From assembly GCF_030848305.1 (NCBI RefSeq), contig NZ_CP114598.1, positions 744,001-808,000 on the forward strand: a stretch of 64,000 nucleotides of DNA, read 5' to 3'. Shown here piece by piece: positions 1-64,000 of this stretch (positions within the stretch are counted from its first letter, which is position 1; each line of letters begins with the position of its first letter). Source of the stretch: Akkermansia muciniphila. Lineage in GTDB: Bacteria > Verrucomicrobiota > Verrucomicrobiia > Verrucomicrobiales > Akkermansiaceae. The notes under the pieces were generated by a model, which was given only the letters and a program-made list of their open reading frames with translations, had not been told where the DNA came from and searched no databases. A program made the position numbers and the translations under genes.

Positions 1-141
1 GTCTGCCAATACCAGCAACAGGGAATCATCCCCGGTCAGAATGGAAAAGGAATCCTGCTGGTTTTCGCGGGCGCCCAGAATTTGGTCTCCACACAATCCG
101 GAAACCTGAAAAGACCCTTGATAAAAAGACTGCTGCATCAT
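1..141 (-). CDS. PP2C-type protein phosphatase, N-terminal fragment (runs off left edge)
   Basis: The minus strand reads from two adjacent ATG codons (141-139 and 138-136) to the window edge without a stop. The 47 visible residues have the opening layout of bacterial PP2C Ser/Thr phosphatases: a GARENQQDSF stretch matching the usual R-x-x-NQD start, followed by a hydrophobic strand LLLVLAD, whose Asp would be the first metal-binding Asp of the DG motif. In this family the enzyme dephosphorylates Ser/Thr kinase targets using Mn or Mg. The rest of the gene, and so the identity of the catalytic domain, is outside the window. No clear Shine-Dalgarno is seen. Confidence 0.6.
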   Translation of the reverse strand, partial: MMQQSFYQGSFQVSGLCGDQILGARENQQDSFSILTGDDSLLLVLAD

Positions 142-255
142 GATAATGAAATACTATACTACAGCACAGCCGCCGGAATAAAGAAAGAATGTCAAAAAAA
201 CCTGACTGGATTTCTGGAATGCTTTTTCCAGAGGCCATGAATGAACGCCGCATCC

Positions 256-807
256 TCAGCCGCTCCCCAGATACACCACAGTTTCATTCGGAACCGTAAC
301 GCGTCCCTCCGTTTCAAACCGGTCAAACAACCTTTCCAGGGCGTCCAGCCAGGAGGACCGCTCTTCCCCTCCCTCCGTCAGGGCATAGGAGGCGGACATC
401 ATGCGGCGGAGATACTGCTCCCGCGTGTAGGACAAATCATTTGGGAAGCGGAATACCCGGAAACGGTGGTTGAAAAACGCTCCAATGCTGTCCGTCAACG
501 TCGCCAGGCCGCCACTGAATCCATCAAAGCGCGGACAGTAAAGACGGTGGATATCCCCTTCCTCCCGGACAACGGGACTGTCTTCCACCCTGGAGTTCCA
601 AATCAGGGCGACCCTGCCGCCTCTGGATAAAATACGGCGGCATTCCCTCTTGAACGCGGCGGCGTCAAACCAGTGGAATGACTGCGCCGCCGTCACCAGA
701 TCCACCGAAGCTCCGGGGAGCCCGGTGCGCTCCGCCGTTCCCTTCACGGAATGAAAATGGGGAAAAGCAGCCAGCCGTCTCTCCGATTCCTCCTTGCCCG
801 GTGACCG
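256..807 (-). pseudogene. Class I SAM-dependent methyltransferase, N-terminally truncated
   Basis: The frame is open from just after an in-frame TGA (810-808) to the stop at 256. It encodes the C-terminal two thirds of a Methyltransf_11-type enzyme: a KGTAERTGLP segment, the AAQSFHWFD motif found after SAM motif II, a KRECRRIL helix and the strand RVALIWN, ending in the family's usual C-terminal helical region. The first 80 to 90 residues expected in this family, including the glycine-rich SAM-binding motif I, are missing. The upstream sequence does not supply them in any frame I checked. No good start codon exists except GTG at 747. I read it as a decayed gene; a short functional protein without motif I is unlikely. 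Confidence 0.65.
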
Positions 808-1004
808 TCATGCAGAAAGGCAGGCGGGAAAGATTGCGTTCCTTGCTCATTCCCCGGCAACATGGGCGGAGCAGCCCCTACAGATGGCTTTACAAGTCCT
901 TCATGAACTTTTAGTATCCGGATCAGGCCCGCCTTTCCCGGATTGCGTCCTGACTACGGGAAAAACGAGCATCTGCGGGTTTCATTTTTCAGACAGCGCC
1001 GCCC

Positions 1005-2939
1005 ATGTTCGGATATTACAGACTTGCCTCCGCCGTCCCCCAGCTCCGCGTGGCTGATGTGGACTACAATGTCAACCAACTTACGGAGGGATTCCGGAAA
1101 GCCGCGGAACAGCAGGCGGCGGCCGTCGTTTTCCCGGAACTGTGCATTACGGGCTATTCCTGTGGAGACCTTTTTTTCCAGCCGAACCTGAGGAAAGCGG
1201 CCCTGGACGGTCTGCTCCGCTTTGCGGAAGCCACGGAAGGCTCCGGCACGATTGCCGTGGTGGGCCTGCCTTTCCTTCATGAAGACGCCCTGTACAATAC
1301 GGCGGCGATAGTTCAGTCCGGCCGCATTCTGGCGCTGGTGCCCAAAACCGTGCTCCCCAACTACCGGGAATTCTACGAAAAGCGTCAATTCACCTCCGGC
1401 AAGGAATTGGGTACAGGGGTGAAGGACGTCACAGTCAATGGGATGCGTATCCCGTTCGGGACGGGAATCGTTTTTCATGAAGAATCCTCTCCCTTCAGTT
1501 TTGGCGTGGAAATATGCGAAGACCTGTGGAGCGTCATTCCTCCCAGTTCCCAACTGGCTCTTCTGGGGGCCAGAGCCATTCTCAACCCTTCCGCAGGAAC
1601 GGAACTCACAGGCAAGGCAGCATACAGGAGGGAACTGGTCAGACAGCAGAGCGGCAGATGCCTCTGCGCCTATGTCCTTTCCTCCGCAGGTGTGCATGAA
1701 TCCACCACGGACACCGTATTCGGCGGCCATTCCCTCATTGCGGACAACGGCAGGCCAGCAGCGGAGGGGGAACGGTTCTGCAGGGAAAGTACCCTCATCT
1801 TTGCGGACGTGGATTTTGAACGGCTGGAGGCGGCGCGCCTCTCTGAAAGCTCCTTCAATGACAGCAAATCCCTTTTCCCCGCCGGGAACGCCCTGCATCT
1901 GGTCCTGCCGGAACAGGTTCCCGGAGCGCCCGGCCTGGAATACGCTTTCAACCCGGCACGGCCCTTCCTGCCTTCTCCGTCCCGCCGCCGGGAACGGTGT
2001 GAGGAAATCATCTCCATCCAAACGGCAGGTCTGGCCAAAAGAATGGAATATACCTGCGCGCAACGGCTCGTCATCGGCATCTCCGGCGGGCTGGACTCCA
2101 CACTGGCCCTGCTCATCAGCGCCCGCGCCTGCCGGGCGCTGAAGCGGCCGGCCTCGGACATTCTGGCCGTGACGATGCCCGGCTTCGGCACCACGGACAG
2201 AACCCATGATAATGCCGTAACCATGTGCCGCCTTCTGGGCGTGGAACTCCGGGAAATCCCCATCTCGGAATGCTGCCTCCGGCACTTCGCCGACATCGGG
2301 CACGACCCCGCCGAACGTACCACCACTTATGAAAACGTCCAGGCCCGCGAACGCACGCAAATTCTGATGGATCTGGCCAATAAAATCGGGGGGCTGGTCG
2401 TGGGAACAGGGGACCTGTCGGAAATTGCTCTGGGATGGAGCACCTACAATGGGGACCACATGTCCATGTACGCGGTCAACTGCTCCATTCCGAAAACGCT
2501 GATACGCTGCCTCATTGAACACATCGCGGAAGGATCATCCCCGGAACTGGCAGCAACCCTTGCGGACATCAACAGCACCCCCGTCAGTCCGGAACTCCTG
2601 CCGCCGTCGGACGACGGCACCATTGAACAGAAAACGGAAGACGTGCTTGGGCCTTACGACCTGCACGACTTTTTCCTCTTCCACTTCATCAAATACGGGG
2701 CGGAACCGGATAAAATCCTGTACCTGGCGGAACATGCCTTCCGCGGCGAATTTCAGCCGGACTTCATCCGCCGCTGCCTCGGCATCTTCATCCGCCGTTT
2801 CTTCCGTCAGCAATTCAAGCGCAGCTGCATGCCGGACGGCCCCAAGGTGGGCACCATTTCCCTTTCCCCGCGCGGGGACTGGCGCATGCCTTCCGACGCC
2901 TGCGGGACCGTGTGGGAAAAAGCCATCTCCCACTACTGA
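1005..2939 (+). CDS. nadE: Glutamine-dependent NAD+ synthetase
   Basis: Converts deamido-NAD to NAD+ with ATP, taking ammonia from glutamine, as the last step of NAD biosynthesis in the cytoplasm. The 644-residue length fits the two-domain form. The N-terminal nitrilase-type glutaminase domain has its triad at E45 (PELCITGYS), K114 (VPKTVLPNY) and C171 (VEICEDLW). The C-terminal synthetase domain carries the PP-loop SGGLDSTLALL near residue 360 and a GTGDLSEIALGW segment used for NAD-analogue binding. The gene stands alone on the plus strand and converges with the exporter gene at 3007. I chose the ATG at 1005 because the conserved domain starts within the first ten residues. Confidence 0.95.
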   Translation: MFGYYRLASAVPQLRVADVDYNVNQLTEGFRKAAEQQAAAVVFPELCITGYSCGDLFFQPNLRKAALDGLLRFAEATEGSGTIAVVGLPFLHEDALYNTAAIVQSGRILALVPKTVLPNYREFYEKRQFTSGKELGTGVKDVTVNGMRIPFGTGIVFHEESSPFSFGVEICEDLWSVIPPSSQLALLGARAILNPSAGTELTGKAAYRRELVRQQSGRCLCAYVLSSAGVHESTTDTVFGGHSLIADNGRPAAEGERFCRESTLIFADVDFERLEAARLSESSFNDSKSLFPAGNALHLVLPEQVPGAPGLEYAFNPARPFLPSPSRRRERCEEIISIQTAGLAKRMEYTCAQRLVIGISGGLDSTLALLISARACRALKRPASDILAVTMPGFGTTDRTHDNAVTMCRLLGVELREIPISECCLRHFADIGHDPAERTTTYENVQARERTQILMDLANKIGGLVVGTGDLSEIALGWSTYNGDHMSMYAVNCSIPKTLIRCLIEHIAEGSSPELAATLADINSTPVSPELLPPSDDGTIEQKTEDVLGPYDLHDFFLFHFIKYGAEPDKILYLAEHAFRGEFQPDFIRRCLGIFIRRFFRQQFKRSCMPDGPKVGTISLSPRGDWRMPSDACGTVWEKAISHY

Positions 2940-3006
2940 GACCTCCTATCCGGAAAGCTGCGGAACCGGCTTTTCCCGGAACCCGGCAAGGATGCCAAAG
3001 GCTGCA

Positions 3007-3342
3007 TCAATGCCCGGGGGCCAGCTTCAACCCGATAATGCCTATCAGAAGGAAGGAGGCCGCCAGCATGCGCCAGATATTGGTGGAATCCCCGAACCAC
3101 AGAATGCCAATCAGGAACGTTCCCAGCGCGCCAATGCCGGTCCACACCGCATAAGCAGTACCGATGGGGATGCTCCGCTGGGCAAGCCACAAAAGAAAAC
3201 CGCTCAGAACCATGCTGAAAACGGAGCAGGCGATGCAGGCGGCGAATTTGCCGGGCCCTGTGCCGGGCGTTTGAGAAAGTTTGAAACCCAGAGGCCACCC
3301 GATCTCGCAGAGACCGGCCAACACCAGATAAATCCAGGACAT
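3007..3342 (-). CDS. SMR-family transporter, SugE/Gdx type
   Basis: A 111-residue protein with four hydrophobic helices, the usual size for small multidrug resistance transporters, which work as antiparallel dimers in the inner membrane. E13 in the sequence AGLCEIGWPLGFKLS is the proton- and substrate-coupling Glu of the family. The GTAYAVWTGIGALG signature and the Gly/Trp pattern place it in the SugE/Gdx branch, known to export guanidinium, rather than the broad EmrE branch. The frame is open upstream to a TTG at 3555, but the ATG at 3342 is where family homology begins. I looked for a guanidine riboswitch upstream and saw none. The proposed outer transposon begins about 120 bp upstream of this start. 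Confidence 0.85.
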   Translation of the reverse strand: MSWIYLVLAGLCEIGWPLGFKLSQTPGTGPGKFAACIACSVFSMVLSGFLLWLAQRSIPIGTAYAVWTGIGALGTFLIGILWFGDSTNIWRMLAASFLLIGIIGLKLAPGH

Positions 3343-3462
3343 ATATTGAAACGGGAAATCACCTTCCGCTCGCCGGCCTTCCCGAACGGAAAAAGCTCCA
3401 AGGGCAACGGATGCCTTGCAGAATATCTGCCCGGCGTTTCCGATCAAGGCAATAATTTTTTG

Positions 3463-3494
3463 CGGAATTATCCCTTTTAGTCTTGTTACCCCTC
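3463..3494 (+). repeat. Left terminal inverted repeat of the proposed outer element
   Basis: Begins CGGAATTATCCC and includes TCTTGTTACCCC. It matches the complement of 11932-11963 at 24 of 32 positions without gaps. The preceding ATTTTTTG (3455-3462) is the candidate left target duplication. The repeat was first noticed because both ends encode a GVTRLK.I.P-like peptide when read outward. Confidence 0.55.
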
Positions 3495-3523
3495 TCCTAC
3501 TTCGTAGGAAGAGGAATAAAAAA

Positions 3524-3551
3524 GCTCCTTCTTTTTGGAAGGAGCCTTTTT
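3524..3551 (-). terminator. Rho-independent terminator for the 4211-3576 gene pair
   Basis: An 8-bp perfect stem (3524-3531 with 3538-3545, arms GCTCCTTC and GAAGGAGC) has a six-base loop. Read on the minus strand it is followed by a run of T (complement of the A run before 3524). On the plus strand it is followed by TTTTT, so it could work both ways. Confidence 0.8.
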
Positions 3552-3575
3552 GCAAATAAATTTCTATAGAGGTTT

Positions 3576-4211
3576 TTACGTTTGCTGTAGATTCGCTATT
3601 TCATTCTCTAATTTCCCTATTTCTGTTTCTAATATGGATTGAGAATTAGGATTATTCAAATTTATTTTATCTTCTATTTTTTCAGATATTTCGAATTCTA
3701 TAATTTTACCAATATTCTCTTGTTTTATTAACCTAAATTCAAAATAACTAATACAGATAAAAACTGTAGGAAAGAAAAGAATCCATGATAAATAATATGC
3801 TTCACAATCTGTACAATCGCGATGTATAAGCATCACTGACGCAAGAATAGAAATAATAGAAAGTATGACAGCAATTTTCCTCACCTTCATGACTACGGCT
3901 GAAACTATTCCTTCAATTTCAGAATTTACATCTTCTCTAATATTAGCGGGAAATCTATTTCCTAATTTTTGAGTAAATTCTGATTTAATTTTATTGAAAA
4001 TTTTATCATGAAGGGCTTTTTTCCCATCTTCTGTAAGCGCTGTAAATATAGAAGTCAATGTGCACAAAGTGATTACCGTTTGTAAAATTGCTAAACGATA
4101 ACCATTACCTTGGCAATGCTCCTTTTCTATACACAAGGCAATACAAAAAATTAAAAATAATGACAACAGGCTACACAAAAATACAGTCCAATAGAATCTT
4201 TTCGTCAACAT
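3576..4211 (-). CDS. Four-helix membrane protein with coiled-coil tail, partner of 4221-4745 (function unknown)
   Basis: I do not recognise a named family. The 211-residue protein has hydrophobic segments at about 7-27, 40-58, 112-130 and 143-157. A soluble charged stretch (60-110) separates the two hairpins, and the C-terminal tail (165-211) is rich in E, K and I/L with heptad-like spacing, suggesting a coiled coil. It starts 9 bp after the stop of the PLD-like gene and is followed by a terminator, so the two form one transcription unit. Base composition is strongly AT-rich compared with nadE and the sialidase. A soluble sensor-like protein coupled to a small membrane protein within a mobile element resembles many two-gene anti-phage modules. 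That comparison is an inference only. Confidence 0.6.
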   Translation of the reverse strand: MLTKRFYWTVFLCSLLSLFLIFCIALCIEKEHCQGNGYRLAILQTVITLCTLTSIFTALTEDGKKALHDKIFNKIKSEFTQKLGNRFPANIREDVNSEIEGIVSAVVMKVRKIAVILSIISILASVMLIHRDCTDCEAYYLSWILFFPTVFICISYFEFRLIKQENIGKIIEFEISEKIEDKINLNNPNSQSILETEIGKLENEIANLQQT

Positions 4212-4220
4212 TCTTAAAAA

Positions 4221-4745
4221 TTAGCAAGCTATATTTTTGATAGAGTCTAAAAGACTATTAAGCTTATGCGTAGTAGCTTCGTCGTTCCAAGATGCCTCTG
4301 CTTTTCTCTCATCTGGATTATATTCAAAACGGAATTTATTAGAGTCTACTATGCATATATTATGATTCAGACCAACACCTTTATTTTTTTCAAAAGAAAC
4401 AAGATTGGCATATATAGGGGCTTCCAATAACGAAACCAAAAGAGAACTATCTTTGTCAGGGTTCTCTTTTTGAATCATAATATCAAAACATACATTTCTA
4501 TCTAAAGCTTTTTTAATAGCATAAACGAGTTCAAAATCATTATAAATTTCATGATTTAAACTACGAGCAAAGATACGAACACTATTTTCTGCTGAATTAA
4601 TAAATTCAGTCAATACGACCTTGGCATCACCTGTTGAATCATTGAAAAAATGACGCTTATCAGCTACATTTTTCATAGCTTCAACATAGACTTTATATAT
4701 ATTATCAGACATGATGATTACATGGGTATCAAAAAATGTGACCAC
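4221..4745 (-). CDS. Small PLD-like-fold protein (degenerate HKD), cargo gene of unknown function
   Basis: A soluble protein of 163 to 174 residues. The secondary-structure pattern (strand SVRIFARSL, helix DFELVYAIKKALD, strand VCFDIMIQ, then HNICIVDSNKFRFE) resembles the half-domain of phospholipase D-like proteins. Compared with the HxKx4D motif, only the Asp is kept (D123 when numbered from the internal Met); the His and Lys positions are both Asn. Catalysis by the usual route is therefore unlikely, and a ligand-sensing role is possible. Start choice is open: GTG at 4745 lies 13 bases after a GGAGGAG, while ATG at 4712 (MSDNIYK) has no clear ribosome site. It is the first main gene of a pair with the membrane protein 9 bp downstream. 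The PLD relation is from pattern only. Confidence 0.5.
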   Translation of the reverse strand: MVTFFDTHVIIMSDNIYKVYVEAMKNVADKRHFFNDSTGDAKVVLTEFINSAENSVRIFARSLNHEIYNDFELVYAIKKALDRNVCFDIMIQKENPDKDSSLLVSLLEAPIYANLVSFEKNKGVGLNHNICIVDSNKFRFEYNPDERKAEASWNDEATTHKLNSLLDSIKNIAC

Positions 4746-4857
4746 ACAAGCGTAACTTCTCCTCCAAGACAGTCAAGCTTTTCCTGTTATTTTTATGACG
4801 TTTAGAATGTTTGCTCTCTAAAAAATTACACTCTTTAGCAATTTCATTTGATAGCAT
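4729..4857 (-). CDS. Possible 42-residue basic small protein upstream of the PLD-like gene
   Basis: An ATG at 4857 preceded by AGGAAC at suitable spacing opens a 42-codon frame rich in Lys, Asn and Ser. It ends 17 bases inside the downstream gene if that gene starts at 4745. It contains the GGAGGAG that may serve the downstream start, so it could be a coupling or leader ORF. There is no homology call. It may be chance in AT-rich DNA. Confidence 0.25.
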   Translation of the reverse strand: MLSNEIAKECNFLESKHSKRHKNNRKSLTVLEEKLRLCGHIF

Positions 4858-4957
4858 TTTGTTCCTGTTATTCCTGTTGGATTTGACTCTTATTGAATGC
4901 TATCCGTTCATCTGATGCCAGTGGTATTTCCTTATGTCTCAAATAGCTTCTAACAAA

Positions 4958-4965
4958 TAAAAAAA
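4958..4965 (+). repeat. Target-site duplication, left copy (TAAAAAAA)
   Basis: The eight bases TAAAAAAA directly before the left inverted repeat are repeated exactly at 9483-9490, directly after the right one. Eight base pairs is the duplication length known for IS1595-family transposition. Confidence 0.9.
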
Positions 4966-5020
4966 GGCTCTGTCCTACCAAATAGGTGCAGGAATGTATC
5001 TCATTCCAAGCGTTAGGTGC
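4966..5020 (+). repeat. Left terminal inverted repeat (55 bp) of the RM transposon
   Basis: Starts GGCTCTGTCCTACC; the first 28 bases are identical to the complement of the right end. A variable stretch of about ten bases follows, then a second shared block, CCAAGCGTTAGGTGC. This two-block layout suggests separate cleavage and binding segments for the transposase. Confidence 0.93.
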
Positions 5021-5049
5021 AGCCCACTCACAATCTTCATAAGCAAATC

Positions 5050-5077
5050 TCCCCACCATCGTCATTGACAGTGGGGA
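5050..5077. terminator. Hairpin downstream of the specificity gene, near the left transposon end
   Basis: A 7-bp stem (TCCCCAC 5050-5056 with GTGGGGA 5071-5077) with a 14-base loop, followed on the plus strand by TTTTTATT. The T run is oriented to stop transcripts entering from outside the left end. On the minus strand, after the specificity gene, there is no good T run. It may insulate the transposon from read-through. Confidence 0.45.
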
Positions 5078-5094
5078 TTTTTATTGTAACAATT

Positions 5095-6165
5095 TTACAA
5101 ATTTTCTAATTTATCGCCAGCAGGAAGAGACTTAATGTAATCTTCCATGTATTGCCAATCTGGATTCCCTTGCTTGTCTGACGGAAGCCATATCTCAGAT
5201 TCTTCCATGCGGTCTAATTTCCATTTTCTACCATAGGAAAAACGGTATTTTTCATTACGTATTACCGTGCAGATAAAAAGACCAATAGCAGGGTTCAATT
5301 CCCATCCATTAGGATAAAGAACATTGACATCATCAGAAGCCCAAAATGGAACAGGCTGATAAAATGCTTCACCTACCGACCCATTATAATTTATTGTTAT
5401 TACATTTCCTGAATGTATAGGCTGTTCATCAATATAGGCAGATACGCCATTACTGCTATCTATTGCTCCTATGAATGGTAACTTGCCCTCTACCTTATCA
5501 GCATCAGTCAAACGTTTGCCTTTTTGTAAATGAAACAAACTTCCAATTCTGAACTTCTTCCACTGTATTATACTTCGTAATAGTTCATTCTCTCCCCTCT
5601 CTCTAACTAACAATTGTTTTATTTTCAAAAGCGGGTCGCTATTATGACATGATGCTGTATTGTCTAATTTGGATAAACAGACATTTAATGATGGAAGTTC
5701 TTTTACATAACTTTCCATGTATTCCCAATCTGGCTCTTCGCAATTATTCACAGGTAATGAAATTTCCAATCTCTTAATTACACTGCTGTATACTGCTCGC
5801 CCATAATTAAAACGATAACGCTCGCCGTTTATGACGGAGCAAAGATACAATCCTTTATAAACATTCATGTGAAAACGAGGAATAAGAATGTTTACCCTCC
5901 CGTGGGAAACTGCATAAAATTTTTGCGAATGGAAATATGCCTTGCAAAACATATCTACTGTTATAGCATTTGCAGGAAACATTTGTGCTTTCCCATCTCC
6001 TACGCCGTCTACATATCCCACAACACCATTATTAGTGTCACCTGCTGACACCAATGGAATGTAACCTGTTTCTGGTGACGAAATCGTATGTGATTCTTTC
6101 AAGTCCCCTTTTGACAATTCAACATCAAATAATTGACCTATCTTGAACTTTTTGTATTTTATCAT
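5095..6165 (-). CDS. Restriction-modification specificity (S/B) subunit with two target-recognition domains
   Basis: The 356-residue protein has two related halves. The first starts KKFKIGQLFDVELSKGD and contains a TNNGVVGY segment; the second starts KKFRIGSLFHLQKGKRL with PFIGAIDSSNGVSAY. Each ends in a similar helix: EPDWEYMESYVKELP in the first half and NPDWQYMEDYIKSLP in the second. This is the pattern of Type I HsdS and BcgI-type B subunits, in which each half reads one part of a split DNA target. Its ATG overlaps the stop of the methylase gene by 4 bases (ATGA), giving tight coupling. No separate HsdR or ATPase gene is present, which argues for a Type IIB/IIG system. The target sequence cannot be predicted from here. 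Confidence 0.88.
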   Translation of the reverse strand: MIKYKKFKIGQLFDVELSKGDLKESHTISSPETGYIPLVSAGDTNNGVVGYVDGVGDGKAQMFPANAITVDMFCKAYFHSQKFYAVSHGRVNILIPRFHMNVYKGLYLCSVINGERYRFNYGRAVYSSVIKRLEISLPVNNCEEPDWEYMESYVKELPSLNVCLSKLDNTASCHNSDPLLKIKQLLVRERGENELLRSIIQWKKFRIGSLFHLQKGKRLTDADKVEGKLPFIGAIDSSNGVSAYIDEQPIHSGNVITINYNGSVGEAFYQPVPFWASDDVNVLYPNGWELNPAIGLFICTVIRNEKYRFSYGRKWKLDRMEESEIWLPSDKQGNPDWQYMEDYIKSLPAGDKLENL

Positions 6166-8018
6166 AATGCATTACTTGTTTGAATTTGAAATGCAATATA
6201 ATCTCTCAACACTTTTTCAAAGTCAGATTGTTGCAGTTGAGAGTAGTCTGTTTCCATATATGCTTCACATAGCCATTCTTCATCTGCTGTTACCTTTCTT
6301 ACTGCGGACATGCCTTCCACGCTGTGTTTCTTCCTATATAAGTCAAGCCAATGTTCCTCTATCTTATTCCATAATCCTTCTTCCTTTTCTACTCGCCCGT
6401 AATTCTTTCTTTTTACAAATCCATCATCCTTAAAGTAACCGAAGAAAGTCTCTTTGATAGGTGCAGACTCATGACGAACACCTAAATCAAATACCATGCA
6501 ACAGGCACACACAGTAGCACCAGGATGGAATACATCGTTAGGTAAAGAGAATACCGCATCTAAATGGTGTTTTTGTAGCATCCGTTCCTTAATTGCTCGA
6601 ATCTCCTTATCATTACCGATAGCGCACGCCATTGGTAGCAACGCAACTAATTTGCCCTTACCCACTGTATTAGCAATGTATTCAACAAAGTGGAAGCCTT
6701 TTGTTGGGTCTTCGTCTTTCTTCTTCCCTTTGCTCCATTTTTTTGTATAGGCTGGATGACATTTAATGCGTTGGGCATTATATGGGGGATTCATTAGAAC
6801 TGTGTTTATCTGAGCATCCTGTATCCAATCCTCCCGCTCAAAACAGTTAGCCTTTATCACATTTGAATTACCATCCCCATGAATTAACATATTCGTAGTA
6901 GATAATCCAAAGGCATAGTCTTCATCTTCGATGCCATATATTTGCTCTTTCTTCACCTTTTGTTCATCGGCGATGTTTCCATTGCAATCATCAATCGCTT
7001 CTGTCAATGCTCTTACCAAAAAAGCACCACTTCCGCAACAAGGGTCAAGAACTCGTGAATTTCTATTGACATTAGCTACTTTACACAAGAAATGAACGAT
7101 GTGGTCGGGCGTGAACGCCTGATTCTTATCCTTCTTGCCCACATACTTATTGAAGGTTGTAAAGAAAAGGTTAAGAATATCTTGCCCTCTACTGGTCTTA
7201 TCATTGATAAATGGTAAGATTTCCTTCTTAATCTTATCTAAAATTTCAATAAAATTCTCGCTTGATAATCTCTTTACCGACTGTGCTTCAAGGATATTAT
7301 TCTTCAATCGCGCTAACTTCTCACCTTTATGGAGATTATGTTCAAGCAGACCTTCCAAACAATCCTCCATTGAAGCAATAATTGCCTTTGTTGTTAAGCG
7401 GTTATAATCAAACTCCTCTGGTTTAAGGCGTTTTAATGCAAGTAGGCATGTTCCAACAAATTGGCTTCGTAACGCTTCTTCAATTCCCAATCCATGCAGT
7501 AATTCATTTAATTCATATGTACTACGAATTACTTTATCTTTGTTATTTTCCCTACCAAAGAAGACTTCTCTATAACCACTAAATGAGCGCAGTTCAGTCT
7601 CTTCCTTTAAGAAATTTTCCTCACAAACATCTCCTCGCCATACCATGATGCGATTATCGTTAGTATTAGCAAGAATGGCGATAATGCGATTATGTCTAAC
7701 TAAAACCTTTTCAAATTCTACATAGCATTGCAATTGCTGCATTGCTGCATCTAGGCAAGTATCATAATTCTGTTTTGTTTCAATGAGAACAGATACTCGG
7801 TCATCTGCAAATCTTAAATCCAGATTCTTATGAATTGTCCCATTGACAGTCACCAAATTTCTGTCAATCTTCTTCTTTTTCAGAAGTTCATTGTAACTCC
7901 ACTCATCGTTCTCAATATTACTTTGTAACTGAGTTCGCCCAACCGAGGCAATTACATCAACTCGGTTTCTGGAAAGTCTGCTACCCCCTCCAATCTGTTC
8001 ATTATCAATACTTCGCAT
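6162..8018 (-). CDS. Restriction nuclease-N6-adenine methyltransferase fusion (BcgI A-like)
   Basis: A 618-residue protein with two functional parts. The N-terminal part carries a PD-(D/E)xK-type nuclease signature, D67 in NLDLRF and E80-x-K82 in VLIETKQ, with an HsdR_N-like surrounding fold. The methylase part starts about residue 290 with NQAFTPDHIVHFLC, motif I DPCCGSGAF at 325-333 and motif IV NPPY at 410-413, typical of N6-adenine methylases. Together with a separate two-TRD subunit of 356 residues this matches the architecture of BcgI-like Type IIB enzymes, which cut on both sides of their site. It is read from a consensus promoter (8079-8051) with an AGGAAG ribosome site before the ATG. 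Similarity to BcgI is recalled, not searched. Confidence 0.88.
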   Translation of the reverse strand: MRSIDNEQIGGGSRLSRNRVDVIASVGRTQLQSNIENDEWSYNELLKKKKIDRNLVTVNGTIHKNLDLRFADDRVSVLIETKQNYDTCLDAAMQQLQCYVEFEKVLVRHNRIIAILANTNDNRIMVWRGDVCEENFLKEETELRSFSGYREVFFGRENNKDKVIRSTYELNELLHGLGIEEALRSQFVGTCLLALKRLKPEEFDYNRLTTKAIIASMEDCLEGLLEHNLHKGEKLARLKNNILEAQSVKRLSSENFIEILDKIKKEILPFINDKTSRGQDILNLFFTTFNKYVGKKDKNQAFTPDHIVHFLCKVANVNRNSRVLDPCCGSGAFLVRALTEAIDDCNGNIADEQKVKKEQIYGIEDEDYAFGLSTTNMLIHGDGNSNVIKANCFEREDWIQDAQINTVLMNPPYNAQRIKCHPAYTKKWSKGKKKDEDPTKGFHFVEYIANTVGKGKLVALLPMACAIGNDKEIRAIKERMLQKHHLDAVFSLPNDVFHPGATVCACCMVFDLGVRHESAPIKETFFGYFKDDGFVKRKNYGRVEKEEGLWNKIEEHWLDLYRKKHSVEGMSAVRKVTADEEWLCEAYMETDYSQLQQSDFEKVLRDYIAFQIQTSNAL

Positions 8019-8050
8019 AAATCTTCCTGCTTAACCCTCTTACTCTTCAT

Positions 8051-8079
8051 ATTATAACACTGTTCTTACTTACTGTCAA
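8051..8079 (-). promoter_or_regulatory. Consensus promoter of the RM genes
   Basis: On the minus strand TTGACA (8079-8074) and TATAAT (8056-8051) are separated by exactly 17 bases: a perfect sigma70-type match. The start codon lies at 8018, preceded by AGGAAG. Confidence 0.88.
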
Positions 8080-8136
8080 ACTGTTATTAAAAACCTGGAA
8101 TTCTTCTAATTTTTCTCATAACATATTAGAATTCTA

Positions 8137-8165
8137 TTGACAATACTGTTTCAATAGCGTATAAT
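8137..8165 (+). promoter_or_regulatory. Consensus promoter of the transposase gene
   Basis: TTGACA (8137-8142) and TATAAT (8160-8165) with a 17-base spacer, again a perfect match. The transposase ATG is at 8188 with AAAAGG upstream. Copies of ACTGTT occur in both promoters (for example 8146-8151 and 8080-8085) and could be regulator contacts; this is weak. Confidence 0.88.
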
Positions 8166-8187
8166 TCTTTTGTAAAGAAAAGGAATT

Positions 8188-9228
8188 ATGAAGAACGAAG
8201 CCATAACAAAGTTAATCAAAGAGTTCAAGTCGCTCTCTGTATCAGAAAGAGAGAAGTTTATTGACTTTGTTACTGCTAATTCATCGCCTTCTGACTTCAA
8301 GTTTATTGTTGATACGAAACTTGCCGATGGTATCGTTTGCCCTCATTGTGGAGCAAAAGGAAAAGGCGTAAGAAAAAGTGGATACCAGAAGAACGGTCGT
8401 CCTCGCTTCTATTGCTTTCATTGTAACAAAAAGTTCTCCATTACCACTAACGGTGTTCTCTACTACTCCAAAAAGGACTTCTCCGTCTGGAAAGAGTTTA
8501 TCTCCTGCTTCCTCCATGGATTCTCTGTTCGTAAGTCCGCTGAAATCTGTGGTATCAACAAGAATACCGCTTTCCTTTGGAGACACAAACTCTGTGATAG
8601 CCTCGTGGGTATTATGGACGGTGTTAGCCTTTCTGGTATCGTTGAAGCCGATGAGACCTACTTCCGTGTGAGTTACAAGGGCAACCGTCAAGCGTTCAAG
8701 AATGGTAGCGTGGATAGAAAGAAGCGTAAGCGTGGTACTTCCATTCTCCACAGGAACAGAAAGCGTGGTTTATCTCGTGAGCAAGTCTGTGTTCCGTGCG
8801 CTATTAACCGTTCTGGTCTGTCCGTTTCCAAGATTAGTGGATTAGGTAAGGCTTCCCATGATGGTATCTCCTCTGTTATCAGCGGTCACATCTCCAAGGG
8901 TTCAATCCTTTGTGCAGATGGTGCTACTGCTTATGATACATTGGCAGCAAACAAGGGTTTGGAGCGTGTGAGTGTGAGTTCCTATGGTCTTTACAACATT
9001 CAGCGTATGAACTCCTATCACAGCCGACTGAAGGGCTTTATTGACCGTTTCAACGGAGTTTCCACAAAACATCTGAATGGCTACTTGGTTTATAACAACT
9101 TCGCCAATCACGCCAAAGAGACTTACACGGAGAAGGTAAGAATTCTTACCAATCACATTTGTTCGGTCAAGTGTTTCACCAAGAGAACAAAAGTGAGTGA
9201 CCGTCCTGTGATTCCTATGGTTGCTTGA
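8188..9228 (+). CDS. IS1595-family (ISXO2-like) transposase of the RM transposon
   Basis: A 346-residue transposase. The N-terminal helical region is followed by a zinc ribbon with C51-x2-C54 and C76-x2-C79, then the ISXO2-like catalytic core. The first acidic residue is D155 (VEADETYF) and the second D244 (CADGATAYD). At the third position, where the sister transposase at 10971 has E254 (NGIESFWALLK), this protein reads MNSYHSRLKGF, so N275 appears to replace Glu. Asn-type variants of the triad are known within IS1595, so the protein may still be active. The perfect target duplication shows that this element has moved. The gene is driven by a perfect consensus promoter and ends before a strong terminator. 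Confidence 0.9.
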   Translation: MKNEAITKLIKEFKSLSVSEREKFIDFVTANSSPSDFKFIVDTKLADGIVCPHCGAKGKGVRKSGYQKNGRPRFYCFHCNKKFSITTNGVLYYSKKDFSVWKEFISCFLHGFSVRKSAEICGINKNTAFLWRHKLCDSLVGIMDGVSLSGIVEADETYFRVSYKGNRQAFKNGSVDRKKRKRGTSILHRNRKRGLSREQVCVPCAINRSGLSVSKISGLGKASHDGISSVISGHISKGSILCADGATAYDTLAANKGLERVSVSSYGLYNIQRMNSYHSRLKGFIDRFNGVSTKHLNGYLVYNNFANHAKETYTEKVRILTNHICSVKCFTKRTKVSDRPVIPMVA

Positions 9229-9249
9229 GAACTACTGTATAATAAGAGT

Positions 9250-9351
9250 ATGAGTTACGATAATAAAGAAGTAATCAAAGAGATAATAAAGAAGCAAATT
9301 CAGAAACAGGAAATGTTCTCTGAGATGGCAACGGTAGCGCGTGATTATTAG
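9250..9351 (+). CDS. Possible 33-residue small protein after the transposase
   Basis: An ATG at 9250, 21 bp after the transposase stop and preceded by AAGAG, opens a 33-codon frame with an amphipathic Lys/Glu/Gln/Ile helix and TAG at 9349. It lies between the transposase and the terminator, so it would be co-transcribed. No family is recognised. Confidence 0.3.
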   Translation: MSYDNKEVIKEIIKKQIQKQEMFSEMATVARDY

Positions 9352-9366
9352 TTAGAGATTAGAATT

Positions 9367-9403
9367 CAGAAAAGTCATTCCCAACCAAGGAATGACTTTT
9401 CTG
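9367..9403 (+). terminator. Terminator of the transposase unit
   Basis: A 15-bp perfect stem (9367-9381 with 9389-9403; arms CAGAAAAGTCATTCC and its complement) with a 7-base loop. The stem contains A and T runs near its base, so it may terminate in either direction. Confidence 0.75.
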
Positions 9404-9427
9404 CTACTTGTATTTGTCTGTTATCTC

Positions 9428-9482
9428 GCACCTAACGCTTGGATTATCTAGTAATCCTGCACCTATTTGGTAGGACAGAGCC
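9428..9482 (-). repeat. Right terminal inverted repeat (55 bp) of the RM transposon
   Basis: The complement of this segment begins GGCTCTGTCCTACC and matches 4966-5020 in an outer 28-base block and an inner CCAAGCGTTAGGTGC block, differing only in the middle stretch. Confidence 0.93.
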
Positions 9483-9490
9483 TAAAAAAA
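9483..9490 (+). repeat. Target-site duplication, right copy (TAAAAAAA)
   Basis: Exact repeat of 4958-4965, directly after the right inverted repeat. Confidence 0.9.
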
Positions 9491-9535
9491 GTTGTTTCTA
9501 CTCCTTCCTAACCTCTCTTTCACCGCCCTCAAAAT

Positions 9536-9652
9536 CTATTCCTCCACGGACAACCCTTCTTTGACGGCCCGCTTGACCACTTCATTCAGGGTAGAATTTT
9601 TCATTCGAACGGCGATTTGAGATTCCAATTCCGAAGGATAATCCGCACTCAT
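9536..9652 (-). pseudogene. Fragment paralogous to the C-terminal part of the HTH regulator
   Basis: A 38-residue frame (ATG at 9652, TAG at 9536) containing SQIAVRMKNSTLNEVVKRAV and ending LSVEE. It lines up with SQLSVPIPNKILNLAVRAAV and MSVEE in the adjacent HTH protein (9727-10083). The HTH half is missing and no ribosome site is seen. I read it as the leftover of a tandem duplicate. A free-standing ribbon-helix-helix-like peptide is an alternative. Confidence 0.45.
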
Positions 9653-9726
9653 TAGATGGCACAAGGAGTCCTAAATGTTGAAAGCCCCTAGATACCTAGA
9701 TAGCTATCATTTTCAAGCCTTTCTTT

Positions 9727-10083
9727 CTAGTTACACTTATTCTCTTCCACAATTCTCTTCGCCGCCCCTTCTGTGGCCCACACCACAAATTCCTCAACAC
9801 TCATGTCTTTCTGAACCGCCGCCCGAACGGCCAAATTGAGAATTTTGTTAGGGATAGGAACGCTCAGTTGAGAAACAAAGTCATTGTTGGAAGCAGGTTC
9901 CCGTCCTTTCATATAGCGGGAAATCAGAATCTGGACGTGTTTCGGAATACTGCCCTTGGAGAAATAGTTATCAATGGTGCTTCTGGCTAGACCTAGGGAG
10001 GAAGCGAGTTCGGTGCGAGACACTTTGTTCTCTTCTAACCACCTTCCCAAAGTCTGAATATCCAGCGGGCGTTTCTCGTCCAT
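9727..10083 (-). CDS. HTH DNA-binding regulator
   Basis: A 118-residue protein. Residues about 8-58 form a helix-turn-helix of XRE/Cro type (LGRWLEENKVSRTELASSLG, then LARSTIDNYF). The C-terminal half (about 70-118) is a short strand-helix-helix segment like that of small regulators, ending EENKCN. It is divergent from the beta-barrel gene. The 160-bp space between them holds three similar palindromic sites, two of them over the -10 regions of back-to-back promoters and one over this gene's own ribosome site region. The obvious model is autorepression plus control of the neighbour; this is inferred from layout. Confidence 0.75.
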   Translation of the reverse strand: MDEKRPLDIQTLGRWLEENKVSRTELASSLGLARSTIDNYFSKGSIPKHVQILISRYMKGREPASNNDFVSQLSVPIPNKILNLAVRAAVQKDMSVEEFVVWATEGAAKRIVEENKCN

Positions 10084-10095
10084 GCGGGTAATTTT

Positions 10096-10205
10096 CTCCT
10101 ATCAGGAGGGCAAATGGAAGAATCCGGGTTATTTATGATTGACAAAATCCTATTAGGATAATAACAGCTCTTTTATTGGACAATATTATATCTCATTAGG
10201 ATAAT
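10096..10205. promoter_or_regulatory. Divergent promoters with three ATCCTATTAGGAT-like operators
   Basis: Sites: CTCCTATCAGGAG (10096-10108), ATCCTATTAGGAT (10147-10159, perfect palindrome around one base) and ATCTCATTAGGAT (10190-10202, 11 of 13 identical). Promoter for the beta-barrel gene: TTGGAC (10176-10181), 18 bases, GATAAT (10200-10205). Promoter for the regulator on the minus strand: TTGTCC (10183-10178), 17 bases, TATCCT (10160-10155). The two -35 boxes overlap and each -10 overlaps one operator. The first site lies next to the regulator's ribosome site. Confidence 0.6.
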
Positions 10206-10244
10206 TCTTTGTCCTCTCTAAGAAATCCAAAACCTAAAAACATC

Positions 10245-10868
10245 ATGAACACGAAAACCATCATCACCAGTTTGGGGCTTATGGGCCTCTCATGTACCGC
10301 ACAGGCCGCCTCTAGTGACCCTTGGAACTATTATAGAATGGGAGGGAATTATAGTTCCGCATATTCAACACGGTATGATTCCAATTTTGGAATGAGCATT
10401 AGAGGAATGTACGGATTCCATTCGGGGAATGATTATGGAATAGATATGCCAGACCTGTACGGTGCCCAATTAGGACTTCACGCTAACATTCCAGCGGGTT
10501 CTGTTTTCCATGAATTATCTTTCAATCTCGGCGCGCTTACAGGTTCTAAAACCTACGAAGGGGAGTTGAAATGGAAACAACAGGTATTCCCATTTACCGC
10601 TGGATATTCTTTTAATGTCCCCTTATCTGATTCTGCCACTTTCTATTTAGGCGGCAAAATAGGCCTTCATTATTATAAACAGGAACTCTCTGGAGGTGGA
10701 GGAAAAGTATCTGAGTCTGATTCTAGTGGAACTTACTCGGCATTAATCGGTTTCAAATTTGCTGTTACAGAAAAAACAGACATCGTTATTGGATATGAAA
10801 TAACGAAATACTGGTCAGATGTTGACCCATACCACTTTATCACAGTTGGCTTTAGCTGGTCATTCTAA
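10245..10868 (+). CDS. Secreted outer-membrane beta-barrel protein
   Basis: A 207-residue protein starting at the ATG at 10245 (MNTKTIITSLGLMGLSCTAQA), which gives a classic signal peptide cut after AQA; an upstream in-frame start at 10209 would spoil it. The mature part is rich in Gly, Tyr and Ser with alternating hydrophobic strands. It ends in a terminal aromatic strand (ITVGFSWSF), the signal recognised by BAM for outer-membrane insertion. Eight strands would fit the size. No specific family is recognised; small porin, Ail/OmpX-like adhesin or phage-exclusion barrel are all possible. It is divergently controlled with the HTH gene and followed by a terminator. Confidence 0.7.
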   Translation: MNTKTIITSLGLMGLSCTAQAASSDPWNYYRMGGNYSSAYSTRYDSNFGMSIRGMYGFHSGNDYGIDMPDLYGAQLGLHANIPAGSVFHELSFNLGALTGSKTYEGELKWKQQVFPFTAGYSFNVPLSDSATFYLGGKIGLHYYKQELSGGGGKVSESDSSGTYSALIGFKFAVTEKTDIVIGYEITKYWSDVDPYHFITVGFSWSF

Positions 10869-10939
10869 CTTTCGGCGGTGAATTAACTGGCCTCCTTCCT
10901 TTCGGAGAAGGGGGCGATTCTTTGATTTGCATGACTTAG

Positions 10940-10971
10940 GCCGTCATCTTGTTTGCAGGGTGGCGGCTTTT
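10940..10971 (+). terminator. Terminator of the beta-barrel gene
   Basis: A 9-bp stem with two G-U pairs (GCCGTCATC 10940-10948 with GGTGGCGGC 10959-10967), a 10-base loop, followed by TTTTCATTT. It reaches the last codon of the convergent transposase gene. A second weaker hairpin lies at 10891-10914. Confidence 0.6.
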
Positions 10972-11888
10972 CATTTCCAGCATAAGCCCATCAAAACTTC
11001 AAAAGCTTCATTCTCGTTCCTATAACATTGCCTGAAACAGAATTCATCCACATATTTCTGTAGGTGTTTAAGAGAAACATGGTGAAATATCCCATGAATA
11101 CCTCTTTTCAGTAAGGCCCAAAAGCTTTCAATTCCATTAGTGTGAACCCCATTGCCCGCACTAAACATGACATTATGGTCAATCATGATGCGGGTAAGAT
11201 TCTTATTGTTAGGATAGTTCAGAATATTGTAGCCCTTAAACTGGTCAGTCATGACTTTGGTATTAGGTTTGCAAACCTTGCTAAGGACATTGAACAATTG
11301 TTTGCCCGTCAATTGTTTTCCTTCTTCATTCCTATTGGCAACGACGGCATGAACTTTCCCAGTTCCCCTTTCCCTGACTCCAATAACAGGAACTTTAGCC
11401 GTCCCTCTTCCTCTAGGATTTTTCGGCAAGTCGTCATCATCCCCATGTTCATTCTTCTTCCGGGGTTTTCCTCCAACATAGGTTTCATCAATTTCTACAA
11501 TTGCCTCAAAAGTTTCTCCTACCTCTCTTTTTGCCATAGCACTTCTAATTTTGTGCATCATCCTCCAAGCGGTTTTATAAGAAACACCTAACTCCCTTTT
11601 CAATTGCATGGCTGAAATTCCTTTTTTAGACAAACAAACCATATTAATAGCATAAAACCAATGTCTTAAAGGCATTCTTGTTTCCTCAAAAATGGTTCCC
11701 TTGAAAATAGAGAATTCCATCTTACAGTTGTTGCAATAGGCATTGCGGCAATTATAGTGAGCGTGATAAACCTTCTCCGTTTTCCCGCAAAATGGGCAAA
11801 CTATTTTTCCCTCAAACCGTTTTTCAATGAGATATTTTGCCACACTCTCATCATCAGGGAATTTTTCAATGAATTCGCGGTACGTCAT
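10971..11888 (-). CDS. IS1595-family (ISXO2-like) transposase, DDE type
   Basis: A 305-residue transposase with N-terminal zinc ribbon (C31-x2-C34, C52-x2-C55), a helical linker with HTH character (ISAMQLKRELGVSYKTAWRM) and a catalytic core with D134 (VEIDETYVGGK), D215 (VMTDQFKGY) and E254 (TNGIESFWALLKRG). All three catalytic positions are intact. It is clearly a different lineage from the transposase at 8188. Its promoter side faces the right end of the proposed outer element, 75 bp away. The AGGAG ribosome site sits in the arm of a hairpin (11892-11917). Confidence 0.92.
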   Translation of the reverse strand: MTYREFIEKFPDDESVAKYLIEKRFEGKIVCPFCGKTEKVYHAHYNCRNAYCNNCKMEFSIFKGTIFEETRMPLRHWFYAINMVCLSKKGISAMQLKRELGVSYKTAWRMMHKIRSAMAKREVGETFEAIVEIDETYVGGKPRKKNEHGDDDDLPKNPRGRGTAKVPVIGVRERGTGKVHAVVANRNEEGKQLTGKQLFNVLSKVCKPNTKVMTDQFKGYNILNYPNNKNLTRIMIDHNVMFSAGNGVHTNGIESFWALLKRGIHGIFHHVSLKHLQKYVDEFCFRQCYRNENEAFEVLMGLCWK

Positions 11889-11891
11889 GTT

Positions 11892-11917
11892 CTACTCCTT
11901 TCTTTTTCTAGGAGTAG
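11892..11917 (-). promoter_or_regulatory. Hairpin sequestering the transposase ribosome-binding site
   Basis: In the minus-strand transcript, CTACTCCT (11917-11910) pairs perfectly with AGGAGTAG (11899-11892) across a 10-base loop. The second arm contains the AGGAG that serves the ATG at 11888. Such structures protect transposases from being translated from outside read-through. Confidence 0.55.
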
Positions 11918-11931
11918 TGTAATGGATTATG

Positions 11932-11963
11932 GAGGAGTTACAAGATTAAAGTATATAGTTCCG
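11932..11963 (-). repeat. Right terminal inverted repeat of the proposed outer element
   Basis: The complement starts CGGAACTATATAC and contains ATCTTGTAACTCC. It matches 3463-3494 at 24 of 32 positions. It is followed outward by ATTTTTTA (11964-11971), the candidate right duplication. Confidence 0.55.
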
Positions 11964-11971
11964 ATTTTTTA

Positions 11972-12589
11972 TGACCCCGTATGAAATACGGACGCACACT
12001 GTTTCACCGGCTTTAGGAAAATGGTTCTTCTTCTTTCAAACCGTCTCAAACATTTTTGAGACGGAAACCGCAGCCATGTGATACTGGCGCCGTTATGGCT
12101 ATTCATTATTCACTTGCCGCCATCATTCTGACCGGAACATGGCTTCCACGGGAATCGCGGCCACTACATGGATAAGCGCCCCACATCCCAGTACCTGTGC
12201 GCCGGATGGTCTTTCTGCCTGGGAGAAGCAGAGTCAAGGCTTGTCACGACCAGCATGCCGCATTCTCAACCAATGGATACGGAAGCACAGCTAACGTCCA
12301 TTGATTTCAATTTAAGAGAGGTTGGAAAAGACGAGGCGGTATCCAAAACATTATCGGCAAACCGGACAACACCACTTTTACTGGGATTCATCCTTTCCAA
12401 AAATATCATCTTCAAAGAGTTACTTCAAAATCCATTCCACCTGTACGCTGCTCCTCCCGCCTTTGAGGCTATCAGGCAATAAAGTCCGACCTTCTTTCTT
12501 CCATAACGCTCCGCTACGGAAAGAAGCAATTCAATTCCCCCCCCCCGGAAACACCTCCGGGAGGGAAAAACGTATTAGCTGACTTTCCT
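11972..12589. other. Intergenic region without a convincing gene
   Basis: About 620 bp between the transposon end and the sialidase. It holds a perfect 10-bp hairpin (12041-12050 with 12055-12064, CCGTCTCAAA and its complement) without a good T run, and a run of ten C (12537-12546) directly before a CCCGGA/TCCGGG hairpin that may end the sialidase transcript. The open frames here (for example 12168-12482) lack coding character. Confidence 0.5.
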
Positions 12590-13798
12590 CTATTTGAGGA
12601 CAGGAGCTTTTTTGCCGGGAGCCAGCCCCGCATCCTTCCCGTCCGTCAGCCATTCAATGGTAATGGGAACAAACTTCAGCTTTTTAATATGCTCCTGGTT
12701 CTCCTCATAAAGCACCCCGACGACGCCGGGTTCCACCATGGCGAGGCTGGAATAGGCAAAACCTCCCTCGCCCAGCAGTTTCTTCACCGGCCAGGTCTTA
12801 CCGTTGTCATAGCTCATGGCCACCTGTCCCTTAATGCGCCGACCCGCGCTGGGGCCGGAAAACAGGATGCGGCTTTTGCCGCCGTAAACAGGCTGGTTGC
12901 TCAGGGAATACGTCATCAGGGAATTCTGGGTACTGTCGCAGAACAGCTCCGGAGCGTCTTCCACCTGCCCCCAGGTCTCCCCGCCATCCTGGGACCACGC
13001 GATGCGGCGGCATTTGCCGGCGCCCCAATGGCGCGCAACCATCACCACGCCGCCGTTATCCGTTTCCGCAATGGACGTCTCATTCACCATGCCTTTCATA
13101 TTGGGAGTCGGCTGGCTCAGCTTCCAGCTCTTGCCGCCGTCATCGCTGTAAATGCAGGAAATCACCCATTTGCCGAACGGCCCTTCATTCATCGGAATCA
13201 CCAGACGGCCCTTGTGGGCGCCGCTCTTCAGCTGAGTTCCCGCATTCGGGCCGGACGCCATAATATCCACTCCGGAAGGACGCTTGGTCGTCTTCGTAAT
13301 CTCCTGCGGCTTCGTCCAGGAAGAACCTCCGTTCCTGCTCTGAATCATGAAATTGCGGATGCACTTTTCATCATCCCATCCGTCCGGGATATTGGGCTGC
13401 CGCTCCTTGACCCCGGCAGGGTAACGCTGGAACACGACAGTCACGGTCCTGGTTTTGGCGTCATAAACAGGGCACGGATTATTAAATGTGGCGCCATGGG
13501 CCTTGGCAATCGCCCGGGGACGGGACCAGGTCTTCCCGCCATTCTTGCTGACGCTCATGATAATATCGTTCTCCCCCTGGTCGGTATTTTTATACCGCCC
13601 TTCGGCGAATGCCAGGAGCTGGCCCTTGCCGATACTGAGCAGGGCGGGAATGCGGATGGACGCATAGGGATTGCCCTCCCCGGCGCTGAATACGGTCACA
13701 GCCCTGTCCGTAGGGAAACCGGTTTTCTCTTCCTGCCCGAACGCCGGCAATGCCACGGCGCATACGGCACTCATCAAACACTTGAATACGGAATTCAT
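12590..13798 (-). CDS. Secreted exo-sialidase (GH33, BNR/Asp-box)
   Basis: Releases terminal sialic acids from mucin-type glycans. Numbered from the ATG at 13798 the protein has 402 residues, with a signal peptide (MNSVFKCLMSAVCAVALPAFG). The arginine-bearing RIP motif is in SIRIPALL. Five Asp-box repeats follow: SKNGGKTW, SRNGGSSW, SDDGGKSW, SQDGGETW and SYDNGKTW. Near the end, AYSSLAMVEPG and VLYEE supply the conserved region around the catalytic Glu/Tyr. The open frame extends to 13978, but the added residues would bury the signal peptide. The start may also be the adjacent ATG at 13801. It is divergent from the M60 peptidase gene, which fits joint removal of sialic acid caps and cleavage of O-glycosylated mucin. 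The locus resembles Amuc_0625-0627. Confidence 0.92.
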   Translation of the reverse strand: MNSVFKCLMSAVCAVALPAFGQEEKTGFPTDRAVTVFSAGEGNPYASIRIPALLSIGKGQLLAFAEGRYKNTDQGENDIIMSVSKNGGKTWSRPRAIAKAHGATFNNPCPVYDAKTRTVTVVFQRYPAGVKERQPNIPDGWDDEKCIRNFMIQSRNGGSSWTKPQEITKTTKRPSGVDIMASGPNAGTQLKSGAHKGRLVIPMNEGPFGKWVISCIYSDDGGKSWKLSQPTPNMKGMVNETSIAETDNGGVVMVARHWGAGKCRRIAWSQDGGETWGQVEDAPELFCDSTQNSLMTYSLSNQPVYGGKSRILFSGPSAGRRIKGQVAMSYDNGKTWPVKKLLGEGGFAYSSLAMVEPGVVGVLYEENQEHIKKLKFVPITIEWLTDGKDAGLAPGKKAPVLK

Positions 13799-14211
13799 CA
13801 TCCTCTTCACCTTATTCCATTTTCCCCCTCCGTACAACAACCATGTCATGCATGTGCGCCAAGACCAGAGAAAAAGGGACATAAAGAGAAACACGCGGCA
13901 GAAACGCGATACCGCCGCCGGGAAACGCCGGAAGGCTTCGGCCCAAAGCTCAAGCACGGCAGCAGAGAACGTCCTCATCCGGATACGGCAATCCGGAAAA
14001 GCGCCCGCCGGAACCGGGAAATATCCGGAAACGTGAATCGGCTGAAAAAAATCCCTGCCTCAATGCCAAAGCCATTCCACACATCAACCGCCCGTCCTTT
14101 TTCCGGACAAACTGCCTGCCTATTTATTCATCAAGAGAAAAATGGTGAAAGAAGAAGAAAACGGAACCTGTATCTTGTAACATCACGGAACCACCTGCTT
14201 CCCGTACTGTC

Positions 14212-15732
14212 ATGAACCGAATCCTTCCATTACTATCCCTGCCCCTGCTGTCGCTCGCAGCGGCATTTGCCGCCAACACGCCGGAACACATCGGCAACGA
14301 CCTCAAACTGTTCAAAGACTCCTCCTGCACCTCCCTGAAGCCGGATGTCAAAGACACCTCCGCCTTCCAGTCTGACGCGATGAAGGAACTCGCGGCCAAA
14401 ATCCTGGCGGGCCATTACAAGCCGGACTACCTGTATGCCGAATACCGGGCCCTCCCCTCACCGCGCCAGACGGGGAAAAATCTCAGAATCGGCGACGGAT
14501 TCAGCAAGTACGACAACATGACGGGCGTCTATCTGGAAAAAGGGCGGCATGTCGTCCTGGTCGGCAAGACGGAGGGGCAGGAAATCAGCCTCCTGCTGCC
14601 GAACCTGATGCGCAAGCCGGCCGAAGGAGTGCAGCCCACAAAAGACCCCAATGGCTGGGGATTGCACAAAAAGCAGATTCCGCTCAAGGAAGGAATCAAC
14701 ATCATTGACGTGGAAACGCCCGCCAACGCCTATATCAGCTACTTCACCGAAGACGCCGGCAAGGCACCGAAAATCCCCGTCCACTTCGTGACCGGCAAAG
14801 CCAACGGCTACTTTGACACCACCCGGGGCGACACCAACAAGGACTGGGTTCGTCTGCTTGACCAGGCCGTCTCTCCGATCATGGATGCCCGGGGAAAATA
14901 CATCCAGGTTGCCTACCCCGTAGAATTCCTGAAAAAATTCACCAAAGACCGCGGAACCGAACTCATCAACGCCTATGACAAACTCATCGGCATCCAATAC
15001 CAGCTGATGGGCCTGGATAAATACGGCAAAATCCCGAAAAACCGCGTCCTGGCCCGCGTGAACTTCAACTACTACATGTTCCGCGACGGAGATGGAGTCG
15101 CCTACCTCGGAAACGACGGGACAATGCGCATGGTCACCGACCCTGAAAACGTTCTCAAGGGCGACGCCTGCTGGGGATTCTCCCACGAAGTAGGACACGT
15201 CATGCAAATGCGCCCGATGACCTGGGGCGGCATGACGGAAGTCAGCAACAACATCTTTTCCCTGCAGGCCGCAGCCAAAACAGGCAATGAAAGCCGCCTG
15301 AAGCGCCAGGGCAGCTACGACAAGGCGCGCAAGGAAATCATCGAAGGGGAAATCGCCTACCTGCAATCCAAGGACGTTTTCAACAAGCTGGTTCCCCTGT
15401 GGCAGCTCCATCTTTACTTTACCAAAAACGGACACCCCGACTTCTATCCTGACGTCATGGAGTACCTGCGCAACAACGCGGGAAACTACGGAGGAAACGA
15501 GACCGTTAAATACCAGTTCGAATTCGTCAAGGCATGCTGTGACGTCACAAAAACCGACCTGACGGACTTCTTTGAGAAATGGGGATTCTTCAAGCCCGGA
15601 AAATTCCACATCGGTGACTATGCCCAATACGACTTTAACGTCACCCCCGAAATGGCGGCGGAAACGAAAAAATGGATTGCCGACAAAGGCTACCCGAAAC
15701 CTGAAACCGACATCACCGAATTAAGCGAGTAA
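14212..15732 (+). CDS. Secreted M60 family zinc metallopeptidase (mucinase, Amuc_0627-like)
   Basis: A 506-residue secreted protease of the M60/enhancin-like (gluzincin) family, which cuts mucin-type O-glycopeptides. The signal peptide MNRILPLLSLPLLSLAAAFA is followed by NTPEH. The zinc site is HEVGH at residues 325-329 (H325, E326, H329), and E343 in GGMTEVSNN is the likely third ligand. Upstream, the beta-sandwich and GDGFSKYDNMTGVYLE region belong to the accessory domain. The catalytic residue number agrees with my memory of A. muciniphila AM0627. The gene is followed by a very clear terminator. Confidence 0.93.
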   Translation: MNRILPLLSLPLLSLAAAFAANTPEHIGNDLKLFKDSSCTSLKPDVKDTSAFQSDAMKELAAKILAGHYKPDYLYAEYRALPSPRQTGKNLRIGDGFSKYDNMTGVYLEKGRHVVLVGKTEGQEISLLLPNLMRKPAEGVQPTKDPNGWGLHKKQIPLKEGINIIDVETPANAYISYFTEDAGKAPKIPVHFVTGKANGYFDTTRGDTNKDWVRLLDQAVSPIMDARGKYIQVAYPVEFLKKFTKDRGTELINAYDKLIGIQYQLMGLDKYGKIPKNRVLARVNFNYYMFRDGDGVAYLGNDGTMRMVTDPENVLKGDACWGFSHEVGHVMQMRPMTWGGMTEVSNNIFSLQAAAKTGNESRLKRQGSYDKARKEIIEGEIAYLQSKDVFNKLVPLWQLHLYFTKNGHPDFYPDVMEYLRNNAGNYGGNETVKYQFEFVKACCDVTKTDLTDFFEKWGFFKPGKFHIGDYAQYDFNVTPEMAAETKKWIADKGYPKPETDITELSE

Positions 15733-15863
15733 CGAAATTCGGCAATTCCTTTCCATCATCAAATATGCTGCGAACGGGTAAGAAAAACAGGAGCCTAAGT
15801 TCAATTGTTTTAAAAGCATTTTTGATAATGGAAGATTATTAAGAGGTTAAACTCCCTCACCAA

Positions 15864-15898
15864 GGGTGGAATCATTGCTGATTCCACCCTTTTTATTT
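15864..15898 (+). terminator. Terminator of the M60 peptidase gene
   Basis: An 11-bp perfect stem (15864-15874 GGGTGGAATCA with 15879-15889) with a TTGC loop, then TTTTTATTTT. The region up to 16125 is AT-rich and holds no gene that I can support. Confidence 0.92.
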
Positions 15899-16125
15899 TG
15901 CTCGTAAGATATTTCCCATTATACGGGGCACAGCAAACGGTACGATACCTCCCACCAGATCAAAAACTCCCAATTGGCAACCTATCCCTGTTTGATTTCA
16001 ATTCTCGAATGTTTTGAAAATGTTGTTCTCAAATGATTCGGTACAGTGAAATAAAGGAGAGTAAAAATCAAAAATAGTTTAAAATTTTCAAATTTATAAA
16101 AATAAATAATTCATAGAAAACAATT

Positions 16126-17043
16126 TTATTCCACAAGAGAATTTGGATAATAAATCTTGTATTCAAATTCTAAAAGATGGTTAGAACATTCATTTTTACA
16201 AATAACTTTTTTAACTTTTATCGCTACAAAATTATTAAAACGATTTTCTAAAACCACTACTTCACCAACATTAATTGATCGAGTTCGTGAACTAAAATCA
16301 AAAAATCTAATTTCATCAAACAGCGGAAATTCTCTATAATTTGAATTATATCCAATTCGTTTAACTTTATCCTTATAACAATAGATAGAATTATTTCCAC
16401 GTTCAGACCAAGCAGTAACAAAAGAAAAATCCCCCTCTCCAATTGTATAAATACCGTTATTTGATTTATAATCAAACAACACTCTTCCTTCGAATAAAGG
16501 ATTTATGTATTTTATCTTATCTAACGCTAAATTTAGACTTACTTCTTGGGAAACATCATTGTTTTGAAAAGGATTCTCTCCCAAAGACGGCTTTTTCTTT
16601 ATATCTTCGTCATAAATACGCTCTAACAATTTTCTATACGAATCATAATATTTATCATCATCATTAAAATTTATATATAAAGACCCACTTAAAAACATAG
16701 GAAGTTTTTCTTTAATATTATTACGAATCAAAGGTATAACATAATTTAATTTTACGTTATCCACAAGATTAGCACTCAATATTTTTTTCTCATAACCTAC
16801 TCCTCCCTTACCAATATCAGCTTTCTCTATATACAATGAAGAACAAATACATACAACTAGAGAAGATGAAGATAATCCTTGCTCCATAAACATAGGCAAA
16901 TCATACCCTAAACGCAAATCCCATTGATCAAAAATAACATCGACTCCATGACTTCTTAGATGGGTAGCCAATTTTAAAACCCAATTCCTATGGGATTCAT
17001 CATCATGAGAATAAGAAATAAAAACCTTAGGATGACATGACAT
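16126..17043 (-). CDS. SEFIR/TIR-domain protein, likely single-gene anti-phage effector
   Basis: A 305-residue protein. The first 150 residues form a SEFIR (TIR-like) domain: KVFISYSHDDESHRNWV, GVDVIFDQWDLRLGYDLP, MEQGLSSSSLVVCICSSLY and GVGYEKKIL, with E85 a candidate conserved Glu. Bacterial SEFIR proteins are known single-gene defences that deplete NAD+ and stop the cell. The C-terminal half (about 165-305) is not recognised and would be the sensing part. The gene is much more AT-rich than its neighbours, stands alone, and lies about 200 bp from the 3' end of tRNA-Ser, a common integration point. Function is inferred from family and context. Confidence 0.82.
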   Translation of the reverse strand: MSCHPKVFISYSHDDESHRNWVLKLATHLRSHGVDVIFDQWDLRLGYDLPMFMEQGLSSSSLVVCICSSLYIEKADIGKGGVGYEKKILSANLVDNVKLNYVIPLIRNNIKEKLPMFLSGSLYINFNDDDKYYDSYRKLLERIYDEDIKKKPSLGENPFQNNDVSQEVSLNLALDKIKYINPLFEGRVLFDYKSNNGIYTIGEGDFSFVTAWSERGNNSIYCYKDKVKRIGYNSNYREFPLFDEIRFFDFSSRTRSINVGEVVVLENRFNNFVAIKVKKVICKNECSNHLLEFEYKIYYPNSLVE

Positions 17044-17197
17044 AATTATTAATATTAAATTAATTTATAACTTGTGTTCTGACTCTAAAACATTTTACGA
17101 TAGTTTTTTAGTCTAACTATGACCTTAAAAAATCAATACGACCTAATATATACTTTTTTGCAAAAACAGACAAATATTGCGCAATCACGATATGAAA

Positions 17198-17231
17198 AAA
17201 CCTTGCAAAATCAAGAGCTTTGCAAGGTTTT
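17198..17231. terminator. Bidirectional terminator after tRNA-Ser
   Basis: A stem of 12 bp (AAACCTTGCAAA 17198-17209 with 17219-17230), flanked by A and T runs, lies downstream of the minus-strand tRNA. Confidence 0.8.
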
Positions 17232-17244
17232 AAAAAGAATAAAA

Positions 17245-17335
17245 TGGCGGACAGGGAGGGATTCGAACCCTCGGTACCGGTTTGCGGTACACACACTTTC
17301 CAGGCGTGCTCATTCGACCACTCTGACACCTGCCC
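17245..17335 (-). tRNA. tRNA-Ser (anticodon GGA)
   Basis: Read on the minus strand: acceptor GGGCAGG pairs with CCTGTCC (one G-U), discriminator G, encoded CCA (17247-17245). The anticodon loop CTGGAAA puts GGA at 17301-17299. The T arm is GAGGG-TTCGAAT-CCCTC. A long variable arm built on ACCG/CGGT marks the class II fold of tRNA-Ser. The whole gene is 91 nt. It reads UCC/UCU codons. Confidence 0.95.
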
Positions 17336-18027
17336 GTTGGAGATTGTGCTAGATAGGAAAGCAGGGATAGAATAACGGCAGAAGAGAGGTTTGGCAATCT
17401 TTTTTTCATTCGGAAGGAATTTTCCGTTTTCCCCGAGTTTTTTCACGTTTCCGGCAGTTGCTCGAAAAGGATGAAAAGCGCCTCGGCAGCACGAGGAAGT
17501 TTTCAACAGGAATAAGCAGAAACGAAGCGTATTTTGAAAAGTTTTGAAAGGACAGGTTTCCGTGGTTCACAAAAATCATCCATGAGGGCATGGCAGATTT
17601 CCTCCCCCTGTCCTGTTTTGCCCGCAGAGCAAATAAAATTTTTCTCTTTCTCCACCTTTACGGCTTCCGGGCAATCGGGCAAGGTTCAGGTAAGAACCTC
17701 TATTGATAAGCTTGCTTCCGTCCGGGCTCCAGGATTGACCGGCAGCCGTTTGAGAAGTTTCAGGAGCGAGACGGGAAGAGAAGACTGAAAGATTCCGGAA
17801 GCCCAGGGGTCCGGGAGTTCCGGGAAAACGCGGCAGAAATGGGAATCCACACTGTAAGAAGAGAAGGCAGAACATGCCGTTTCACCGAGTATCATCATTT
17901 CCGCGGCTCCGCATTCCTCCCGTCCTCAAAAAAGGCCAAAGGCTTCCGGCATGTCCCGGAAAAGGCGTTTCCCGACCGCACTTCCCCCTTGACGGATGCC
18001 CCAAAGACAGGTTTGCTAGTCCTGCGC
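17336..18027. other. Long intergenic region before ruvB, no gene recognised
   Basis: About 690 bp. I looked on both strands for SRP RNA, tmRNA and RNase P signatures and found none. The ruvB frame stays open upstream to 17839, so a longer N-terminus cannot be excluded, but the upstream residues do not resemble the family. Confidence 0.4.
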
Positions 18028-19047
18028 ATGGGAGAGTCCTTTTACACACGCACCACGGAGGCCCCCTCCTCCGCTTTTGATTTGTCCCTCAGACCACCCG
18101 CTTTCAGCGAGTTCTGCGGGCAGGAGAAGATTAAGGACCGCCTGATGCTGATGGTGGAAGCCGCCAGACAGCGCGACGACGTGCTGGACCACATCCTGTT
18201 GAGCGGTCCCCCGGGCCTGGGGAAGACGACGCTTGCCAATATTATCGCGAATGCCGTCGGCTGCCGCATTCATACGACTTCCGGCCCCCAGATTGAAAAG
18301 GCGGGAGACCTGGCCGGCGTGCTGACCAATCTGGAAAAGGGGGATATTCTGTTTATTGACGAGATCCACCGCCTGCACCCGGCCATTGAGGAGTATCTGT
18401 ACCCGGCCATGGAGGATTTCCGGCTGGATATTATCATCGACCAGGGGCCGAACGCCCGCTCCATCCAGCTCAACCTGCCCAAGTTCACCCTGGTGGGGGC
18501 CACCACCCGCGCCGGGATGCTGACCAGCCCGCTGCGTTCCCGCTTCGGCCTGGTGAACCGACTGGATTATTATACGCGGGAGGAGCTGTGCGCCATTATC
18601 GAACGGTCCGCGGGGCTGCTGAACGTGCCCGTGGACCCGGAGGGCGCCCTGCAGATCGCGCTGCGCTCCCGCGGCACGCCCCGCGTGGCCAATTCCCTGC
18701 TGCGCTGGGTGCGGGATTACGCCCAGGTGCGCGGCGACGGCGTGATTACGGAGCAGTTGGCGCACGACGCCCTGACCATGATTGAGATTGACGACGATGG
18801 CCTGGACGAGATGGACAAGCGCCTGCTGGAAGCGATGATTTACAAATTCAACGGCGGCCCGGTGGGCCTTTCCTCCCTGGCGGTGGCCGTAGGGGAGGAC
18901 GCTTCCACGCTGGAGGACGTGCACGAGCCTTTCCTGATTATGCAGGGGTATATCAGCCGCACCCCCAGGGGGCGCGTGGCGATGCCTTCCGCCTATCTCA
19001 AGATGGGAGCCGCGCCGCCCGCCAACGGCCAGGGGTGGCTGTTGTAG
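18028..19047 (+). CDS. ruvB: Holliday junction branch-migration ATPase RuvB
   Basis: The hexameric AAA+ motor that drives branch migration with RuvA at recombination junctions. The 339 residues from the ATG at 18028 ([12 protein letters not shown]) match the usual length. Seen: [20 protein letters not shown], the standard RuvB opening; Walker [10 protein letters not shown]; Walker [12 protein letters not shown]; sensor 1 VGATTRAG; arginine finger region TSPLRSRFG; and the C-terminal winged helix ([16 protein letters not shown], ending near [10 protein letters not shown]). ruvA and ruvC are not nearby. fabH follows 121 bp downstream. Confidence 0.96.
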
Positions 19048-19168
19048 GCCATTCATTTACGGCATGGAAGGAGTCCTGCGTTTTGTGCTGGTCATCAGGC
19101 CCGCTTTCTTTTAGACTGTTTCCACATAAAACGTCAGGACGTTTTCTGTTCATCATACGCCCAAAGCT

Positions 19169-20188
19169 ATGGCCGCACATTCTGATACTCCCTTTAAAAG
19201 ACTGCCCGTCAAGATTATCGGTACGGGTTCCTATGTTCCGGAACGCCGCCTGACCAATGCGGATCTGGAAAAGATGGTGGACACTTCCCACGAATGGATT
19301 ATTGAACGCACGGGCATTGTGGAACGCCGCATCGCCGCCCCTGACGAGTACACTTCCCATATGGGGACGAAGGCCGCCCAGCGCGCTCTGGAATCCTGCG
19401 GGCTGAAGCCGGAGGATATTGACCTGATTATCGTCGCCACCATCACGCCGGATACGTTCACCCCTTCCACTTCCTGCTATATCCAGGATGCCCTGGGCGC
19501 CAAGAATGCCGCCGCCTTTGACATTTCCGCCGCCTGCTCCGGCTTCCTGTTCGCCATGAAGACCGCCGTCCAGTACATCGGCACCGGCCAGATGAAGACG
19601 GCGCTCATCATCGCCGCGGAAAAACTTTCCACCGTCGTCAACTGGGAGGACCGCAGCACCTGCGTCCTGTTCGGGGACGGCGCCGGGGCAGCCGTGCTCC
19701 AGGCCTCCACAGGGGAAGAGGGGGAAGGCTCCGTCCTTGCCACGGATATCGGTTCGGACGGCTCCCTGCATGACCTGCTCCAGATTCCGGGCGGCGGCTC
19801 CCGCTGCCCCACCACTGCGGAAAACGCCCATGAACGCCTGGCCACCCTGGCCATGCGCGGCAATGAGACTTTCCGCCATGCCGTCACGCGCATGAAAGCC
19901 TCCGCCGCCAGCGTCATTGAACGCGCCGGCCTCACGGCGGACGATATTCAGCTGATTATTCCCCACCAGGCCAATCTCCGCATCATTAACGCCGTAGCGC
20001 AGCGCCTCTCCATTCCTGAAGATAAGGTGTTCGTGAACATTGAGAAGTACGGCAACACGTCCGCGGCCGCCGTCGCCATCGCCTTTGACGAAGCGCGCCG
20101 TTCCGGCAGATTCGGCAAGGGAGACAATGTCGTCCTGGTCACGTTCGGCGCCGGGCTTACCTGGTCCGCCGCCGTTATCCGCTGGTAA
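19169..20188 (+). CDS. fabH: Beta-ketoacyl-ACP synthase III
   Basis: Condenses acetyl-CoA with malonyl-ACP to start fatty acid synthesis. The protein has 339 residues, slightly longer at the N-terminus than usual. The catalytic triad is visible: C123 in ISAACSGFLFAM, His in IIPHQANLRI (about 262) and Asn in KYGNTSAAAVAIA (about 292). The opening VKIIGTGSYVPERRLTN and the WIIERTGIVERR segment are typical FabH. It is followed 27 bp later by the flavin reductase gene and may share a transcript with it. Confidence 0.95.
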   Translation: MAAHSDTPFKRLPVKIIGTGSYVPERRLTNADLEKMVDTSHEWIIERTGIVERRIAAPDEYTSHMGTKAAQRALESCGLKPEDIDLIIVATITPDTFTPSTSCYIQDALGAKNAAAFDISAACSGFLFAMKTAVQYIGTGQMKTALIIAAEKLSTVVNWEDRSTCVLFGDGAGAAVLQASTGEEGEGSVLATDIGSDGSLHDLLQIPGGGSRCPTTAENAHERLATLAMRGNETFRHAVTRMKASAASVIERAGLTADDIQLIIPHQANLRIINAVAQRLSIPEDKVFVNIEKYGNTSAAAVAIAFDEARRSGRFGKGDNVVLVTFGAGLTWSAAVIRW

Positions 20189-20215
20189 TATTCTTTTTCA
20201 TACTCCCCCATCATC

Positions 20216-21346
20216 ATGACCACTGAACCATACGGCAAAAAAAATCCGTTTCCCGCTCCCGTCCTCTCCGTCAAGCACATCACCGGAGAAGGCAGTCCCA
20301 AGGAAACCATCCACATTGAATACAGCCTGGACGGTTCCGGGATGAATTACATTGCCGGGGATGCCCTGGCCGTCATTCCCTCCAATGATCCGGCCCTGGC
20401 GGACGCTCTGATTGACAAGCTCGGCCTCAGCCCAGATTCCCAGGTTCCCACGCCGGAAGGGGAAACTGCAAGCCTGAAGGACGCCCTGGTTCACTGCTAT
20501 GACATTACCAATGTCAACAAAGCCCTGCTGACCAAATGGGCCGCCGCTTCCGGCAGCCAGGAGCTGGACGCGCTTCTGGCCGGGGATAAAGACGCCCTCA
20601 ACGATTTCCTGTGGGGCCGGGACATGCTGGATCTGGCCACGGAATACCCCGCTTCCTTCGAATCCGCGGAGGCTTTCACCGGCATTCTGAAAAAGATCAT
20701 GCCGCGCCTTTATTCCATCGCCTCCAGCCCGAACGCCCATCCCGAACAGGTTCATCTGTGCGTGGGCGCGGTGCGTTACACGGCCCGTGACCGCAAGCGC
20801 GGCGGCGTCTGCTCCACCTACATGGCGGACCGCCTCCAGCCGGGCCATACGGCCAGGGTATTCGTACATACCAACAAAAATTTCCGTCTGCCGGAAGACG
20901 GGGACACTCCCATCATCATGGTAGGCCCCGGCACCGGCATCGCCCCCTTCCGGGCATTCTGGGAGGAACGCATCGCTTCCGGCGCCAAGGGCGGCAACTG
21001 GCTGTTCTTCGGCAATCCGTACAGGGCTACTGACTTCTGTTATGAAGATGAGCTGACCCAATTGACCGGCACCGGTAAACTGAAGTTGTCCGTGGCCTGG
21101 TCCCGCGACCAGGAAAAGAAGGTGTATGTGCAGCACCTCATGGTTCAGGAAGGCGAAGAGCTCTGGAAATGGTTGGAAGCCGGCGCCTGCTTCTATGTCT
21201 GCGGAGACGCCTCCCGCATGGCGAAGGATGTAGATGCCGCCCTTCATGAAGTGATCCAGACCTGGGGCCATAAGACTCCGGAGGAAGCCGCGGAATATGT
21301 GGCGGACATGAAGCAGCACCGCCGTTACCAGCGGGACGTGTACTAA
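20216..21346 (+). CDS. CysJ/diflavin-reductase-like FAD/NADP domain protein lacking flavodoxin
   Basis: A 376-residue protein equal to the C-terminal part of sulfite reductase flavoprotein and cytochrome P450 reductase. It has the FAD-binding RLYSIASSP motif, the stacking region GGVCSTYMAD, the NADP-binding GPGTGIAPFRAFWEER, FGNPYRATDFCYEDEL and a C-terminal Tyr stacked on the flavin. The connecting helical domain (about 50-150) is present; the FMN flavodoxin domain is absent. It would pass electrons from NADPH through FAD to a separate partner. No sulfite reductase hemoprotein gene lies next to it. Calling it sulfite reductase alpha subunit is plausible but unproven. Confidence 0.8.
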   Translation: MTTEPYGKKNPFPAPVLSVKHITGEGSPKETIHIEYSLDGSGMNYIAGDALAVIPSNDPALADALIDKLGLSPDSQVPTPEGETASLKDALVHCYDITNVNKALLTKWAAASGSQELDALLAGDKDALNDFLWGRDMLDLATEYPASFESAEAFTGILKKIMPRLYSIASSPNAHPEQVHLCVGAVRYTARDRKRGGVCSTYMADRLQPGHTARVFVHTNKNFRLPEDGDTPIIMVGPGTGIAPFRAFWEERIASGAKGGNWLFFGNPYRATDFCYEDELTQLTGTGKLKLSVAWSRDQEKKVYVQHLMVQEGEELWKWLEAGACFYVCGDASRMAKDVDAALHEVIQTWGHKTPEEAAEYVADMKQHRRYQRDVY

Positions 21347-21377
21347 TATCCGAGACAACGCCCCTAATTTTGCTACC

Positions 21378-21415
21378 GCGCCTTTCCATCATTTTTGGGA
21401 AGGCGCTTTTTCTTT
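21378..21415 (+). terminator. Terminator after the CysJ-like gene
   Basis: A 10-bp stem (GCGCCTTTCC 21378-21387 with GGGAAGGCGC 21397-21406, one G-U) followed by TTTTTCTTTTT. The remaining sequence up to 21652 holds nothing I can support. Confidence 0.88.
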
Positions 21416-21652
21416 TTCCAGAGAAAACCGCTACGCATCAATCCGGCCTCTCTCCCGGCTTCCTCCATGACGGCTCCGGCTGTTTTCCCGTCAATCCCAG
21501 CCGGAATAAAACACCCTCCCCTGTCCGAACGCCGGCTTCTTTCAATCCAGAAAAGCCATCTTCCGCTCCCCCCCTCCGTAAAAAATAACGCCGGCCTGAA
21601 AAGAATCCATCCGAGCAAAAGTTCTCCCCCCGCTTCAAGCGTTTCCTTACCC

Positions 21653-22717
21653 TCACTCCAAAGTCTGCCGCGTTCCGCAAACGGCCCTTTTTACTTTTCT
21701 GAGCTTGAAAAAGAAGACCATGCAGAACAAATACAGCTTCTGCGGCAGGCAGTGGACGATCCCCATCCATCCCGGCCGCCTTAAGGCCCATCTCTGCCCA
21801 AAGGAATAACTCCACCAATCCTGCTGCCGGTCAATGCTGTTGATTATTTTTCTCCTCTCCTCCATTTCGGCAAGCAGTTCTTCCAGCGAACGAAAAACCG
21901 GAGCAAGGCCCTCCAGTAATTCCCCGCACAATTCCAGCCCCGCCTCCTTGCTTTTTTTCAACTGGCTTTTCATTTCCAGCTCCCTTTTTTCAAAGGCCTC
22001 CGCCGTCCGCATGTCGGCAAACCGGAACGCGCTGTTGACGGCGCAAATATTTTTAAGGGCAAACCGGTAATAATATAAGGATATGCCCGGCATTTCATAA
22101 ATATTGCCCTGAAGCCATGCGTGAAACCCCATCAAATCGTCTTCAAAACTGGCCGTCATCCGCAGGGAGTTGCCCCATTCGCAGGCGCTCTTCCTGATCA
22201 TCATGCTTCCGCCGTAATGGGCGGCAGAAGAAAAGGCCCCCTCCTGAAGCGCAAGAGTCGGCATTTCCCGCGGAGCAGCAGGGAAGGCCGGGAATTCAAA
22301 CGCAACGCCCGGTTCCTCATAGACGCTGGTCATCTGGCTGACCACAGCCACGGCATCCGGGCGTTCCATCACCGCCCAGGCAAAAAGCCTGCATCTCCAG
22401 GGGAAAGAACAATCGTCCCCATCCTGACGGAGAATCCATTCATGGGAAGCCAGACCAATCGCCTGCCGGATATGAGGCCCGCGCCCCAGCGGCGTTTCAT
22501 TCCGGTTCAGGACTACCCGGTACGGCCCCTTATATTGAGCCGCCATTTCCTGCATGACAGCGAAGGTCCCGTCGGAAGAGCCGTCATCCGAAAGAATAAT
22601 TTCAACCGGTCCTTCATAATCCTGCCCGAATACGCTCCGGATAGCATCCCTGATGCAGCTCTCCTCATTATGCCCGGTCAGGATAATGCTGATGGAAGGA
22701 AGTTCCGAAGGGTTCAT
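21653..22717 (-). CDS. Family 2 glycosyltransferase
   Basis: A 354-residue GT-A enzyme that would add a sugar to a surface polysaccharide at the cytoplasmic face. From the ATG at 22717 it reads MNPSELPSISIILTGHNEE, the standard nucleotide-binding strand, then EIILSDDGSSDGT (first Asp pair) and ILRQDGDDCSFPWR (the DxD-like metal site). SFEDDLMGF is the catalytic-base region. The C-terminal 100 residues are helical with a Lys-rich coiled segment and a final hydrophobic stretch (LYLFCMVFFF), so membrane association is likely. Upstream in-frame residues to 22762 are hydrophobic and unlike the family. It opens the glycan cluster on the opposite strand to most of its members. Confidence 0.85.
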   Translation of the reverse strand: MNPSELPSISIILTGHNEESCIRDAIRSVFGQDYEGPVEIILSDDGSSDGTFAVMQEMAAQYKGPYRVVLNRNETPLGRGPHIRQAIGLASHEWILRQDGDDCSFPWRCRLFAWAVMERPDAVAVVSQMTSVYEEPGVAFEFPAFPAAPREMPTLALQEGAFSSAAHYGGSMMIRKSACEWGNSLRMTASFEDDLMGFHAWLQGNIYEMPGISLYYYRFALKNICAVNSAFRFADMRTAEAFEKRELEMKSQLKKSKEAGLELCGELLEGLAPVFRSLEELLAEMEERRKIINSIDRQQDWWSYSFGQRWALRRPGWMGIVHCLPQKLYLFCMVFFFKLRKVKRAVCGTRQTLE

Positions 22718-23275
22718 GAAGAAAAAACACGGAAAAGAAAACGTCAACCATGAAGAGGACAATGTCCTTCTCTATTCATTAATAAGGCGTCACGTTCATA
22801 CCGGATTCCAAATCCGGGGTCAAGGGTTGATTTTTACACCAAGGAACTTATGTTGCGCGGACGTTCTATGATCAAAAACTCCCCCTTTGCGGGCAGGGGG
22901 CCCGAAGCCAGGAAAACAGGGCGAAAAATTTTGCTTTCCATTACTGCCCCCAAACCACTCATTTTTTCATAAACAATTATTTTTTAAAATGATAGAACTC
23001 TTTGAACCAGACCGAACCGGAATACCTCAACAACCCGCTACGCTCCATGAGGTATTGGGATAATTTTCTTTTGATTCGCGATGAATACGGAATTTCCCAA
23101 TCGGATTTGGAATTCGCTGTGAAAGGTTCATTCACGCGCCGATAAATCATGGAGGAGGGACGACGTCTTTTACCCCCCGCCATTCACCGGTCATGATGCT
23201 TACAGAACCATCGGATCATTTCCTCCATATCCTGATTTCCATTCCATTCACAAAGCAGTTCATCATTCCCCTTAC
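22718..23275. other. Intergenic stretch with possible gene remnants
   Basis: About 560 bp. A plus-strand frame around 22999-23145 encodes a short piece with natural-looking composition (NPLRSMRYWDNFLLIRDEYG) and no good start, ending at a stop. It may be a fragment of a lost glycan gene. Nothing else is supported. Confidence 0.35.
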
Positions 23276-23623
23276 ATGCAGAAACCGTTTTTCAGCATTA
23301 TGATTCCGGCTTATCATCTGAAAGATGATATTGCTGCCGTCCTTCAGTCAGTACTGGTTCAAACATTTCAGGATGTTGAAATCGGTTCTTCCGATGAGCT
23401 CGCTTCCATCATCCCAACAGCATTCGCCAGGATAACGGATTGTTCTACAAGTATTGAAAGAAATCTCCGCGATGCCTCCTGGGAAAGGGCAAACGGCTTT
23501 TACAAGGCCGGCATCTGTAGAAATACGGAAGGAGATGCCTTATTTTTTTGTTACCCGGCCATTTACAAGCCGCCTTTTATGGGGAAATGCCGGAGCCGAC
23601 TATTTTTTAACAAGCCGACTTAA
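23276..23623 (+). pseudogene. Family 2 glycosyltransferase remnant
   Basis: The 115-codon frame starts like a GT2 enzyme (PFFSIMIPAYHLKDDIAAVL, then QSVLVQTFQDVEI). Directly after DVEI the expected VDDGSTD metal-binding motif is missing and the sequence jumps to GSSDELASII. The rest lacks the sugar-donor region and stops early; GT2 enzymes of this kind have 250 residues or more. Internal deletion and truncation make function unlikely. Confidence 0.6.
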
Positions 23624-23746
23624 CTACCTTCCGGAATTTTCCCGAATCCGGGAAAAACCGTCCGCATATGCCTTCAGGAACGCCTCAACGTTTTATGCCT
23701 GATGATTTTTCCGGAGTTTTATCAATAGTAAAAAAATCATTCATTT

Positions 23747-24994
23747 ATGAAAGTTGATACTATTAAGGGAAGTTCCTATGTAATGACCTGTACAAAAGCT
23801 TGTACTGTAAGCGCCATTTTCAATTCCGGAGAGACGTCCATGCTTATTCTGGAAGCAGAGAAAAAAGGGCAATACGGTTTTGCGGCCCCGACGGACACCA
23901 TAGAAGTATCCGATGAAGACGCTTTGATCACCCAGGTTTTCAAAACAGCCGTTCCAGGGCTGCCGGGCCAGAACGGCATCAGGCAAGGAGAAAATGCCGA
24001 ATTAAAAAACCTGACGGCGGAATCCGGCACTTTTACGGGGACCGTCAACGCCAACGGCGGCATTAATATCCCGCTTGCCGTGGGGGCGGCAACAGATATG
24101 TCAGCGGTCAACCGCCTGTACGCCGCCGGGCTGGCCGCCGTGACGGACGCTTTTTCCGTCAGGTGTTATCCGCTCCCGGCGGATTGCTCGTCTTCCAACG
24201 GGACGGTTTTCAAAACAGACAAGGAACCCAATTCCCTTTATTTCAATGTTCCTCCCAATTCCTCTTTTACCGTGAAATGCGGCCTCGTGACCAACGCGAG
24301 ACCCATGCACAATTATTCCAGCATCCGGGGGTGGGTGGCTCCGGTGCGCCTGCCTTCCGTCAGCGCTAAATTCACGGCCAGGTTCGGACAGATGACGACG
24401 ATTGCGCGCATGGGACGGGACAGGGACGCGTTTACGCTGGTGCCGGATCAGGCGGCGGGCGGATATAAGATTGGGGAGATTATTGACATTACGTTTGATC
24501 ATGTCCGGGATGCAGCCGCAGGGGGGTATCATATTCGTGTCCGGGAGATTTATTATTCCAATGCCGAGCAGAAATGGAAGATGAAGACGACGCAGGCCCT
24601 CGCGCCGGAGCCGTCTATCAATTCCGGTTATCCCGTCTGCGTGTACGCGGTGGTTTACGAGCAATACCAGGACGGGGGATACGATACCGAAGACAGGGGA
24701 GCGTTATGGCTGCTGCATGGCGGGAATTCCACCCGCGGCTGCGTCAAGATCGCTACGGTGAAGGGGGTTCATTGCTTTGAGAGTATTTATCCCTTTTCCG
24801 GATACTATCTCGATATGGAGAATGCCAATAGCTGGGCTCTGTCCGGAGCTTTCCTTCCGGCGACGATGCACTTGCATTGCAATAACGTCAATCCGGCTTA
24901 TTACGGGTTTTCCTCCATGGAGAGCAATATCATTGTCTCCGAGGCGGTGGAGGATTTTGTTGACCCGGAAGCCGAAACGGCTACCGAAGAATGA
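23747..24994 (+). CDS. Uncharacterised 415-residue protein with tail-fibre-like central segment
   Basis: I do not recognise a named family. The first 60 residues are beta-rich (SSYVMTCTKACTVSAIFN). Residues about 70-115 have the look of phage tail-fibre or appendage shafts: a PGLPGQNG collagen-like turn, then GENAELKNLTAESGTFTGTV and VNANGGINIP. The C-terminal 270 residues are beta-rich with several Cys. There is no signal peptide. It lies among glycan genes and decayed pieces rather than phage structural genes. It could be a receptor-binding or surface-display protein acquired from a phage. Composition is normal for the region. Confidence 0.45.
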   Translation: MKVDTIKGSSYVMTCTKACTVSAIFNSGETSMLILEAEKKGQYGFAAPTDTIEVSDEDALITQVFKTAVPGLPGQNGIRQGENAELKNLTAESGTFTGTVNANGGINIPLAVGAATDMSAVNRLYAAGLAAVTDAFSVRCYPLPADCSSSNGTVFKTDKEPNSLYFNVPPNSSFTVKCGLVTNARPMHNYSSIRGWVAPVRLPSVSAKFTARFGQMTTIARMGRDRDAFTLVPDQAAGGYKIGEIIDITFDHVRDAAAGGYHIRVREIYYSNAEQKWKMKTTQALAPEPSINSGYPVCVYAVVYEQYQDGGYDTEDRGALWLLHGGNSTRGCVKIATVKGVHCFESIYPFSGYYLDMENANSWALSGAFLPATMHLHCNNVNPAYYGFSSMESNIIVSEAVEDFVDPEAETATEE

Positions 24995-25050
24995 GCATGA
25001 ATAACGCAACGTTCCCCTTCCTGCTGCCGGCAACGCCTCTACGTCCCTAT

Positions 25051-26610
25051 TCAATTTTTCTTCCGCCACGGCAACCGGGTTTCCACAATCGCCACCGCGC
25101 GGTGCGCCATGCCGCGCATGCCCTGCGTACCGCAATACATTAAAAGAACCGTCACTCCGCCATAGGAGACGGCCATGAGAAAGGCGCATAAAAACCAGGA
25201 GAAGAAAGATGCGGAAGGCTGCAGAGGAACGAATTTCCAGATCCAGTCCATGAACACGGCCGAAATCGAAACCAGCGCCAGCTGGTAACCGAACTGGAAC
25301 CAGTAACTCATCACATTTTTTCTGAATCCCCAGTTATACAGCATGAAGGGCTTCCATATGCCCACAATAAGTATCAGGCTGGAGACTCCCCCCAACAGAA
25401 CGCCGGGTAATCCCCATAAGTAACCTCCGATGATCGCCACGGAAATGTTGATCACGCTTTCCGCAAGAGGAGCCCACACATCCCAAAACAAACCGTAACC
25501 GTATAAAAACTGATCCACAACCCCCCGCGTAATGGTGATGAACAGCCTGATGACAAGCAACAGCATGATTTCCCGGGGAAGGATATATTCCGCCCCCAGC
25601 CAAAGCGTGATGAATGGCTCCAGAAGCTGGTAAAGGGGGAAACATACCGTGCCGGCAATCAGCATGCGCAGGGAAAACAGCTCACTAAACACTTTGCGGA
25701 TTTTTCCCTCATTTCCCTCCGCAATCAAGTTGCCCACACTGGCTTCCGTACTGCCGAGCAGATTATTGACCAGAAGGTGCAGTTTATCCACAATGGTGGA
25801 ATAGTTGCCGAAATAGGCCGCCATCTGGAGGGAAACAAAGGCATATACCAGAAACGGCGTCATCTGAAACTGGAAAAAGCTTCCCAGCCGATGCATAAAC
25901 AGCTGCTTGGTGTATTTAGTGACTTCAGGATATTTTTTGAACAGTTCCTTCCCCAGGGCCACATTGCTTTTCAGCCAGGGATATACCTGATTGATCTTCC
26001 AATTCAGGATGAAGGAGTAAATAATGCCGAAGAACAGTTCTATCCCTATCCATAGATAATAGCTTCCCGTATACCATGCTGACAGCATCTGGCATATGAT
26101 TTTGATGATGGATGCCGTCTGGAAATAAAACGCCACCACGTAATTCCTCTGGTCCGCTCCCAAAAGGGTCTGCCTGTAGTTGGCGAAATACCCGATCAGG
26201 GAAGAGGCCAGAAAGGAATAATAAGCAAAATAGATGATTCCATAGGAAAAGCCCGTGGAAGGGAAAATAACCGGGAGGAAACAGGAAAGCGCTACTCCAG
26301 CCGCGATGATCAGCCGCCCTATCCACCGGTACATGTATCCCAGCACGGAGATAATTTCATTAATCCTGGTTTCATCATGCTCAAAGATAGGCTTGTAAAG
26401 CACATACCCGATAGCCGTGCTTATGCCAAGTTCCGCCAAATTGAGGAAATTCAGCAGACTCATTAATGTTCCCGTCAAACCGACAAAATCGGCACCCAGG
26501 CAATTCAAGAATATTTTCCTTGAAAAAAAAGAAATGAGAAGAATCAAAACATAAAAAATGAGATTGACCCTGGCGTTCAACAGGCTTTTCTTTACGCGGG
26601 ATTCTTCCAT
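25051..26610 (-). CDS. Polysaccharide flippase (Wzx/MATE-like, MOP superfamily)
   Basis: A 519-residue integral membrane protein with about 12 to 14 hydrophobic helices evenly spread. It moves lipid-linked glycan units across the inner membrane. Typical features are the amphipathic N-terminal helix followed by NLIFYVLILLISFFSRKIFL, the AELGISTAIGYVLYKPIF loop common to Wzx-like proteins, and a central cytoplasmic loop with KYPEVTKYTKQLFMHRLG. The ATG at 26610 is followed directly by the amphipathic region. It is encoded opposite to the downstream glycosyltransferases, with a 310-bp divergent space between them. No polymerase (Wzy) gene is visible nearby. Confidence 0.88.
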   Translation of the reverse strand: MEESRVKKSLLNARVNLIFYVLILLISFFSRKIFLNCLGADFVGLTGTLMSLLNFLNLAELGISTAIGYVLYKPIFEHDETRINEIISVLGYMYRWIGRLIIAAGVALSCFLPVIFPSTGFSYGIIYFAYYSFLASSLIGYFANYRQTLLGADQRNYVVAFYFQTASIIKIICQMLSAWYTGSYYLWIGIELFFGIIYSFILNWKINQVYPWLKSNVALGKELFKKYPEVTKYTKQLFMHRLGSFFQFQMTPFLVYAFVSLQMAAYFGNYSTIVDKLHLLVNNLLGSTEASVGNLIAEGNEGKIRKVFSELFSLRMLIAGTVCFPLYQLLEPFITLWLGAEYILPREIMLLLVIRLFITITRGVVDQFLYGYGLFWDVWAPLAESVINISVAIIGGYLWGLPGVLLGGVSSLILIVGIWKPFMLYNWGFRKNVMSYWFQFGYQLALVSISAVFMDWIWKFVPLQPSASFFSWFLCAFLMAVSYGGVTVLLMYCGTQGMRGMAHRAVAIVETRLPWRKKN

Positions 26611-26923
26611 ATTATTTATTCCATCAATTTCATCCTTTCCCGGGAAAAGTTAAAAATACCTGTTTTATTGATAACCGGATTATTTATTCAACCGGCAATA
26701 CGCCAACGGGATATTGCCGGCCATACGGGTACGGAAAGCGGTGCCAATCTAACACAACATTCTGCTGCATCAATATCTTTTTATGAAGCCCCGGCCAACA
26801 GGCCTTCACAGGGAATAGAAACCGGACAAAATCGTCCGGTCCCATGCAGACTCCTTATCCGATCACCGGAAAAAAACAAATTCCTCATTTTTACAGGGCC
26901 ATGATCCGGAACAGTTCCATAAA
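26611..26923. promoter_or_regulatory. Divergent region of the glycan cluster with a short hairpin
   Basis: About 310 bp between the flippase and glycosyltransferase genes. It contains a perfect 7-bp hairpin (ACCGGAC 26821-26827 with GTCCGGT 26834-26840) without a T run, possibly an operator. I could not fix promoters. Confidence 0.35.
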
Positions 26924-28189
26924 GTGTCCTTGTTTTATTTCTTCTTTTCATCTACATTACCGCCCGTGAGCAAGGGCAGGATTCTCATCGTTACATATGT
27001 TTTTCCTCCGGAAGAAGGAGGCGTGGGCATGGCTGCCTATGAGATGGCCCGCAGCCTGAACTCCCTGGGCTGGGACATCCATGTCCTCACGCGCCCTCTG
27101 GATTCACCGGAGGATTCTTTCCGCTCCCGCCCATACAGCCCTCTCACCACCCTGCCGGACACCCTGACTAAGAACAGAGCCCGCTTAAGGGAATATCTGA
27201 ACGGGTTTCTGGAAGATTTCCGGCCGGATGTTATTATCTACCACTCCTGGGCGGATTGGTGCCGGGAAGAATTGCTGGACGCGGCACGGGATTCAGGCAT
27301 TCCATTTTTCCTCCGCTCCCATGGAACAGCCACCAATTTCCATTCTTTTTTCCGCCTTAACTACCCTCCTTTTTTCGGTCTGAAAAAATGGCTCTGCTCC
27401 TTTTTCCAAATACGCAGGAATATCCTCAACGTATGCCGGAAATCACCTCTAAACCGCCTCGTTTTTCTCGACCCTTACGGAACACTTTTCAAAAGCTTTG
27501 ATTATTATTACGCATCCAGACGCAAACTTTCCAATTATTCCTGCATTCCCAACACCTTCCCGGCTCTGAAAAGAACCGCTCCTTTTTTCCGGGAAAAATA
27601 CGGACTTTCCTCCACCCCCGTTTTCACCTGCCCCGCCAGCGCCAGCATGAGGAAACGGCAGCTTCTCTTCATCCGCCATGTGAAACGCACCCATCTTCAG
27701 CAGATCACGTTTCTTTTTCTCATTCCCCAGCGCAATTCCTATGCGGAACAAATGGAACAGGCCATCGGGGATGATCCCAGATTCAGGATTCTCTACAGGC
27801 TCCCGCGTCCGGAGGTAGAAGCCGCCATTACGGAAAGCCATGCCGTTTTTCTTTACTCCTTCCAGGAACAGCAACCCCTCTCCATTCTGGAGGCGATGTC
27901 ATGCGGCGTTCCCTGGTTCGCTCCGGATGCAGGAGCCCTTTCCACCCTGGAAGGGGGAATCGTCCTGAAAAACGCATCCCCCTCCGCGCTGGAAAAAGCT
28001 GTGGAATCGCTGACGGACGAAACAACACGGGAAACACTGGGACGTAAGGGCCTCCGGCAATGGGAAGCCCGTTACGCCCCCGACGCAGTAAACAGGAAGT
28101 GGGAGGAACTGCTTTTTTCCTCCATCCGTCCGGGAGAAAAGTCTCCGTTCGCGTCCTCCATCGTTCCGGACCATTTATCCACCTGCTAA
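26924..28189 (+). CDS. Glycosyltransferase, GT4-type (GT-B fold)
   Basis: A 421-residue enzyme of the glycogen-synthase-like GT4 class. The N-terminal Rossmann half starts ILIVTYVFPPEEGGVGMAAY, including the glycine-rich acceptor loop. The C-terminal half has the donor-binding stretch FLYSFQEQQPLSILEAMSCG, with the E-x7-E type arrangement, and a GRKGLRQWEARY tail. Start is uncertain: GTG at 26924, or GTG at 26966 (VSKGRILIV), which places the first strand nearer the start as in most members. The next gene begins 24 bp after the stop, so the run to 31846 is probably one operon. Donor and acceptor sugars cannot be told. Confidence 0.87.
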   Translation: MSLFYFFFSSTLPPVSKGRILIVTYVFPPEEGGVGMAAYEMARSLNSLGWDIHVLTRPLDSPEDSFRSRPYSPLTTLPDTLTKNRARLREYLNGFLEDFRPDVIIYHSWADWCREELLDAARDSGIPFFLRSHGTATNFHSFFRLNYPPFFGLKKWLCSFFQIRRNILNVCRKSPLNRLVFLDPYGTLFKSFDYYYASRRKLSNYSCIPNTFPALKRTAPFFREKYGLSSTPVFTCPASASMRKRQLLFIRHVKRTHLQQITFLFLIPQRNSYAEQMEQAIGDDPRFRILYRLPRPEVEAAITESHAVFLYSFQEQQPLSILEAMSCGVPWFAPDAGALSTLEGGIVLKNASPSALEKAVESLTDETTRETLGRKGLRQWEARYAPDAVNRKWEELLFSSIRPGEKSPFASSIVPDHLSTC

Positions 28190-28213
28190 CCCCTTGCCCC
28201 TTTTTCCCAATCC

Positions 28214-29359
28214 ATGACGCCCAAACGCCCCCGTCCCGTATTAGCCATAGCAGCGGATCTCCCTCTGGGCCGGCTGCTGACGTCTTTCCGCAACAAGGAC
28301 CGGCGTGCGATTCCCTGGATTTTTTCCCTTTTCCATGCTCTGGAATCTCAGGAAGATTTTGACATCCACTGGATTACTCTCAGCAAAGCCGTTTCCGCCG
28401 CGGAAACTATCCGGATGCGCAACCAGACCATCCATATTCTTCCCCTGGGCAGCATGGGCAAAAATATCCTGACGGCCCATTTCCTGACCGTCCGGAGAAT
28501 ACGCAAGACCCTGAACGATATCCAGCCGGACCTCCTGCACGTATGGGGCGTGGAGCAGGCTTACGCTCTGGCGGGGATTGCTTTCCGGGGAAAGAAGCTC
28601 CTTTCCTACCAGGGGGCCCTCACCGCCTACTGCCAGCGCGCTCCGCAGGCCTTCCTCCTCCATATGCAGGCCCTTTGGGAACGCATGGCCGTCAAACATT
28701 ATGATCTTATCACGTGCGAATCCCCCTGGGCATGCGACCGCGTTGCGGAAATTGCCCCCCAGGCCCGCCTGTCCTGCATGGAATACGGCGTGGAACCTTC
28801 CTTTTACCATCTTGACAGAAGCCCGTCTCCAGAACCTTCCTGCCTCTTTGCCGGAACCATTTACGAACTGAAGGGCATCTCCTATCTGGTGGAGGCCTTC
28901 ACGCATCCGTCCCTTTCCCATGTCCAGCTGTTCGTGGCGGGCAACGGCGCCCTCAGGGAAAGGCTGGAAGCCCGGTCCACCCCCAATATCCACTGGCTGG
29001 GCGGCATTTCCCGCGAAGAACTCCAGCAGCGCCTCTCCACGGCGTGGTTCCTGGTGCATCCCACCCTGGGGGATTGCTGCCCCAATATCGTGAAGGAGGC
29101 AAGAGTCATGGGCCTTCCGGTAATCACCACGGAAGAAGGCGGGCAGACTCAATATGTCCAGGACGGCGTATCCGGCTATATTGTCCCGGTCCGCAACAGC
29201 GACGCCATCAGGGAGGCCGCGCAGAAACTTTCAGCCAGCCTGGATAAGGCCATGTCCATGGGAATGGAGCGGCATCAGGAATGCCGCCGCCTGCTGGACG
29301 TAAAGCAGACAGTAACCGGGTGCCTGTCACGTTATCATACCATGCTGTATTCACGCTGA
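28214..29359 (+). CDS. Glycosyltransferase, GT4-type
   Basis: A 381-residue GT-B enzyme. The N-terminal domain contains PDLLHVWGVEQAYALAG, with the His typical of acceptor-side active sites. The C-terminal domain has CLFAGTIYELKGISYLVEAF, GNGALRERLEA, NIHWLGGISREELQQRLS and the donor motif HPTLGDCCPNIVKEARVMG, with the family's E-x7-E spacing partly changed. It is followed by EGGQTQYVQDGVSGYIV, the usual signature near the end. Its stop TGA overlaps the next ATG by one base, showing translational coupling within the glycan operon. Confidence 0.9.
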   Translation: MTPKRPRPVLAIAADLPLGRLLTSFRNKDRRAIPWIFSLFHALESQEDFDIHWITLSKAVSAAETIRMRNQTIHILPLGSMGKNILTAHFLTVRRIRKTLNDIQPDLLHVWGVEQAYALAGIAFRGKKLLSYQGALTAYCQRAPQAFLLHMQALWERMAVKHYDLITCESPWACDRVAEIAPQARLSCMEYGVEPSFYHLDRSPSPEPSCLFAGTIYELKGISYLVEAFTHPSLSHVQLFVAGNGALRERLEARSTPNIHWLGGISREELQQRLSTAWFLVHPTLGDCCPNIVKEARVMGLPVITTEEGGQTQYVQDGVSGYIVPVRNSDAIREAAQKLSASLDKAMSMGMERHQECRRLLDVKQTVTGCLSRYHTMLYSR

Positions 29360-29976
29360 TGAAATTATTCCTTATCCATCTGCTTTCAGGAATAGGACGT
29401 CTGCTGCTCAGGCTCAAGGGGGTGCGCACCGGAACGGGCGTCATTCTTTCCGGGCTTCCCCTCATTAAAAAATTCCCGGGAGCGTCCATCACCATCGGCA
29501 ACGGAGTCACCATCCACTCCCTGACCCGGATGAATCCGGTACTTTCCCATCACACCTGCCTAGCCGCCCTTTCCAATCAGGCAAGCATCATTCTGGAGGA
29601 CGGCTGCGGCATCAGCGGAGCCGCCCTGGTCTGCGTCAACGGCATCCGCATCGGACGCCACACGCTGATAGGAGCGGACGCGCTGATTCTGGACAACGAC
29701 ATGCACTATCCCCGGAGCGGCTCCAGGTGGGGATCAACTCTGGGGCAGCCCGAACAGGGGCAGCCCATTTCCATCGGGGAAGGATGCTTCATCGGAGCCA
29801 GGGCCACCATTTTGAAAGGAGTCACCATCGGCTCCGGCTCCGTAGTCGCCGCAGGAGCCGTCGTCACCCGGGATGTGCCTCCCGGCTGCCTGGCCATCGG
29901 AAATCCCGCAGTAAATAAACCGCTCCCCGAACGTCTCAAACATCCCCGGGAAACACAACAAGCCATCTGCCCTTGA
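29359..29976 (+). CDS. Hexapeptide-repeat (LbH) acyltransferase
   Basis: A 205-residue left-handed beta-helix enzyme that probably O-acetylates a sugar of the surface glycan. After a hydrophobic N-terminal helix (LFLIHLLSGIGRLLLRL), the repeats are read as runs of [ILV]-G-x4: ITIGNGVTI, IILEDGCGISG, IRIGRHTLIGADALI, ISIGEGCFIGARATI, VTIGSGSVVAAGAVVT. DNDMHYP contains the His expected at the active site. It ends with DVPPGCLAIGNPA, the standard CoA-side loop of the CatB/WbbJ group. The start is fixed by the one-base overlap with the previous gene. Confidence 0.92.
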   Translation: MKLFLIHLLSGIGRLLLRLKGVRTGTGVILSGLPLIKKFPGASITIGNGVTIHSLTRMNPVLSHHTCLAALSNQASIILEDGCGISGAALVCVNGIRIGRHTLIGADALILDNDMHYPRSGSRWGSTLGQPEQGQPISIGEGCFIGARATILKGVTIGSGSVVAAGAVVTRDVPPGCLAIGNPAVNKPLPERLKHPRETQQAICP

Positions 29977-30022
29977 GCATTTCCCCTGCCTGCCTCAGGG
30001 GGCTCCAAAGGCAGACTCTTTC

Positions 30023-31125
30023 ATGACACCGCAAAATCCTACAATTTTATTACCCTCATCCCGGGAACATTGGATTGACATATCCCGATTCCTCGCGGCA
30101 TGCCTGATTGTATGCGTCCACGCGCCGGCCTTTTCTTTCGCCAGCCTGTTCCAGCTTCCGGTTTTCAACGGCCGCGTGGCATTTTTCCTGATTCTGGCAG
30201 GTTATTTCATGGGCCGGAATAATTCCTGGAAAAAAGCGTTCAAACGGGGTTATACGCTTCTCATTCCCTTTCTGTTCTGGAATGTAGTCATCTCTTTCCT
30301 CCATCCGGGAATCATGAATATGGAATTGCCGGAATACTTATGCAATCTTGTAGGCTTCCGCTCCCTTTTCACTCCCGATTTTATTCCTTTTTCCATCAAT
30401 GAATTGACGGGAGAGCCCTTTTCCCCGCCCACATGGTTTTTGAGGGATATTATTCTCTGCTCCCTCATTTCCCCATCCTGCTGAAATTGAAATATCCGGT
30501 TTTTGTCCTGATCCTGATTTGCTTCAGCACGGACTGGCTCCAATACCCCGTGCCGTCCAACAAAATCACTCTTGCTCCATTCACTGTCTCCCTGTTCAGC
30601 CTGGGCCTTTTCCTGTCTTCCATCAAACTGGCTGAAGTAAAACACTTTTACAAAAATTCCTTTACTCCCTTCGTCCTGCTCGCCGTAGGCGCCGGGTTTC
30701 TGCTCAGCATCACCAACTATTTAAGCGTCTGCCAGAATAACCCAGAATGGAACATGCACAAAATACTGGCATCTTATGGAGTATGGAACATCTCCTGGCC
30801 GGCTGTCCATTTGAATTCCCTCTGCCCTGTCTTCGGGGCGCTTCTTCTCATGGCCCTTGGAATCTGGCTGGAAAAGAAAATTCCCGTCGCCAGAAAGCTG
30901 TCCAACTATGCTCCCGCCTGTTTCCTGATATTCGTTCTTCATTACCCTTTAATCATGTTGATCCCCACCCATATTTGGAAACAATCCTTTTTCGCTCCCT
31001 TTGTATTAATCCCCGCCATCATTTTCCTTATCGTCGCATTCTACCTTTTCCTGAGAAAACTCTTCCCGGCCTGTCTGCCCTATGTCGCCAACGACCGCAT
31101 CACCCATGTTCCCAAAAAAAATTAA
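30023..31125 (+). pseudogene. Membrane acyltransferase 3 family, split by a one-base frameshift
   Basis: The first frame (30023-30484) holds the family opening REHWIDISRFLAACLIVCVH, with the usual early H residue, then NGRVAFFLILAGYF and the helix KKAFKRGYTLLIPFLFWN. It ends at a premature TGA right after PTWFLRDIILCSLIS. The second frame (to 31125) continues the protein as ILLKLKYPVFVLIL and further helices up to the C-terminus. Adding one C to the CCCC at 30471-30474 restores LISPILLKLKYP and a single protein of about 367 residues with about ten helices. It is either a recent loss of function, a slippage switch in a short C run, or a sequencing error. The family O-acylates surface sugars. 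Confidence 0.82.
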
Positions 31126-31846
31126 GGCCTGTATTCTCTTTTTTCTTTTAACCGTTCCGGCCGCATTAGGCGCCGTCTGGTGCGCCAAACACGCCTACCG
31201 TTACCATTTGGCTGTCCATCCCCTGCCCTATTCCCCGGAACAGGGCGCCCTGCTGGAAAAACACCGGCAGGACAAACGCAACGCCCGGCTGAATCCCCAT
31301 GCCCCCGTGTTGTTCCTGGGCTCCTCCACCATGGAATTCTGGCTGAGAGAAGGGAAACGTTCCTGGGAAACCTGGTTTTCCCCTCTGGGATGCCTCAACC
31401 TGGGAACCAGAAGCGAGACCACGGGCAACCTGCTCTGGCGCATCAATGACGGCCTGACAAGCCCGCTGACTCCCAAAATAATCGTCCTGTATTCGGGAGT
31501 CAACAATCTGGGAGTGCAAAAAAGCCTGGGATGGACGGCTTTTCAGGGAAACGTGGCCATCGTCAAAAAAATCAGGGAGATTTACAGCCCGGAGACGACC
31601 GCCATCATTGTCATTCCCCCGCTTATCGCGCAAAAAGGGTCGCGCATGGAAACCTTCAGAAATTGTCTGCTCCAACACGACTTTGGAAAAAATGTCCATG
31701 TCCTCCCCCTTCATTTCTTCCTTCCGGGAAAGGATGCCAGCCTTTATACTTGGGACGGCCTTCATCTCAACGCCCTGGGATATGAAGCCATCTCGCCTCC
31801 GCTTTTCCGCTTCCTCCAACAGCTTTTAAGCAGGAGCAGTCTTTAG
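31106..31846 (+). CDS. SGNH/GDSL-type hydrolase, membrane-anchored or secreted
   Basis: A 246-residue protein from the ATG at 31106 (254 if the ATG at 31082 is used). Its N-terminal hydrophobic segment (CILFFLLTVPAALGAVW) would act as signal or anchor. The SGNH residues are visible: nucleophile Ser in FLGSSTMEFW, Gly in LNLGTRSETT, Asn in YSGVNNLG and the Asp-x2-His pair in TWDGLHLNALGY. Members deacylate or deacetylate carbohydrates and lipids. It overlaps the end of the broken acyltransferase, so it may remove the group that enzyme would add. Substrate is unknown. Confidence 0.85.
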   Translation: MFPKKIKACILFFLLTVPAALGAVWCAKHAYRYHLAVHPLPYSPEQGALLEKHRQDKRNARLNPHAPVLFLGSSTMEFWLREGKRSWETWFSPLGCLNLGTRSETTGNLLWRINDGLTSPLTPKIIVLYSGVNNLGVQKSLGWTAFQGNVAIVKKIREIYSPETTAIIVIPPLIAQKGSRMETFRNCLLQHDFGKNVHVLPLHFFLPGKDASLYTWDGLHLNALGYEAISPPLFRFLQQLLSRSSL

Positions 31847-31890
31847 GGCCTCACAAAAACAACAAGCTCTATCCGTCATCACTCCATGTT

Positions 31891-32835
31891 ATGATTGAAC
31901 CTTTTCCACCCAATCAGGCAGCATTTCCCATGACCCTGTTCCTGGCAGGTCCCACCGGGTCGGGGAAATCCGCGGCAGCCGTGGAACTGGCGGAGATGCT
32001 GGACGCAGAAATTGTCAGTTCCGACGCTTACCAGGTGTACCGGGAAATGCCCATCCTGACGGCGGCGCCTTCCCCGGCGGACCGGGAACGGGTTCCCCAC
32101 CACATGGTTTCCATTATTCCCGTCCAAAGGAACTGGAATGCCACGGAACACTACCACCGCGCCATGCGCTGCATGGAAGAAATCCGCGCACGCGGGAAAA
32201 TAGCCATCGTCACGGGAGGTTCCGGCCTGTACTTTAAATTCCTCTCCCACGGCCTGTCGGAAGCGCCACCGGGGGACGCTGCTCTCCGCGCCTCGTTCGC
32301 GGACTGTTCCACGGAAGCGCTATACGCCAGGCTTTCTTCCCTGGACCCGGAAGGAGCGGCCTCGACGGATGCCGCCAACCGGCGTTATGTGGAACGCAAT
32401 CTGGAAATCGTCCTTGCCGGAGGGAAACCTCTTTCCTTCTGGAAGAGGAACTGGCTGGCCCCGCCACGCGGACCCGGCTGGGTCATCAGCAGGGATGTTC
32501 CTGAACTGGACGGAAGAATCGCCCGCCGTGCCGCACGCATGATGCAGGAGGGCGCGGTGGAGGAAGCGGCTTCCCTCGGCCCATGCTCCGCCACAGCGGA
32601 ACGCACCCTGGGCCTGGCATTGATACGAAGCATGCTGCGCGGGGAAATCTCCCGTGAAAACTGCCAGATCCAGCTGGCCCTCGCCACCCGGCAATACGCC
32701 AAACGGCAGCGCACCTGGCTGAAACGCGAACAATGGCTCCGGAAACTTCCGGCTTTCCCTTCCGACTCTCCCCGGGTTCTTGCAGAACGCATCATGAAGG
32801 AACTGGAATCTTCACCCTCTTTCATACGCCGTTAA
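31891..32835 (+). CDS. miaA: tRNA dimethylallyltransferase
   Basis: Adds a dimethylallyl group to N6 of A37 in tRNAs that read UNN codons. The 314 residues match the family. Seen: P-loop LAGPTGSGKSAAA, the SSDAYQVYREM motif (usually DSxQxY; the Asp and Gln are kept), VTGGSGLYFKF, and the C-terminal ATRQYAKRQRTWLKRE region that clasps the anticodon loop. It starts 45 bp after the SGNH gene. mnmA follows after about 280 bp and then mnmE, so three anticodon-loop modification genes are grouped. Confidence 0.94.
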   Translation: MIEPFPPNQAAFPMTLFLAGPTGSGKSAAAVELAEMLDAEIVSSDAYQVYREMPILTAAPSPADRERVPHHMVSIIPVQRNWNATEHYHRAMRCMEEIRARGKIAIVTGGSGLYFKFLSHGLSEAPPGDAALRASFADCSTEALYARLSSLDPEGAASTDAANRRYVERNLEIVLAGGKPLSFWKRNWLAPPRGPGWVISRDVPELDGRIARRAARMMQEGAVEEAASLGPCSATAERTLGLALIRSMLRGEISRENCQIQLALATRQYAKRQRTWLKREQWLRKLPAFPSDSPRVLAERIMKELESSPSFIRR

Positions 32836-33112
32836 ATATCCGGAACCGTCCCACAGCGGGAAAAATGCCAGACGCCATTCATAACGCACGCCGCCACGAA
32901 CCATGGGCACAGGATACGCATGGCAGATTGAGCTTACGCCGCCCGCTAAAAAGTCAAAGATCTGTCGAAAGCTTCGTTGAATAACCAAGCCAGGATGCCT
33001 GTCTTCCGCGCTTTTTGTCTTGGCTTACGGAAACATCTTTGGTTTACAGGGGCAGGCGGCAAAACTTTTCTCAAAGCGGTCCGCCCTATCACCCCATATT
33101 TTTTCCAGCATC

Positions 33113-34186
33113 GTGGCACGCATCCTTGTAGGCTTATCAGGCGGAGTGGACAGCTCCGTGGCAGCGGCCCTGCTCGTGGAGCAGGGCCATGACGTAGTGG
33201 GGGCCTACATGAAAAACTGGGTGAATGACGAAGGCATTCCCGGAGAATGCCCGTGGGAACAGGACATTCAGGACGCGCTGGCCGTCGCCAAAACAACAGG
33301 TATTGAATTCCGGGTCATCGACCTGGTGGACGAATACCGCGCCCGCATCGTGAATTATCTGATTGAAGGCTACCGCGCCGGATATACGCCCAACCCGGAC
33401 GTATTGTGCAACCGGGAAATGAAGTTCGGTGTCTTCTTGGATTATGCCCTGGAACAGGGATTCGACTGCGTCGCCACCGGCCATTACGCCCGCAGGATGG
33501 ACACGCCGCAAGGGGCTTTCATCCTGCGCGGGCGGGACCCGAACAAGGATCAGTCCTACTTCCTGTCCCTGATGCGCCCGGACCAGATAGCCCGCGCCGT
33601 ATTTCCCCTTGGGGATCTGCTGAAACCGGAAGTGCGCGTTCTCGCGGAAACATACGGGCTCCCCACGGCACGCAAGAAAGACAGCCAGGGCATCTGCTTC
33701 ATCGGCCAGGTAAAAATGAGCGATTTCCTGCGCCACTACCTGCCGGACAAGCCCGGCAAAATCGTGGACACGGAAGGCAGGATGCTCGGCACGCACAACG
33801 GCCTGCATCTGTTCACCATGGGCCAGAGGAAAGGGCACGGCGTCGCCTCCCCGCGGGAGGGAGTCGCCTATGTGGTGGTGGGAAAGGACGTCCAACGCAA
33901 CCGCCTGATTCTGGGATATGAAGACACGTCCACGCGGGGATTGTACGCGTCCCGCGCCGTGGTCGGCGGCATTTCCAACACGCTCGCCCCCCTGCCGGCC
34001 CGCGTCATGGCCCAGCCCCGCTACCGGGCCAAGGCGGAATGGGCATCCTGCGAATATCTGGAAGAAGGGAAAGTGCACCTGGCCTTTGACACGCCCCTGC
34101 GGGCACTGGCCGTGGGACAGGTCTGCGCCTTTTATGACGGAGGCAAGTTGCTCGGGGGCGGCTTTTTTGAATCCATAGAACCATGA
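33113..34186 (+). CDS. mnmA: tRNA-uridine 2-sulfurtransferase
   Basis: Makes the 2-thio group of U34 in tRNAs for Lys, Glu and Gln. The start is set at the GTG at 33113 (VARILVGLSGGVDSS), because the conserved domain begins there; the frame is open upstream to 33020 with unrelated residues. The 357-residue protein shows the PP-loop GLSGGVDSSVAAALL, the catalytic Cys in NPDVLCNREMKF and the second Cys in KDSQGICFIGQV, giving the disulfide pair, plus TGHYARR and the barrel domain with GYEDTS. Its stop overlaps the mnmE start (ATGA). Confidence 0.96.
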   Translation: MARILVGLSGGVDSSVAAALLVEQGHDVVGAYMKNWVNDEGIPGECPWEQDIQDALAVAKTTGIEFRVIDLVDEYRARIVNYLIEGYRAGYTPNPDVLCNREMKFGVFLDYALEQGFDCVATGHYARRMDTPQGAFILRGRDPNKDQSYFLSLMRPDQIARAVFPLGDLLKPEVRVLAETYGLPTARKKDSQGICFIGQVKMSDFLRHYLPDKPGKIVDTEGRMLGTHNGLHLFTMGQRKGHGVASPREGVAYVVVGKDVQRNRLILGYEDTSTRGLYASRAVVGGISNTLAPLPARVMAQPRYRAKAEWASCEYLEEGKVHLAFDTPLRALAVGQVCAFYDGGKLLGGGFFESIEP

Positions 34187-35532
34187 CTGACCCGGAACGC
34201 ACCATAGCCGCGCAGGCCACCGCCGCAGGACAGGGAGCCATCGCCGTCATCCGCATGAGCGGCCCCGGCTGCATGGACATCCTGAAACAATGCACCCCCG
34301 CGGCTTTCACGGAACGCCTCCGGCCGCGCAGGGCGACACTGGTCCGCATCCGGGACGCGGAAGGAGCCGCCATTGACCAGGCGCTTGTCACCTGGTTCCC
34401 CGCCCCTGCCAGTTATACGGGGGAAGACACCGCGGAAATCTCCTGCCATGGCGGCATGCTGGTGACGGACCGCCTGCTGAAACGCCTTTACCAATGCGGG
34501 GCCTCCCCTGCGGAACCGGGAGAGTTCACAAAAAGGGCCTTCCTGAACGGGCGCATGGACCTGACCCAGGCGGAAGCCGTGATGGATGTGATTTCCGCCG
34601 GTAGCGACCTGGCTCTGAAAGCCGCGCAAACCCAGCTGGACGGAGGCGTCGGCGCCCAGGTGGACGCACTGAAAGACAGCCTGGTTCATGTGCTGGCCCA
34701 TATTGAAGCCTATATTGATTTTCCGGATGAAGACATCTCCCCGGACACCGCCTCCGATCTGCTGGCGCGCCTCCGGAGCATGGAGGAAAAGCTTTCCGCC
34801 CTCCTCCGAACTGCCGAAGGCGGACGCCTGTTGCGGGAAGGCATCCGAACGGCGATCGCCGGACCTCCCAACGTGGGAAAATCCAGCCTGTTGAATACCC
34901 TGCTGGGGTATGACCGGGCCATTGTCAGCAATATTGCCGGAACCACGCGGGACACGGTGGAGGAATCCGTTCAACTGGCCGGGCTGGCCCTGCGGCTGAT
35001 TGATACGGCAGGCATCCGCGAATCTTCCGACGTCATTGAACAGGCTGGCATTACCCGCACCAACAGGGCGCTTGAAGCCGCGGATCTGGTTCTGGAAGTA
35101 GCGGATGCCTCCATGCCCCGGGTAAAAGACCTCCCCTCCCCTGCTCTCACCGCCCCCCGGCTGCTTATTCTGAACAAGCGCGACCTCGGAATCCACCCGG
35201 ACTGGGAGGCTGTGCCCGGCATCCGGTTTTCCTGCGCCACCGGGGAAGGAAGGAAAGAATTGGAGAAAGCCATTGTTCAGGCCTTTGCCTCCTCCCTGCC
35301 CGGTGAAACGGGCAGTTCCCTGGTAGCCATCAATGCCCGCCACCAGCATGAACTTGGCCTCTGCCGGGAGCATGTCCGGCTGGCTTCGGAATCCATTTCC
35401 CGCCAGGAAAGTCCTGAATTCACGGCCCTGGAACTGAGGGAGGCCCTGACGCACCTGGGGGAAATCACCGGAGCCGTGGATACGGAAGACGTGCTGGGCG
35501 CCATTTTTTCCTCCTTCTGCCTGGGGAAATAA
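34183..35532 (+). CDS. mnmE: tRNA modification GTPase MnmE
   Basis: With MnmG, forms the 5-carboxymethylaminomethyl (or related) group on U34, the same base thiolated by MnmA. The 449-residue protein has the N-terminal formyl-tetrahydrofolate binding domain (TIAAQATAAGQGAIAVIRMSG), a helical domain split by the G domain, and G motifs: GPPNVGKSSLLN (G1), GTTRDT (G2), DTAGIRE (G3) and LNKRDL (G4). The C-terminal CLGK ending is the diagnostic Cys motif. It starts 4 bases inside mnmA. mnmG is not in this window. Confidence 0.97.
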   Translation: MTDPERTIAAQATAAGQGAIAVIRMSGPGCMDILKQCTPAAFTERLRPRRATLVRIRDAEGAAIDQALVTWFPAPASYTGEDTAEISCHGGMLVTDRLLKRLYQCGASPAEPGEFTKRAFLNGRMDLTQAEAVMDVISAGSDLALKAAQTQLDGGVGAQVDALKDSLVHVLAHIEAYIDFPDEDISPDTASDLLARLRSMEEKLSALLRTAEGGRLLREGIRTAIAGPPNVGKSSLLNTLLGYDRAIVSNIAGTTRDTVEESVQLAGLALRLIDTAGIRESSDVIEQAGITRTNRALEAADLVLEVADASMPRVKDLPSPALTAPRLLILNKRDLGIHPDWEAVPGIRFSCATGEGRKELEKAIVQAFASSLPGETGSSLVAINARHQHELGLCREHVRLASESISRQESPEFTALELREALTHLGEITGAVDTEDVLGAIFSSFCLGK

Positions 35533-35585
35533 AGCTCCGGAAAATCCGGACATCTGATTCAACAAACAGCTCTTATCTTTTTACC

Positions 35586-36134
35586 ATGCCTCCTCCCGCC
35601 GTCAAATCCGTCCGCCAGATCATTTATTACCAATATGCCAAAATCATTGCCTCATCTTCCGGTTTTGGGAAGGCTCATTACGGCATGGTTATGAGCAAAT
35701 GGAAAGAGCTTTGCGCAGGGACCATACATTGGTCTTCCTCCGTACGCGAATGGATCAGGGAAATGGAACATCCCGGGGAATGTATTTATTGCGGCGGAAA
35801 AAAGGATTTGACCACGGAGCATATCCTGCCGCGCAACTGCGGGGGAGAAGATACCACGGACAACGTCGTCAGAGTATGCAAGTCCTGCAATTCTTCCAAG
35901 GGGGGAAAACGGCTTTACGAATGGAAGGGATTAAAGGAAAAGGATAACCACCACCGTATCGCGGAAGGAAAATACCTGAAATACCTTTATTCCCTTCATG
36001 AAAAACGGGGAACCCTGGACGTAACAAATGTGCGGGAGCTGTGCCCGCATTGCAACATGCGCTCCTGCTGTGAACGGGACGGGTCAGTGGAGAAGCTTTC
36101 CGTTTACTGCATAGAAGGGTGCTTCCACAAGTAG
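35586..36134 (+). CDS. HNH endonuclease domain protein
   Basis: A 182-residue protein. An HNH nuclease module spans about residues 65-110: first zinc knuckle CIYCG, the catalytic TEHILPRNCGGEDTTDN (His plus Asn), and the second knuckle CKSCNSSKG. After a helical linker, a second Cys/His cluster follows (ELCPHCNMRSCCERDG, then CIEGCFH), which could bind another zinc. It is small and has no methylase partner. Such proteins can be homing-type, phage-derived or repair nucleases; function is unknown. It is 53 bp downstream of mnmE and convergent with the channel gene 6 bp away. Confidence 0.8.
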   Translation: MPPPAVKSVRQIIYYQYAKIIASSSGFGKAHYGMVMSKWKELCAGTIHWSSSVREWIREMEHPGECIYCGGKKDLTTEHILPRNCGGEDTTDNVVRVCKSCNSSKGGKRLYEWKGLKEKDNHHRIAEGKYLKYLYSLHEKRGTLDVTNVRELCPHCNMRSCCERDGSVEKLSVYCIEGCFHK

Positions 36135-36140
36135 CGCGCA

Positions 36141-36827
36141 TTACCGTGCGCCGGGCTTCCCGGAAAAAATTTCCTTTTCCTCTTCCTCCAGAGCTTCCGG
36201 CTCCGCATCCGAGGTGAATAACGGAATGTAGGAAGGCAGGTTCCAGTTCCAGCGGATGGCCGCCAAACGCACGGAAAGCGTGACTATGAAACCAGCCACG
36301 AAGCAGGTGGAAGAATCAATTCCGGCATAGTAAAGCATGGCGTACGCCACGCCGCCCAGCAGGGCCGCGGTGGCATACAGTTCCCCGGGACGGAACACGT
36401 AGGGAACGTTGCCGGTAAGCACGTCGCGCAGCAGGCCCCCCGCCACGCCGGTACAAATGCCCATCATCACGGAAACAGTAGGCGTATAGCCGTGGAGATA
36501 GGATTTTTCCGTGCCAATCATGCCGAAAAGAGCCAGAACGATGGCATCCGCCACGCGGATAGTACCCATGGGAGGCGGATATTTCTGGGCCACATAAAAG
36601 GTTGCCAGGCTGGTGACGACGGAAGCCAGAACAAAAATTTCCCCGGTAGGGAGCGTCCAGTACACCGGTATGTCCAGCAGGATGTCGCGCACGGTTCCTC
36701 CGCCCAGAGCGGCCAGGGTGCCGCAGACAATCACGCCGAACAGGTCCATCTTCACCCGCGAGGAAGCGATGGAACCCGCCAGGGCTCCAATGATCGTGCT
36801 CATGATTTCACAGGTGGAGAGGAACAT
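36141..36827 (-). CDS. TRIC/UPF0126 family membrane protein (YicG-like)
   Basis: A 228-residue protein with seven hydrophobic helices in two similar halves. The family signature GTLAALGGGTVRDILL occurs in the first half, and MGICTGVAGGLLRDVLTG is its repeat in the second. Bacterial homologues form trimeric cation channels in the inner membrane, related to animal TRIC channels. The start is placed at the ATG at 36827 (MFLSTCEIMSTIIG), which fits the first helix; an upstream extension to 36944 lies inside the previous gene and is unlike the family. It follows the MBL gene by 28 bp, so the two may be co-transcribed. A charged C-terminal tail is added. Confidence 0.87.
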   Translation of the reverse strand: MFLSTCEIMSTIIGALAGSIASSRVKMDLFGVIVCGTLAALGGGTVRDILLDIPVYWTLPTGEIFVLASVVTSLATFYVAQKYPPPMGTIRVADAIVLALFGMIGTEKSYLHGYTPTVSVMMGICTGVAGGLLRDVLTGNVPYVFRPGELYATAALLGGVAYAMLYYAGIDSSTCFVAGFIVTLSVRLAAIRWNWNLPSYIPLFTSDAEPEALEEEEKEIFSGKPGAR

Positions 36828-36855
36828 GGCGGGAGGAACAGGAAAAGAGGCGTAT

Positions 36856-37635
36856 TCAGCAGACCCGTATCCACGGCAGGCAGGAGTCCTGGCTGGCGCA
36901 GAACAGGGAGGTGGAAGCCAGCCCCATGTCATGCAGGGTATCACGCATCAGGCTTTCTGCCAATGCCGGAGAATTGCTTTCTGCGCTCAGGTGAGCCAGC
37001 ACCACGTTTTTCAGGGCGTCATGGGCAATCCGCCTCAGCAGGTCGCACGCCTGCTCATTGGACAGATGCCCGTGCGCGGAGGCGATGCGCTGTTTCAGCG
37101 GCCAGGGCCTCTTGGGAGTGGCCGCCAGCATGTCCGGATCATAGTTTGATTCCACCACCAGACTATCCACCATGGCAAGATATTCCGCGATGCAGCCGGG
37201 AGCCTGCCCCGTATCGGAAATAAAACCCAGACTGGACCGTTCCGTTTCAAATTTGAATCCCACCGGGTCCACGGCGTCATGGTAAGTGGGGAAGGGAGTA
37301 ACGACGATATCCCCTATTTTGAAAGACTGGCCCTTTTCAAAATAGGCCCAGGGGGCCTCCGGCGCTTTTTCCTGGACGCACATGGCCGTATGGCGGGTGG
37401 CGTAAACACGCACGGCATGCTTTCTGGTGAACTGGTGCACGCCTTTCATGTGATCCGCGTGTTCGTGGGTGAGCAGAATGGCGGCCAGCTCATCCGGTTC
37501 CACACCGGCGGACTTCATCTTGTCCCGCAGTCTGGCGGCGCTGAACCCGGCATCCACCAGCAGGACGGTTTCCCCCGCCCTGACAATGGTGGCATTTCCC
37601 CCGCTGCCGCTGCCCAACACGCAAAACTGCATCAT
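36856..37635 (-). CDS. MBL-fold metallohydrolase, YycJ/WalJ-like
   Basis: A 259-residue metallo-beta-lactamase-fold protein. The start MMQFCVLGSGSGGNATIV is typical of the YycJ group. The metal-binding motif THEHADHMKG (HxHxDH) is complete; further ligands are likely the Asp in FISDTG and the His in VLAHLSAESN. Homologues are linked with double-strand exonuclease-like or wall-regulation roles; a direct function is not established here. It is divergent from mraZ, which starts 157 bp away, so the shared region may hold control sites for both. Confidence 0.87.
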   Translation of the reverse strand: MMQFCVLGSGSGGNATIVRAGETVLLVDAGFSAARLRDKMKSAGVEPDELAAILLTHEHADHMKGVHQFTRKHAVRVYATRHTAMCVQEKAPEAPWAYFEKGQSFKIGDIVVTPFPTYHDAVDPVGFKFETERSSLGFISDTGQAPGCIAEYLAMVDSLVVESNYDPDMLAATPKRPWPLKQRIASAHGHLSNEQACDLLRRIAHDALKNVVLAHLSAESNSPALAESLMRDTLHDMGLASTSLFCASQDSCLPWIRVC

Positions 37636-37733
37636 GCGCGGAATATAATACCGCCCCCGGTGGGGAGCAAGACCGTATCCATGCTTTTTTCAGGATATGG
37701 GCATATGAAAAAATACTTTTTTCCAGTACGGGA

Positions 37734-37781
37734 TTGACATTTCAGGTGCATTAAAGTGTATTGAAGTCACTACGTAGTGTA
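37734..37781 (+). promoter_or_regulatory. dcw cluster promoter with phased MraZ-box-like repeats
   Basis: TTGACA (37734-37739), 17 bases, TGTATT (37757-37762). Over and after it lie repeats in a 10-bp phase: GTGCA (37746), GTGTA (37756), GTCAC (37766), and a further GTGTA at 37777 out of phase by one base. MraZ is known to bind several short direct repeats at 10-bp spacing before its own gene, so these are candidate MraZ boxes. Binding is inferred. Confidence 0.6.
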
Positions 37782-37791
37782 CTTGCATGCG

Positions 37792-38247
37792 ATGAGCAGT
37801 GTATCAGACAACCTTTTTGGTGCATACACGCACAAGCTGGACCCCAAAAACCGGATTGCCATTCCGGCAGAATGGAGGCCCTCCGAAGGTTGCGCCCTGC
37901 TCCTATTATCCGGCCGGCGCCTTGATTTGCCGACCGTCAAAGCCTATACGCGGGAAAAATTCCAGCAACTCATTGACAAGATAGAAGCAACTCCCGGCTA
38001 TACGGAAGCGCAAATCGACCTGTTCATCGGCAAATTATACGCCAACTGTGTGGAGGCTGTCATCAACGCCCAAGGCAAGCTTCTGATACCCAAACAAATG
38101 TGCGAACACGCACAGCTCAGTTCCTCCGTCCGTCTCGCCGCACGGAGAGGATATTTTGAATTGTGGGAACCCTCTCTCTATGAAGAAGTTTCCCGGCGTG
38201 AGAACGCCAGCATCTCCGACATCAACCAATCCTACGGCATTCTCTGA
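37792..38247 (+). CDS. mraZ: Transcriptional regulator MraZ
   Basis: First gene of the division and cell-wall cluster; MraZ binds repeats upstream of its own operon and usually represses it. The 151-residue protein from the ATG at 37792 has two AbrB-like SpoVT domains: AYTHKLDPKNRIAIPAEWR near the start and VINAQGKLLIPKQMCEHAQL near residue 90. Each contains the D/N-x-[KR]-G/N-R..IP core. Residues GYFELWEPSLYEE form the usual exit. A GTG at 37777 in the same frame lies within the operator-like repeats and is less likely to be the start. rsmH starts 9 bp after the stop. Confidence 0.93.
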   Translation: MSSVSDNLFGAYTHKLDPKNRIAIPAEWRPSEGCALLLLSGRRLDLPTVKAYTREKFQQLIDKIEATPGYTEAQIDLFIGKLYANCVEAVINAQGKLLIPKQMCEHAQLSSSVRLAARRGYFELWEPSLYEEVSRRENASISDINQSYGIL

Positions 38248-38256
38248 CTTTCCTTC

Positions 38257-39819
38257 ATGCCACCAGATTCTTCCATTCCGCCCGATCCCCAGGCACGCCC
38301 CTGCGCAACGCTTGCATTGCGCCCGGGCTGGCTCGCTTCCGGCCTGGGCGTCGGCGCCAGAACCGGGCTGCATGCGGAACTCACGGCTTATTCCATCGTT
38401 TTCTGGGGGCACGACGCCCTTCCGGCGCAGGATATGGTTGCCTGGCAACAGGAAAAAGCACGCCTTATGGAGGAAATGTCCCTGGCCGGGCAAAAGGGCG
38501 CCTATGGCAAGCTGGGCGCATTGTCCTCCGACCTGAACCGGGCTTTTGACGACCATATTGAGCTTTCTTTACGCGCGGGCGCGGGTACGCACATCCGCAC
38601 GGAGGAAGTGCAGGCCCTGGCAAACGGACTTGCGGAAGAAACGTCCTGCCGCGTACTGGCGTGGAGCGTCTGCCGCAACCATGTGCATGTGGTTGCGGAG
38701 CTGACGGAGGAGAAGGGAGTGGATGAACTGGTCTGCTCCTGGAAGGCGCTGGCCCCCTCCATGAACTGGGAAAACGCGTACCACACGGAAGCCCTGAAAG
38801 CCCGGGAAGCCGCGGCCAGGGCGGATGCCCTGATTTCCGAACTTGGGGATGACGCCGTTGCCGCTGTTGACGCGGAATCGGACAGCACCGTCTCCGGAAA
38901 CGGCTTCCGGCACATTACCGTTCTGCTGCATGAGACGGTGGACATGCTGAAAGCGGGCCCCGGCAAATTCATCGTGGACTGCACGCTTGGCGGCGGCGGC
39001 CATACGGAACTTCTGCTGGAACAGGGCGCCACCGTCTGGGGCATTGACCGCGATGCGGATGCCCGCCGCGCCGCCATACTCAGGCTGGCGCGCTTCGGTT
39101 CCCGTTTCAAGGCGCTCGCCGGCAACTTCCAGGATGTGGAAAGCATTCTTTCCCAGCAGGGGGTTTCCCGGGTGGACGGGCTGCTGGCGGATCTGGGCGT
39201 TTCCTCCCACCAGCTTGACACCGCCTCCCGCGGTTTTTCTTTTCGGGAAGACGGCCCTCTGGACATGCGGATGGATACCCGCGCCGCCTTTTCCGCCCGG
39301 AACCTGGTGAATGAGGCCCCGGAAGAAGAGATCGCAGCCATTCTCTGGCAATTCGGAGAGGAACGCGCTTCCCGCGCCATCGCCCGCGCCATTGGGAAAG
39401 CCCGCGCCCAGGCCCCCATCACCACTACCGCACAGCTTGCCCGCATCGTGGAATCCGTCCTGCCGCGCAAAGGAAGGCAGCACCCCGGCACCCGCACGTT
39501 CCAGGCCCTGAGAATAGCCGTCAACGGCGAGCTGGATGCTCTGGACGCCCTGCTGGATTCCTCCGTGCGTCTGCTCGGGCAGGGAGGCCGCATGGCCGTC
39601 ATCACCTTCCACAGTCTGGAAGACCGCCGGGTCAAGCAGTTCTTTGAGCTGCGGAGCCGTCCGGAAATAGACCGCCCGGAATGGCCGGCTCCCCGGCCCA
39701 ACCCGGATTACTGCTTCCGCCCGCTTTCCCGCAAGCCCGTCACTGCGGGAGAAGAAGAACTTTCAACCAACCCCCGTTCCCGCAGCGCCAAGTTGCGCGG
39801 CGTGGAAAAAATCATCTGA
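38257..39819 (+). CDS. rsmH: 16S rRNA m4C1402 methyltransferase RsmH with N-terminal RAYT/HUH-like domain
   Basis: The C-terminal 300 residues (from about 217) are a standard RsmH: HITVLLHETVDML, SAM motif DCTLGGGGHTELLL, LADLGVSSHQLD, RGFSF, LDMRMD and NGELDALDALL, ending RSAKLRGVEKI. It methylates N4 of C1402 in 16S rRNA. The extra 215 residues at the N-terminus are unusual. They resemble REP-associated tyrosine transposases: TAYSIVFWGHDALP, FDDHIE, GLAEETSCRVLAWSVCRNHV with His142-x-His144, and VDELVCSWKA. I see no catalytic Tyr in the expected helix. The frame is continuous and starts 9 bp after mraZ, so the fusion looks genuine. Confidence 0.9.
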   Translation: MPPDSSIPPDPQARPCATLALRPGWLASGLGVGARTGLHAELTAYSIVFWGHDALPAQDMVAWQQEKARLMEEMSLAGQKGAYGKLGALSSDLNRAFDDHIELSLRAGAGTHIRTEEVQALANGLAEETSCRVLAWSVCRNHVHVVAELTEEKGVDELVCSWKALAPSMNWENAYHTEALKAREAAARADALISELGDDAVAAVDAESDSTVSGNGFRHITVLLHETVDMLKAGPGKFIVDCTLGGGGHTELLLEQGATVWGIDRDADARRAAILRLARFGSRFKALAGNFQDVESILSQQGVSRVDGLLADLGVSSHQLDTASRGFSFREDGPLDMRMDTRAAFSARNLVNEAPEEEIAAILWQFGEERASRAIARAIGKARAQAPITTTAQLARIVESVLPRKGRQHPGTRTFQALRIAVNGELDALDALLDSSVRLLGQGGRMAVITFHSLEDRRVKQFFELRSRPEIDRPEWPAPRPNPDYCFRPLSRKPVTAGEEELSTNPRSRSAKLRGVEKII

Positions 39820-39841
39820 CTATCTCTCTTTCCCCACCGCC

Positions 39842-40186
39842 ATGAAAAGATTCAAACAGCGTTTCACCGGCCACCAGATCAGCGTGAGCATGATCATGTG
39901 GCTCATTGCCTTCGCCTCCCTTACCTGCGGAGCGGGCATCACTTATGCCGTTCTGAAAAACGACCAGATCCAGGTCGCGCGCGACATCAAGCAGATGAAT
40001 GAAGAGATCGCCTCCTGCGAACTCACAAAGGAATATTACCGCTCCAAGACTTCCTCCCTGACCAGCCGCTGGGCCATCCGCGACAGGCTGGCTCAGGACA
40101 AGTCCAATCTACAGCCTATCGAGCCCTCAGCCGTAGAATACATTTCTTCCGAAAACGCCTCCCGAATCGCCGCGGCAGGCCATTAA
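39842..40186 (+). CDS. ftsL: FtsL-like small division protein
   Basis: A 114-residue bitopic membrane protein. After a basic cytoplasmic start (MKRFKQRFTGHQ) comes one transmembrane helix (about 14-36, VSMIMWLIAFASLTCGAG) and a periplasmic coiled coil (KNDQIQVARDIKQMNEEIAS). Sequence similarity to FtsL is weak, as is normal for this protein. Its place between rsmH and ftsI, size and topology support the call. FtsL joins FtsB and FtsQ to activate FtsWI at the septum. Confidence 0.75.
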   Translation: MKRFKQRFTGHQISVSMIMWLIAFASLTCGAGITYAVLKNDQIQVARDIKQMNEEIASCELTKEYYRSKTSSLTSRWAIRDRLAQDKSNLQPIEPSAVEYISSENASRIAAAGH

Positions 40187-40202
40187 ACGCGTTGAGCCGT
40201 TC

Positions 40203-42302
40203 ATGATCACGATCACGAAGTCCAGATTCGCCAGAAGAAGCCTCGTCCTGTGCGGCGTGGCGGGCGCGGCGGTCATCTGGCTGATGTTGTCGCTGGTCAA
40301 TCTTCAGCTGGTTTCCCCCCGGAAAACGAGCGGCGTTTCCAGCGGCGGCATTATTGAACGGGAGGTTCTGTTGCCCCAGCGCGGACGCATCATGGACGCC
40401 AATGAGGAAATCCTCACCAGCAACATGCAAAGTTCCGAGCTGATTGCGGACGGCTATCACCTGAACGATCCCAAGACCATCAGCTGGGCTCTGGCCTATT
40501 CCAAGGCCGTCCATTCCCCCTTCTGGGAGAAAGCCGCAACGGATAAGGAAAAGGAAAAGCTCGTTTCCGGCTTCCGCAGCAAGATTCTGGGGCAGGCCGC
40601 CAGTAAAAAGGATGGCAGCAAGGAACACAACCTGGCGAAAATCCTGCTGGAAGAGCCTGAAAACGGACCGGAAGGGGTGGACATGGCCAGGAAAAAGCTG
40701 GAAGAGCTTTATGAGCCGGAAATGGTGAAAGAATACGTGCAGGCGCACCTGGAATACGCCGCCAAAGTGATTGCCCCCTTCCTGCCGGACATGAATGTGC
40801 AGGATATCATCAATACGGTGGAAAAAGACGGGGCGATTCCCAAGAAGCGCATCGTCATTGCCAAAAACCTGTCTGAGGAAAAAGCAGAACTGCTGCGGCA
40901 GGCTATCCAGAACGCCCGCGTCCAGGGGTTCCGTTTTGAGACCTCCTCCAAACGCGTTTATTCCGTGCCGGAATGCATGGTGCATATTCTGGGCTACATC
41001 GCCCAGACGAAGGACAGCGGCCCCCGGCCCGTGGCCCTTTCCGGCCTGGAAAAACAGCTGGACGACCAGCTGCTGGGCCACAACGGCATCAGGGAGTACC
41101 GGAAAGACAGCCGCGGACGCATCATTCCCTCCGCGGACTCCCGCTTCAAGGATGCCGTTGACGGGCTGAACGTGCGCCTGACGGTAAACATGGAGTACCA
41201 GACGATCGTGGAGGAGGAACTGGACGCCGCCATCTCTTTTTACACGGACCAGACCCACAAACCCCGCGGCTGCATTATTGTGGTGGAACCCAAAACCGGA
41301 AGCATTCTGGCGATGGCCAGCCGGCCCCACTATAATTTAAATACGCGCGAGGGCCTTCAGGAAGGCGCCTACCATTTCGCCGTGCAGTCCCTGTACGAAC
41401 CTGGCTCCACTTTTAAAATCGTTTCCGTCACATCCGCCGTGGACAGCGGAAAGGCCACGTTTGACACCATGATCAACTGCACCCCCTATCCGGTGCCCGG
41501 TTCCCGTCCCGTCACGGACGCCCCCCGTTCCTATGGCGGTCTGACCGTAGCGGGCGTGTTGAAAAAATCCAGCAACCCGGGCGCTTTCCGCATTGCGCTG
41601 AAATCGGGCTGGCCCACGTATAAAAAATACTTTGACCTGTACGGATTTTCCTCCAAAACGGGCATCGACCTGCCGGGGGAAACCAACAGCCAGTGCCAGG
41701 ACGGAAGCAACTTCGTCAACTTTTCCCGCATCAGCTTCGGCTATTCCCTGATGGTCTCCCCCCTGCAGGTCGCCATGGCTTACGCCGCCATCGCCAATGA
41801 CGGCGTGCGCATGCGCCCCCGGCTGGTTGACGGCATTTACGTGGATGACAAGAACTTCCAGCCTTCCCCTCCCGTGGAGGTATGCCGGGTCATGAGCGTC
41901 AAGACGGCCCGGGACCTTCGGAACGCCCTGTTCCACGTCACGGATCTGGACGGGACCGCCAAAAGAGCGCGGATTGAAGGCTACAACGTGGGAGGCAAAA
42001 CCGGAACCGCCCACAAAGTGAAGCCTACAGGCGGCTACTTTGAAAACCGTTACACCGTCTCCTTCGTAGGAATGCTCCCGGTGGAAGACCCGGCCTTCGT
42101 CTGCCTCGTCGTCATTGACGACCCCACTTCCAAGCATTGCCACCCCGGAGGCGGAACCGTATGCGCCCCGGTCTTCCAGAAGCTGGCCACCCGCCTGGCG
42201 GCCGCCATGAACATCCCCAAAAATTCCCCTTCCGCGGAGACCAATAAAAAAGCCTCCCGAACCCAGACCTCTTCTACTCCATCCAAACCGCCGCGCAGAT
42301 AA
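40203..42302 (+). CDS. ftsI: Septal peptidoglycan transpeptidase (PBP3/FtsI-like)
   Basis: A 699-residue class B penicillin-binding protein that cross-links septal peptidoglycan with FtsW. It has a single N-terminal membrane helix (about 13-36), then the dimerisation domain with RGRIMDANEEIL. A long charged insertion (about 95-240, rich in Lys and Glu) is larger than in E. coli FtsI. The transpeptidase motifs are complete: YEPGSTFKIV (SxxK), KKSSNPGAFRIAL (SxN) and GGKTGTAHK (KTG). The C-terminal 30 residues are Ser/Thr/Pro-rich with no extra PASTA domain. It lies 16 bp after ftsL. Confidence 0.93.
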   Translation: MITITKSRFARRSLVLCGVAGAAVIWLMLSLVNLQLVSPRKTSGVSSGGIIEREVLLPQRGRIMDANEEILTSNMQSSELIADGYHLNDPKTISWALAYSKAVHSPFWEKAATDKEKEKLVSGFRSKILGQAASKKDGSKEHNLAKILLEEPENGPEGVDMARKKLEELYEPEMVKEYVQAHLEYAAKVIAPFLPDMNVQDIINTVEKDGAIPKKRIVIAKNLSEEKAELLRQAIQNARVQGFRFETSSKRVYSVPECMVHILGYIAQTKDSGPRPVALSGLEKQLDDQLLGHNGIREYRKDSRGRIIPSADSRFKDAVDGLNVRLTVNMEYQTIVEEELDAAISFYTDQTHKPRGCIIVVEPKTGSILAMASRPHYNLNTREGLQEGAYHFAVQSLYEPGSTFKIVSVTSAVDSGKATFDTMINCTPYPVPGSRPVTDAPRSYGGLTVAGVLKKSSNPGAFRIALKSGWPTYKKYFDLYGFSSKTGIDLPGETNSQCQDGSNFVNFSRISFGYSLMVSPLQVAMAYAAIANDGVRMRPRLVDGIYVDDKNFQPSPPVEVCRVMSVKTARDLRNALFHVTDLDGTAKRARIEGYNVGGKTGTAHKVKPTGGYFENRYTVSFVGMLPVEDPAFVCLVVIDDPTSKHCHPGGGTVCAPVFQKLATRLAAAMNIPKNSPSAETNKKASRTQTSSTPSKPPRR

Positions 42303-42309
42303 TCCCGTC

Positions 42310-43815
42310 ATGAAGCTACTTACCTTACTCAAAGACCTTCCCTCCCATACGCTCACCGGCTCCCCCCAGGTGAAAATTTCACATCTGGAATGCGACAGCC
42401 GGCGCATTCTGCCCGGCTCCTGCTACATTGCCCTGAAGGGGACCCGGGCGGACGGCCACGAATTCATCCCGGAAGCCATTCGCCGCGGGGCCTGCGCCGT
42501 CGTCGCGGAAATGCCCTGCACGCAGGAAGCCAGGGAGGCAGGAGTCAGCTGGGTGGAAGTAAACGATTCCCGTCTGGCCGTCAGCCTGATGGGCGCGGTC
42601 TGGAACGGGCGCCCCTCCCGCCACATGACCATGATCGGCGTGACGGGAACGAACGGAAAAACCACAACGGCCTACATTGCCCATTCCCTGCTCAAGCAGT
42701 CCTGGCTGCGCGCGGGGCTGATCGGCACCATCGCCTATGACAACGGGGAGGAAATCATCCCTTCCACCCATACCACGCCCGGACCGCTGGAACTGGAACA
42801 CCTGCTGAAGGAAATGTATGAAAACGGCTGCCGCGGCGTCTCCATGGAGGTTTCCTCCCACGCGCTGGACCAGGAACGCGTGGCCGGCATCAATTTCAAC
42901 GTGGGCATTTTCACCAATCTGACCCAGGACCATCTGGATTACCACCATACCATGGAGAATTATTTCCAGGCCAAGGCGAAATTGTTCGAACAGATGGCGC
43001 AGGACACCGGATCCCGGAGGAAACCCGTGGCCGTCATCAACATCGACGACGCCTACGGCCGCCGGCTGGCGGAAATGTTTTCCGGCCGCATGACCGTAAA
43101 GACCTACGGGTCCGCCCTGGGGGCGGATTTCCGCATGCTGGTGCACCACGCCACCGCCAAAGGCAGCGAGTACGAACTGGAATACAAAGGGAAAAGCTAT
43201 CTGGTCCGCGTCCCCCTGATCGGCAAGTTCAACATGTACAACAGTTTGGCCGCGCTGGCCGCCGTCATTTGCGCCGGCATCCCCGTGCGGGACGCTATTG
43301 CGAACCTTCAGAATATTCCGCAGGTTCCCGGCAGGCTGGAACTATTCACCCACCCCGGAGGAGCCCAGATCTTCATTGACTACGCCCACACGCCGGACGC
43401 TCTGGAAAACGTCTGCAAGACGCTCAAGGAACTGTGCTCCCGCCGCCTGATTACCGTATTCGGCTGCGGAGGGGATCGGGACAAGGGAAAACGCCCGCTG
43501 ATGGGAGCCGCAGCCGCGCGCCTGTCGGACGCCTGCATCGTCACCTCCGACAATCCCAGAAGCGAGGAACCCCTCTCCATCATCAACCAGATTGCGGCGG
43601 GCATGCCGGAAGGCAGATACGCCATCATTCCGGACCGCGCCAGGGCTATTGCCACGGCCATCGACCAGGCCCGCCTGGGGGACATCGTCCTCATTGCGGG
43701 CAAGGGCCATGAAAATTACCAGGAGCTTTCCACCGGCCGCATCGATTTCAGCGACGCCAAGGAAGTGCGCCGCAACATGTTCATCAAGGAACGGGAAGAA
43801 TTTCCCCAGGCATAA
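42310..43815 (+). CDS. murE: UDP-MurNAc-L-Ala-D-Glu:diaminopimelate ligase
   Basis: Adds the third residue of the peptidoglycan stem peptide. The 501-residue protein has the N-terminal domain with SHLECDSRRILPGSCYIALKG, the ATP-binding GVTGTNGKTTTAYIA and TTPGPLELEHLL. The C-terminal segment DNPRSEEP (D at about 414) is the DNPR motif that marks ligases using meso-diaminopimelate rather than lysine. A stem peptide with m-DAP is therefore predicted. The gene starts 7 bp after ftsI and precedes murF by 22 bp. Confidence 0.96.
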   Translation: MKLLTLLKDLPSHTLTGSPQVKISHLECDSRRILPGSCYIALKGTRADGHEFIPEAIRRGACAVVAEMPCTQEAREAGVSWVEVNDSRLAVSLMGAVWNGRPSRHMTMIGVTGTNGKTTTAYIAHSLLKQSWLRAGLIGTIAYDNGEEIIPSTHTTPGPLELEHLLKEMYENGCRGVSMEVSSHALDQERVAGINFNVGIFTNLTQDHLDYHHTMENYFQAKAKLFEQMAQDTGSRRKPVAVINIDDAYGRRLAEMFSGRMTVKTYGSALGADFRMLVHHATAKGSEYELEYKGKSYLVRVPLIGKFNMYNSLAALAAVICAGIPVRDAIANLQNIPQVPGRLELFTHPGGAQIFIDYAHTPDALENVCKTLKELCSRRLITVFGCGGDRDKGKRPLMGAAAARLSDACIVTSDNPRSEEPLSIINQIAAGMPEGRYAIIPDRARAIATAIDQARLGDIVLIAGKGHENYQELSTGRIDFSDAKEVRRNMFIKEREEFPQA

Positions 43816-43837
43816 CACGTTATTCCATCTTTCTTTC

Positions 43838-45211
43838 ATGATTTCCCTCACGGCACACGGCATCTGCAACGTCATCGGCGGAAAACTGGTCAGCGGCCCC
43901 TTCGACAGGGTCGCTTCCGGAGGCGTGTGCACGGACAGCCGCCATCTGCCCCCACATGCCGTTTTCTTCGCGCTGGGGGGAGAAAAATTTGACGGCAACC
44001 TGTTTGCGCCGGAGGCATCCCGCACTGCGGCCGCCGTCGTCGTCAGCCGTGTGGAAGAAGGCATGGATCCCTCCTGCGCCGTCATTCTGGTGGAGGACAC
44101 GCTGAAAGCCCTTCAGAAGCTGGCCGCCTGGTGGCGTTCCGGGCTGCCCCTCACCGTCATCGGCCTGACCGGTTCCAACGGAAAAACCTCCACCAAGGAC
44201 CTGACGGCTTCCATTCTTTCACAGGGGCTCCGCACCATCGCCACGCAGGGCAACCTGAACAACCACATCGGCGTTCCCCTCAGCATCCTCCGCGCCGCGC
44301 CGTCGGACGAAGCCGCCGTATGGGAAATGGGCATGAACCACTCCGGGGAACTGGCCCCCCTGTGTGAGATGACGCGCCCGAAAATCGGCATCATCACCAG
44401 CATTGGCACTTCCCACATGGAATACCTGGGTTCCCGGGAAAACATCGCCCGGGAAAAATGCACGCTGGCACGCTGCCTGCCGGAAGACGGCTTCATGATT
44501 TTTCCGGCGGACTGCGATTATGCGGATATGATCCGTCAATCCACCCGCGCCGCCTGTATTGACTGCGGCATTGGCGCCGGAACCGTTCGCGCGGAAAATC
44601 CCGTCTCCACGGAAAAAGGGACACGCTTCACCCTTTCCATTCCGGATTTCTGCCGGGAAGAGGTGGAATTGCCCGTCCACGGGCGGCACATGGTAACCAA
44701 CGCGCTTCTGGCCGCCGCCGCCGGCTGGGTGGCAGGTCTTGCGAAAGAGCAAATCGCCTCCGGTCTCACCCAGGCGCGGCTCACGAACGGAAGGCTTCAC
44801 TGCGCCCGGATCAACGGCATTCTGGTAGTGGATGACACCTACAACGCCAACCCGGATTCCATGCAGGCCGCCCTGCGCACCTTAGCAGAGCTTTCCTGCG
44901 CCGGCAGACGCTTTGCGGTGCTGGGAAAAATGGGGGAACTGGGCGTGTTTTCCGAGGAAGGGCATGTTCTGGTGGGCCGCACGGCGGAAGAGCTCCGTCT
45001 TGACTGCGTCGTCAGCGTGGGAACGGACGCCGCCCGGATTACGGACGCTATTTCTCCCAATTCATTCACTCAACGCCTGAACTTCGGCTCCGCGGAGGAA
45101 GCGGCCGAATGGCTCCGCGGCCATACGGCGCAGGGAGACGTCGTCCTCTTCAAAGGCAGCCGTCTTGCCCGGATGGAGCAAGTCATGAACCTCACCTTTC
45201 CGCCACAGTAA
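43838..45211 (+). CDS. murF: UDP-MurNAc-tripeptide:D-Ala-D-Ala ligase
   Basis: Adds the D-Ala-D-Ala dipeptide made by Ddl to the wall precursor. The ATG at 43838 (MISLTAHGICNVIGGKL) begins the family domain; the frame is open upstream inside murE. The 457-residue protein shows VCTDSRHLPPHAVFFAL, the ATP loop GLTGSNGKTSTKDL, NLNNHIGVPLSIL, WEMGMNHSGEL and DDTYNANPDSM in the C-terminal domain. All are normal. Confidence 0.96.
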   Translation: MISLTAHGICNVIGGKLVSGPFDRVASGGVCTDSRHLPPHAVFFALGGEKFDGNLFAPEASRTAAAVVVSRVEEGMDPSCAVILVEDTLKALQKLAAWWRSGLPLTVIGLTGSNGKTSTKDLTASILSQGLRTIATQGNLNNHIGVPLSILRAAPSDEAAVWEMGMNHSGELAPLCEMTRPKIGIITSIGTSHMEYLGSRENIAREKCTLARCLPEDGFMIFPADCDYADMIRQSTRAACIDCGIGAGTVRAENPVSTEKGTRFTLSIPDFCREEVELPVHGRHMVTNALLAAAAGWVAGLAKEQIASGLTQARLTNGRLHCARINGILVVDDTYNANPDSMQAALRTLAELSCAGRRFAVLGKMGELGVFSEEGHVLVGRTAEELRLDCVVSVGTDAARITDAISPNSFTQRLNFGSAEEAAEWLRGHTAQGDVVLFKGSRLARMEQVMNLTFPPQ

Positions 45212-45216
45212 ATTGT

Positions 45217-46320
45217 ATGCATTCCCTCATTGAACAGTTCAGCCCCTCGGGGGCATTTGCAGGACCGGCAGGGAGGGCCCTTCTGGCCTGCCTGGTTTCT
45301 TTTGTCCTGACGATGATCTTCGCCCCACGGGTCATCCGGGAGCTGATTTCCCTGAAAATCGGCCAGCCCATCAGGACGGCGGAAGAGGTGCACAAACTGG
45401 CGGAACTCCACGGGGCCAAGGCGGGAACGCCCACCATGGGCGGCGTGCTGATCGTGGGTTCCATGACGGCGGCCACCCTCTTGTGCGCCAGAATGGGCAA
45501 TCCTTTCATCATCGCCTGCCTGATCGTCACCCTGTCACTGGGCCTGTTGGGATTCCGGGACGATTACCTGAAGGTGGCGAAAAAAACCTCGGACGGCATT
45601 TCCGCACGTAAAAAACTCCTCGTCCAGTTCCTGGCCGGTCTGGCCGGCGTCACCTTCCTGTACCTGTACCCGGAAGGCAGCCCCCGGGTGGAACTTCACG
45701 ACTACATATCCTCCCTGTTCATCCCGTTCTACGGCCAGGTAAACCTGCCATGGTTCGTTTACATTCCCTTTGGCGTCGTGGTGGTCATGTCCGCCTCCAA
45801 TGCGGTGAACCTGACGGACGGCCTGGACGGCCTCGCTTCCGGCTGCTCCGTCGCCACGGGCATCTCCTACGCCATCATTGCCGCCCTTTGCGGAAGCTGG
45901 CTGACGGCGGATTCCCTGGACATTCCCTTCCATCCCGGCGCGGGAGAAATCAGCGTCTTCATGATGGCCCTGGTAGGGGCCTGCCTGGGCTTCCTGTGGC
46001 ACAACTGCTACCCGGCCAGGGTATTTATGGGAGACACCGGTTCCCTGGCCCTGGGCGGCGCGTTCGGCATGGCTGCCGTCTGCACGGCGCAGGAGCTTCT
46101 CTTTATCGTCATCGGGGGCGTCTTCGTCATGGAAGCCGTGTCCGTCGTCCTGCAGGTGGGCAGCTACAAGCTGCGCCACGGCAAACGCATCTTCGCCATG
46201 GCCCCCATCCATCACCATTTCGAACTCAAGGGCTGGAAGGAAACGCAGGTGATTGCCCGCTTCTGGATGATCAGCCTCCTGTTGGCTTTCCTGGGCCTTT
46301 TCCTGATAACCACCGCCTGA
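45217..46320 (+). CDS. mraY: Phospho-MurNAc-pentapeptide transferase
   Basis: The integral membrane enzyme that makes lipid I from UDP-MurNAc-pentapeptide and undecaprenyl phosphate. The 367 residues from the ATG at 45217 (MHSLIEQF) fit. About ten hydrophobic helices alternate with the conserved loops: TPTMGGVLIVGS, GFRDDYLKVAKKTSDG (Asp pair), NAVNLTDGLDGLA, VFMGDTGSLALGG (catalytic Asp) and the final MAPIHHHFELKGWKE with its triple His. It starts 5 bp after murF. Confidence 0.96.
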   Translation: MHSLIEQFSPSGAFAGPAGRALLACLVSFVLTMIFAPRVIRELISLKIGQPIRTAEEVHKLAELHGAKAGTPTMGGVLIVGSMTAATLLCARMGNPFIIACLIVTLSLGLLGFRDDYLKVAKKTSDGISARKKLLVQFLAGLAGVTFLYLYPEGSPRVELHDYISSLFIPFYGQVNLPWFVYIPFGVVVVMSASNAVNLTDGLDGLASGCSVATGISYAIIAALCGSWLTADSLDIPFHPGAGEISVFMMALVGACLGFLWHNCYPARVFMGDTGSLALGGAFGMAAVCTAQELLFIVIGGVFVMEAVSVVLQVGSYKLRHGKRIFAMAPIHHHFELKGWKETQVIARFWMISLLLAFLGLFLITTA

Positions 46321-46332
46321 CAAACCACGAAC

Positions 46333-47643
46333 ATGCAGCTCAATAACCTCAACATCGCCGTTCTGGGAGCGGGAAGAAGCGGACGCGCCGCGGCGCGCCT
46401 CGCCATGAAGCATGGCGCACGGGTATGCGTGTTTGACGCTTCCGCCTCCATTGGCGGATGGCCGGAAGACATTCCCCTGCATACCGCCGCCACGAAAGAA
46501 GACGGGCGCGCCTTCCACGCGGACCTTGTAGTCATCTCCCCCGGCATTGAGACGGACAGCCCCTTTGTCAAATCCTTTAGCCGGGAAGGCGTGGAAACCA
46601 TCGGTGAAATGGAGCTGGCATGCCGCTTTTACCATGGCCGCATCATCGCCATCACTGGAACCAACGGCAAAACCACCACCACATCCCTGGTGGAAAAGAT
46701 TTTGCTGCGCGCCGGAAAGACCGCCGTTGCCTGCGGCAATTACGGTGTGCCGATGGCGGAAATCCTGCTCCGGGATTCCGTGCCGGACGTACTGGCGCTG
46801 GAGGTCAGCTCCTTCCAGCTGGAAACCATCCGCGACTTTCATCCGGACGTGGCCGTATGGCTCAATTTTGCGCCGGACCATATGGACCGCTACAAATCCG
46901 TGGAGGATTACCACCGCGCCAAACTCCATATCTTTGACAACCAGACGGGACAAGACCTGGCCGTCGTTCGCTCCGGAGAACGGCTTCCACAGCTGAAAGC
47001 CTCCGTGCTCACCTTTAGTCCGGAAGATCCGGCGGCTGACCTTTATTACCGCGAACCGTTGATCATGGAGGGCGACACTCCCCTGCTGAACCTGGAAGGG
47101 ACCGCCCTGAACCAGCGCCATAACGCGGAAAACGCCATGGCCGCCGTCCTGGCATGCCGCCACCTGGGCATTCCCGCAGAAACAGCCGCAGAAGTATTGA
47201 AGGAGTTCACGCCCCCCGGCCACCGCTGCGAAACCGTCCGCACACTGGACGGCGTGCTGTGGCTGAACGATTCCAAAGCCACGAATCTGCATGCGCTGGA
47301 AGCGGCTCTGAAATCACAGCATTCCCCCGTCATCCTGATTGCCGGAGGCAAGGACAAGGGGCTGGATTACGTGCCCCTGCAGCCCATGCTGAAAGAAAAA
47401 GTGCGCGCCTGCGTGGTATTCGGCCAGATTGCGGACCAGCTCCAGCATGCTTTTTCCCCCGCAGTCCCCACGGAAAAAGCCGCAGATGTAGAAGCCTGCG
47501 TGGTAAAGGCCCGCTCTCTCGCCCGGCCGGGAGACACCGTCCTCTTCTCCCCCGGCACTTCTTCCTTTGACATGTTCACCGGGTATGTCCAGCGCGGCCA
47601 GGCCTTCCGGGACGCGGTGAACGCCCTCTCCCCCCTTTCCTGA
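46333..47643 (+). CDS. murD: UDP-MurNAc-L-Ala:D-Glu ligase
   Basis: Adds D-glutamate to UDP-MurNAc-L-Ala. The 436-residue protein starts with the Rossmann loop NIAVLGAGRSGRAAA, followed by the ATP loop ITGTNGKTTTTSLV, EVSSFQLETI, NFAPDHMDRYKS and LNDSKATNLHA, then AGGKDKGLDY near the C-terminus. It is in the normal cluster position, 12 bp after mraY. Confidence 0.96.
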   Translation: MQLNNLNIAVLGAGRSGRAAARLAMKHGARVCVFDASASIGGWPEDIPLHTAATKEDGRAFHADLVVISPGIETDSPFVKSFSREGVETIGEMELACRFYHGRIIAITGTNGKTTTTSLVEKILLRAGKTAVACGNYGVPMAEILLRDSVPDVLALEVSSFQLETIRDFHPDVAVWLNFAPDHMDRYKSVEDYHRAKLHIFDNQTGQDLAVVRSGERLPQLKASVLTFSPEDPAADLYYREPLIMEGDTPLLNLEGTALNQRHNAENAMAAVLACRHLGIPAETAAEVLKEFTPPGHRCETVRTLDGVLWLNDSKATNLHALEAALKSQHSPVILIAGGKDKGLDYVPLQPMLKEKVRACVVFGQIADQLQHAFSPAVPTEKAADVEACVVKARSLARPGDTVLFSPGTSSFDMFTGYVQRGQAFRDAVNALSPLS

Positions 47644-47666
47644 CAATTCACCAGAAAACGACCATC

Positions 47667-48467
47667 ATGAAAACGACCAAGACACCTGATCATAATCCGA
47701 CCGGACGCACCCGTCCGAAACGCAAAATGGGCACCGTACTCCGGGCCAAACTCAGCAAATACCGCGCTCGCGTCTCCGAATTTGAAGACGATGCGCCCAG
47801 CAGCACCGTCGTGCGCTGGCTCGTCGTCCTTCTTCTTCTTCACCTTCTCGTCATCGGCGGCGTTTACGTCCGCAGCACCTGGTTCAGAAACACGACGGAA
47901 ACCGTAGAAATGGCGGCCGCCCTGCCCGCGCCGCCCACCGTCCCGCAGCGCCCCGCTCCCGCAGCGCCCCCGGCGGCCCTGCCCCAGGTTCCCCAGGCCC
48001 AACCCGCGGCCCCGGTCACCATCACGCAGCCGGAACAGGTAGTGGACGCGCGCCCCAACAGGCAGCCGGCCCCCGTGGCGGAGGAACACATTCCGGATGC
48101 GACTCCGGTGGCAGGTCCTGCGCGCCACATCGTGCGCACGGGAGATACCTGGGAACGCGTCGCGCGTGACAACCAGGTGGCCGTCAATGACCTGAAAGCC
48201 GTCAATCCCAAAGTGCAGCGCCTTGTCAGCGGAAGCACGCTCGTCATCCCGGCACGGCCCGGAGACAAACTTGAACCGGAAAAGCCCGCCGCGGAGGAAA
48301 TGGAGCCGGAAGGCGTGCCCCACATCGTGAAGAAAGGGGAAACCCTCTCCGTAATCGCCCGCAAATATAAAATGAACTGGCGCGCCCTCCAGAAATTCAA
48401 CAAGATGAATGACCGGGACGTAGCGCGTCTCAAGATTGGGCAAAAAATCATGATCCCCAAAAAGTAG
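47667..48467 (+). CDS. Membrane-anchored LysM protein inside the dcw cluster
   Basis: A 266-residue bitopic protein between murD and ftsW, where most bacteria have no gene. It has a basic cytoplasmic tail (about 1-50), one transmembrane helix (VVRWLVVLLLLHLLVIGGV), a Pro/Ala-rich periplasmic linker (about 85-150) and two LysM domains: HIVRTGDTWERVARDNQVAV at about 154 and HIVKKGETLSVIARKYKM at about 215. LysM binds N-acetylglucosamine in peptidoglycan. The layout is that of a wall-tethering factor that could mark septal peptidoglycan or guide the synthases encoded beside it. No catalytic domain is present. Confidence 0.87.
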   Translation: MKTTKTPDHNPTGRTRPKRKMGTVLRAKLSKYRARVSEFEDDAPSSTVVRWLVVLLLLHLLVIGGVYVRSTWFRNTTETVEMAAALPAPPTVPQRPAPAAPPAALPQVPQAQPAAPVTITQPEQVVDARPNRQPAPVAEEHIPDATPVAGPARHIVRTGDTWERVARDNQVAVNDLKAVNPKVQRLVSGSTLVIPARPGDKLEPEKPAAEEMEPEGVPHIVKKGETLSVIARKYKMNWRALQKFNKMNDRDVARLKIGQKIMIPKK

Positions 48468-48491
48468 GCCTCTTCCTGCCCTTCCGCCGCC

Positions 48492-49634
48492 ATGTCTTCC
48501 AAAGTCTGCATGATTCTGGTCTGGTTCTTCGTCATCTGCCTTCTGGTCGTAGGCCTGGTGATGGTATCCAGCACGGCGGCGTGGGCGGAAGAAACCAAGC
48601 ACCCGTACGAACCCCTGTTCAAGCAGACCGCCTTTGCCTGCGCCGGTCTGGTGGGGGCCATGATTCTTTCCCGTATAGATTACCGGATATGGAGGAAATA
48701 TATCTGGTGGATTCTTGGAGGGGCCTGCTTTCTGCTGGTTCTGTGCTATGTGCCCGGCATCGGGAAGGAAATCAACGGGGAACGCCGCTGGATCACCATC
48801 GGCATGCAGTTCCAGCCCAGCGAATGCGCCAAACTCTGCATGATGATGGCCCTGGCCAACTGGCTGGCCCTGTACCGGGACCGCACCACCTCTTTCTGGT
48901 GGGGGTTTGTGATGCCCGGCCTTATCTTCGGCCTTCCTCTTGCCCTGATTCTCTTTGAAAAGGATATGGGGACCTCCGTAGCCCTGGCCCTGGCCGCGTT
49001 CTGCGTCATGTTTGTGGCCGGGACGCGCAAAATTTACCTGGGCGGAGCTTTCGCCCTGGCCGGAACGGCCCTGTACGTTCTGGTGCAGAGCAACGCCAAC
49101 CGCCTGGAACGTTTCCTGGCCTGGAAAGACCTGGACGCCCACCGCCTGGGCGCCGGCCTCCAGCAATACCGGGCTTCCATCGCCCTGTCCCGTGGAGGGC
49201 TGGACGGGGTGGGCCTGGGAAACAGCGCGGAAAAGCACGGCACGCTTCCCTTTGCCCATACGGACTTCATTTTCGCGCCGCTGGGAGAGGAATTCGGCTT
49301 TTACGGGACCATGTTCGTCCTGCTTTGCTATTTCCTGATGACGTATGCCGGCATCGGCGTAGCCATGCAGTGCCGGGACGCCTATGGACGGTTTCTGGCC
49401 GTGGGGATCGTCGCCACCATTTTCTGTCCCGCCATCCTGAACATCGCCGTGGTAACCAACGCCGTGCCCAACTCCGGCCTGCCGCTGCCCTTCATCAGCT
49501 TCGGGGGCACCAACCTGGTTTTTACGCTGGCTGCCCTGGGCATGCTTACCAGCATCCAGAGATTTTCCACCGGAGCCCAGCCCAATTGTGAAATCACCCG
49601 CAAAGACGAACGCTCCATTGACGTAAGATTATGA
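48492..49634 (+). CDS. ftsW: Septal peptidoglycan glycosyltransferase FtsW
   Basis: A SEDS-family membrane protein that polymerises septal glycan strands with the FtsI-type PBP. The 380-residue protein has about ten hydrophobic helices. Family landmarks: VGLVMVSSTAAW, EINGERRWITIGMQFQPSECAK (with the conserved R and the PSE motif), FEKDMGTSVAL (catalytic Asp region), LPFAHTDFIFAPLGEEFGF and PNSGLPLPFISFGGTNLVFTL at the end. murG starts inside its last codons (ATGA overlap). Confidence 0.95.
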   Translation: MSSKVCMILVWFFVICLLVVGLVMVSSTAAWAEETKHPYEPLFKQTAFACAGLVGAMILSRIDYRIWRKYIWWILGGACFLLVLCYVPGIGKEINGERRWITIGMQFQPSECAKLCMMMALANWLALYRDRTTSFWWGFVMPGLIFGLPLALILFEKDMGTSVALALAAFCVMFVAGTRKIYLGGAFALAGTALYVLVQSNANRLERFLAWKDLDAHRLGAGLQQYRASIALSRGGLDGVGLGNSAEKHGTLPFAHTDFIFAPLGEEFGFYGTMFVLLCYFLMTYAGIGVAMQCRDAYGRFLAVGIVATIFCPAILNIAVVTNAVPNSGLPLPFISFGGTNLVFTLAALGMLTSIQRFSTGAQPNCEITRKDERSIDVRL

Positions 49635-50755
49635 CTGAACCCTCTCTCAAACATCCCCCCCTGAACATCGTGATCGCCTGCGGCGGCACGGGAGGGCACC
49701 TTTTTCCCGGCATAGCCGTAGCCCAGGAACTTAAAAAGCGCGGTCATCGCGTCACGCTCCTCATCTCCCAGAAGAAAGTGGACGCCCAGGCCAGCAAAAA
49801 TTACGGGGATCTCGATTTCCGCACCATTGAGGCCATCGCGATGCCCAAAATCCCATCCCTGGCCCTGCTGGGCTTCGGCGTCAGGCTGTATCAGGCCGTC
49901 CGTTTCAGCCGCAGTCTTCTGGATGAGGTGGAAGCGGACGTCGTCATCGGCATGGGGGGGTTCACTTCATTCCCTCCCGTTTACGCCGCCCACCGCAAGA
50001 GAATCCGCACCTACGTGCACGATTCCAACGCGCTGCCCGGAAAGGCCAACCGCATGACCGCCAAATTCTGCACGAACGTGCTGCTGGGCATTGAAGAAGC
50101 CGGGCACTACTTCAATCCCGCCAAATGCATTGTCACCGGCACCCCGGTACGCCAGGAAATGGTGGCCCGGAAAGACAAAAACGAATCCAGGGCGGAACTC
50201 AATCTGCCCCGGGACCGCCGCGTGGCCCTGGTGATGGGCGGTTCCCAGGGGGCCAGGAATCTGAACTCCCTGGTCATTGAAGCCGCCCGTCAATGCGCAG
50301 ACCTGTGCGACTTCCTCATCATCACCGGCTCCGCGGACTTTGCGCGCGTCAGCCAGCTGACGGCGGACATGCCCCACGTGCACGTCATTGAATTCTGTTC
50401 CGCCATGGCTGCCGCGTACGCCGCAGCGGATGTGGTCATTTCCCGTTCCGGGGCATCCAGCCTGACGGAACTGGCCCACATGGGGAAGGCCGCCCTGCTG
50501 GTTCCCTACCCCTTCGCCGCAGACGATCACCAGGCGCACAATGCACGCGTTTTCGCGGCCCACGGAGCGGCGCGCATGATGCGTGAAAACACCCTCACGC
50601 CGGACGATATTACGGCCTTTCTGAATGAAGTACTCAAGGATTCTTCCCTGCTGGCCTCCATGAATGAATGTGCTTTACGTCTGGACATGCCTGATGCAGT
50701 ATCCCGCATCGCCAACGTCATTGAACATACGTCCCATGCAGCCCCCCATGATTGA
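49631..50755 (+). CDS. murG: UDP-GlcNAc:lipid I GlcNAc transferase
   Basis: Makes lipid II at the inner membrane face. The 374-residue GT-B enzyme has the first glycine-rich loop ACGGTGGHLFPGIAVA, GMGGFTSFPPVYAA, HDSNALPGKANR, GTPVRQEM, the second loop MGGSQGARNLN and the donor-site segment SRSGASSLTELAHMGKAALLVPYPFAADDHQ. It overlaps ftsW by 4 bp and murC-murB by 8 bp, so these genes are translated together. Confidence 0.97.
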   Translation: MTEPSLKHPPLNIVIACGGTGGHLFPGIAVAQELKKRGHRVTLLISQKKVDAQASKNYGDLDFRTIEAIAMPKIPSLALLGFGVRLYQAVRFSRSLLDEVEADVVIGMGGFTSFPPVYAAHRKRIRTYVHDSNALPGKANRMTAKFCTNVLLGIEEAGHYFNPAKCIVTGTPVRQEMVARKDKNESRAELNLPRDRRVALVMGGSQGARNLNSLVIEAARQCADLCDFLIITGSADFARVSQLTADMPHVHVIEFCSAMAAAYAAADVVISRSGASSLTELAHMGKAALLVPYPFAADDHQAHNARVFAAHGAARMMRENTLTPDDITAFLNEVLKDSSLLASMNECALRLDMPDAVSRIANVIEHTSHAAPHD

Positions 50756-53045
50756 GACCTTACGCAAACGACTGACAGACAGGGAACACCCGGCACGCCT
50801 CCATCTCATTGGAGTAGCCGGGTCAGGCATGTCCGGCCTGGCGCTCATGCTGATGGAAATGGGGCACCGGGTGAGCGGCTGCGACCGGGTGACCAGCGCG
50901 GAGACCGAACGGCTCCAAAGCCTGGGACTGTCTTTTTCCTGCCCGCATTCCGCAGACGCCGTTTCCGATGCGGAAATTGTCATTTATTCCAGCGCCATCC
51001 GGGCGGACAATCCGGCCCTGGCGGCAGCGCGCAAGCTGAATATTCCCTGCATGCGCCGCGCGGAATGCCTGGCGGCCATTCTGAACGGGAAGAAAGGAGT
51101 CGTGGTCTCCGGCACGCATGGAAAAACCACCACTTCAGCCCTCTGCGCGCACCTGATGAGGGAAGGCCGCATGCGTCCGTGCCACTATGTGGGGGCGGAA
51201 ATTCCCGTGCTGGGAACCAACGCCCACTGGAATGAAGACAGCGAATACCTGGTGGCGGAAGGGGACGAAAGCGACGGCACGCTGGTCAATTACATTCCGG
51301 AGCACAGCATTGTCCTCAACATTGAACCGGAACACCTGGACCACTACAGGGATCTGGATGAAATCAAGGCCGTGTTCGACCAGCTTTGTTCGCAGACGCG
51401 CGGCAAGATTATCTATTGCCGCGCGCATCCCGGCGCTGCGGATGTCTGCGCCAAATACCCCAATTCCATTTCCTACGGCTGGTCCGATGCGGACTATACC
51501 GCTACGGACGTGCAGGAACGCCGCGGCCGCACCCTGTTCACCGTATTGAAGGGGAAAGAGGAACTGGGCCGCGTGGAACTGGGCATCCCCGGACGCCACA
51601 ATGTCCTGAATTCCCTGGCCGCGATTGCGCTGGCAACGGAACTGGGCGTGGATTTCCCGGCGGTGACGCGGGGCCTGGCCTCCTTCGCGGGAGCCAAACG
51701 GCGCTTTGAAACCAAATATCTTTCCTCCTCCATCCGGATTGTGGACGACTACGGCCACCACCCCACGGAGATAGCCGCCACGCTCCAAACTGCCCGTTCC
51801 CTCCAGCCGAACCGTCTGGTAGTTTACTTCCAGCCGCACCGCTACACGCGCACGCAGCTCCTAGCGGATGACTTCGGCAAGGTGCTTCAGGAAGCGGACC
51901 TCGTTTTTGTGGCGGATGTGTATCCCGCCAGCGAACTGCCCATTGAAGGGGTAAGCGGGCAGACGATCATTAACGCCATGCACAGGCACGGCCCTGTGGA
52001 AACCCGTTACCTTCCCGACCTGGGCACAGCCCACCATGCCATTGGCAACGAACTGAAACCGGGAGACCTGTTCCTGACGCTGGGAGCCGGGAACGTTCAT
52101 GAATGCGGCATGCGCATCGCGCGCGACCTGGCCCTGCTGGAAGACCTGGAACGCACTGCGGGCGGCTCTCTGGAAGGCAAGCTGTACGAACCCATGTCAC
52201 GCCATACGACCATGGGGGTAGGCGGCTGCGCCCAATACTGGCTGGAACCTTCCACCTTCTCCGGAATGCAGGCTGCCGTCAATTATTGCCGGGACAGGAA
52301 TATCCCCGTCCACGTCATTGGCCGCGGCTCCAACATCATTGTCAGGGACGGAGGCCTGCGCGGCGCCGTCATCCACCCCTCCGGGGGAGAATTCGATGTG
52401 CTGGAAATCCAGGGGAACCGCCTCACCGCCGGAGCGGGCGTGCGGCTGAAAAAACTGGTTTCCGCCGCTGTCCAGAACGGCCTTGGCGGCCTGGAATGGA
52501 TGGACGGCATCCCCGGCAACGTGGGGGGAAGCCTCCGCATGAACGCCGGAGCCATGGGCACGGACATGGTCAACAACCTCGTCTCCGTCACCTGTCTGGA
52601 TGAAGACGGGGAAATCCGCAGCCATACAAGGGAAGAATTGAACGCCCAGTACCGTTCCATTCCGGACCTGGTCCACAACTTTGTGCTTCAGGCCGTGTTT
52701 GAGGCGCGGCCCGCCCCTGCGGAAGAAATGGAACGGCTTCTGGAGGCGGCGCGGGCCAAGCGGAAGCTTTCCCAGCCCGTCGGGGCCAGCGCCGGCTGCA
52801 TCTTCAAGAACCCGCCGGAAATCCCGGCAGGCAGGCTCATTGATGAACTGGGGCTGAAAAGCGCCTGCGTGGGAGACGCCTGCGTATCAGACGTGCACGC
52901 CAATTTTATCATCAACCGGGGTCATGCCAGAGCGAGGGACATCACCATCCTGATCGACATGATCCGCAAGGAGGCTATGGAAAACCGCGGCATCGACCTG
53001 AAATCGGAAGCCCAGGTCATCGGAGACCGGGACCCCCAGTTTTAA
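50748..53045 (+). CDS. murC/murB: MurC-MurB fusion: MurNAc:L-Ala ligase plus UDP-GlcNAc-enolpyruvate reductase
   Basis: One 765-residue protein does two consecutive cytoplasmic steps in reverse domain order. MurC (about 1-460): HLIGVAGSGMSGLALML, VSGTHGKTTTSALCAHL, GDESDGTL, NIEPEHLDHY, DDYGHHPTEIAATL and YFQPHRYTRTQ. MurB (about 475-765): TTMGVGGCAQYW, VIGRGSNIIVRDGGLRG for FAD, NGLGGLEWMDGIPGNVGGSLRMNAGA, AGCIFKNP and VSDVHANFI, type I-like with an Ala-Gly-Cys at the position of the catalytic Ser. The linker is short. ATG 50748 overlaps murG; ATG 50736 is the alternative. Fusions of this kind are known in some other lineages. Confidence 0.95.
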   Translation: MIETLRKRLTDREHPARLHLIGVAGSGMSGLALMLMEMGHRVSGCDRVTSAETERLQSLGLSFSCPHSADAVSDAEIVIYSSAIRADNPALAAARKLNIPCMRRAECLAAILNGKKGVVVSGTHGKTTTSALCAHLMREGRMRPCHYVGAEIPVLGTNAHWNEDSEYLVAEGDESDGTLVNYIPEHSIVLNIEPEHLDHYRDLDEIKAVFDQLCSQTRGKIIYCRAHPGAADVCAKYPNSISYGWSDADYTATDVQERRGRTLFTVLKGKEELGRVELGIPGRHNVLNSLAAIALATELGVDFPAVTRGLASFAGAKRRFETKYLSSSIRIVDDYGHHPTEIAATLQTARSLQPNRLVVYFQPHRYTRTQLLADDFGKVLQEADLVFVADVYPASELPIEGVSGQTIINAMHRHGPVETRYLPDLGTAHHAIGNELKPGDLFLTLGAGNVHECGMRIARDLALLEDLERTAGGSLEGKLYEPMSRHTTMGVGGCAQYWLEPSTFSGMQAAVNYCRDRNIPVHVIGRGSNIIVRDGGLRGAVIHPSGGEFDVLEIQGNRLTAGAGVRLKKLVSAAVQNGLGGLEWMDGIPGNVGGSLRMNAGAMGTDMVNNLVSVTCLDEDGEIRSHTREELNAQYRSIPDLVHNFVLQAVFEARPAPAEEMERLLEAARAKRKLSQPVGASAGCIFKNPPEIPAGRLIDELGLKSACVGDACVSDVHANFIINRGHARARDITILIDMIRKEAMENRGIDLKSEAQVIGDRDPQF

Positions 53046-53067
53046 CCCACTCACTATTTATTCCCAT

Positions 53068-54003
53068 ATGAACACTCTCAAGCGCGACCTCAAAATCGCC
53101 CTCCTGCTCGGCGGCCCGGGGGCAGAACGGGAAGTATCCCTCGTTTCCGGCAACTCCGTTTACGACGCCCTGTGCCGGGCCGGATTCACCGATGTAACGA
53201 AGGTGGACGTGCACGGCCCGGATTTCCGGCTGCCGGAAGGCACGGAGCTGGCCTACAACATTATCCACGGCACGTTCGGCGAGGACGGAACCCTTCAGGC
53301 TATTCTGGAAGAACGCGGCATTCCGTACACAGGGGCCGGCTCCCGTGCCAGCGCCCTGTGCTTTGACAAATCCGCATCCAAGAAAGTATTTCTGGATGCG
53401 GGGGTTCCTACACCGCAAGCGGAGATTCTGGACTGTTCCAACGGCATTGTGATGCCGTCCCTTCCCCTGCCCTTCGTCATTAAGCCTCCCTGCGAGGGCT
53501 CCAGCGTGGGCGTCCACATCGTCCGCAGGCAGGAGGATGTGCTCCCCGCCATGGAGGAAGCCGTAACCCACGGCACCACCGTATTGGTGGAAGAGTTCAT
53601 TCAAGGCAAGGAACTGACGGTCGGCATCCTGGACGGGAAAGCCCTTCCCGTCATTCATATCTGCCCCCGCTCCGGCTTCTACGACCTGAGCAACAAATAC
53701 CCGTGGATGAATATGGGCGGCGGCACGGATTATATCTGCCCGGCGGATCTCCCGGAAGAAACCGCCGCCAAGGTGCAGGAAGCGGCCCTGAAAGCCTACA
53801 AGGCCGCCGGCGTGGAAGTGTACGGCCGCGTGGACGTCCTGCTGCGCGAAGAAGACGGCGCCCCCTTCGTGCTGGAAATCAACACCATTCCCGGCATGAC
53901 CCCTTCCAGCCTGCTTCCCAAGGCTGCGGCGGCCTCCGGATGGCCCTACGAAAACCTTTGCGAAAAAATAGCGGAATTATCGCTAGCCACCCCCCGTAAA
54001 TAA
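53068..54003 (+). CDS. ddl: D-alanine:D-alanine ligase
   Basis: Makes the D-Ala-D-Ala end of the stem peptide for MurF. The 311-residue ATP-grasp enzyme has KIALLLGGPGAEREVSLVSG (the Glu that binds the first D-Ala), NIIHGTFGEDGTLQAIL, YTGAGSRASALCFDK, the ATP-binding PFVIKPPCEGSSVGVHIV, and the metal and substrate loop VYGRVDVLLREE with LEINTIPGMT. All key regions are intact. A frame of normal spacing (22 bp) follows murC-murB. Confidence 0.96.
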   Translation: MNTLKRDLKIALLLGGPGAEREVSLVSGNSVYDALCRAGFTDVTKVDVHGPDFRLPEGTELAYNIIHGTFGEDGTLQAILEERGIPYTGAGSRASALCFDKSASKKVFLDAGVPTPQAEILDCSNGIVMPSLPLPFVIKPPCEGSSVGVHIVRRQEDVLPAMEEAVTHGTTVLVEEFIQGKELTVGILDGKALPVIHICPRSGFYDLSNKYPWMNMGGGTDYICPADLPEETAAKVQEAALKAYKAAGVEVYGRVDVLLREEDGAPFVLEINTIPGMTPSSLLPKAAAASGWPYENLCEKIAELSLATPRK

Positions 54004-54047
54004 CGTAATATCTGACAGAGGGCGGGGAGTCGCCCCCGCACCCCCCG

Positions 54048-54998
54048 ATGTCGCACAAAGCCACAACGCCAGTCCCCCGTTCCGCCAAAAGGCCGGAAAT
54101 GCTTCTTCTGGAACGGGAGGCCAGAAGAGAGACCATCGAACGCAAGGGCAAAAACTACCGTTTTTGGCTCTTCCGGCGCAAGCTGTACCACACTGTCACC
54201 GTTTATGCGCTTATTTTCGGCCTGATCGGGGCGATCGTTTTTCTCTGGAAAGATTATATCCTCAAATACGACTGGCTTTCCATCGACACCGTCACCCTGA
54301 AAAGCAACGGCATTTTCAACTCTGAAGAGGCCTTTTCCGTCATGGGCATAGGTCCGCAGGACAATATTTTTTCCATAGACGCCGAAGAGCTGGAACAGCG
54401 CCTGGAAAAATGTCCCGCCATCCGCCGGGCTTCCGTCAAGCGCCAGATATCCTCCAACCCCACGCTGCTGGTGGACATTGACGCGCGCATCCCCGTAGCC
54501 TGGATTGACTGCCCGGAACTCGGAATTCACCCGGGAGACGCCAAATACGGCGCTTTGGCAGACAAGGAGGGCGTTATCTTCCCCTGCATGGAGCAAGTCC
54601 ACATGCCTTATATCCGGGAAAAGCGCATGCCTTCCGTGACGCTCAGGCCGCCCAGTTCCGGCAAACTCAGCTATGGCGTCAGCATCCGGGAACTGGAAGC
54701 GCCCATGAAACTGATTGAGCTGCTTTCCGGCACAGTAACGGAATACCTCCCCAGCATCGTCTCCATCACGACACCCAACGACTGGTCTTTCTGTGTGCGT
54801 TTTACTAATGACTGCCAGGCTACTTTCAGCCACTACGGCTTGGAACACCAGGTGGAAAAATTGTCCCGCGCCCTCCGGCACGCACGCCAGACGCACCGTA
54901 AAATCAGTTCCATCAACCTGATTCCGGAGCACAACATTCCCGTCATCTTTGACGATTCCTACGAAGATATTCCCCTCGCGGAGCCCATTGCAGAATAA
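54048..54998 (+). CDS. ftsQ: Cell division protein FtsQ
   Basis: A 316-residue bitopic division protein. It has a charged cytoplasmic region (1-48), one membrane helix (about 49-68, TVTVYALIFGLIGAIVFLW), then the POTRA domain starting DWLSIDTVTLKSNGIFN with ELEQRLEKCPAIRRASVKRQ. The beta domain contains NPTLLVDIDARIPVAWID, the usual FtsQ signature region. It joins FtsL and FtsB in activating septal synthesis. It is the last gene of the cluster here: ftsA and ftsZ, which often follow, are absent, and recA comes next after about 225 bp. Confidence 0.9.
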   Translation: MSHKATTPVPRSAKRPEMLLLEREARRETIERKGKNYRFWLFRRKLYHTVTVYALIFGLIGAIVFLWKDYILKYDWLSIDTVTLKSNGIFNSEEAFSVMGIGPQDNIFSIDAEELEQRLEKCPAIRRASVKRQISSNPTLLVDIDARIPVAWIDCPELGIHPGDAKYGALADKEGVIFPCMEQVHMPYIREKRMPSVTLRPPSSGKLSYGVSIRELEAPMKLIELLSGTVTEYLPSIVSITTPNDWSFCVRFTNDCQATFSHYGLEHQVEKLSRALRHARQTHRKISSINLIPEHNIPVIFDDSYEDIPLAEPIAE

Positions 54999-55162
54999 TG
55001 CTGCCCGGACGCTCTCCGGAAAAGACGGGTTCTTCCCCGGTTCCAGACTTCTTTTCCTCTCCCGTTCCCCGGTTTTCCCTAATTTCCAGCCGAACGGGAC
55101 ACCCGGTTTTCACAAGATTCTCCCCATGTCAGAATTCTGTTCTTTCTCAATGGGGAATGCGT

Positions 55163-55211
55163 CTGTGAAGACCTACAGAACACTTGCCAATAAAGCTGTG
55201 CCGGCTATACT
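55163..55211 (+). promoter_or_regulatory. recA promoter with SOS-box-like palindrome
   Basis: Promoter: TTGCCA (55184-55189), 16 bases, TATACT (55206-55211), 12 bp before the start codon. Directly upstream is CTGTGAAGACCTACAG (55163-55178), a CTGT-N8-ACAG palindrome like the LexA box of gammaproteobacteria. Verrucomicrobial LexA may use other motifs, so the operator call is tentative. Confidence 0.5.
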
Positions 55212-55223
55212 GTGCCACAATAT

Positions 55224-56264
55224 ATGAGCAACGAAACACCTTTATCCCCCGAAGCGGAAAAACTGGCGGCAGCCCGCAAGCGCAACCTTGACCTGGCCCT
55301 CTCCCAAATCCAGAAAGACTTCGGCGAAAACGCCATTATGCGCCTTGGAGACAACGCCAAAATGGAAGTGGACGTCATTCCCACGGGCAACCTCCTGATT
55401 GACCGCGCCCTGGGTGTGGGCGGCTTTGCCCGCGGCCGGATTGTGGAAATCTACGGCCCGGAATCCTCCGGTAAAACCACACTGACCCTGACGGCTATCG
55501 CTCAGGCCCAGAAATCCGGAGGCCTGGCTGCGTTCATTGACGTGGAACACGCGCTGGATCCCCAGTATGCCGCCCGCCTGGGAGTGAACCTGGACGACCT
55601 GCTGGTTTCCCAGCCAAGCTCCGGCGAAGAAGCCCTGCAAATCTGCGAGGCTCTTGTCCGCTCCAACGCCATTGACGTCATCGTGGTGGACTCCGTGGCC
55701 GCACTGGTCACCAAGCAGGAGCTGGAAGGAGAAATCGGGGATTCCACGGTAGGAGCCCAGGCCCGTTTGATGTCCGCCGCCCTCCGCAAGCTCACCAGCT
55801 TCATCTCCAAGGCCCGCACCGTCTGCATCTTCACCAACCAGATCCGTGAAAAAATCGGCGTTATGTTCGGCAGTCCGGAAACCACCCCCGGCGGCCGCGC
55901 CCTGAAATTCTACGCCTCCGTACGCGTGGACATCCGCCGCACCGGCCAGATCAAGGGCAGCGACGGCGTTGTGGCCGGAAACCGCACCAAAATCAAGGTA
56001 GTTAAGAACAAGGTAGCCCCTCCCTTCACGGAATGCGAATTCGACATCATGTACAATGAAGGCATCTCCTCCGTGGGCAGCCTGCTGGACCTGGCGATGG
56101 AATATGACATCATCCAGAAGCGCGGTTCTTGGATCAGCTATAACGGCAGCCAGATCGCCCAGGGCCGCGACGCCGCCAAGGAAGCCCTCAAATCCAACCA
56201 GGAGCTGTACGCGGAAATTGAAGAACAGGTCAAGGCCAAAATGGACGAGAAGACCGCCAAATAA
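55224..56264 (+). CDS. recA: Recombinase RecA
   Basis: Forms filaments on single-stranded DNA, drives strand exchange and triggers LexA self-cleavage in the SOS response. The 346 residues from the ATG at 55224 ([13 protein letters not shown]) fit the family. Seen: Walker [23 protein letters not shown], Walker [13 protein letters not shown], loop 1 [17 protein letters not shown], the [21 protein letters not shown] region, and the [12 protein letters not shown]-terminal segment. It has its own promoter and a strong terminator. Confidence 0.98.
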
Positions 56265-56300
56265 TCCCGCCTGTTCCCGCCCCCTCACCGCCATTCCAGG

Positions 56301-56333
56301 GCGGCTCCCCCTCCCGGGAGCCGCTTTTTTTCT
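56301..56333 (+). terminator. Terminator of recA
   Basis: A 9-bp GC-rich perfect stem (GCGGCTCCC 56301-56309 with 56316-56324), 6-base loop, followed by seven T and CTTT. Confidence 0.93.
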
Positions 56334-56424
56334 TTCCGGAAACAGAAGCGCAAAAGAATCTTTCATGGGAACTTTTCCCTTGTGCGTCATGAAAAATCCG
56401 TTAGTCTGGATGTGATATCTTCCT

Positions 56425-57444
56425 ATGTATCCGACCTCTCGCACATCATTTGCAGCCGTGCTCGGCGTTGTGGGCATGTTTCTGCTGACGTTGTCCACGG
56501 CCTTCGGATGGAATCCGGAAATCATTAATGGAGTGCAGTATATTCCGATGTCCGAGGTGCGCACCCATTACAAACTGACCAGGGAACGCACGGAAGGGCG
56601 TCAGAAAGTTTACGAGGTGCCGGAAAAGGTTCAAATCCGTATCCAGGCGCGCAGCCAGGATATGTTCATGAACAACATGAAGTTCGTGCTGTCCTATCCT
56701 GTGGCTGACCATCCCTCCAAGGGGTTGATGGTTTCCAATATGGACCTGCACAAAATCATTGATCCGGTTCTGCGTCCCACTTACATCGCCAACCGCCGCA
56801 GTTTCAACACAGTAGTCATTGATCCCGGCCACGGCGGACATGACAGCGGCACGCGCAACCGCATCAACAGGGAAGCGGATATCAACCTCTCCGTGGGCAA
56901 AAAACTGCGCGATCGCCTCAAAGCCATGGGCTACCAGGTGGTGATGACCCGTGACACGGACAACTTCATTGCCCTCCAGGACCGCGTCCGCATTGCCAAC
57001 AGGCACAACAACGCCATCTTCATCAGCATCCACTTCAATGACGGGGGCTCCTCTGCCCGCGGGGTGGAAACCTTCACGCTGGCGCCCGCGGGCACTTCCT
57101 CCTCCATGTCCCGCAATATCCGCCACGACGCTCTGCAGGGCAACGCCCAGGACAGCATGAACATCGCCCTGGCTACAGCCGTTCAGGGGCACATGCTGAA
57201 AGGGCCGCTTGCCATCAAGGAGGGCATTTCCATGGTGGACCGCGGCATCAAGCGCGCGCGCTATTCCGTGCTCTGCACCATCAAGCATCCCGCCATTCTG
57301 GTGGAAGGCGGTTTCATGTCCAACCCGCAGGAGGCCCTGCTTATCGCCACGGAGCGCTATCAGAATTTCATGGCCTCTTCCCTGGCCGCCGCCGTGCATC
57401 AATACCGCACCGCCCTTGGCCAGCAAGTGCGCAGAACGCGCTGA
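56425..57444 (+). CDS. Secreted N-acetylmuramoyl-L-alanine amidase (Amidase_3)
   Basis: Cuts the bond between MurNAc and the stem peptide, usually to separate daughter cells. The 339-residue protein has a signal peptide (about 1-28, ending TAFGWN), an N-terminal beta-rich domain of about 100 residues, and a zinc Amidase_3 domain from about 130. Ligands and catalytic residues are in VIDPGHGGHDSG (His), NREADINLSV (Glu), FISIHFND (His) and VEGGFMSNPQE (Glu). An HDALQGNAQDS insertion follows the SIHFN part. It starts after the recA terminator and lies 35 bp upstream of lipB. Confidence 0.92.
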   Translation: MYPTSRTSFAAVLGVVGMFLLTLSTAFGWNPEIINGVQYIPMSEVRTHYKLTRERTEGRQKVYEVPEKVQIRIQARSQDMFMNNMKFVLSYPVADHPSKGLMVSNMDLHKIIDPVLRPTYIANRRSFNTVVIDPGHGGHDSGTRNRINREADINLSVGKKLRDRLKAMGYQVVMTRDTDNFIALQDRVRIANRHNNAIFISIHFNDGGSSARGVETFTLAPAGTSSSMSRNIRHDALQGNAQDSMNIALATAVQGHMLKGPLAIKEGISMVDRGIKRARYSVLCTIKHPAILVEGGFMSNPQEALLIATERYQNFMASSLAAAVHQYRTALGQQVRRTR

Positions 57445-57479
57445 GTTCCCTAACTGTCCCGGGGCCTCCCTTCAGCAGC

Positions 57480-58118
57480 ATGAACATCATCCGCATTCCC
57501 GGCCTGGCAGATTACCAGGAAACCCTGCGGCTCCAGGAACAACTGGTTCAGGCTCATCAGGAAGATCCGGACAGGGAAAACGACCTGTTGCTGCTGGAAC
57601 ATGCCGGGGTTTATACCATCGGACGCACGCGGAATCATGCCAGCCTGCACCCCGGTTCCGTGCTTCCCTTTCCCGTTCATGAAATCAACCGCGGCGGCCA
57701 GGCCACCTACCACGGCCCCGGCCAGCTGGTCGGATACCCCATTACGGACCTGAACCGCTACGGCAGGGATCTGCACCGCTACGTCACCACCCTGGAACAT
57801 ACTCTGATTGAAACCTGTGCCCGGTTCGGCGTGCAGGCCCGCATCCGGGAAGGGCTGGTAGGCGTCTGGGTGGAAAACCGCAAAATAGCCTCCATCGGCG
57901 TCGGGGTGAAAAAATGGATTGCCATGCACGGCTTCGCCCTCAATGTAACCCGGGAATCCCTGCCTCCCTTCCTTGCTATTACCCCCTGCGGCATCCAGGG
58001 CGTGCAAATGACCTGCCTGGAGGATGAAATGTCCTCCCCCCCGCCGGAAGGAAACCTGTTGAAATGTTTCGGAGACGTTTTTGCAGCACTGTGGGAAGAA
58101 AAATTTCACCGGCATTAA
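57480..58118 (+). CDS. lipB: Octanoyl-[ACP]:protein octanoyltransferase
   Basis: Transfers octanoate from acyl carrier protein to lipoyl domains, the first step of lipoic acid synthesis. The 212-residue protein shows LLLLEHAGVYTIGRT, the conserved EINRGGQATYHGPGQLVGYP, the catalytic Lys in RKIASIGVGVKKWIAMHG, and the catalytic Cys in ITPCGIQG. All are as in the family. lipA is not in this window. Confidence 0.95.
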   Translation: MNIIRIPGLADYQETLRLQEQLVQAHQEDPDRENDLLLLEHAGVYTIGRTRNHASLHPGSVLPFPVHEINRGGQATYHGPGQLVGYPITDLNRYGRDLHRYVTTLEHTLIETCARFGVQARIREGLVGVWVENRKIASIGVGVKKWIAMHGFALNVTRESLPPFLAITPCGIQGVQMTCLEDEMSSPPPEGNLLKCFGDVFAALWEEKFHRH

Positions 58119-58320
58119 AAGAATCCGGAACGTGCAGAGGGCACGAAAACCATCCTTTCCTTAAAGGCGGAAAGGCGCCAAAGGCTGGAAAGAGGCCCAA
58201 TCAGACCATGAATGCAGAGGAAATGTTCAAAAAAACGCCTTCTGTAAGACACAGACCGTGTCAGCAATACGTCCTTGCATCTTGACGCGGTTCCCGAACG
58301 GACGGATGCTTATGTCAGCT

Positions 58321-59733
58321 ATGGGGAAAACGCTTTTCCAAAAAATCTGGGACGCTCATACCGTCGGCATCCTGCCGGATGGGAGAACGCAAATATTCAT
58401 CGCCACGCACCTGCTGCATGAAGTCACTTCTCCGCAGGCTTTCGGAATGGTCCGGGACCTGGGCCTGACCGTGCGTCACCCGGAACGTACCTTTGCCACC
58501 GTGGACCACATCATTCCCACGGACAACCAGGCGGAACCGTTCGCGGACGCCACGGCGGACGCCATGATCAGGGAACTGCGCCGGAACTGCGCTGAAAACG
58601 GCATCCGCTTTTTCGACATTCCCACCGGACTCCAGGGCATCGTGCATATGGTGGGGCCGGAACTCGGCATCACCCAGCCGGGCATGACTATCGTATGCGG
58701 AGACTCCCATACGGCCACGCACGGGGCCTTTGGCTCCATTGCCATGGGCATCGGCACCACGCAGGTGCGCGATGTGCTGGCCACGCAGACCCTGGCCCTC
58801 AGTCCGCTCAAGGTGCGCCGCATCAATGTGAACGGGAAACTGGCCCCCGGCGTGCGCGCCAAGGATGTGGCCCTGCACATCATCGGCCTTCTGGGAGCCA
58901 AGGGCGGCCTGGGCTTCGCCTATGAATACGGCGGCGACGTCATTGACGCCATGAGCATGGACGAACGCATGACCCTTTGCAACATGTCCATTGAAGGCGC
59001 GGCGCGCTGCGGCTACGTGAACCCCGACCAAACCACGGTGGAATACATCAAAGGACGCCTGTTCGCCCCCACCGGCGCGGACTGGGACAAAGCCGTGGAA
59101 CGCTGGCTGGGCTTCGCCTCCGACGCGGATGCGGAATACGATGAAATCGTGGAAATTGACGGGGCCTCCATTGAGCCTACGTTGACATGGGGCATTTCTC
59201 CGGACCAGAATACGGGCATCAGCGGCAGCACGCCCAACCCTTCCGACGCCGCGAACGACGATGAACGGAAGATGATCAACGAAGCGCTGGAATACATGAA
59301 ATTCCCCGCGGGCATGCCTCTTAAAGGGCTGCCGGTTCAAGTGTGCTTCGTAGGTTCCTGCACCAATGGCCGCATTTCAGACTTCCGGGAAGTGGCCGCC
59401 CTCATCAAGGGTCGCCATGTGGCCCCCGGCATCAGGGCTCTGGCCGTTCCCGGTTCCCAGATGACTGCCCGGCAATGCGAGGAAGAAGGCATCGCGGACA
59501 TTTTCCGTGAAGCCGGATTTGAATGGCGCCTGGCGGGCTGTTCCATGTGCCTGGCCATGAATCCGGACAAACTCCAGGGAGACCAGCTTTGCGCCAGCTC
59601 CTCCAACCGGAACTTCAAGGGACGGCAGGGAAGCCCCACCGGACGCACCCTGCTGATGAGCCCGGCCATGGTGGCCGCCGCCGCTCTGACCGGGAAAGTC
59701 TCTGATGCCCGCGAAGTATTCTCCCTGAATTAA
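58321..59733 (+). CDS. leuC: 3-isopropylmalate dehydratase large subunit
   Basis: With LeuD it isomerises 2-isopropylmalate to 3-isopropylmalate in leucine synthesis, using a 4Fe-4S cluster. From the ATG at 58321 ([16 protein letters not shown]) the protein has 470 residues; in-frame ATGs at 58306 and 58312 are possible. Seen: [44 protein letters not shown] (first cluster Cys) and [12 protein letters not shown] (the other two). It is followed 18 bp later by leuD. The 200-bp leader upstream shows no clear attenuator. Confidence 0.95.
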
Positions 59734-59751
59734 CTTTCCAATTTTCTCCTT

Positions 59752-60360
59752 ATGTCTCTGACCCAATTCACCTCCATCACCGGCACCTGCGTTCCCGTCC
59801 CGGGACCGGACATGGACACGGACCGCATCATCCCTGCCCGCTTCCTCAAATGCATCACGTTTGACGAACTGGCGGGAGTCATGTTCTGGGACGAACGCTT
59901 CGACGAAAACGGGCAATCCAAATCCCACCCGGTGGACGATCCCCGCTTCAAAGGGGCTTCCATCATTCTGGGCGGCTCCAACTTCGGCTGCGGTTCTTCC
60001 CGCGAACACGCCCCGCAGACTATCAAGCGTTCCGGCATCAAAGCCGTCATCGCGGAGTCTTTCGCGGAAATCTTCTTCGGCAACAGCACCGGCATCGGTT
60101 TGCCCTGCGTGTGCGCGTCTGCCGCCGATATTGCCGCTCTGGCACGGCACATTTCCGATCACCCGGAAACGGAAGTGACGATTGACCTCCTGAACATGAC
60201 AGTTTCCTGGAAGGAAGGCTCCTTCCCCATCCGGATGCCGGCGGAAGCCCGCGAAGCCCTGACCCGGGGCCGATGGGATTCCATTGCGGAACTGCTTGTC
60301 AACATGGACGCCGTAGAAAAGAAAAACGAAGAACTGCCCCGGGTCTCAGCCTCCTGCTGA
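59752..60360 (+). CDS. leuD: 3-isopropylmalate dehydratase small subunit
   Basis: Partner of LeuC; supplies the swivelling domain that completes the active site. The 202-residue protein has PGPDMDTDRIIPARFLK, SIILGGSNFGCGSSREHAPQ (the substrate-binding loop) and AVIAESFAEIFFGNS. Length and order are normal. It is translated just after leuC. The next gene is 43 bp away and unrelated by sequence. Confidence 0.95.
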   Translation: MSLTQFTSITGTCVPVPGPDMDTDRIIPARFLKCITFDELAGVMFWDERFDENGQSKSHPVDDPRFKGASIILGGSNFGCGSSREHAPQTIKRSGIKAVIAESFAEIFFGNSTGIGLPCVCASAADIAALARHISDHPETEVTIDLLNMTVSWKEGSFPIRMPAEAREALTRGRWDSIAELLVNMDAVEKKNEELPRVSASC

Positions 60361-60403
60361 TTCGGCATTCACCTTTTTCCTCCCCTTCTACCCCCTTCCC
60401 CAT

Positions 60404-61525
60404 ATGATTTTCAGAATTACAGACTACGTCCACTACGGCACGCTGGACAACCGCGAACGCGGAACCGTCCATCTTACGCTGCAGCTCATGGGGATGCCTC
60501 ATCCGGTAAACATCACCCTGCAGGGGGACTGCCTCCAGGATCTGGCCGGTTGCGTGATTGACTTCAGGAATCCCTCTCCCCAAATGCTTCCTGCGGAACT
60601 TACCCAGATCCCGGAACATATCCAGGGGGTGGTGGGAGATATGACGGCCAGCCGGCGCATGCCTGTCAAAGGCAGGAAAACCATGGAAAACGCCCTGTAT
60701 CTGGAATGGTTCACCAGCCACCACGATATGGTGCTGCTGGAAAGTACGGCCTTCTCCATCAAAGTCTCCCTTCCCGAATGGATAATGGATTCCTGCGAAG
60801 AACAGGCCCAGATCATGGCGAACCAGCAGATGCTGCGGACTCAGGTAAAGGAATGGTCCAGGGCCTATTCCAACCACCAGGAGGACGGCAACCTGCCCGA
60901 CCACCACTGGGACAAACGCCTGCGGGAAGCGGAAGCCATCGCCATCGCCTACCAGGAGGTATTCCAGAAATACAGGCTGAACCCCAGCGGCGACATCCGT
61001 GTGGCTTTTGTCATGGGCTGGGACGAAGTGCTGGACAACATCGCCCAGTCGGAAGAAACGGGGACGCCCTGCTCCTGCAAAAGCACCGGCATGCTCAGCC
61101 TGTTTGACATTCTCAACGAACAGGAGGCCCAGGAAGTGCAGTCCTGCATGTTCCACCCCCTTTTCCAGCAGGTGATGGAGCTGACGGACCTGTGCCAGCA
61201 CCGGTTCAGCCGGGAAATCAACAAAGCCCAGAGAAACAGGACAGGGCCGCCGGAACCCCTGAACCAGATTTTTTACTGCATCCGCTACATCACCCCTCGC
61301 ATTCTTTCCTGCCTCCTCCAGGAGAAGGAGGACGTTGCGGACTACTGCACCATGGCCGCCCGCATGGCCCTGTGCGTGGAACAAACGCGCCAGACGGTAG
61401 CTGCGCTGGACAACTGCGGCTGCCAGGTGGACGGCGAAGTGGCGGAACGTTTTTCATCCCTGCTGGAGGAAGTCAATTCCTTCCAGGAAAGCCTGGCAAC
61501 CCAAAGCCGCAAAAGCAACCTGTAA
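60404..61525 (+). CDS. Uncharacterised 373-residue cytoplasmic protein
   Basis: No family recognised. No signal peptide or membrane helix is visible. The first 125 residues are mixed beta (for example TVHLTLQLMGMPHPVNITLQ); the rest is strongly helical with many Gln, Glu and Met (SRAYSNHQEDGNLPDHHW, then QTRQTVAALDNCGCQVDGEV). Several Cys are spread through the C-terminal half, including CSCKS, and a metal or redox site is possible but unproven. Composition matches its neighbours, so it is probably an old lineage-specific gene. It sits between leuD and the HtrA-like protease. Confidence 0.6.
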   Translation: MIFRITDYVHYGTLDNRERGTVHLTLQLMGMPHPVNITLQGDCLQDLAGCVIDFRNPSPQMLPAELTQIPEHIQGVVGDMTASRRMPVKGRKTMENALYLEWFTSHHDMVLLESTAFSIKVSLPEWIMDSCEEQAQIMANQQMLRTQVKEWSRAYSNHQEDGNLPDHHWDKRLREAEAIAIAYQEVFQKYRLNPSGDIRVAFVMGWDEVLDNIAQSEETGTPCSCKSTGMLSLFDILNEQEAQEVQSCMFHPLFQQVMELTDLCQHRFSREINKAQRNRTGPPEPLNQIFYCIRYITPRILSCLLQEKEDVADYCTMAARMALCVEQTRQTVAALDNCGCQVDGEVAERFSSLLEEVNSFQESLATQSRKSNL

Positions 61526-61566
61526 CAACAACACCTTCTCTGGCAACACAATCTTCATCTTTGCGT

Positions 61567-63141
61567 ATGATACATTCCCATACCTGTTTTCAAGGGCTGT
61601 GCGCAGTCCTAGCCGCCGCCGCTCTTTCCCACGCGGATGAGCCGGCTGTCTCCATTTCGGACTTCGGGGTGGACAAAGTCATGTCCGGCCCCGTCGTTTC
61701 CATCAATGACCAGTACAAGGGCGTCGTGAAAATTGAAGTGGATTCTCTGACGCCCGATTATGCCACCCCATGGAACGCCGGCCGGTACCAGAGCAGTTTT
61801 GGCACCGGTTTCCTGATCGGGGAAAACGCCTTCATGACAAATGCCCACGTCGTCAGCAACGCGGAACGCATTTACATCTCCATGTACGGAGATTCCCGCA
61901 AAATCCCCGCCAGGGTCAAATTCATCGCTCATGACGCGGACCTGGCCCTGCTGGAAGCGGCCCCCCCTCACTCCTTCAAAGGCATCAAACCCTTTGAATT
62001 CAGTAAAAGCCTGCCTCATCTGGAAGACGAGGTAAGGGTGATCGGCTACCCTATCGGCGGCAACAGGCTTTCCGTCACGCGCGGCGTGGTCTCCCGCATT
62101 GATTTCACCGCGTACGCCCACCCCCGCAACGCGGAACACCTGACCATCCAGGTGGACGCCGCCATCAATCCGGGCAACAGCGGCGGCCCCGTCCTGATGG
62201 GGAACAAAGTCATCGGCGTGGCATTCCAGGGCCTGAACAACGCCAACAACACGGGGTACGTGATTCCAACCCCCGTCATCCGCCACTTTCTGGAAGACAT
62301 CAAGGACGGTGTTTATGACGGTTACGTGGACATGGGCATTCAGGCTGCGCCCATCCTGAACCCGGCCATGCGCAAGGCGTTCGGCCTGCCGGACGATGAA
62401 AAAGGCGTCCTGATCGGCAAGGTGCTCAAGGGGTCCTCCGCCGACGGCGTGCTCCGCAACGGGGACCTGCTGATGAAAGTGGACGGCTATGATGTGGACA
62501 GTTCCGCCATGATTGAACTGGACGGCCAGAAAATCAGCATGAAAGAACTCATTGAGCGCTGTTTTAAAGACGACCGGCTCCCGCTGGATATCATTCGCGA
62601 CGGCAAGCCCATGAAGGTGGAAATGGTGATGAAGCCATCCCCCTCCAGAGACCTTCTGATGGCGGAATACGATAAAATGCCCCGCTACGTCGTCTTTGGA
62701 GGCCTGGTGTTCCAGCCCATCCAGCGCAACGTGCTCGCGGCGGCGGACATCTCCATGCTGGACGTTGCACTGGACATCCGGAATTACCAGGAAGACGGCG
62801 GCTGCGTGGACCATGAAGACATGGTCATCATCACCAAAGTGCTGGATGATGAGGTAAACGCGCGTCTGTCCGGCTCCATTTCCAATTCCATTGTGGAAAA
62901 AATCAACGGCGTAAAGGTTAAAGGCCTTACCCACGCCTACGAACTCCTTTACCCGGAGAACATGCCGGAATACGTCGTCATCGAACTGAAAAACGGAGAG
63001 CGCCCCCTCGTCTTTGAAGGCAAGGCCATGGAGACGGCCAACAAGCGCATCTCCAAAACCTACAATATCCCGAAAAACGCCCGCCTGGACAGCGCCATTC
63101 CCGGCCGCCAGCCTGGCCGCAACACTACTCCCGCCCGTTAA
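61567..63141 (+). CDS. HtrA/DegP-like secreted serine protease with PDZ domain
   Basis: A 524-residue exported trypsin-fold protease of the HtrA type, likely for envelope protein quality control. The signal peptide is MIHSHTCFQGLCAVLAAAAL. The triad is intact: H94 (TNAHVV), D125 (HDADLALLE) and S205 (NPGNSGGPVL). A PDZ-like region follows, with VLIGKVLKGSSADGVLRNGDLLMKV at about 280, and a second degenerate PDZ near VVIITKVLDDEVNARLSGS (about 420). The open frame reaches back to 61192 inside the previous gene, but only the ATG at 61567 gives a signal peptide. It lies 5 bp before the pseudoprotease gene, in one operon. Confidence 0.9.
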   Translation: MIHSHTCFQGLCAVLAAAALSHADEPAVSISDFGVDKVMSGPVVSINDQYKGVVKIEVDSLTPDYATPWNAGRYQSSFGTGFLIGENAFMTNAHVVSNAERIYISMYGDSRKIPARVKFIAHDADLALLEAAPPHSFKGIKPFEFSKSLPHLEDEVRVIGYPIGGNRLSVTRGVVSRIDFTAYAHPRNAEHLTIQVDAAINPGNSGGPVLMGNKVIGVAFQGLNNANNTGYVIPTPVIRHFLEDIKDGVYDGYVDMGIQAAPILNPAMRKAFGLPDDEKGVLIGKVLKGSSADGVLRNGDLLMKVDGYDVDSSAMIELDGQKISMKELIERCFKDDRLPLDIIRDGKPMKVEMVMKPSPSRDLLMAEYDKMPRYVVFGGLVFQPIQRNVLAAADISMLDVALDIRNYQEDGGCVDHEDMVIITKVLDDEVNARLSGSISNSIVEKINGVKVKGLTHAYELLYPENMPEYVVIELKNGERPLVFEGKAMETANKRISKTYNIPKNARLDSAIPGRQPGRNTTPAR

Positions 63142-63146
63142 CCGCC

Positions 63147-64000
63147 ATGAAAATTCTTTCCACTTTTTTCCTTGGTTCCCTGATGTTGCTCGGCGGCTGC
63201 CAGCCGCGCGAAGCCGGACGAACCGCTCCCGAACCCCAGCCTGAACAACAGACGGAAACGCCTGCGGAACAGGTGGAGGAAACGCCCGCGCCGGCCCCGC
63301 TTCCCTCCCCCACCGGCTCCATGGTCGGCATTAACGCCACCAATCAGGGCTATGCCATGATTCAGCCGTGGAGCAAGGAAAACCCGGCGTACAGCCAGGG
63401 CTTCGGCATTTATCTGGGAGACGGCAATATCCTGACGGCAGCCAACATCGTTTATTCCGCCAGCTTCGTGGAAGTGACCTCCGCGGACGGCTCCCAGACG
63501 GTTCCCGTGACCGTAACCGCCTTTGACCCGGAAGCCAATCTTGCCCTTCTGCGCCTGAAAAACGGAAAAGATGCCGCTTTTCTGGACAAACTAGTTCCCG
63601 TTGCATTGGGGAAGGCTCCCCGCCTGGGCGACAAGGTAACCTTCTGGCAATTCAATGGCGACGGCCTTCCCATCACTACCTCCGGAACCCTTCTGGCGAC
63701 GGAAAGCGCCTGCCCGTTCACGAACGGGGAACCGTTCGTCCTGTATAACGTCAAATCCTCCGTCACTCCCCTGAAAGGCGGCGCAGGCAACCCCGTCATG
63801 AGGGGCAATGAACTTGTGGGCCTCAGCGCCAGCTGCGATCCCTCCGCACAGAAAGTGCTGGCCGTAACCCATACCATGATTTCCCGGTTCCTGGAACAAG
63901 CCCGGGCCGGCAATTACACCGGTTTCCCGGCGGACGGCACCCAGGTCACGGAACTGACCGACCCCGTCTTCCGCAAATTCCTGGGCCTGCCTGAAACTGG
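63147..64000 (+). CDS. Lipoprotein with inactive trypsin-like (HtrA-like) domain, runs off right edge
   Basis: The 284 visible residues start with a lipoprotein signal (MKILSTFFLGSLMLLGG, then Cys18 in the lipobox LLGGC), a Pro/Glu-rich linker (20-58), and a trypsin-fold domain close to that of the previous gene. Its three catalytic positions are all changed: N100 where His is expected (LTAANIVY), N131 for Asp (EANLALLRL) and A213 for Ser (GGAGNP in place of GNSGGP). It is therefore a pseudoprotease, perhaps a membrane-anchored partner or regulator of the active enzyme. The right-edge residues suggest a PDZ-type continuation. Start ATG is 5 bp after the upstream stop. Confidence 0.85.
   Translation, partial: MKILSTFFLGSLMLLGGCQPREAGRTAPEPQPEQQTETPAEQVEETPAPAPLPSPTGSMVGINATNQGYAMIQPWSKENPAYSQGFGIYLGDGNILTAANIVYSASFVEVTSADGSQTVPVTVTAFDPEANLALLRLKNGKDAAFLDKLVPVALGKAPRLGDKVTFWQFNGDGLPITTSGTLLATESACPFTNGEPFVLYNVKSSVTPLKGGAGNPVMRGNELVGLSASCDPSAQKVLAVTHTMISRFLEQARAGNYTGFPADGTQVTELTDPVFRKFLGLPET

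Follow-up and report, generated by a model that had tools for sequence, protein, structure and literature searches.

A BcgI-like restriction-modification system within an IS1595-family element of Akkermansia muciniphila and related elements with differing cargo

Genes and features of the element

The analysed window, a stretch of 64,000 nucleotides of an Akkermansia muciniphila chromosome, contains an IS1595-family element with restriction-modification (RM) cargo at exact positions 4966–9482. The left (4966–5020, plus strand) and right (9428–9482, minus strand) terminal inverted repeats form a 55-bp imperfect inverted repeat with 88% identity, in which 28 perfectly matching base pairs inside the element (4966–4993 at the left end; GGCTCTGTCCTACCAAATAGGTGCAGGA; 29 bp when one flanking base pair is counted) are followed by a perfect block of 16 bp (5005–5020, paired with 9428–9443). 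The perfect ends start with GGCTCTGTCC, as is characteristic of the ISSag10 group, whose terminal repeats are of about 25 bp and begin with GGC. Two identical 8-bp target-site duplications, TAAAAAAA, without strand assignment, flank the element at 4958–4965 and 9483–9490, matching at 8/8 positions, and the corresponding duplications of two-ended sister elements match at 7–8/8. By our own arithmetic, an 8/8 duplication is expected by chance in such AT-rich flanks with a probability of about 1e-4, and a perfect inverted pair of 28 bp with one below 1e-9. The ends are present as one copy only in the closed genome of 2.65 Mb, and the GC content of the element is 37–41%, compared with 55–60% in positions 1–3000 of the window; the published value for A. 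muciniphila is 55.8% (PMC3048395). The 55-bp inverted ends and the perfect target duplication described in the earlier note were thus both confirmed.

The transposase, which had likewise been noticed within these ends, is an intact ORF of 346 amino acids (8188–9228, plus strand) belonging to the ISSag10 group of the IS1595 family, with matches to NF033547 (1e-50; 172.6 bits, cut-off 75) and, for the ISXO2-like DDE-type domain, DDE_Tnp_IS1595 (3.1e-11; 43.9 bits, cut-off 27) and 43% identity to the transposase of ISSag10, while its zinc-ribbon match falls below the Pfam cut-off. Two divergent promoter-like sites, each TTGACA-17-TATAAT (12/12) and recognised by consensus scan only, lie at 8137–8165 (plus strand) for the transposase and at 8051–8079 (minus strand) for the RM genes. 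A hairpin terminator for the RM genes (5050–5077, minus strand), detected by terminator scan and left-end alignment, is conserved in sister elements with other cargo, and an accessory-ORF remnant of 33 codons (9250–9351, plus strand) was recognised from the right-end alignment; this ORF is about 170 amino acids long in sister elements, the remnant in the window representing an internal deletion.

The cargo exhibits two genes on the minus strand, divergent from the transposase and overlapping by ATGA at 6162–6165. Subunit A (6162–8018, 618 amino acids) is a fusion of a PD-(D/E)xK nuclease with a gamma-type N6-adenine methyltransferase, as in BcgI-like enzymes, according to profiles (Pfam N6_Mtase, 1.9e-32; PADLOC type IIG, 4.2e-56), motif alignment and a structural model with fold comparison. 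The residues D67 and E80-x-K82 and the motifs DPCCGSGAF and NPPY were all found where the earlier note had placed them in the protein. No direct profile match was obtained for the nuclease domain; its model has the strand-strand-helix-strand order of PD-(D/E)xK domains with D67 and E80-x-K82 placed at or on the first two strands, these residues are invariant among all subunit A homologues with a complete N-terminus, and residues 9 to 566 of the model align with the type IIB enzyme BsaXI, to which the sequence similarity is weak (phmmer, 9.9e-6). Predicted fold order, invariant residues and BsaXI alignment together argue against any reading of the N-terminal domain as something other than a PD-(D/E)xK nuclease. 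Subunit B (5095–6165, 356 amino acids) is a separate specificity protein with two tandem target-recognition domains, matching Pfam Methylase_S over two stretches (4.2e-31) and the PADLOC type II specificity model (9.9e-50), with an internal repeat spaced 570 nt and a model that aligns along its length with HsdS structures (residues 1–345 with 1ydx; Z 14.4, rmsd 12.0, 279 residues). The ORFs, the two Methylase_S stretches and the model agree with the divergent two-gene cargo and two-domain subunit first read from the sequence, and the element contains no other methylase gene.

These two genes make up a complete BcgI-like RM system. BcgI and other type IIB or multimeric type IIG enzymes, such as BaeI, CspCI and BsaXI, likewise have their RM (A) and S (B) subunits as separate proteins, and the sizes are comparable: the A/B pair of the window measures 618/356 amino acids and the best PADLOC models 614–637 and 341. 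BcgI-type enzymes also share both the nuclease-methylase fusion and the S subunit with two target-recognition domains (PMC3874165); this likeness is one of genes and models, and recognition site, stoichiometry and two-sided cutting form no part of it. The component parts of the window are each of a known kind.

Insertion at the locus and sister elements in the genus

The unoccupied site that the earlier note had proposed to look for was found in a congener (G017), where the sequence spans the junction and the left flank is 94% identical up to the duplication; compared with a perfect reconstruction, a short diverged stretch lies just to the right of the insertion. Given the ends, the 8-bp target duplication and this unoccupied site, the 4.5-kb element inserted here as one unit. 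The exact element with this cargo was not seen in any other genome, and another genome of the same species (G143) has neither the element nor its flanks. One further genome (G029) yielded no more than a fragment in which A and B are fused, 93% identical to A; it was not used as a second copy, because the contig may be chimeric and the fusion an assembly artefact.

Across the genus, RM cargo varies from element to element while the ends, the transposase and the regulatory DNA that flanks the cargo stay the same. Fourteen transposase-bearing loci had readable surroundings, and 11 of them adjoin RM genes (9 recognised by profile and 2 from their DNA identity with a typed one) and a twelfth adjoins a nuclease/methylase-like fusion; the sister elements are mostly in fragmented assemblies, and several are degraded or seen at one end only. 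Most of these RM systems are unrelated to one another, and transposases with 93–95% identity carry three unrelated RM systems. Both ends were observed at three loci with differing cargo, namely a type II pair (L061; target duplication 8/8), an 834-amino-acid protein (L056; 7/8) and non-RM cargo (L057; 8/8). The 834-amino-acid protein, for which no Pfam, PADLOC, NCBIfam or PHROG family matched, is a putative nuclease-methylase fusion judged by its motifs. Alignment of the window with L056 and L190 places different cargo in the same slot, whose boundaries are conserved DNA in these three and in L058; in the sub-family to which the window element belongs, this slot is filled by a single-chain type IIG enzyme and, by motifs only, by a second fusion. 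Two loci were left out of the count, since neither showed a transposase or a second end: L198, where a type III methylase gene and split restriction genes of type III lie beside one end and the accessory ORF, and L216, where type I genes lie beside an end. The RM genes are thus not confined to one locus without ends: the G017 site is empty, and sister elements with ends and duplications lie at other sites in other species.

Related systems outside Akkermansia

The closest known anatomy is that of ISSag10/MTnSag1 and tISCpe8, IS1595-family elements with lincomycin-resistance cargo, which share with the window element the transposase group, ends beginning with GGCTCTGT (the ISSag10 copy begins GGCTCTGTCA) and a passenger inside a single IS, and AT-rich 8-bp target duplications are common to ISSag10 (copy L229, TTATAAAA) and the window element; they carry one antibiotic-resistance gene in 1.7 kb, whereas the window element holds an RM system of two genes in 4.5 kb. 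MTnSag1 is reported to have 25-bp ends, to form a circular intermediate and to be mobilised (PMC5704250). That RM genes can ride in a simple IS1595 element has a partly similar precedent in ISCaje5, so named by the record annotation of a Campylobacter coli plasmid (NZ_CP082875; L230, 3875–6773), which is IS1595-like with ends and a perfect ATTAATTT duplication. Its cargo, a type II methyltransferase (2.9e-44), a 188-amino-acid ORF with a D-x-K motif that matched no restriction-enzyme model and an HTH ORF, is probably an R-M-C set and differs in RM type from that of the window element; the literature search returned no paper in which ISCaje5 is named. A Collinsella element is a further partly similar precedent.

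Subunit A homologues outside the genus (L006–L016) are 43–56% identical and mostly adjoin a B gene. They were rejected as the same transposon and regarded as RM relatives, because the transposase was not found in 10/11 of these genomes and the eleventh (G147) has only a distant, interrupted copy. In two outside orders the transposase is rare (7/392 and 5/393), and no RM cargo was recognised at the matches. A scan of viral contigs for GGCTCTGTCCTACC returned 81 stretches, each matching once, which as a group were put down to chance, and the transposase search of these contigs returned one distant element with non-RM cargo.

Earlier work describes RM genes that travelled with insertion sequences under selection through post-segregational killing, and cites RM systems on composite transposons (PMC3031569); those are cointegrates, plasmids or units between two IS copies, whereas the RM genes of the window lie within the ends of one IS. 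IS-linked RM systems are therefore less unusual than the earlier note implied, while single simple transposons with a whole system are little documented. The literature search returned no paper that describes RM genes carried by IS1595 elements or RM transposons of Akkermansia, and methylase passengers may already be mentioned in the paper that established the IS1595 family (Siguier 2009).

Origin of the cargo and proposed mechanism

Window positions 4966–9482 most probably represent (probability about 0.9) a transporter insertion sequence, that is, an IS with passenger genes, of the ISSag10 group of the IS1595 family, which carries a complete BcgI-like RM system and is one of a group of transposons with differing RM cargo. 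Since related elements carry unrelated RM systems, in the same slot within the window's branch, the transposons look like shuttles passing immune systems between genomes. At about even odds, the Akkermansia family may serve as an exchange platform, where RM systems of almost all types (I, II, IIG/IIB, ISP and perhaps III) are swapped by transposition and by recombination between elements into the slot between conserved end/terminator and promoter/transposase DNA, so that one small mobile unit turns over the restriction specificity of the host.

Slightly short of even odds, cargo may be exchanged not by new transposition but by homologous recombination between resident elements, through their shared ends, promoter DNA, transposase and accessory gene, so that the transposon would serve chiefly as a landing pad for RM cassettes. 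The conserved slot boundaries favour this, as does a locus at which two species (G042 and G046) have the same truncated transposase and flanks with 97–99% identity but differ in cargo, the genes being of type I at L064 and of type ISP at L065; different elements, however, occupy different sites with different target duplications, so transposition occurs too. Recombination of this kind and the main explanation are compatible, and the two ideas are not exclusive.

It is unlikely that the RM genes entered an isolated element by a single accident, with no special link between transposon and RM genes. Unrelated cargo does occur in the same transposase group, such as lnu(C) in ISSag10, DinB, a kinase-like gene, a TraX-like gene or none; resistance genes adjoin ISCco2; and within the genus one element has non-RM cargo (G033) and another a slot empty of cargo (G052), but a single accident agrees poorly with the mostly unrelated RM systems at 11 of the 14 readable loci and the fusion at the twelfth. 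That the RM genes are ordinary chromosomal genes beside an IS or between two solo ends, an operon that never moved with the element, is very improbable: a relative in G038 (A 47–51% identical, B truncated) lies in the chromosome without such ends and several sister loci show one end only, but the two identical ends, the perfect target duplication, the same two-ended anatomy at L056 and L061 and the congener site lacking the whole 4.5 kb speak against it.

For the transporter insertion sequence, a mechanism can be proposed by analogy with known relatives. Two A subunits and one B would assemble into a complex that methylates both strands of an interrupted, asymmetric site and, in unmodified DNA, cuts on both sides of that site; we infer that the enzyme is active and cuts in this manner. 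Copying of the unit by the transposase would proceed via a circular intermediate, with AT-rich DNA as the target; the methylase would protect the new host, and the nuclease would penalise loss and exclude phages and plasmids, so that vehicle and cargo would help each other persist. The earlier suggestion that a simple transposon spreads a complete RM system between gut bacteria is supported, since neither of the two refuting conditions that it named held; we infer that the element still transposes or transfers between cells, and it may pass between species.

RM systems turn over fast between strains, but what carries them is usually unclear. In this case the carrier is a small, bounded unit common to many species of one gut genus, and it stays much the same while its cargo differs. 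The GGCTCTGTCCTACC ends provide a simple marker for finding new restriction enzymes, and it becomes possible to test directly how RM systems of Akkermansia move, maintain themselves selfishly and affect phage resistance.

Boundaries and insertion of the transposon

The element spans 4966–9482 of the window (4517 bp) and is bounded by inverted-repeat ends with 28 bp perfect plus a second perfect block of 16 bp, the two ends being 88% alike across 55 bp and TAAAAAAA lying on either side as the target duplication. These boundaries, together with the positions of the three genes, agree with the earlier note, namely subunit A at 6162–8018 (−), subunit B at 5095–6165 (−) and the transposase at 8188–9228 (+). 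The method for finding ends and duplications recovered TTATAAAA (8/8) in the positive control, ISSag10 with lnu(C). The GC content of the element is 37–41%, against 55–60% in the window's first 3 kb, and no second copy was found in the genome, searched as a single 2.65-Mb contig. The empty site with one target copy that the earlier note proposed to look for was present in G017, a genome of a different species, where a query of the two flanks joined gave a single alignment crossing the junction; the left flank is 94% identical as far as one target copy, and about 20 diverged or extra bases stand immediately to its right. In G143, of the same species as the window genome, both flank and element were found to be absent. 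The second 16-bp block (within 4994–5020/9428–9454) is symmetrical, occurs at both ends of the window element only, and was not seen in the sister elements aligned with it.

The transposase matches NF033547 (1e-50), and the nearest named elements are ISSag10 and ISCaje5, with transposases 43% and 41% identical, respectively. Around the third catalytic residue, every member compared, including ISSag10 and the transposase at 8188–9228, has N-x-x-H, whereas the other IS1595-family transposase of the window (10971–11888), a distant one of 27% identity, has E there. The DNA to the right of the transposon is repeated at 88% beside another IS1595-type gene at ~1.957 Mb of the same genome.

The BcgI-like cargo

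Subunit A (618 aa) matches N6_Mtase of Pfam (1.9e-32) and, in PADLOC, two type IIG models, one of 614 aa (4.2e-56) and one of 637 aa (6.8e-46); its N-terminal region gave no direct profile match. The N-terminal nuclease residues D67 and E80-x-K82 proposed from the sequence are supported, L-D67-[LI]-R-F and [IV]-E80-T-K82 being conserved in an alignment of all seven homologues with a complete N-terminus. In the AlphaFold2 model (mean pLDDT 70; residues 61–150 mostly 79–91 per ten-residue block), two strands (68–71 and 75–82) precede a helix and a further strand; D67 lies where the first of the two begins, E80/K82 where the second ends. The model aligned with the solved type IIB enzyme BsaXI over residues 9–566 (Z 19.7, rmsd 17.8, 484 residues), the high rmsd probably reflecting different domain placement, and residues 156–566 alone gave Z 19.9 and rmsd 5.0 over 381 residues; DrdV aligned with residues 12–586 (Z 18.6, rmsd 8.5, 458 residues).

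Subunit B (356 aa) fits the two-TRD (target-recognition domain) subunit described earlier, with two stretches matching Methylase_S, a match to PADLOC type II specificity (9.9e-50) and a model aligned along its length with HsdS 1ydx (Z 14.4, rmsd 12.0, 279 residues). The A and B genes are joined by the ATGA overlap first seen in the sequence, and a consensus scan predicted a promoter with a 12/12 match to TTGACA-17-TATAAT for each transcription unit.

Sister elements and their interchangeable cargo

Ends of the GGCTCTGTCCTAC type were found in 22 of the 76 genomes of the genus Akkermansia, some single matches probably being due to chance. Two-ended units with 7–8/8 target duplications include the loci L056 (4449 bp), L057 (3095 bp) and L061 (4092 bp), and small units of 248–252, 633, 1240 and 1457 bp without this transposase. 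The elements form two sub-families, (i) with end CCTACCAAATAGG and (ii) with end CCTACCACAGTGTTGATTTTT. In sub-family (i), the restriction-modification (RM) cargo occupies the stretch from the left end to the transposase and is divergent from the latter: the BcgI-like system in the window; an 834-aa nuclease/methylase-like fusion, by motifs only, in L056; and a 755-aa type IIG enzyme (4.1e-44) in L190, whose contig stops short of the transposase. In L058 the ends are similar, the transposase is damaged and the slot holds no cargo. In an alignment of these four loci the left end, which bears a hairpin terminator, is conserved, as is the DNA upstream of the transposase in the window, L056 and L190; the RM genes in between differ.

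In sub-family (ii), the cargo comes after the transposase and comprises a type II pair in L061 and L062 (REase 3.8e-91, MTase 2.8e-136); a C5+N6 methylase fusion (7.3e-228) and REase (1.4e-80) in L059; an N6 methylase (6.6e-82) and REase (3.5e-66) in L060; type II methylases in L066 and L069 (2.2e-117, 2.8e-118), with an additional REase in L066 (1.7e-19), presumably EcoRI-like by its motif; type ISP in L065 (E = 0) and, judged from DNA identity with L065, in L067 and L068; and type I hsdS, hsdM and an hsdR fragment in L064. The transposases of L059, L060 and L061 are 93–95% identical and their cargo is unrelated. L064 (G042) and L065 (G046) have both flanks (97.0–98.9% identical) and one transposase remnant (95%) in common, with type I genes in the former versus a type ISP gene in the latter, which also has ~1.7 kb of extra DNA ahead of its far end; replacement of cargo inside a resident element is the simplest reading.

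Sixteen loci of the genus, fragments included, hold a transposase of this clade, and 14 remain after excluding two cut by contig ends. RM genes adjoin 11 of the 14 (nine by profile, two by DNA identity), six of them with a fragmentary transposase (L064–L069); the other three are L056 with its motif-only fusion, L057 with non-RM genes and L058 with nothing. As the sample is non-random and many assemblies are fragmented, 11/14 shows a strong trend to RM cargo, not a rate.

Several further units were observed. In L062 10999–13869 (G060:C51), a second end precedes a gene for type II specificity that distantly resembles B (PADLOC model 5.4e-45), beyond which the contig stops; this may be a further BcgI-like transposon, belonging to sub-family (ii). 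In L198 9784–19701 (G020:C2), one end and an accessory ORF adjoin a type III methylase (6.6e-282) and two ORFs that represent a split restriction gene; its second end was not seen. L214 7827–9283 (G060:C56) is 1457 bp long, shares the IS1595-type ends and is flanked by a perfect AAAAGCTA duplication; its only large ORF is TnpB (NF040570 2.7e-45; also Pfam), apparently carried by ends belonging to another transposon family. L204 1940–2191, L210 9778–10025 and L212 432–679 (248–252 bp; same ends, perfect 8-bp duplications) are too short for genes and are probably MITEs moved in trans by this ISSag10-group transposase. Sub-family (i) has, after the transposase, an accessory ORF of ~170–180 aa that matched no family, such as L056 5735–6259; it is shrunk to 33 codons in the window (9250–9351), and a similar ORF is the sole content of the 633-bp unit L207 9470–10102. 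Elements of sub-family (ii) have a separate accessory ORF (MIRSVAGQQEAYDNFIEWLLES...) at their right end (L061 11646–12119; L062 11088–11759; L065 2557–3030; L198 9873–10349), the L062 form ending in a PBECR2 nuclease-like domain (8.1e-8).

Other hosts and proposed mechanism

The transposase is rare in two other orders (7/392 and 5/393 genomes), where the cargo of the delimited elements is small and non-RM, or absent altogether. Methylase cargo occurs in two bounded elements reached via plasmid records: ISCaje5 of a C. coli plasmid (ATTAATTT duplication, 8/8), which holds a methylase (2.9e-44) along with two further ORFs, one of 188 aa and one with an HTH; and an element of a Collinsella plasmid (TTCTTTTT duplication, 8/8), with an 885-aa methylase bearing a specificity-like C-terminus and adjoining a RelB antitoxin gene. 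Such a transposase on H. pylori plasmid pY95 is flanked by a type II methylase and an AlwI-family nuclease; ends of that unit were looked for and not found.

MTnSag1 copies out via a circle, duplicates its target on integration and may be mobilised in trans (PMC5704250), and by analogy the window element may do likewise, perhaps also mobilised in trans. BcgI acts as 2A:1B, its bipartite site being methylated and cut on both sides (PMC3874165), and the A and B subunits here would similarly methylate a bipartite site and cleave on its two sides. As proposed for IS-linked movement of RM genes (PMC3031569), the element might be kept through the killing of cells that lose its RM genes.

Both the observation and the inference of the earlier note, that a simple transposon would spread a complete RM system between gut bacteria, stand. 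Each component, and IS1595 elements with passengers, are already known; what is putatively new is the recurrent, interchangeable RM cargo within one transposon family of one genus.
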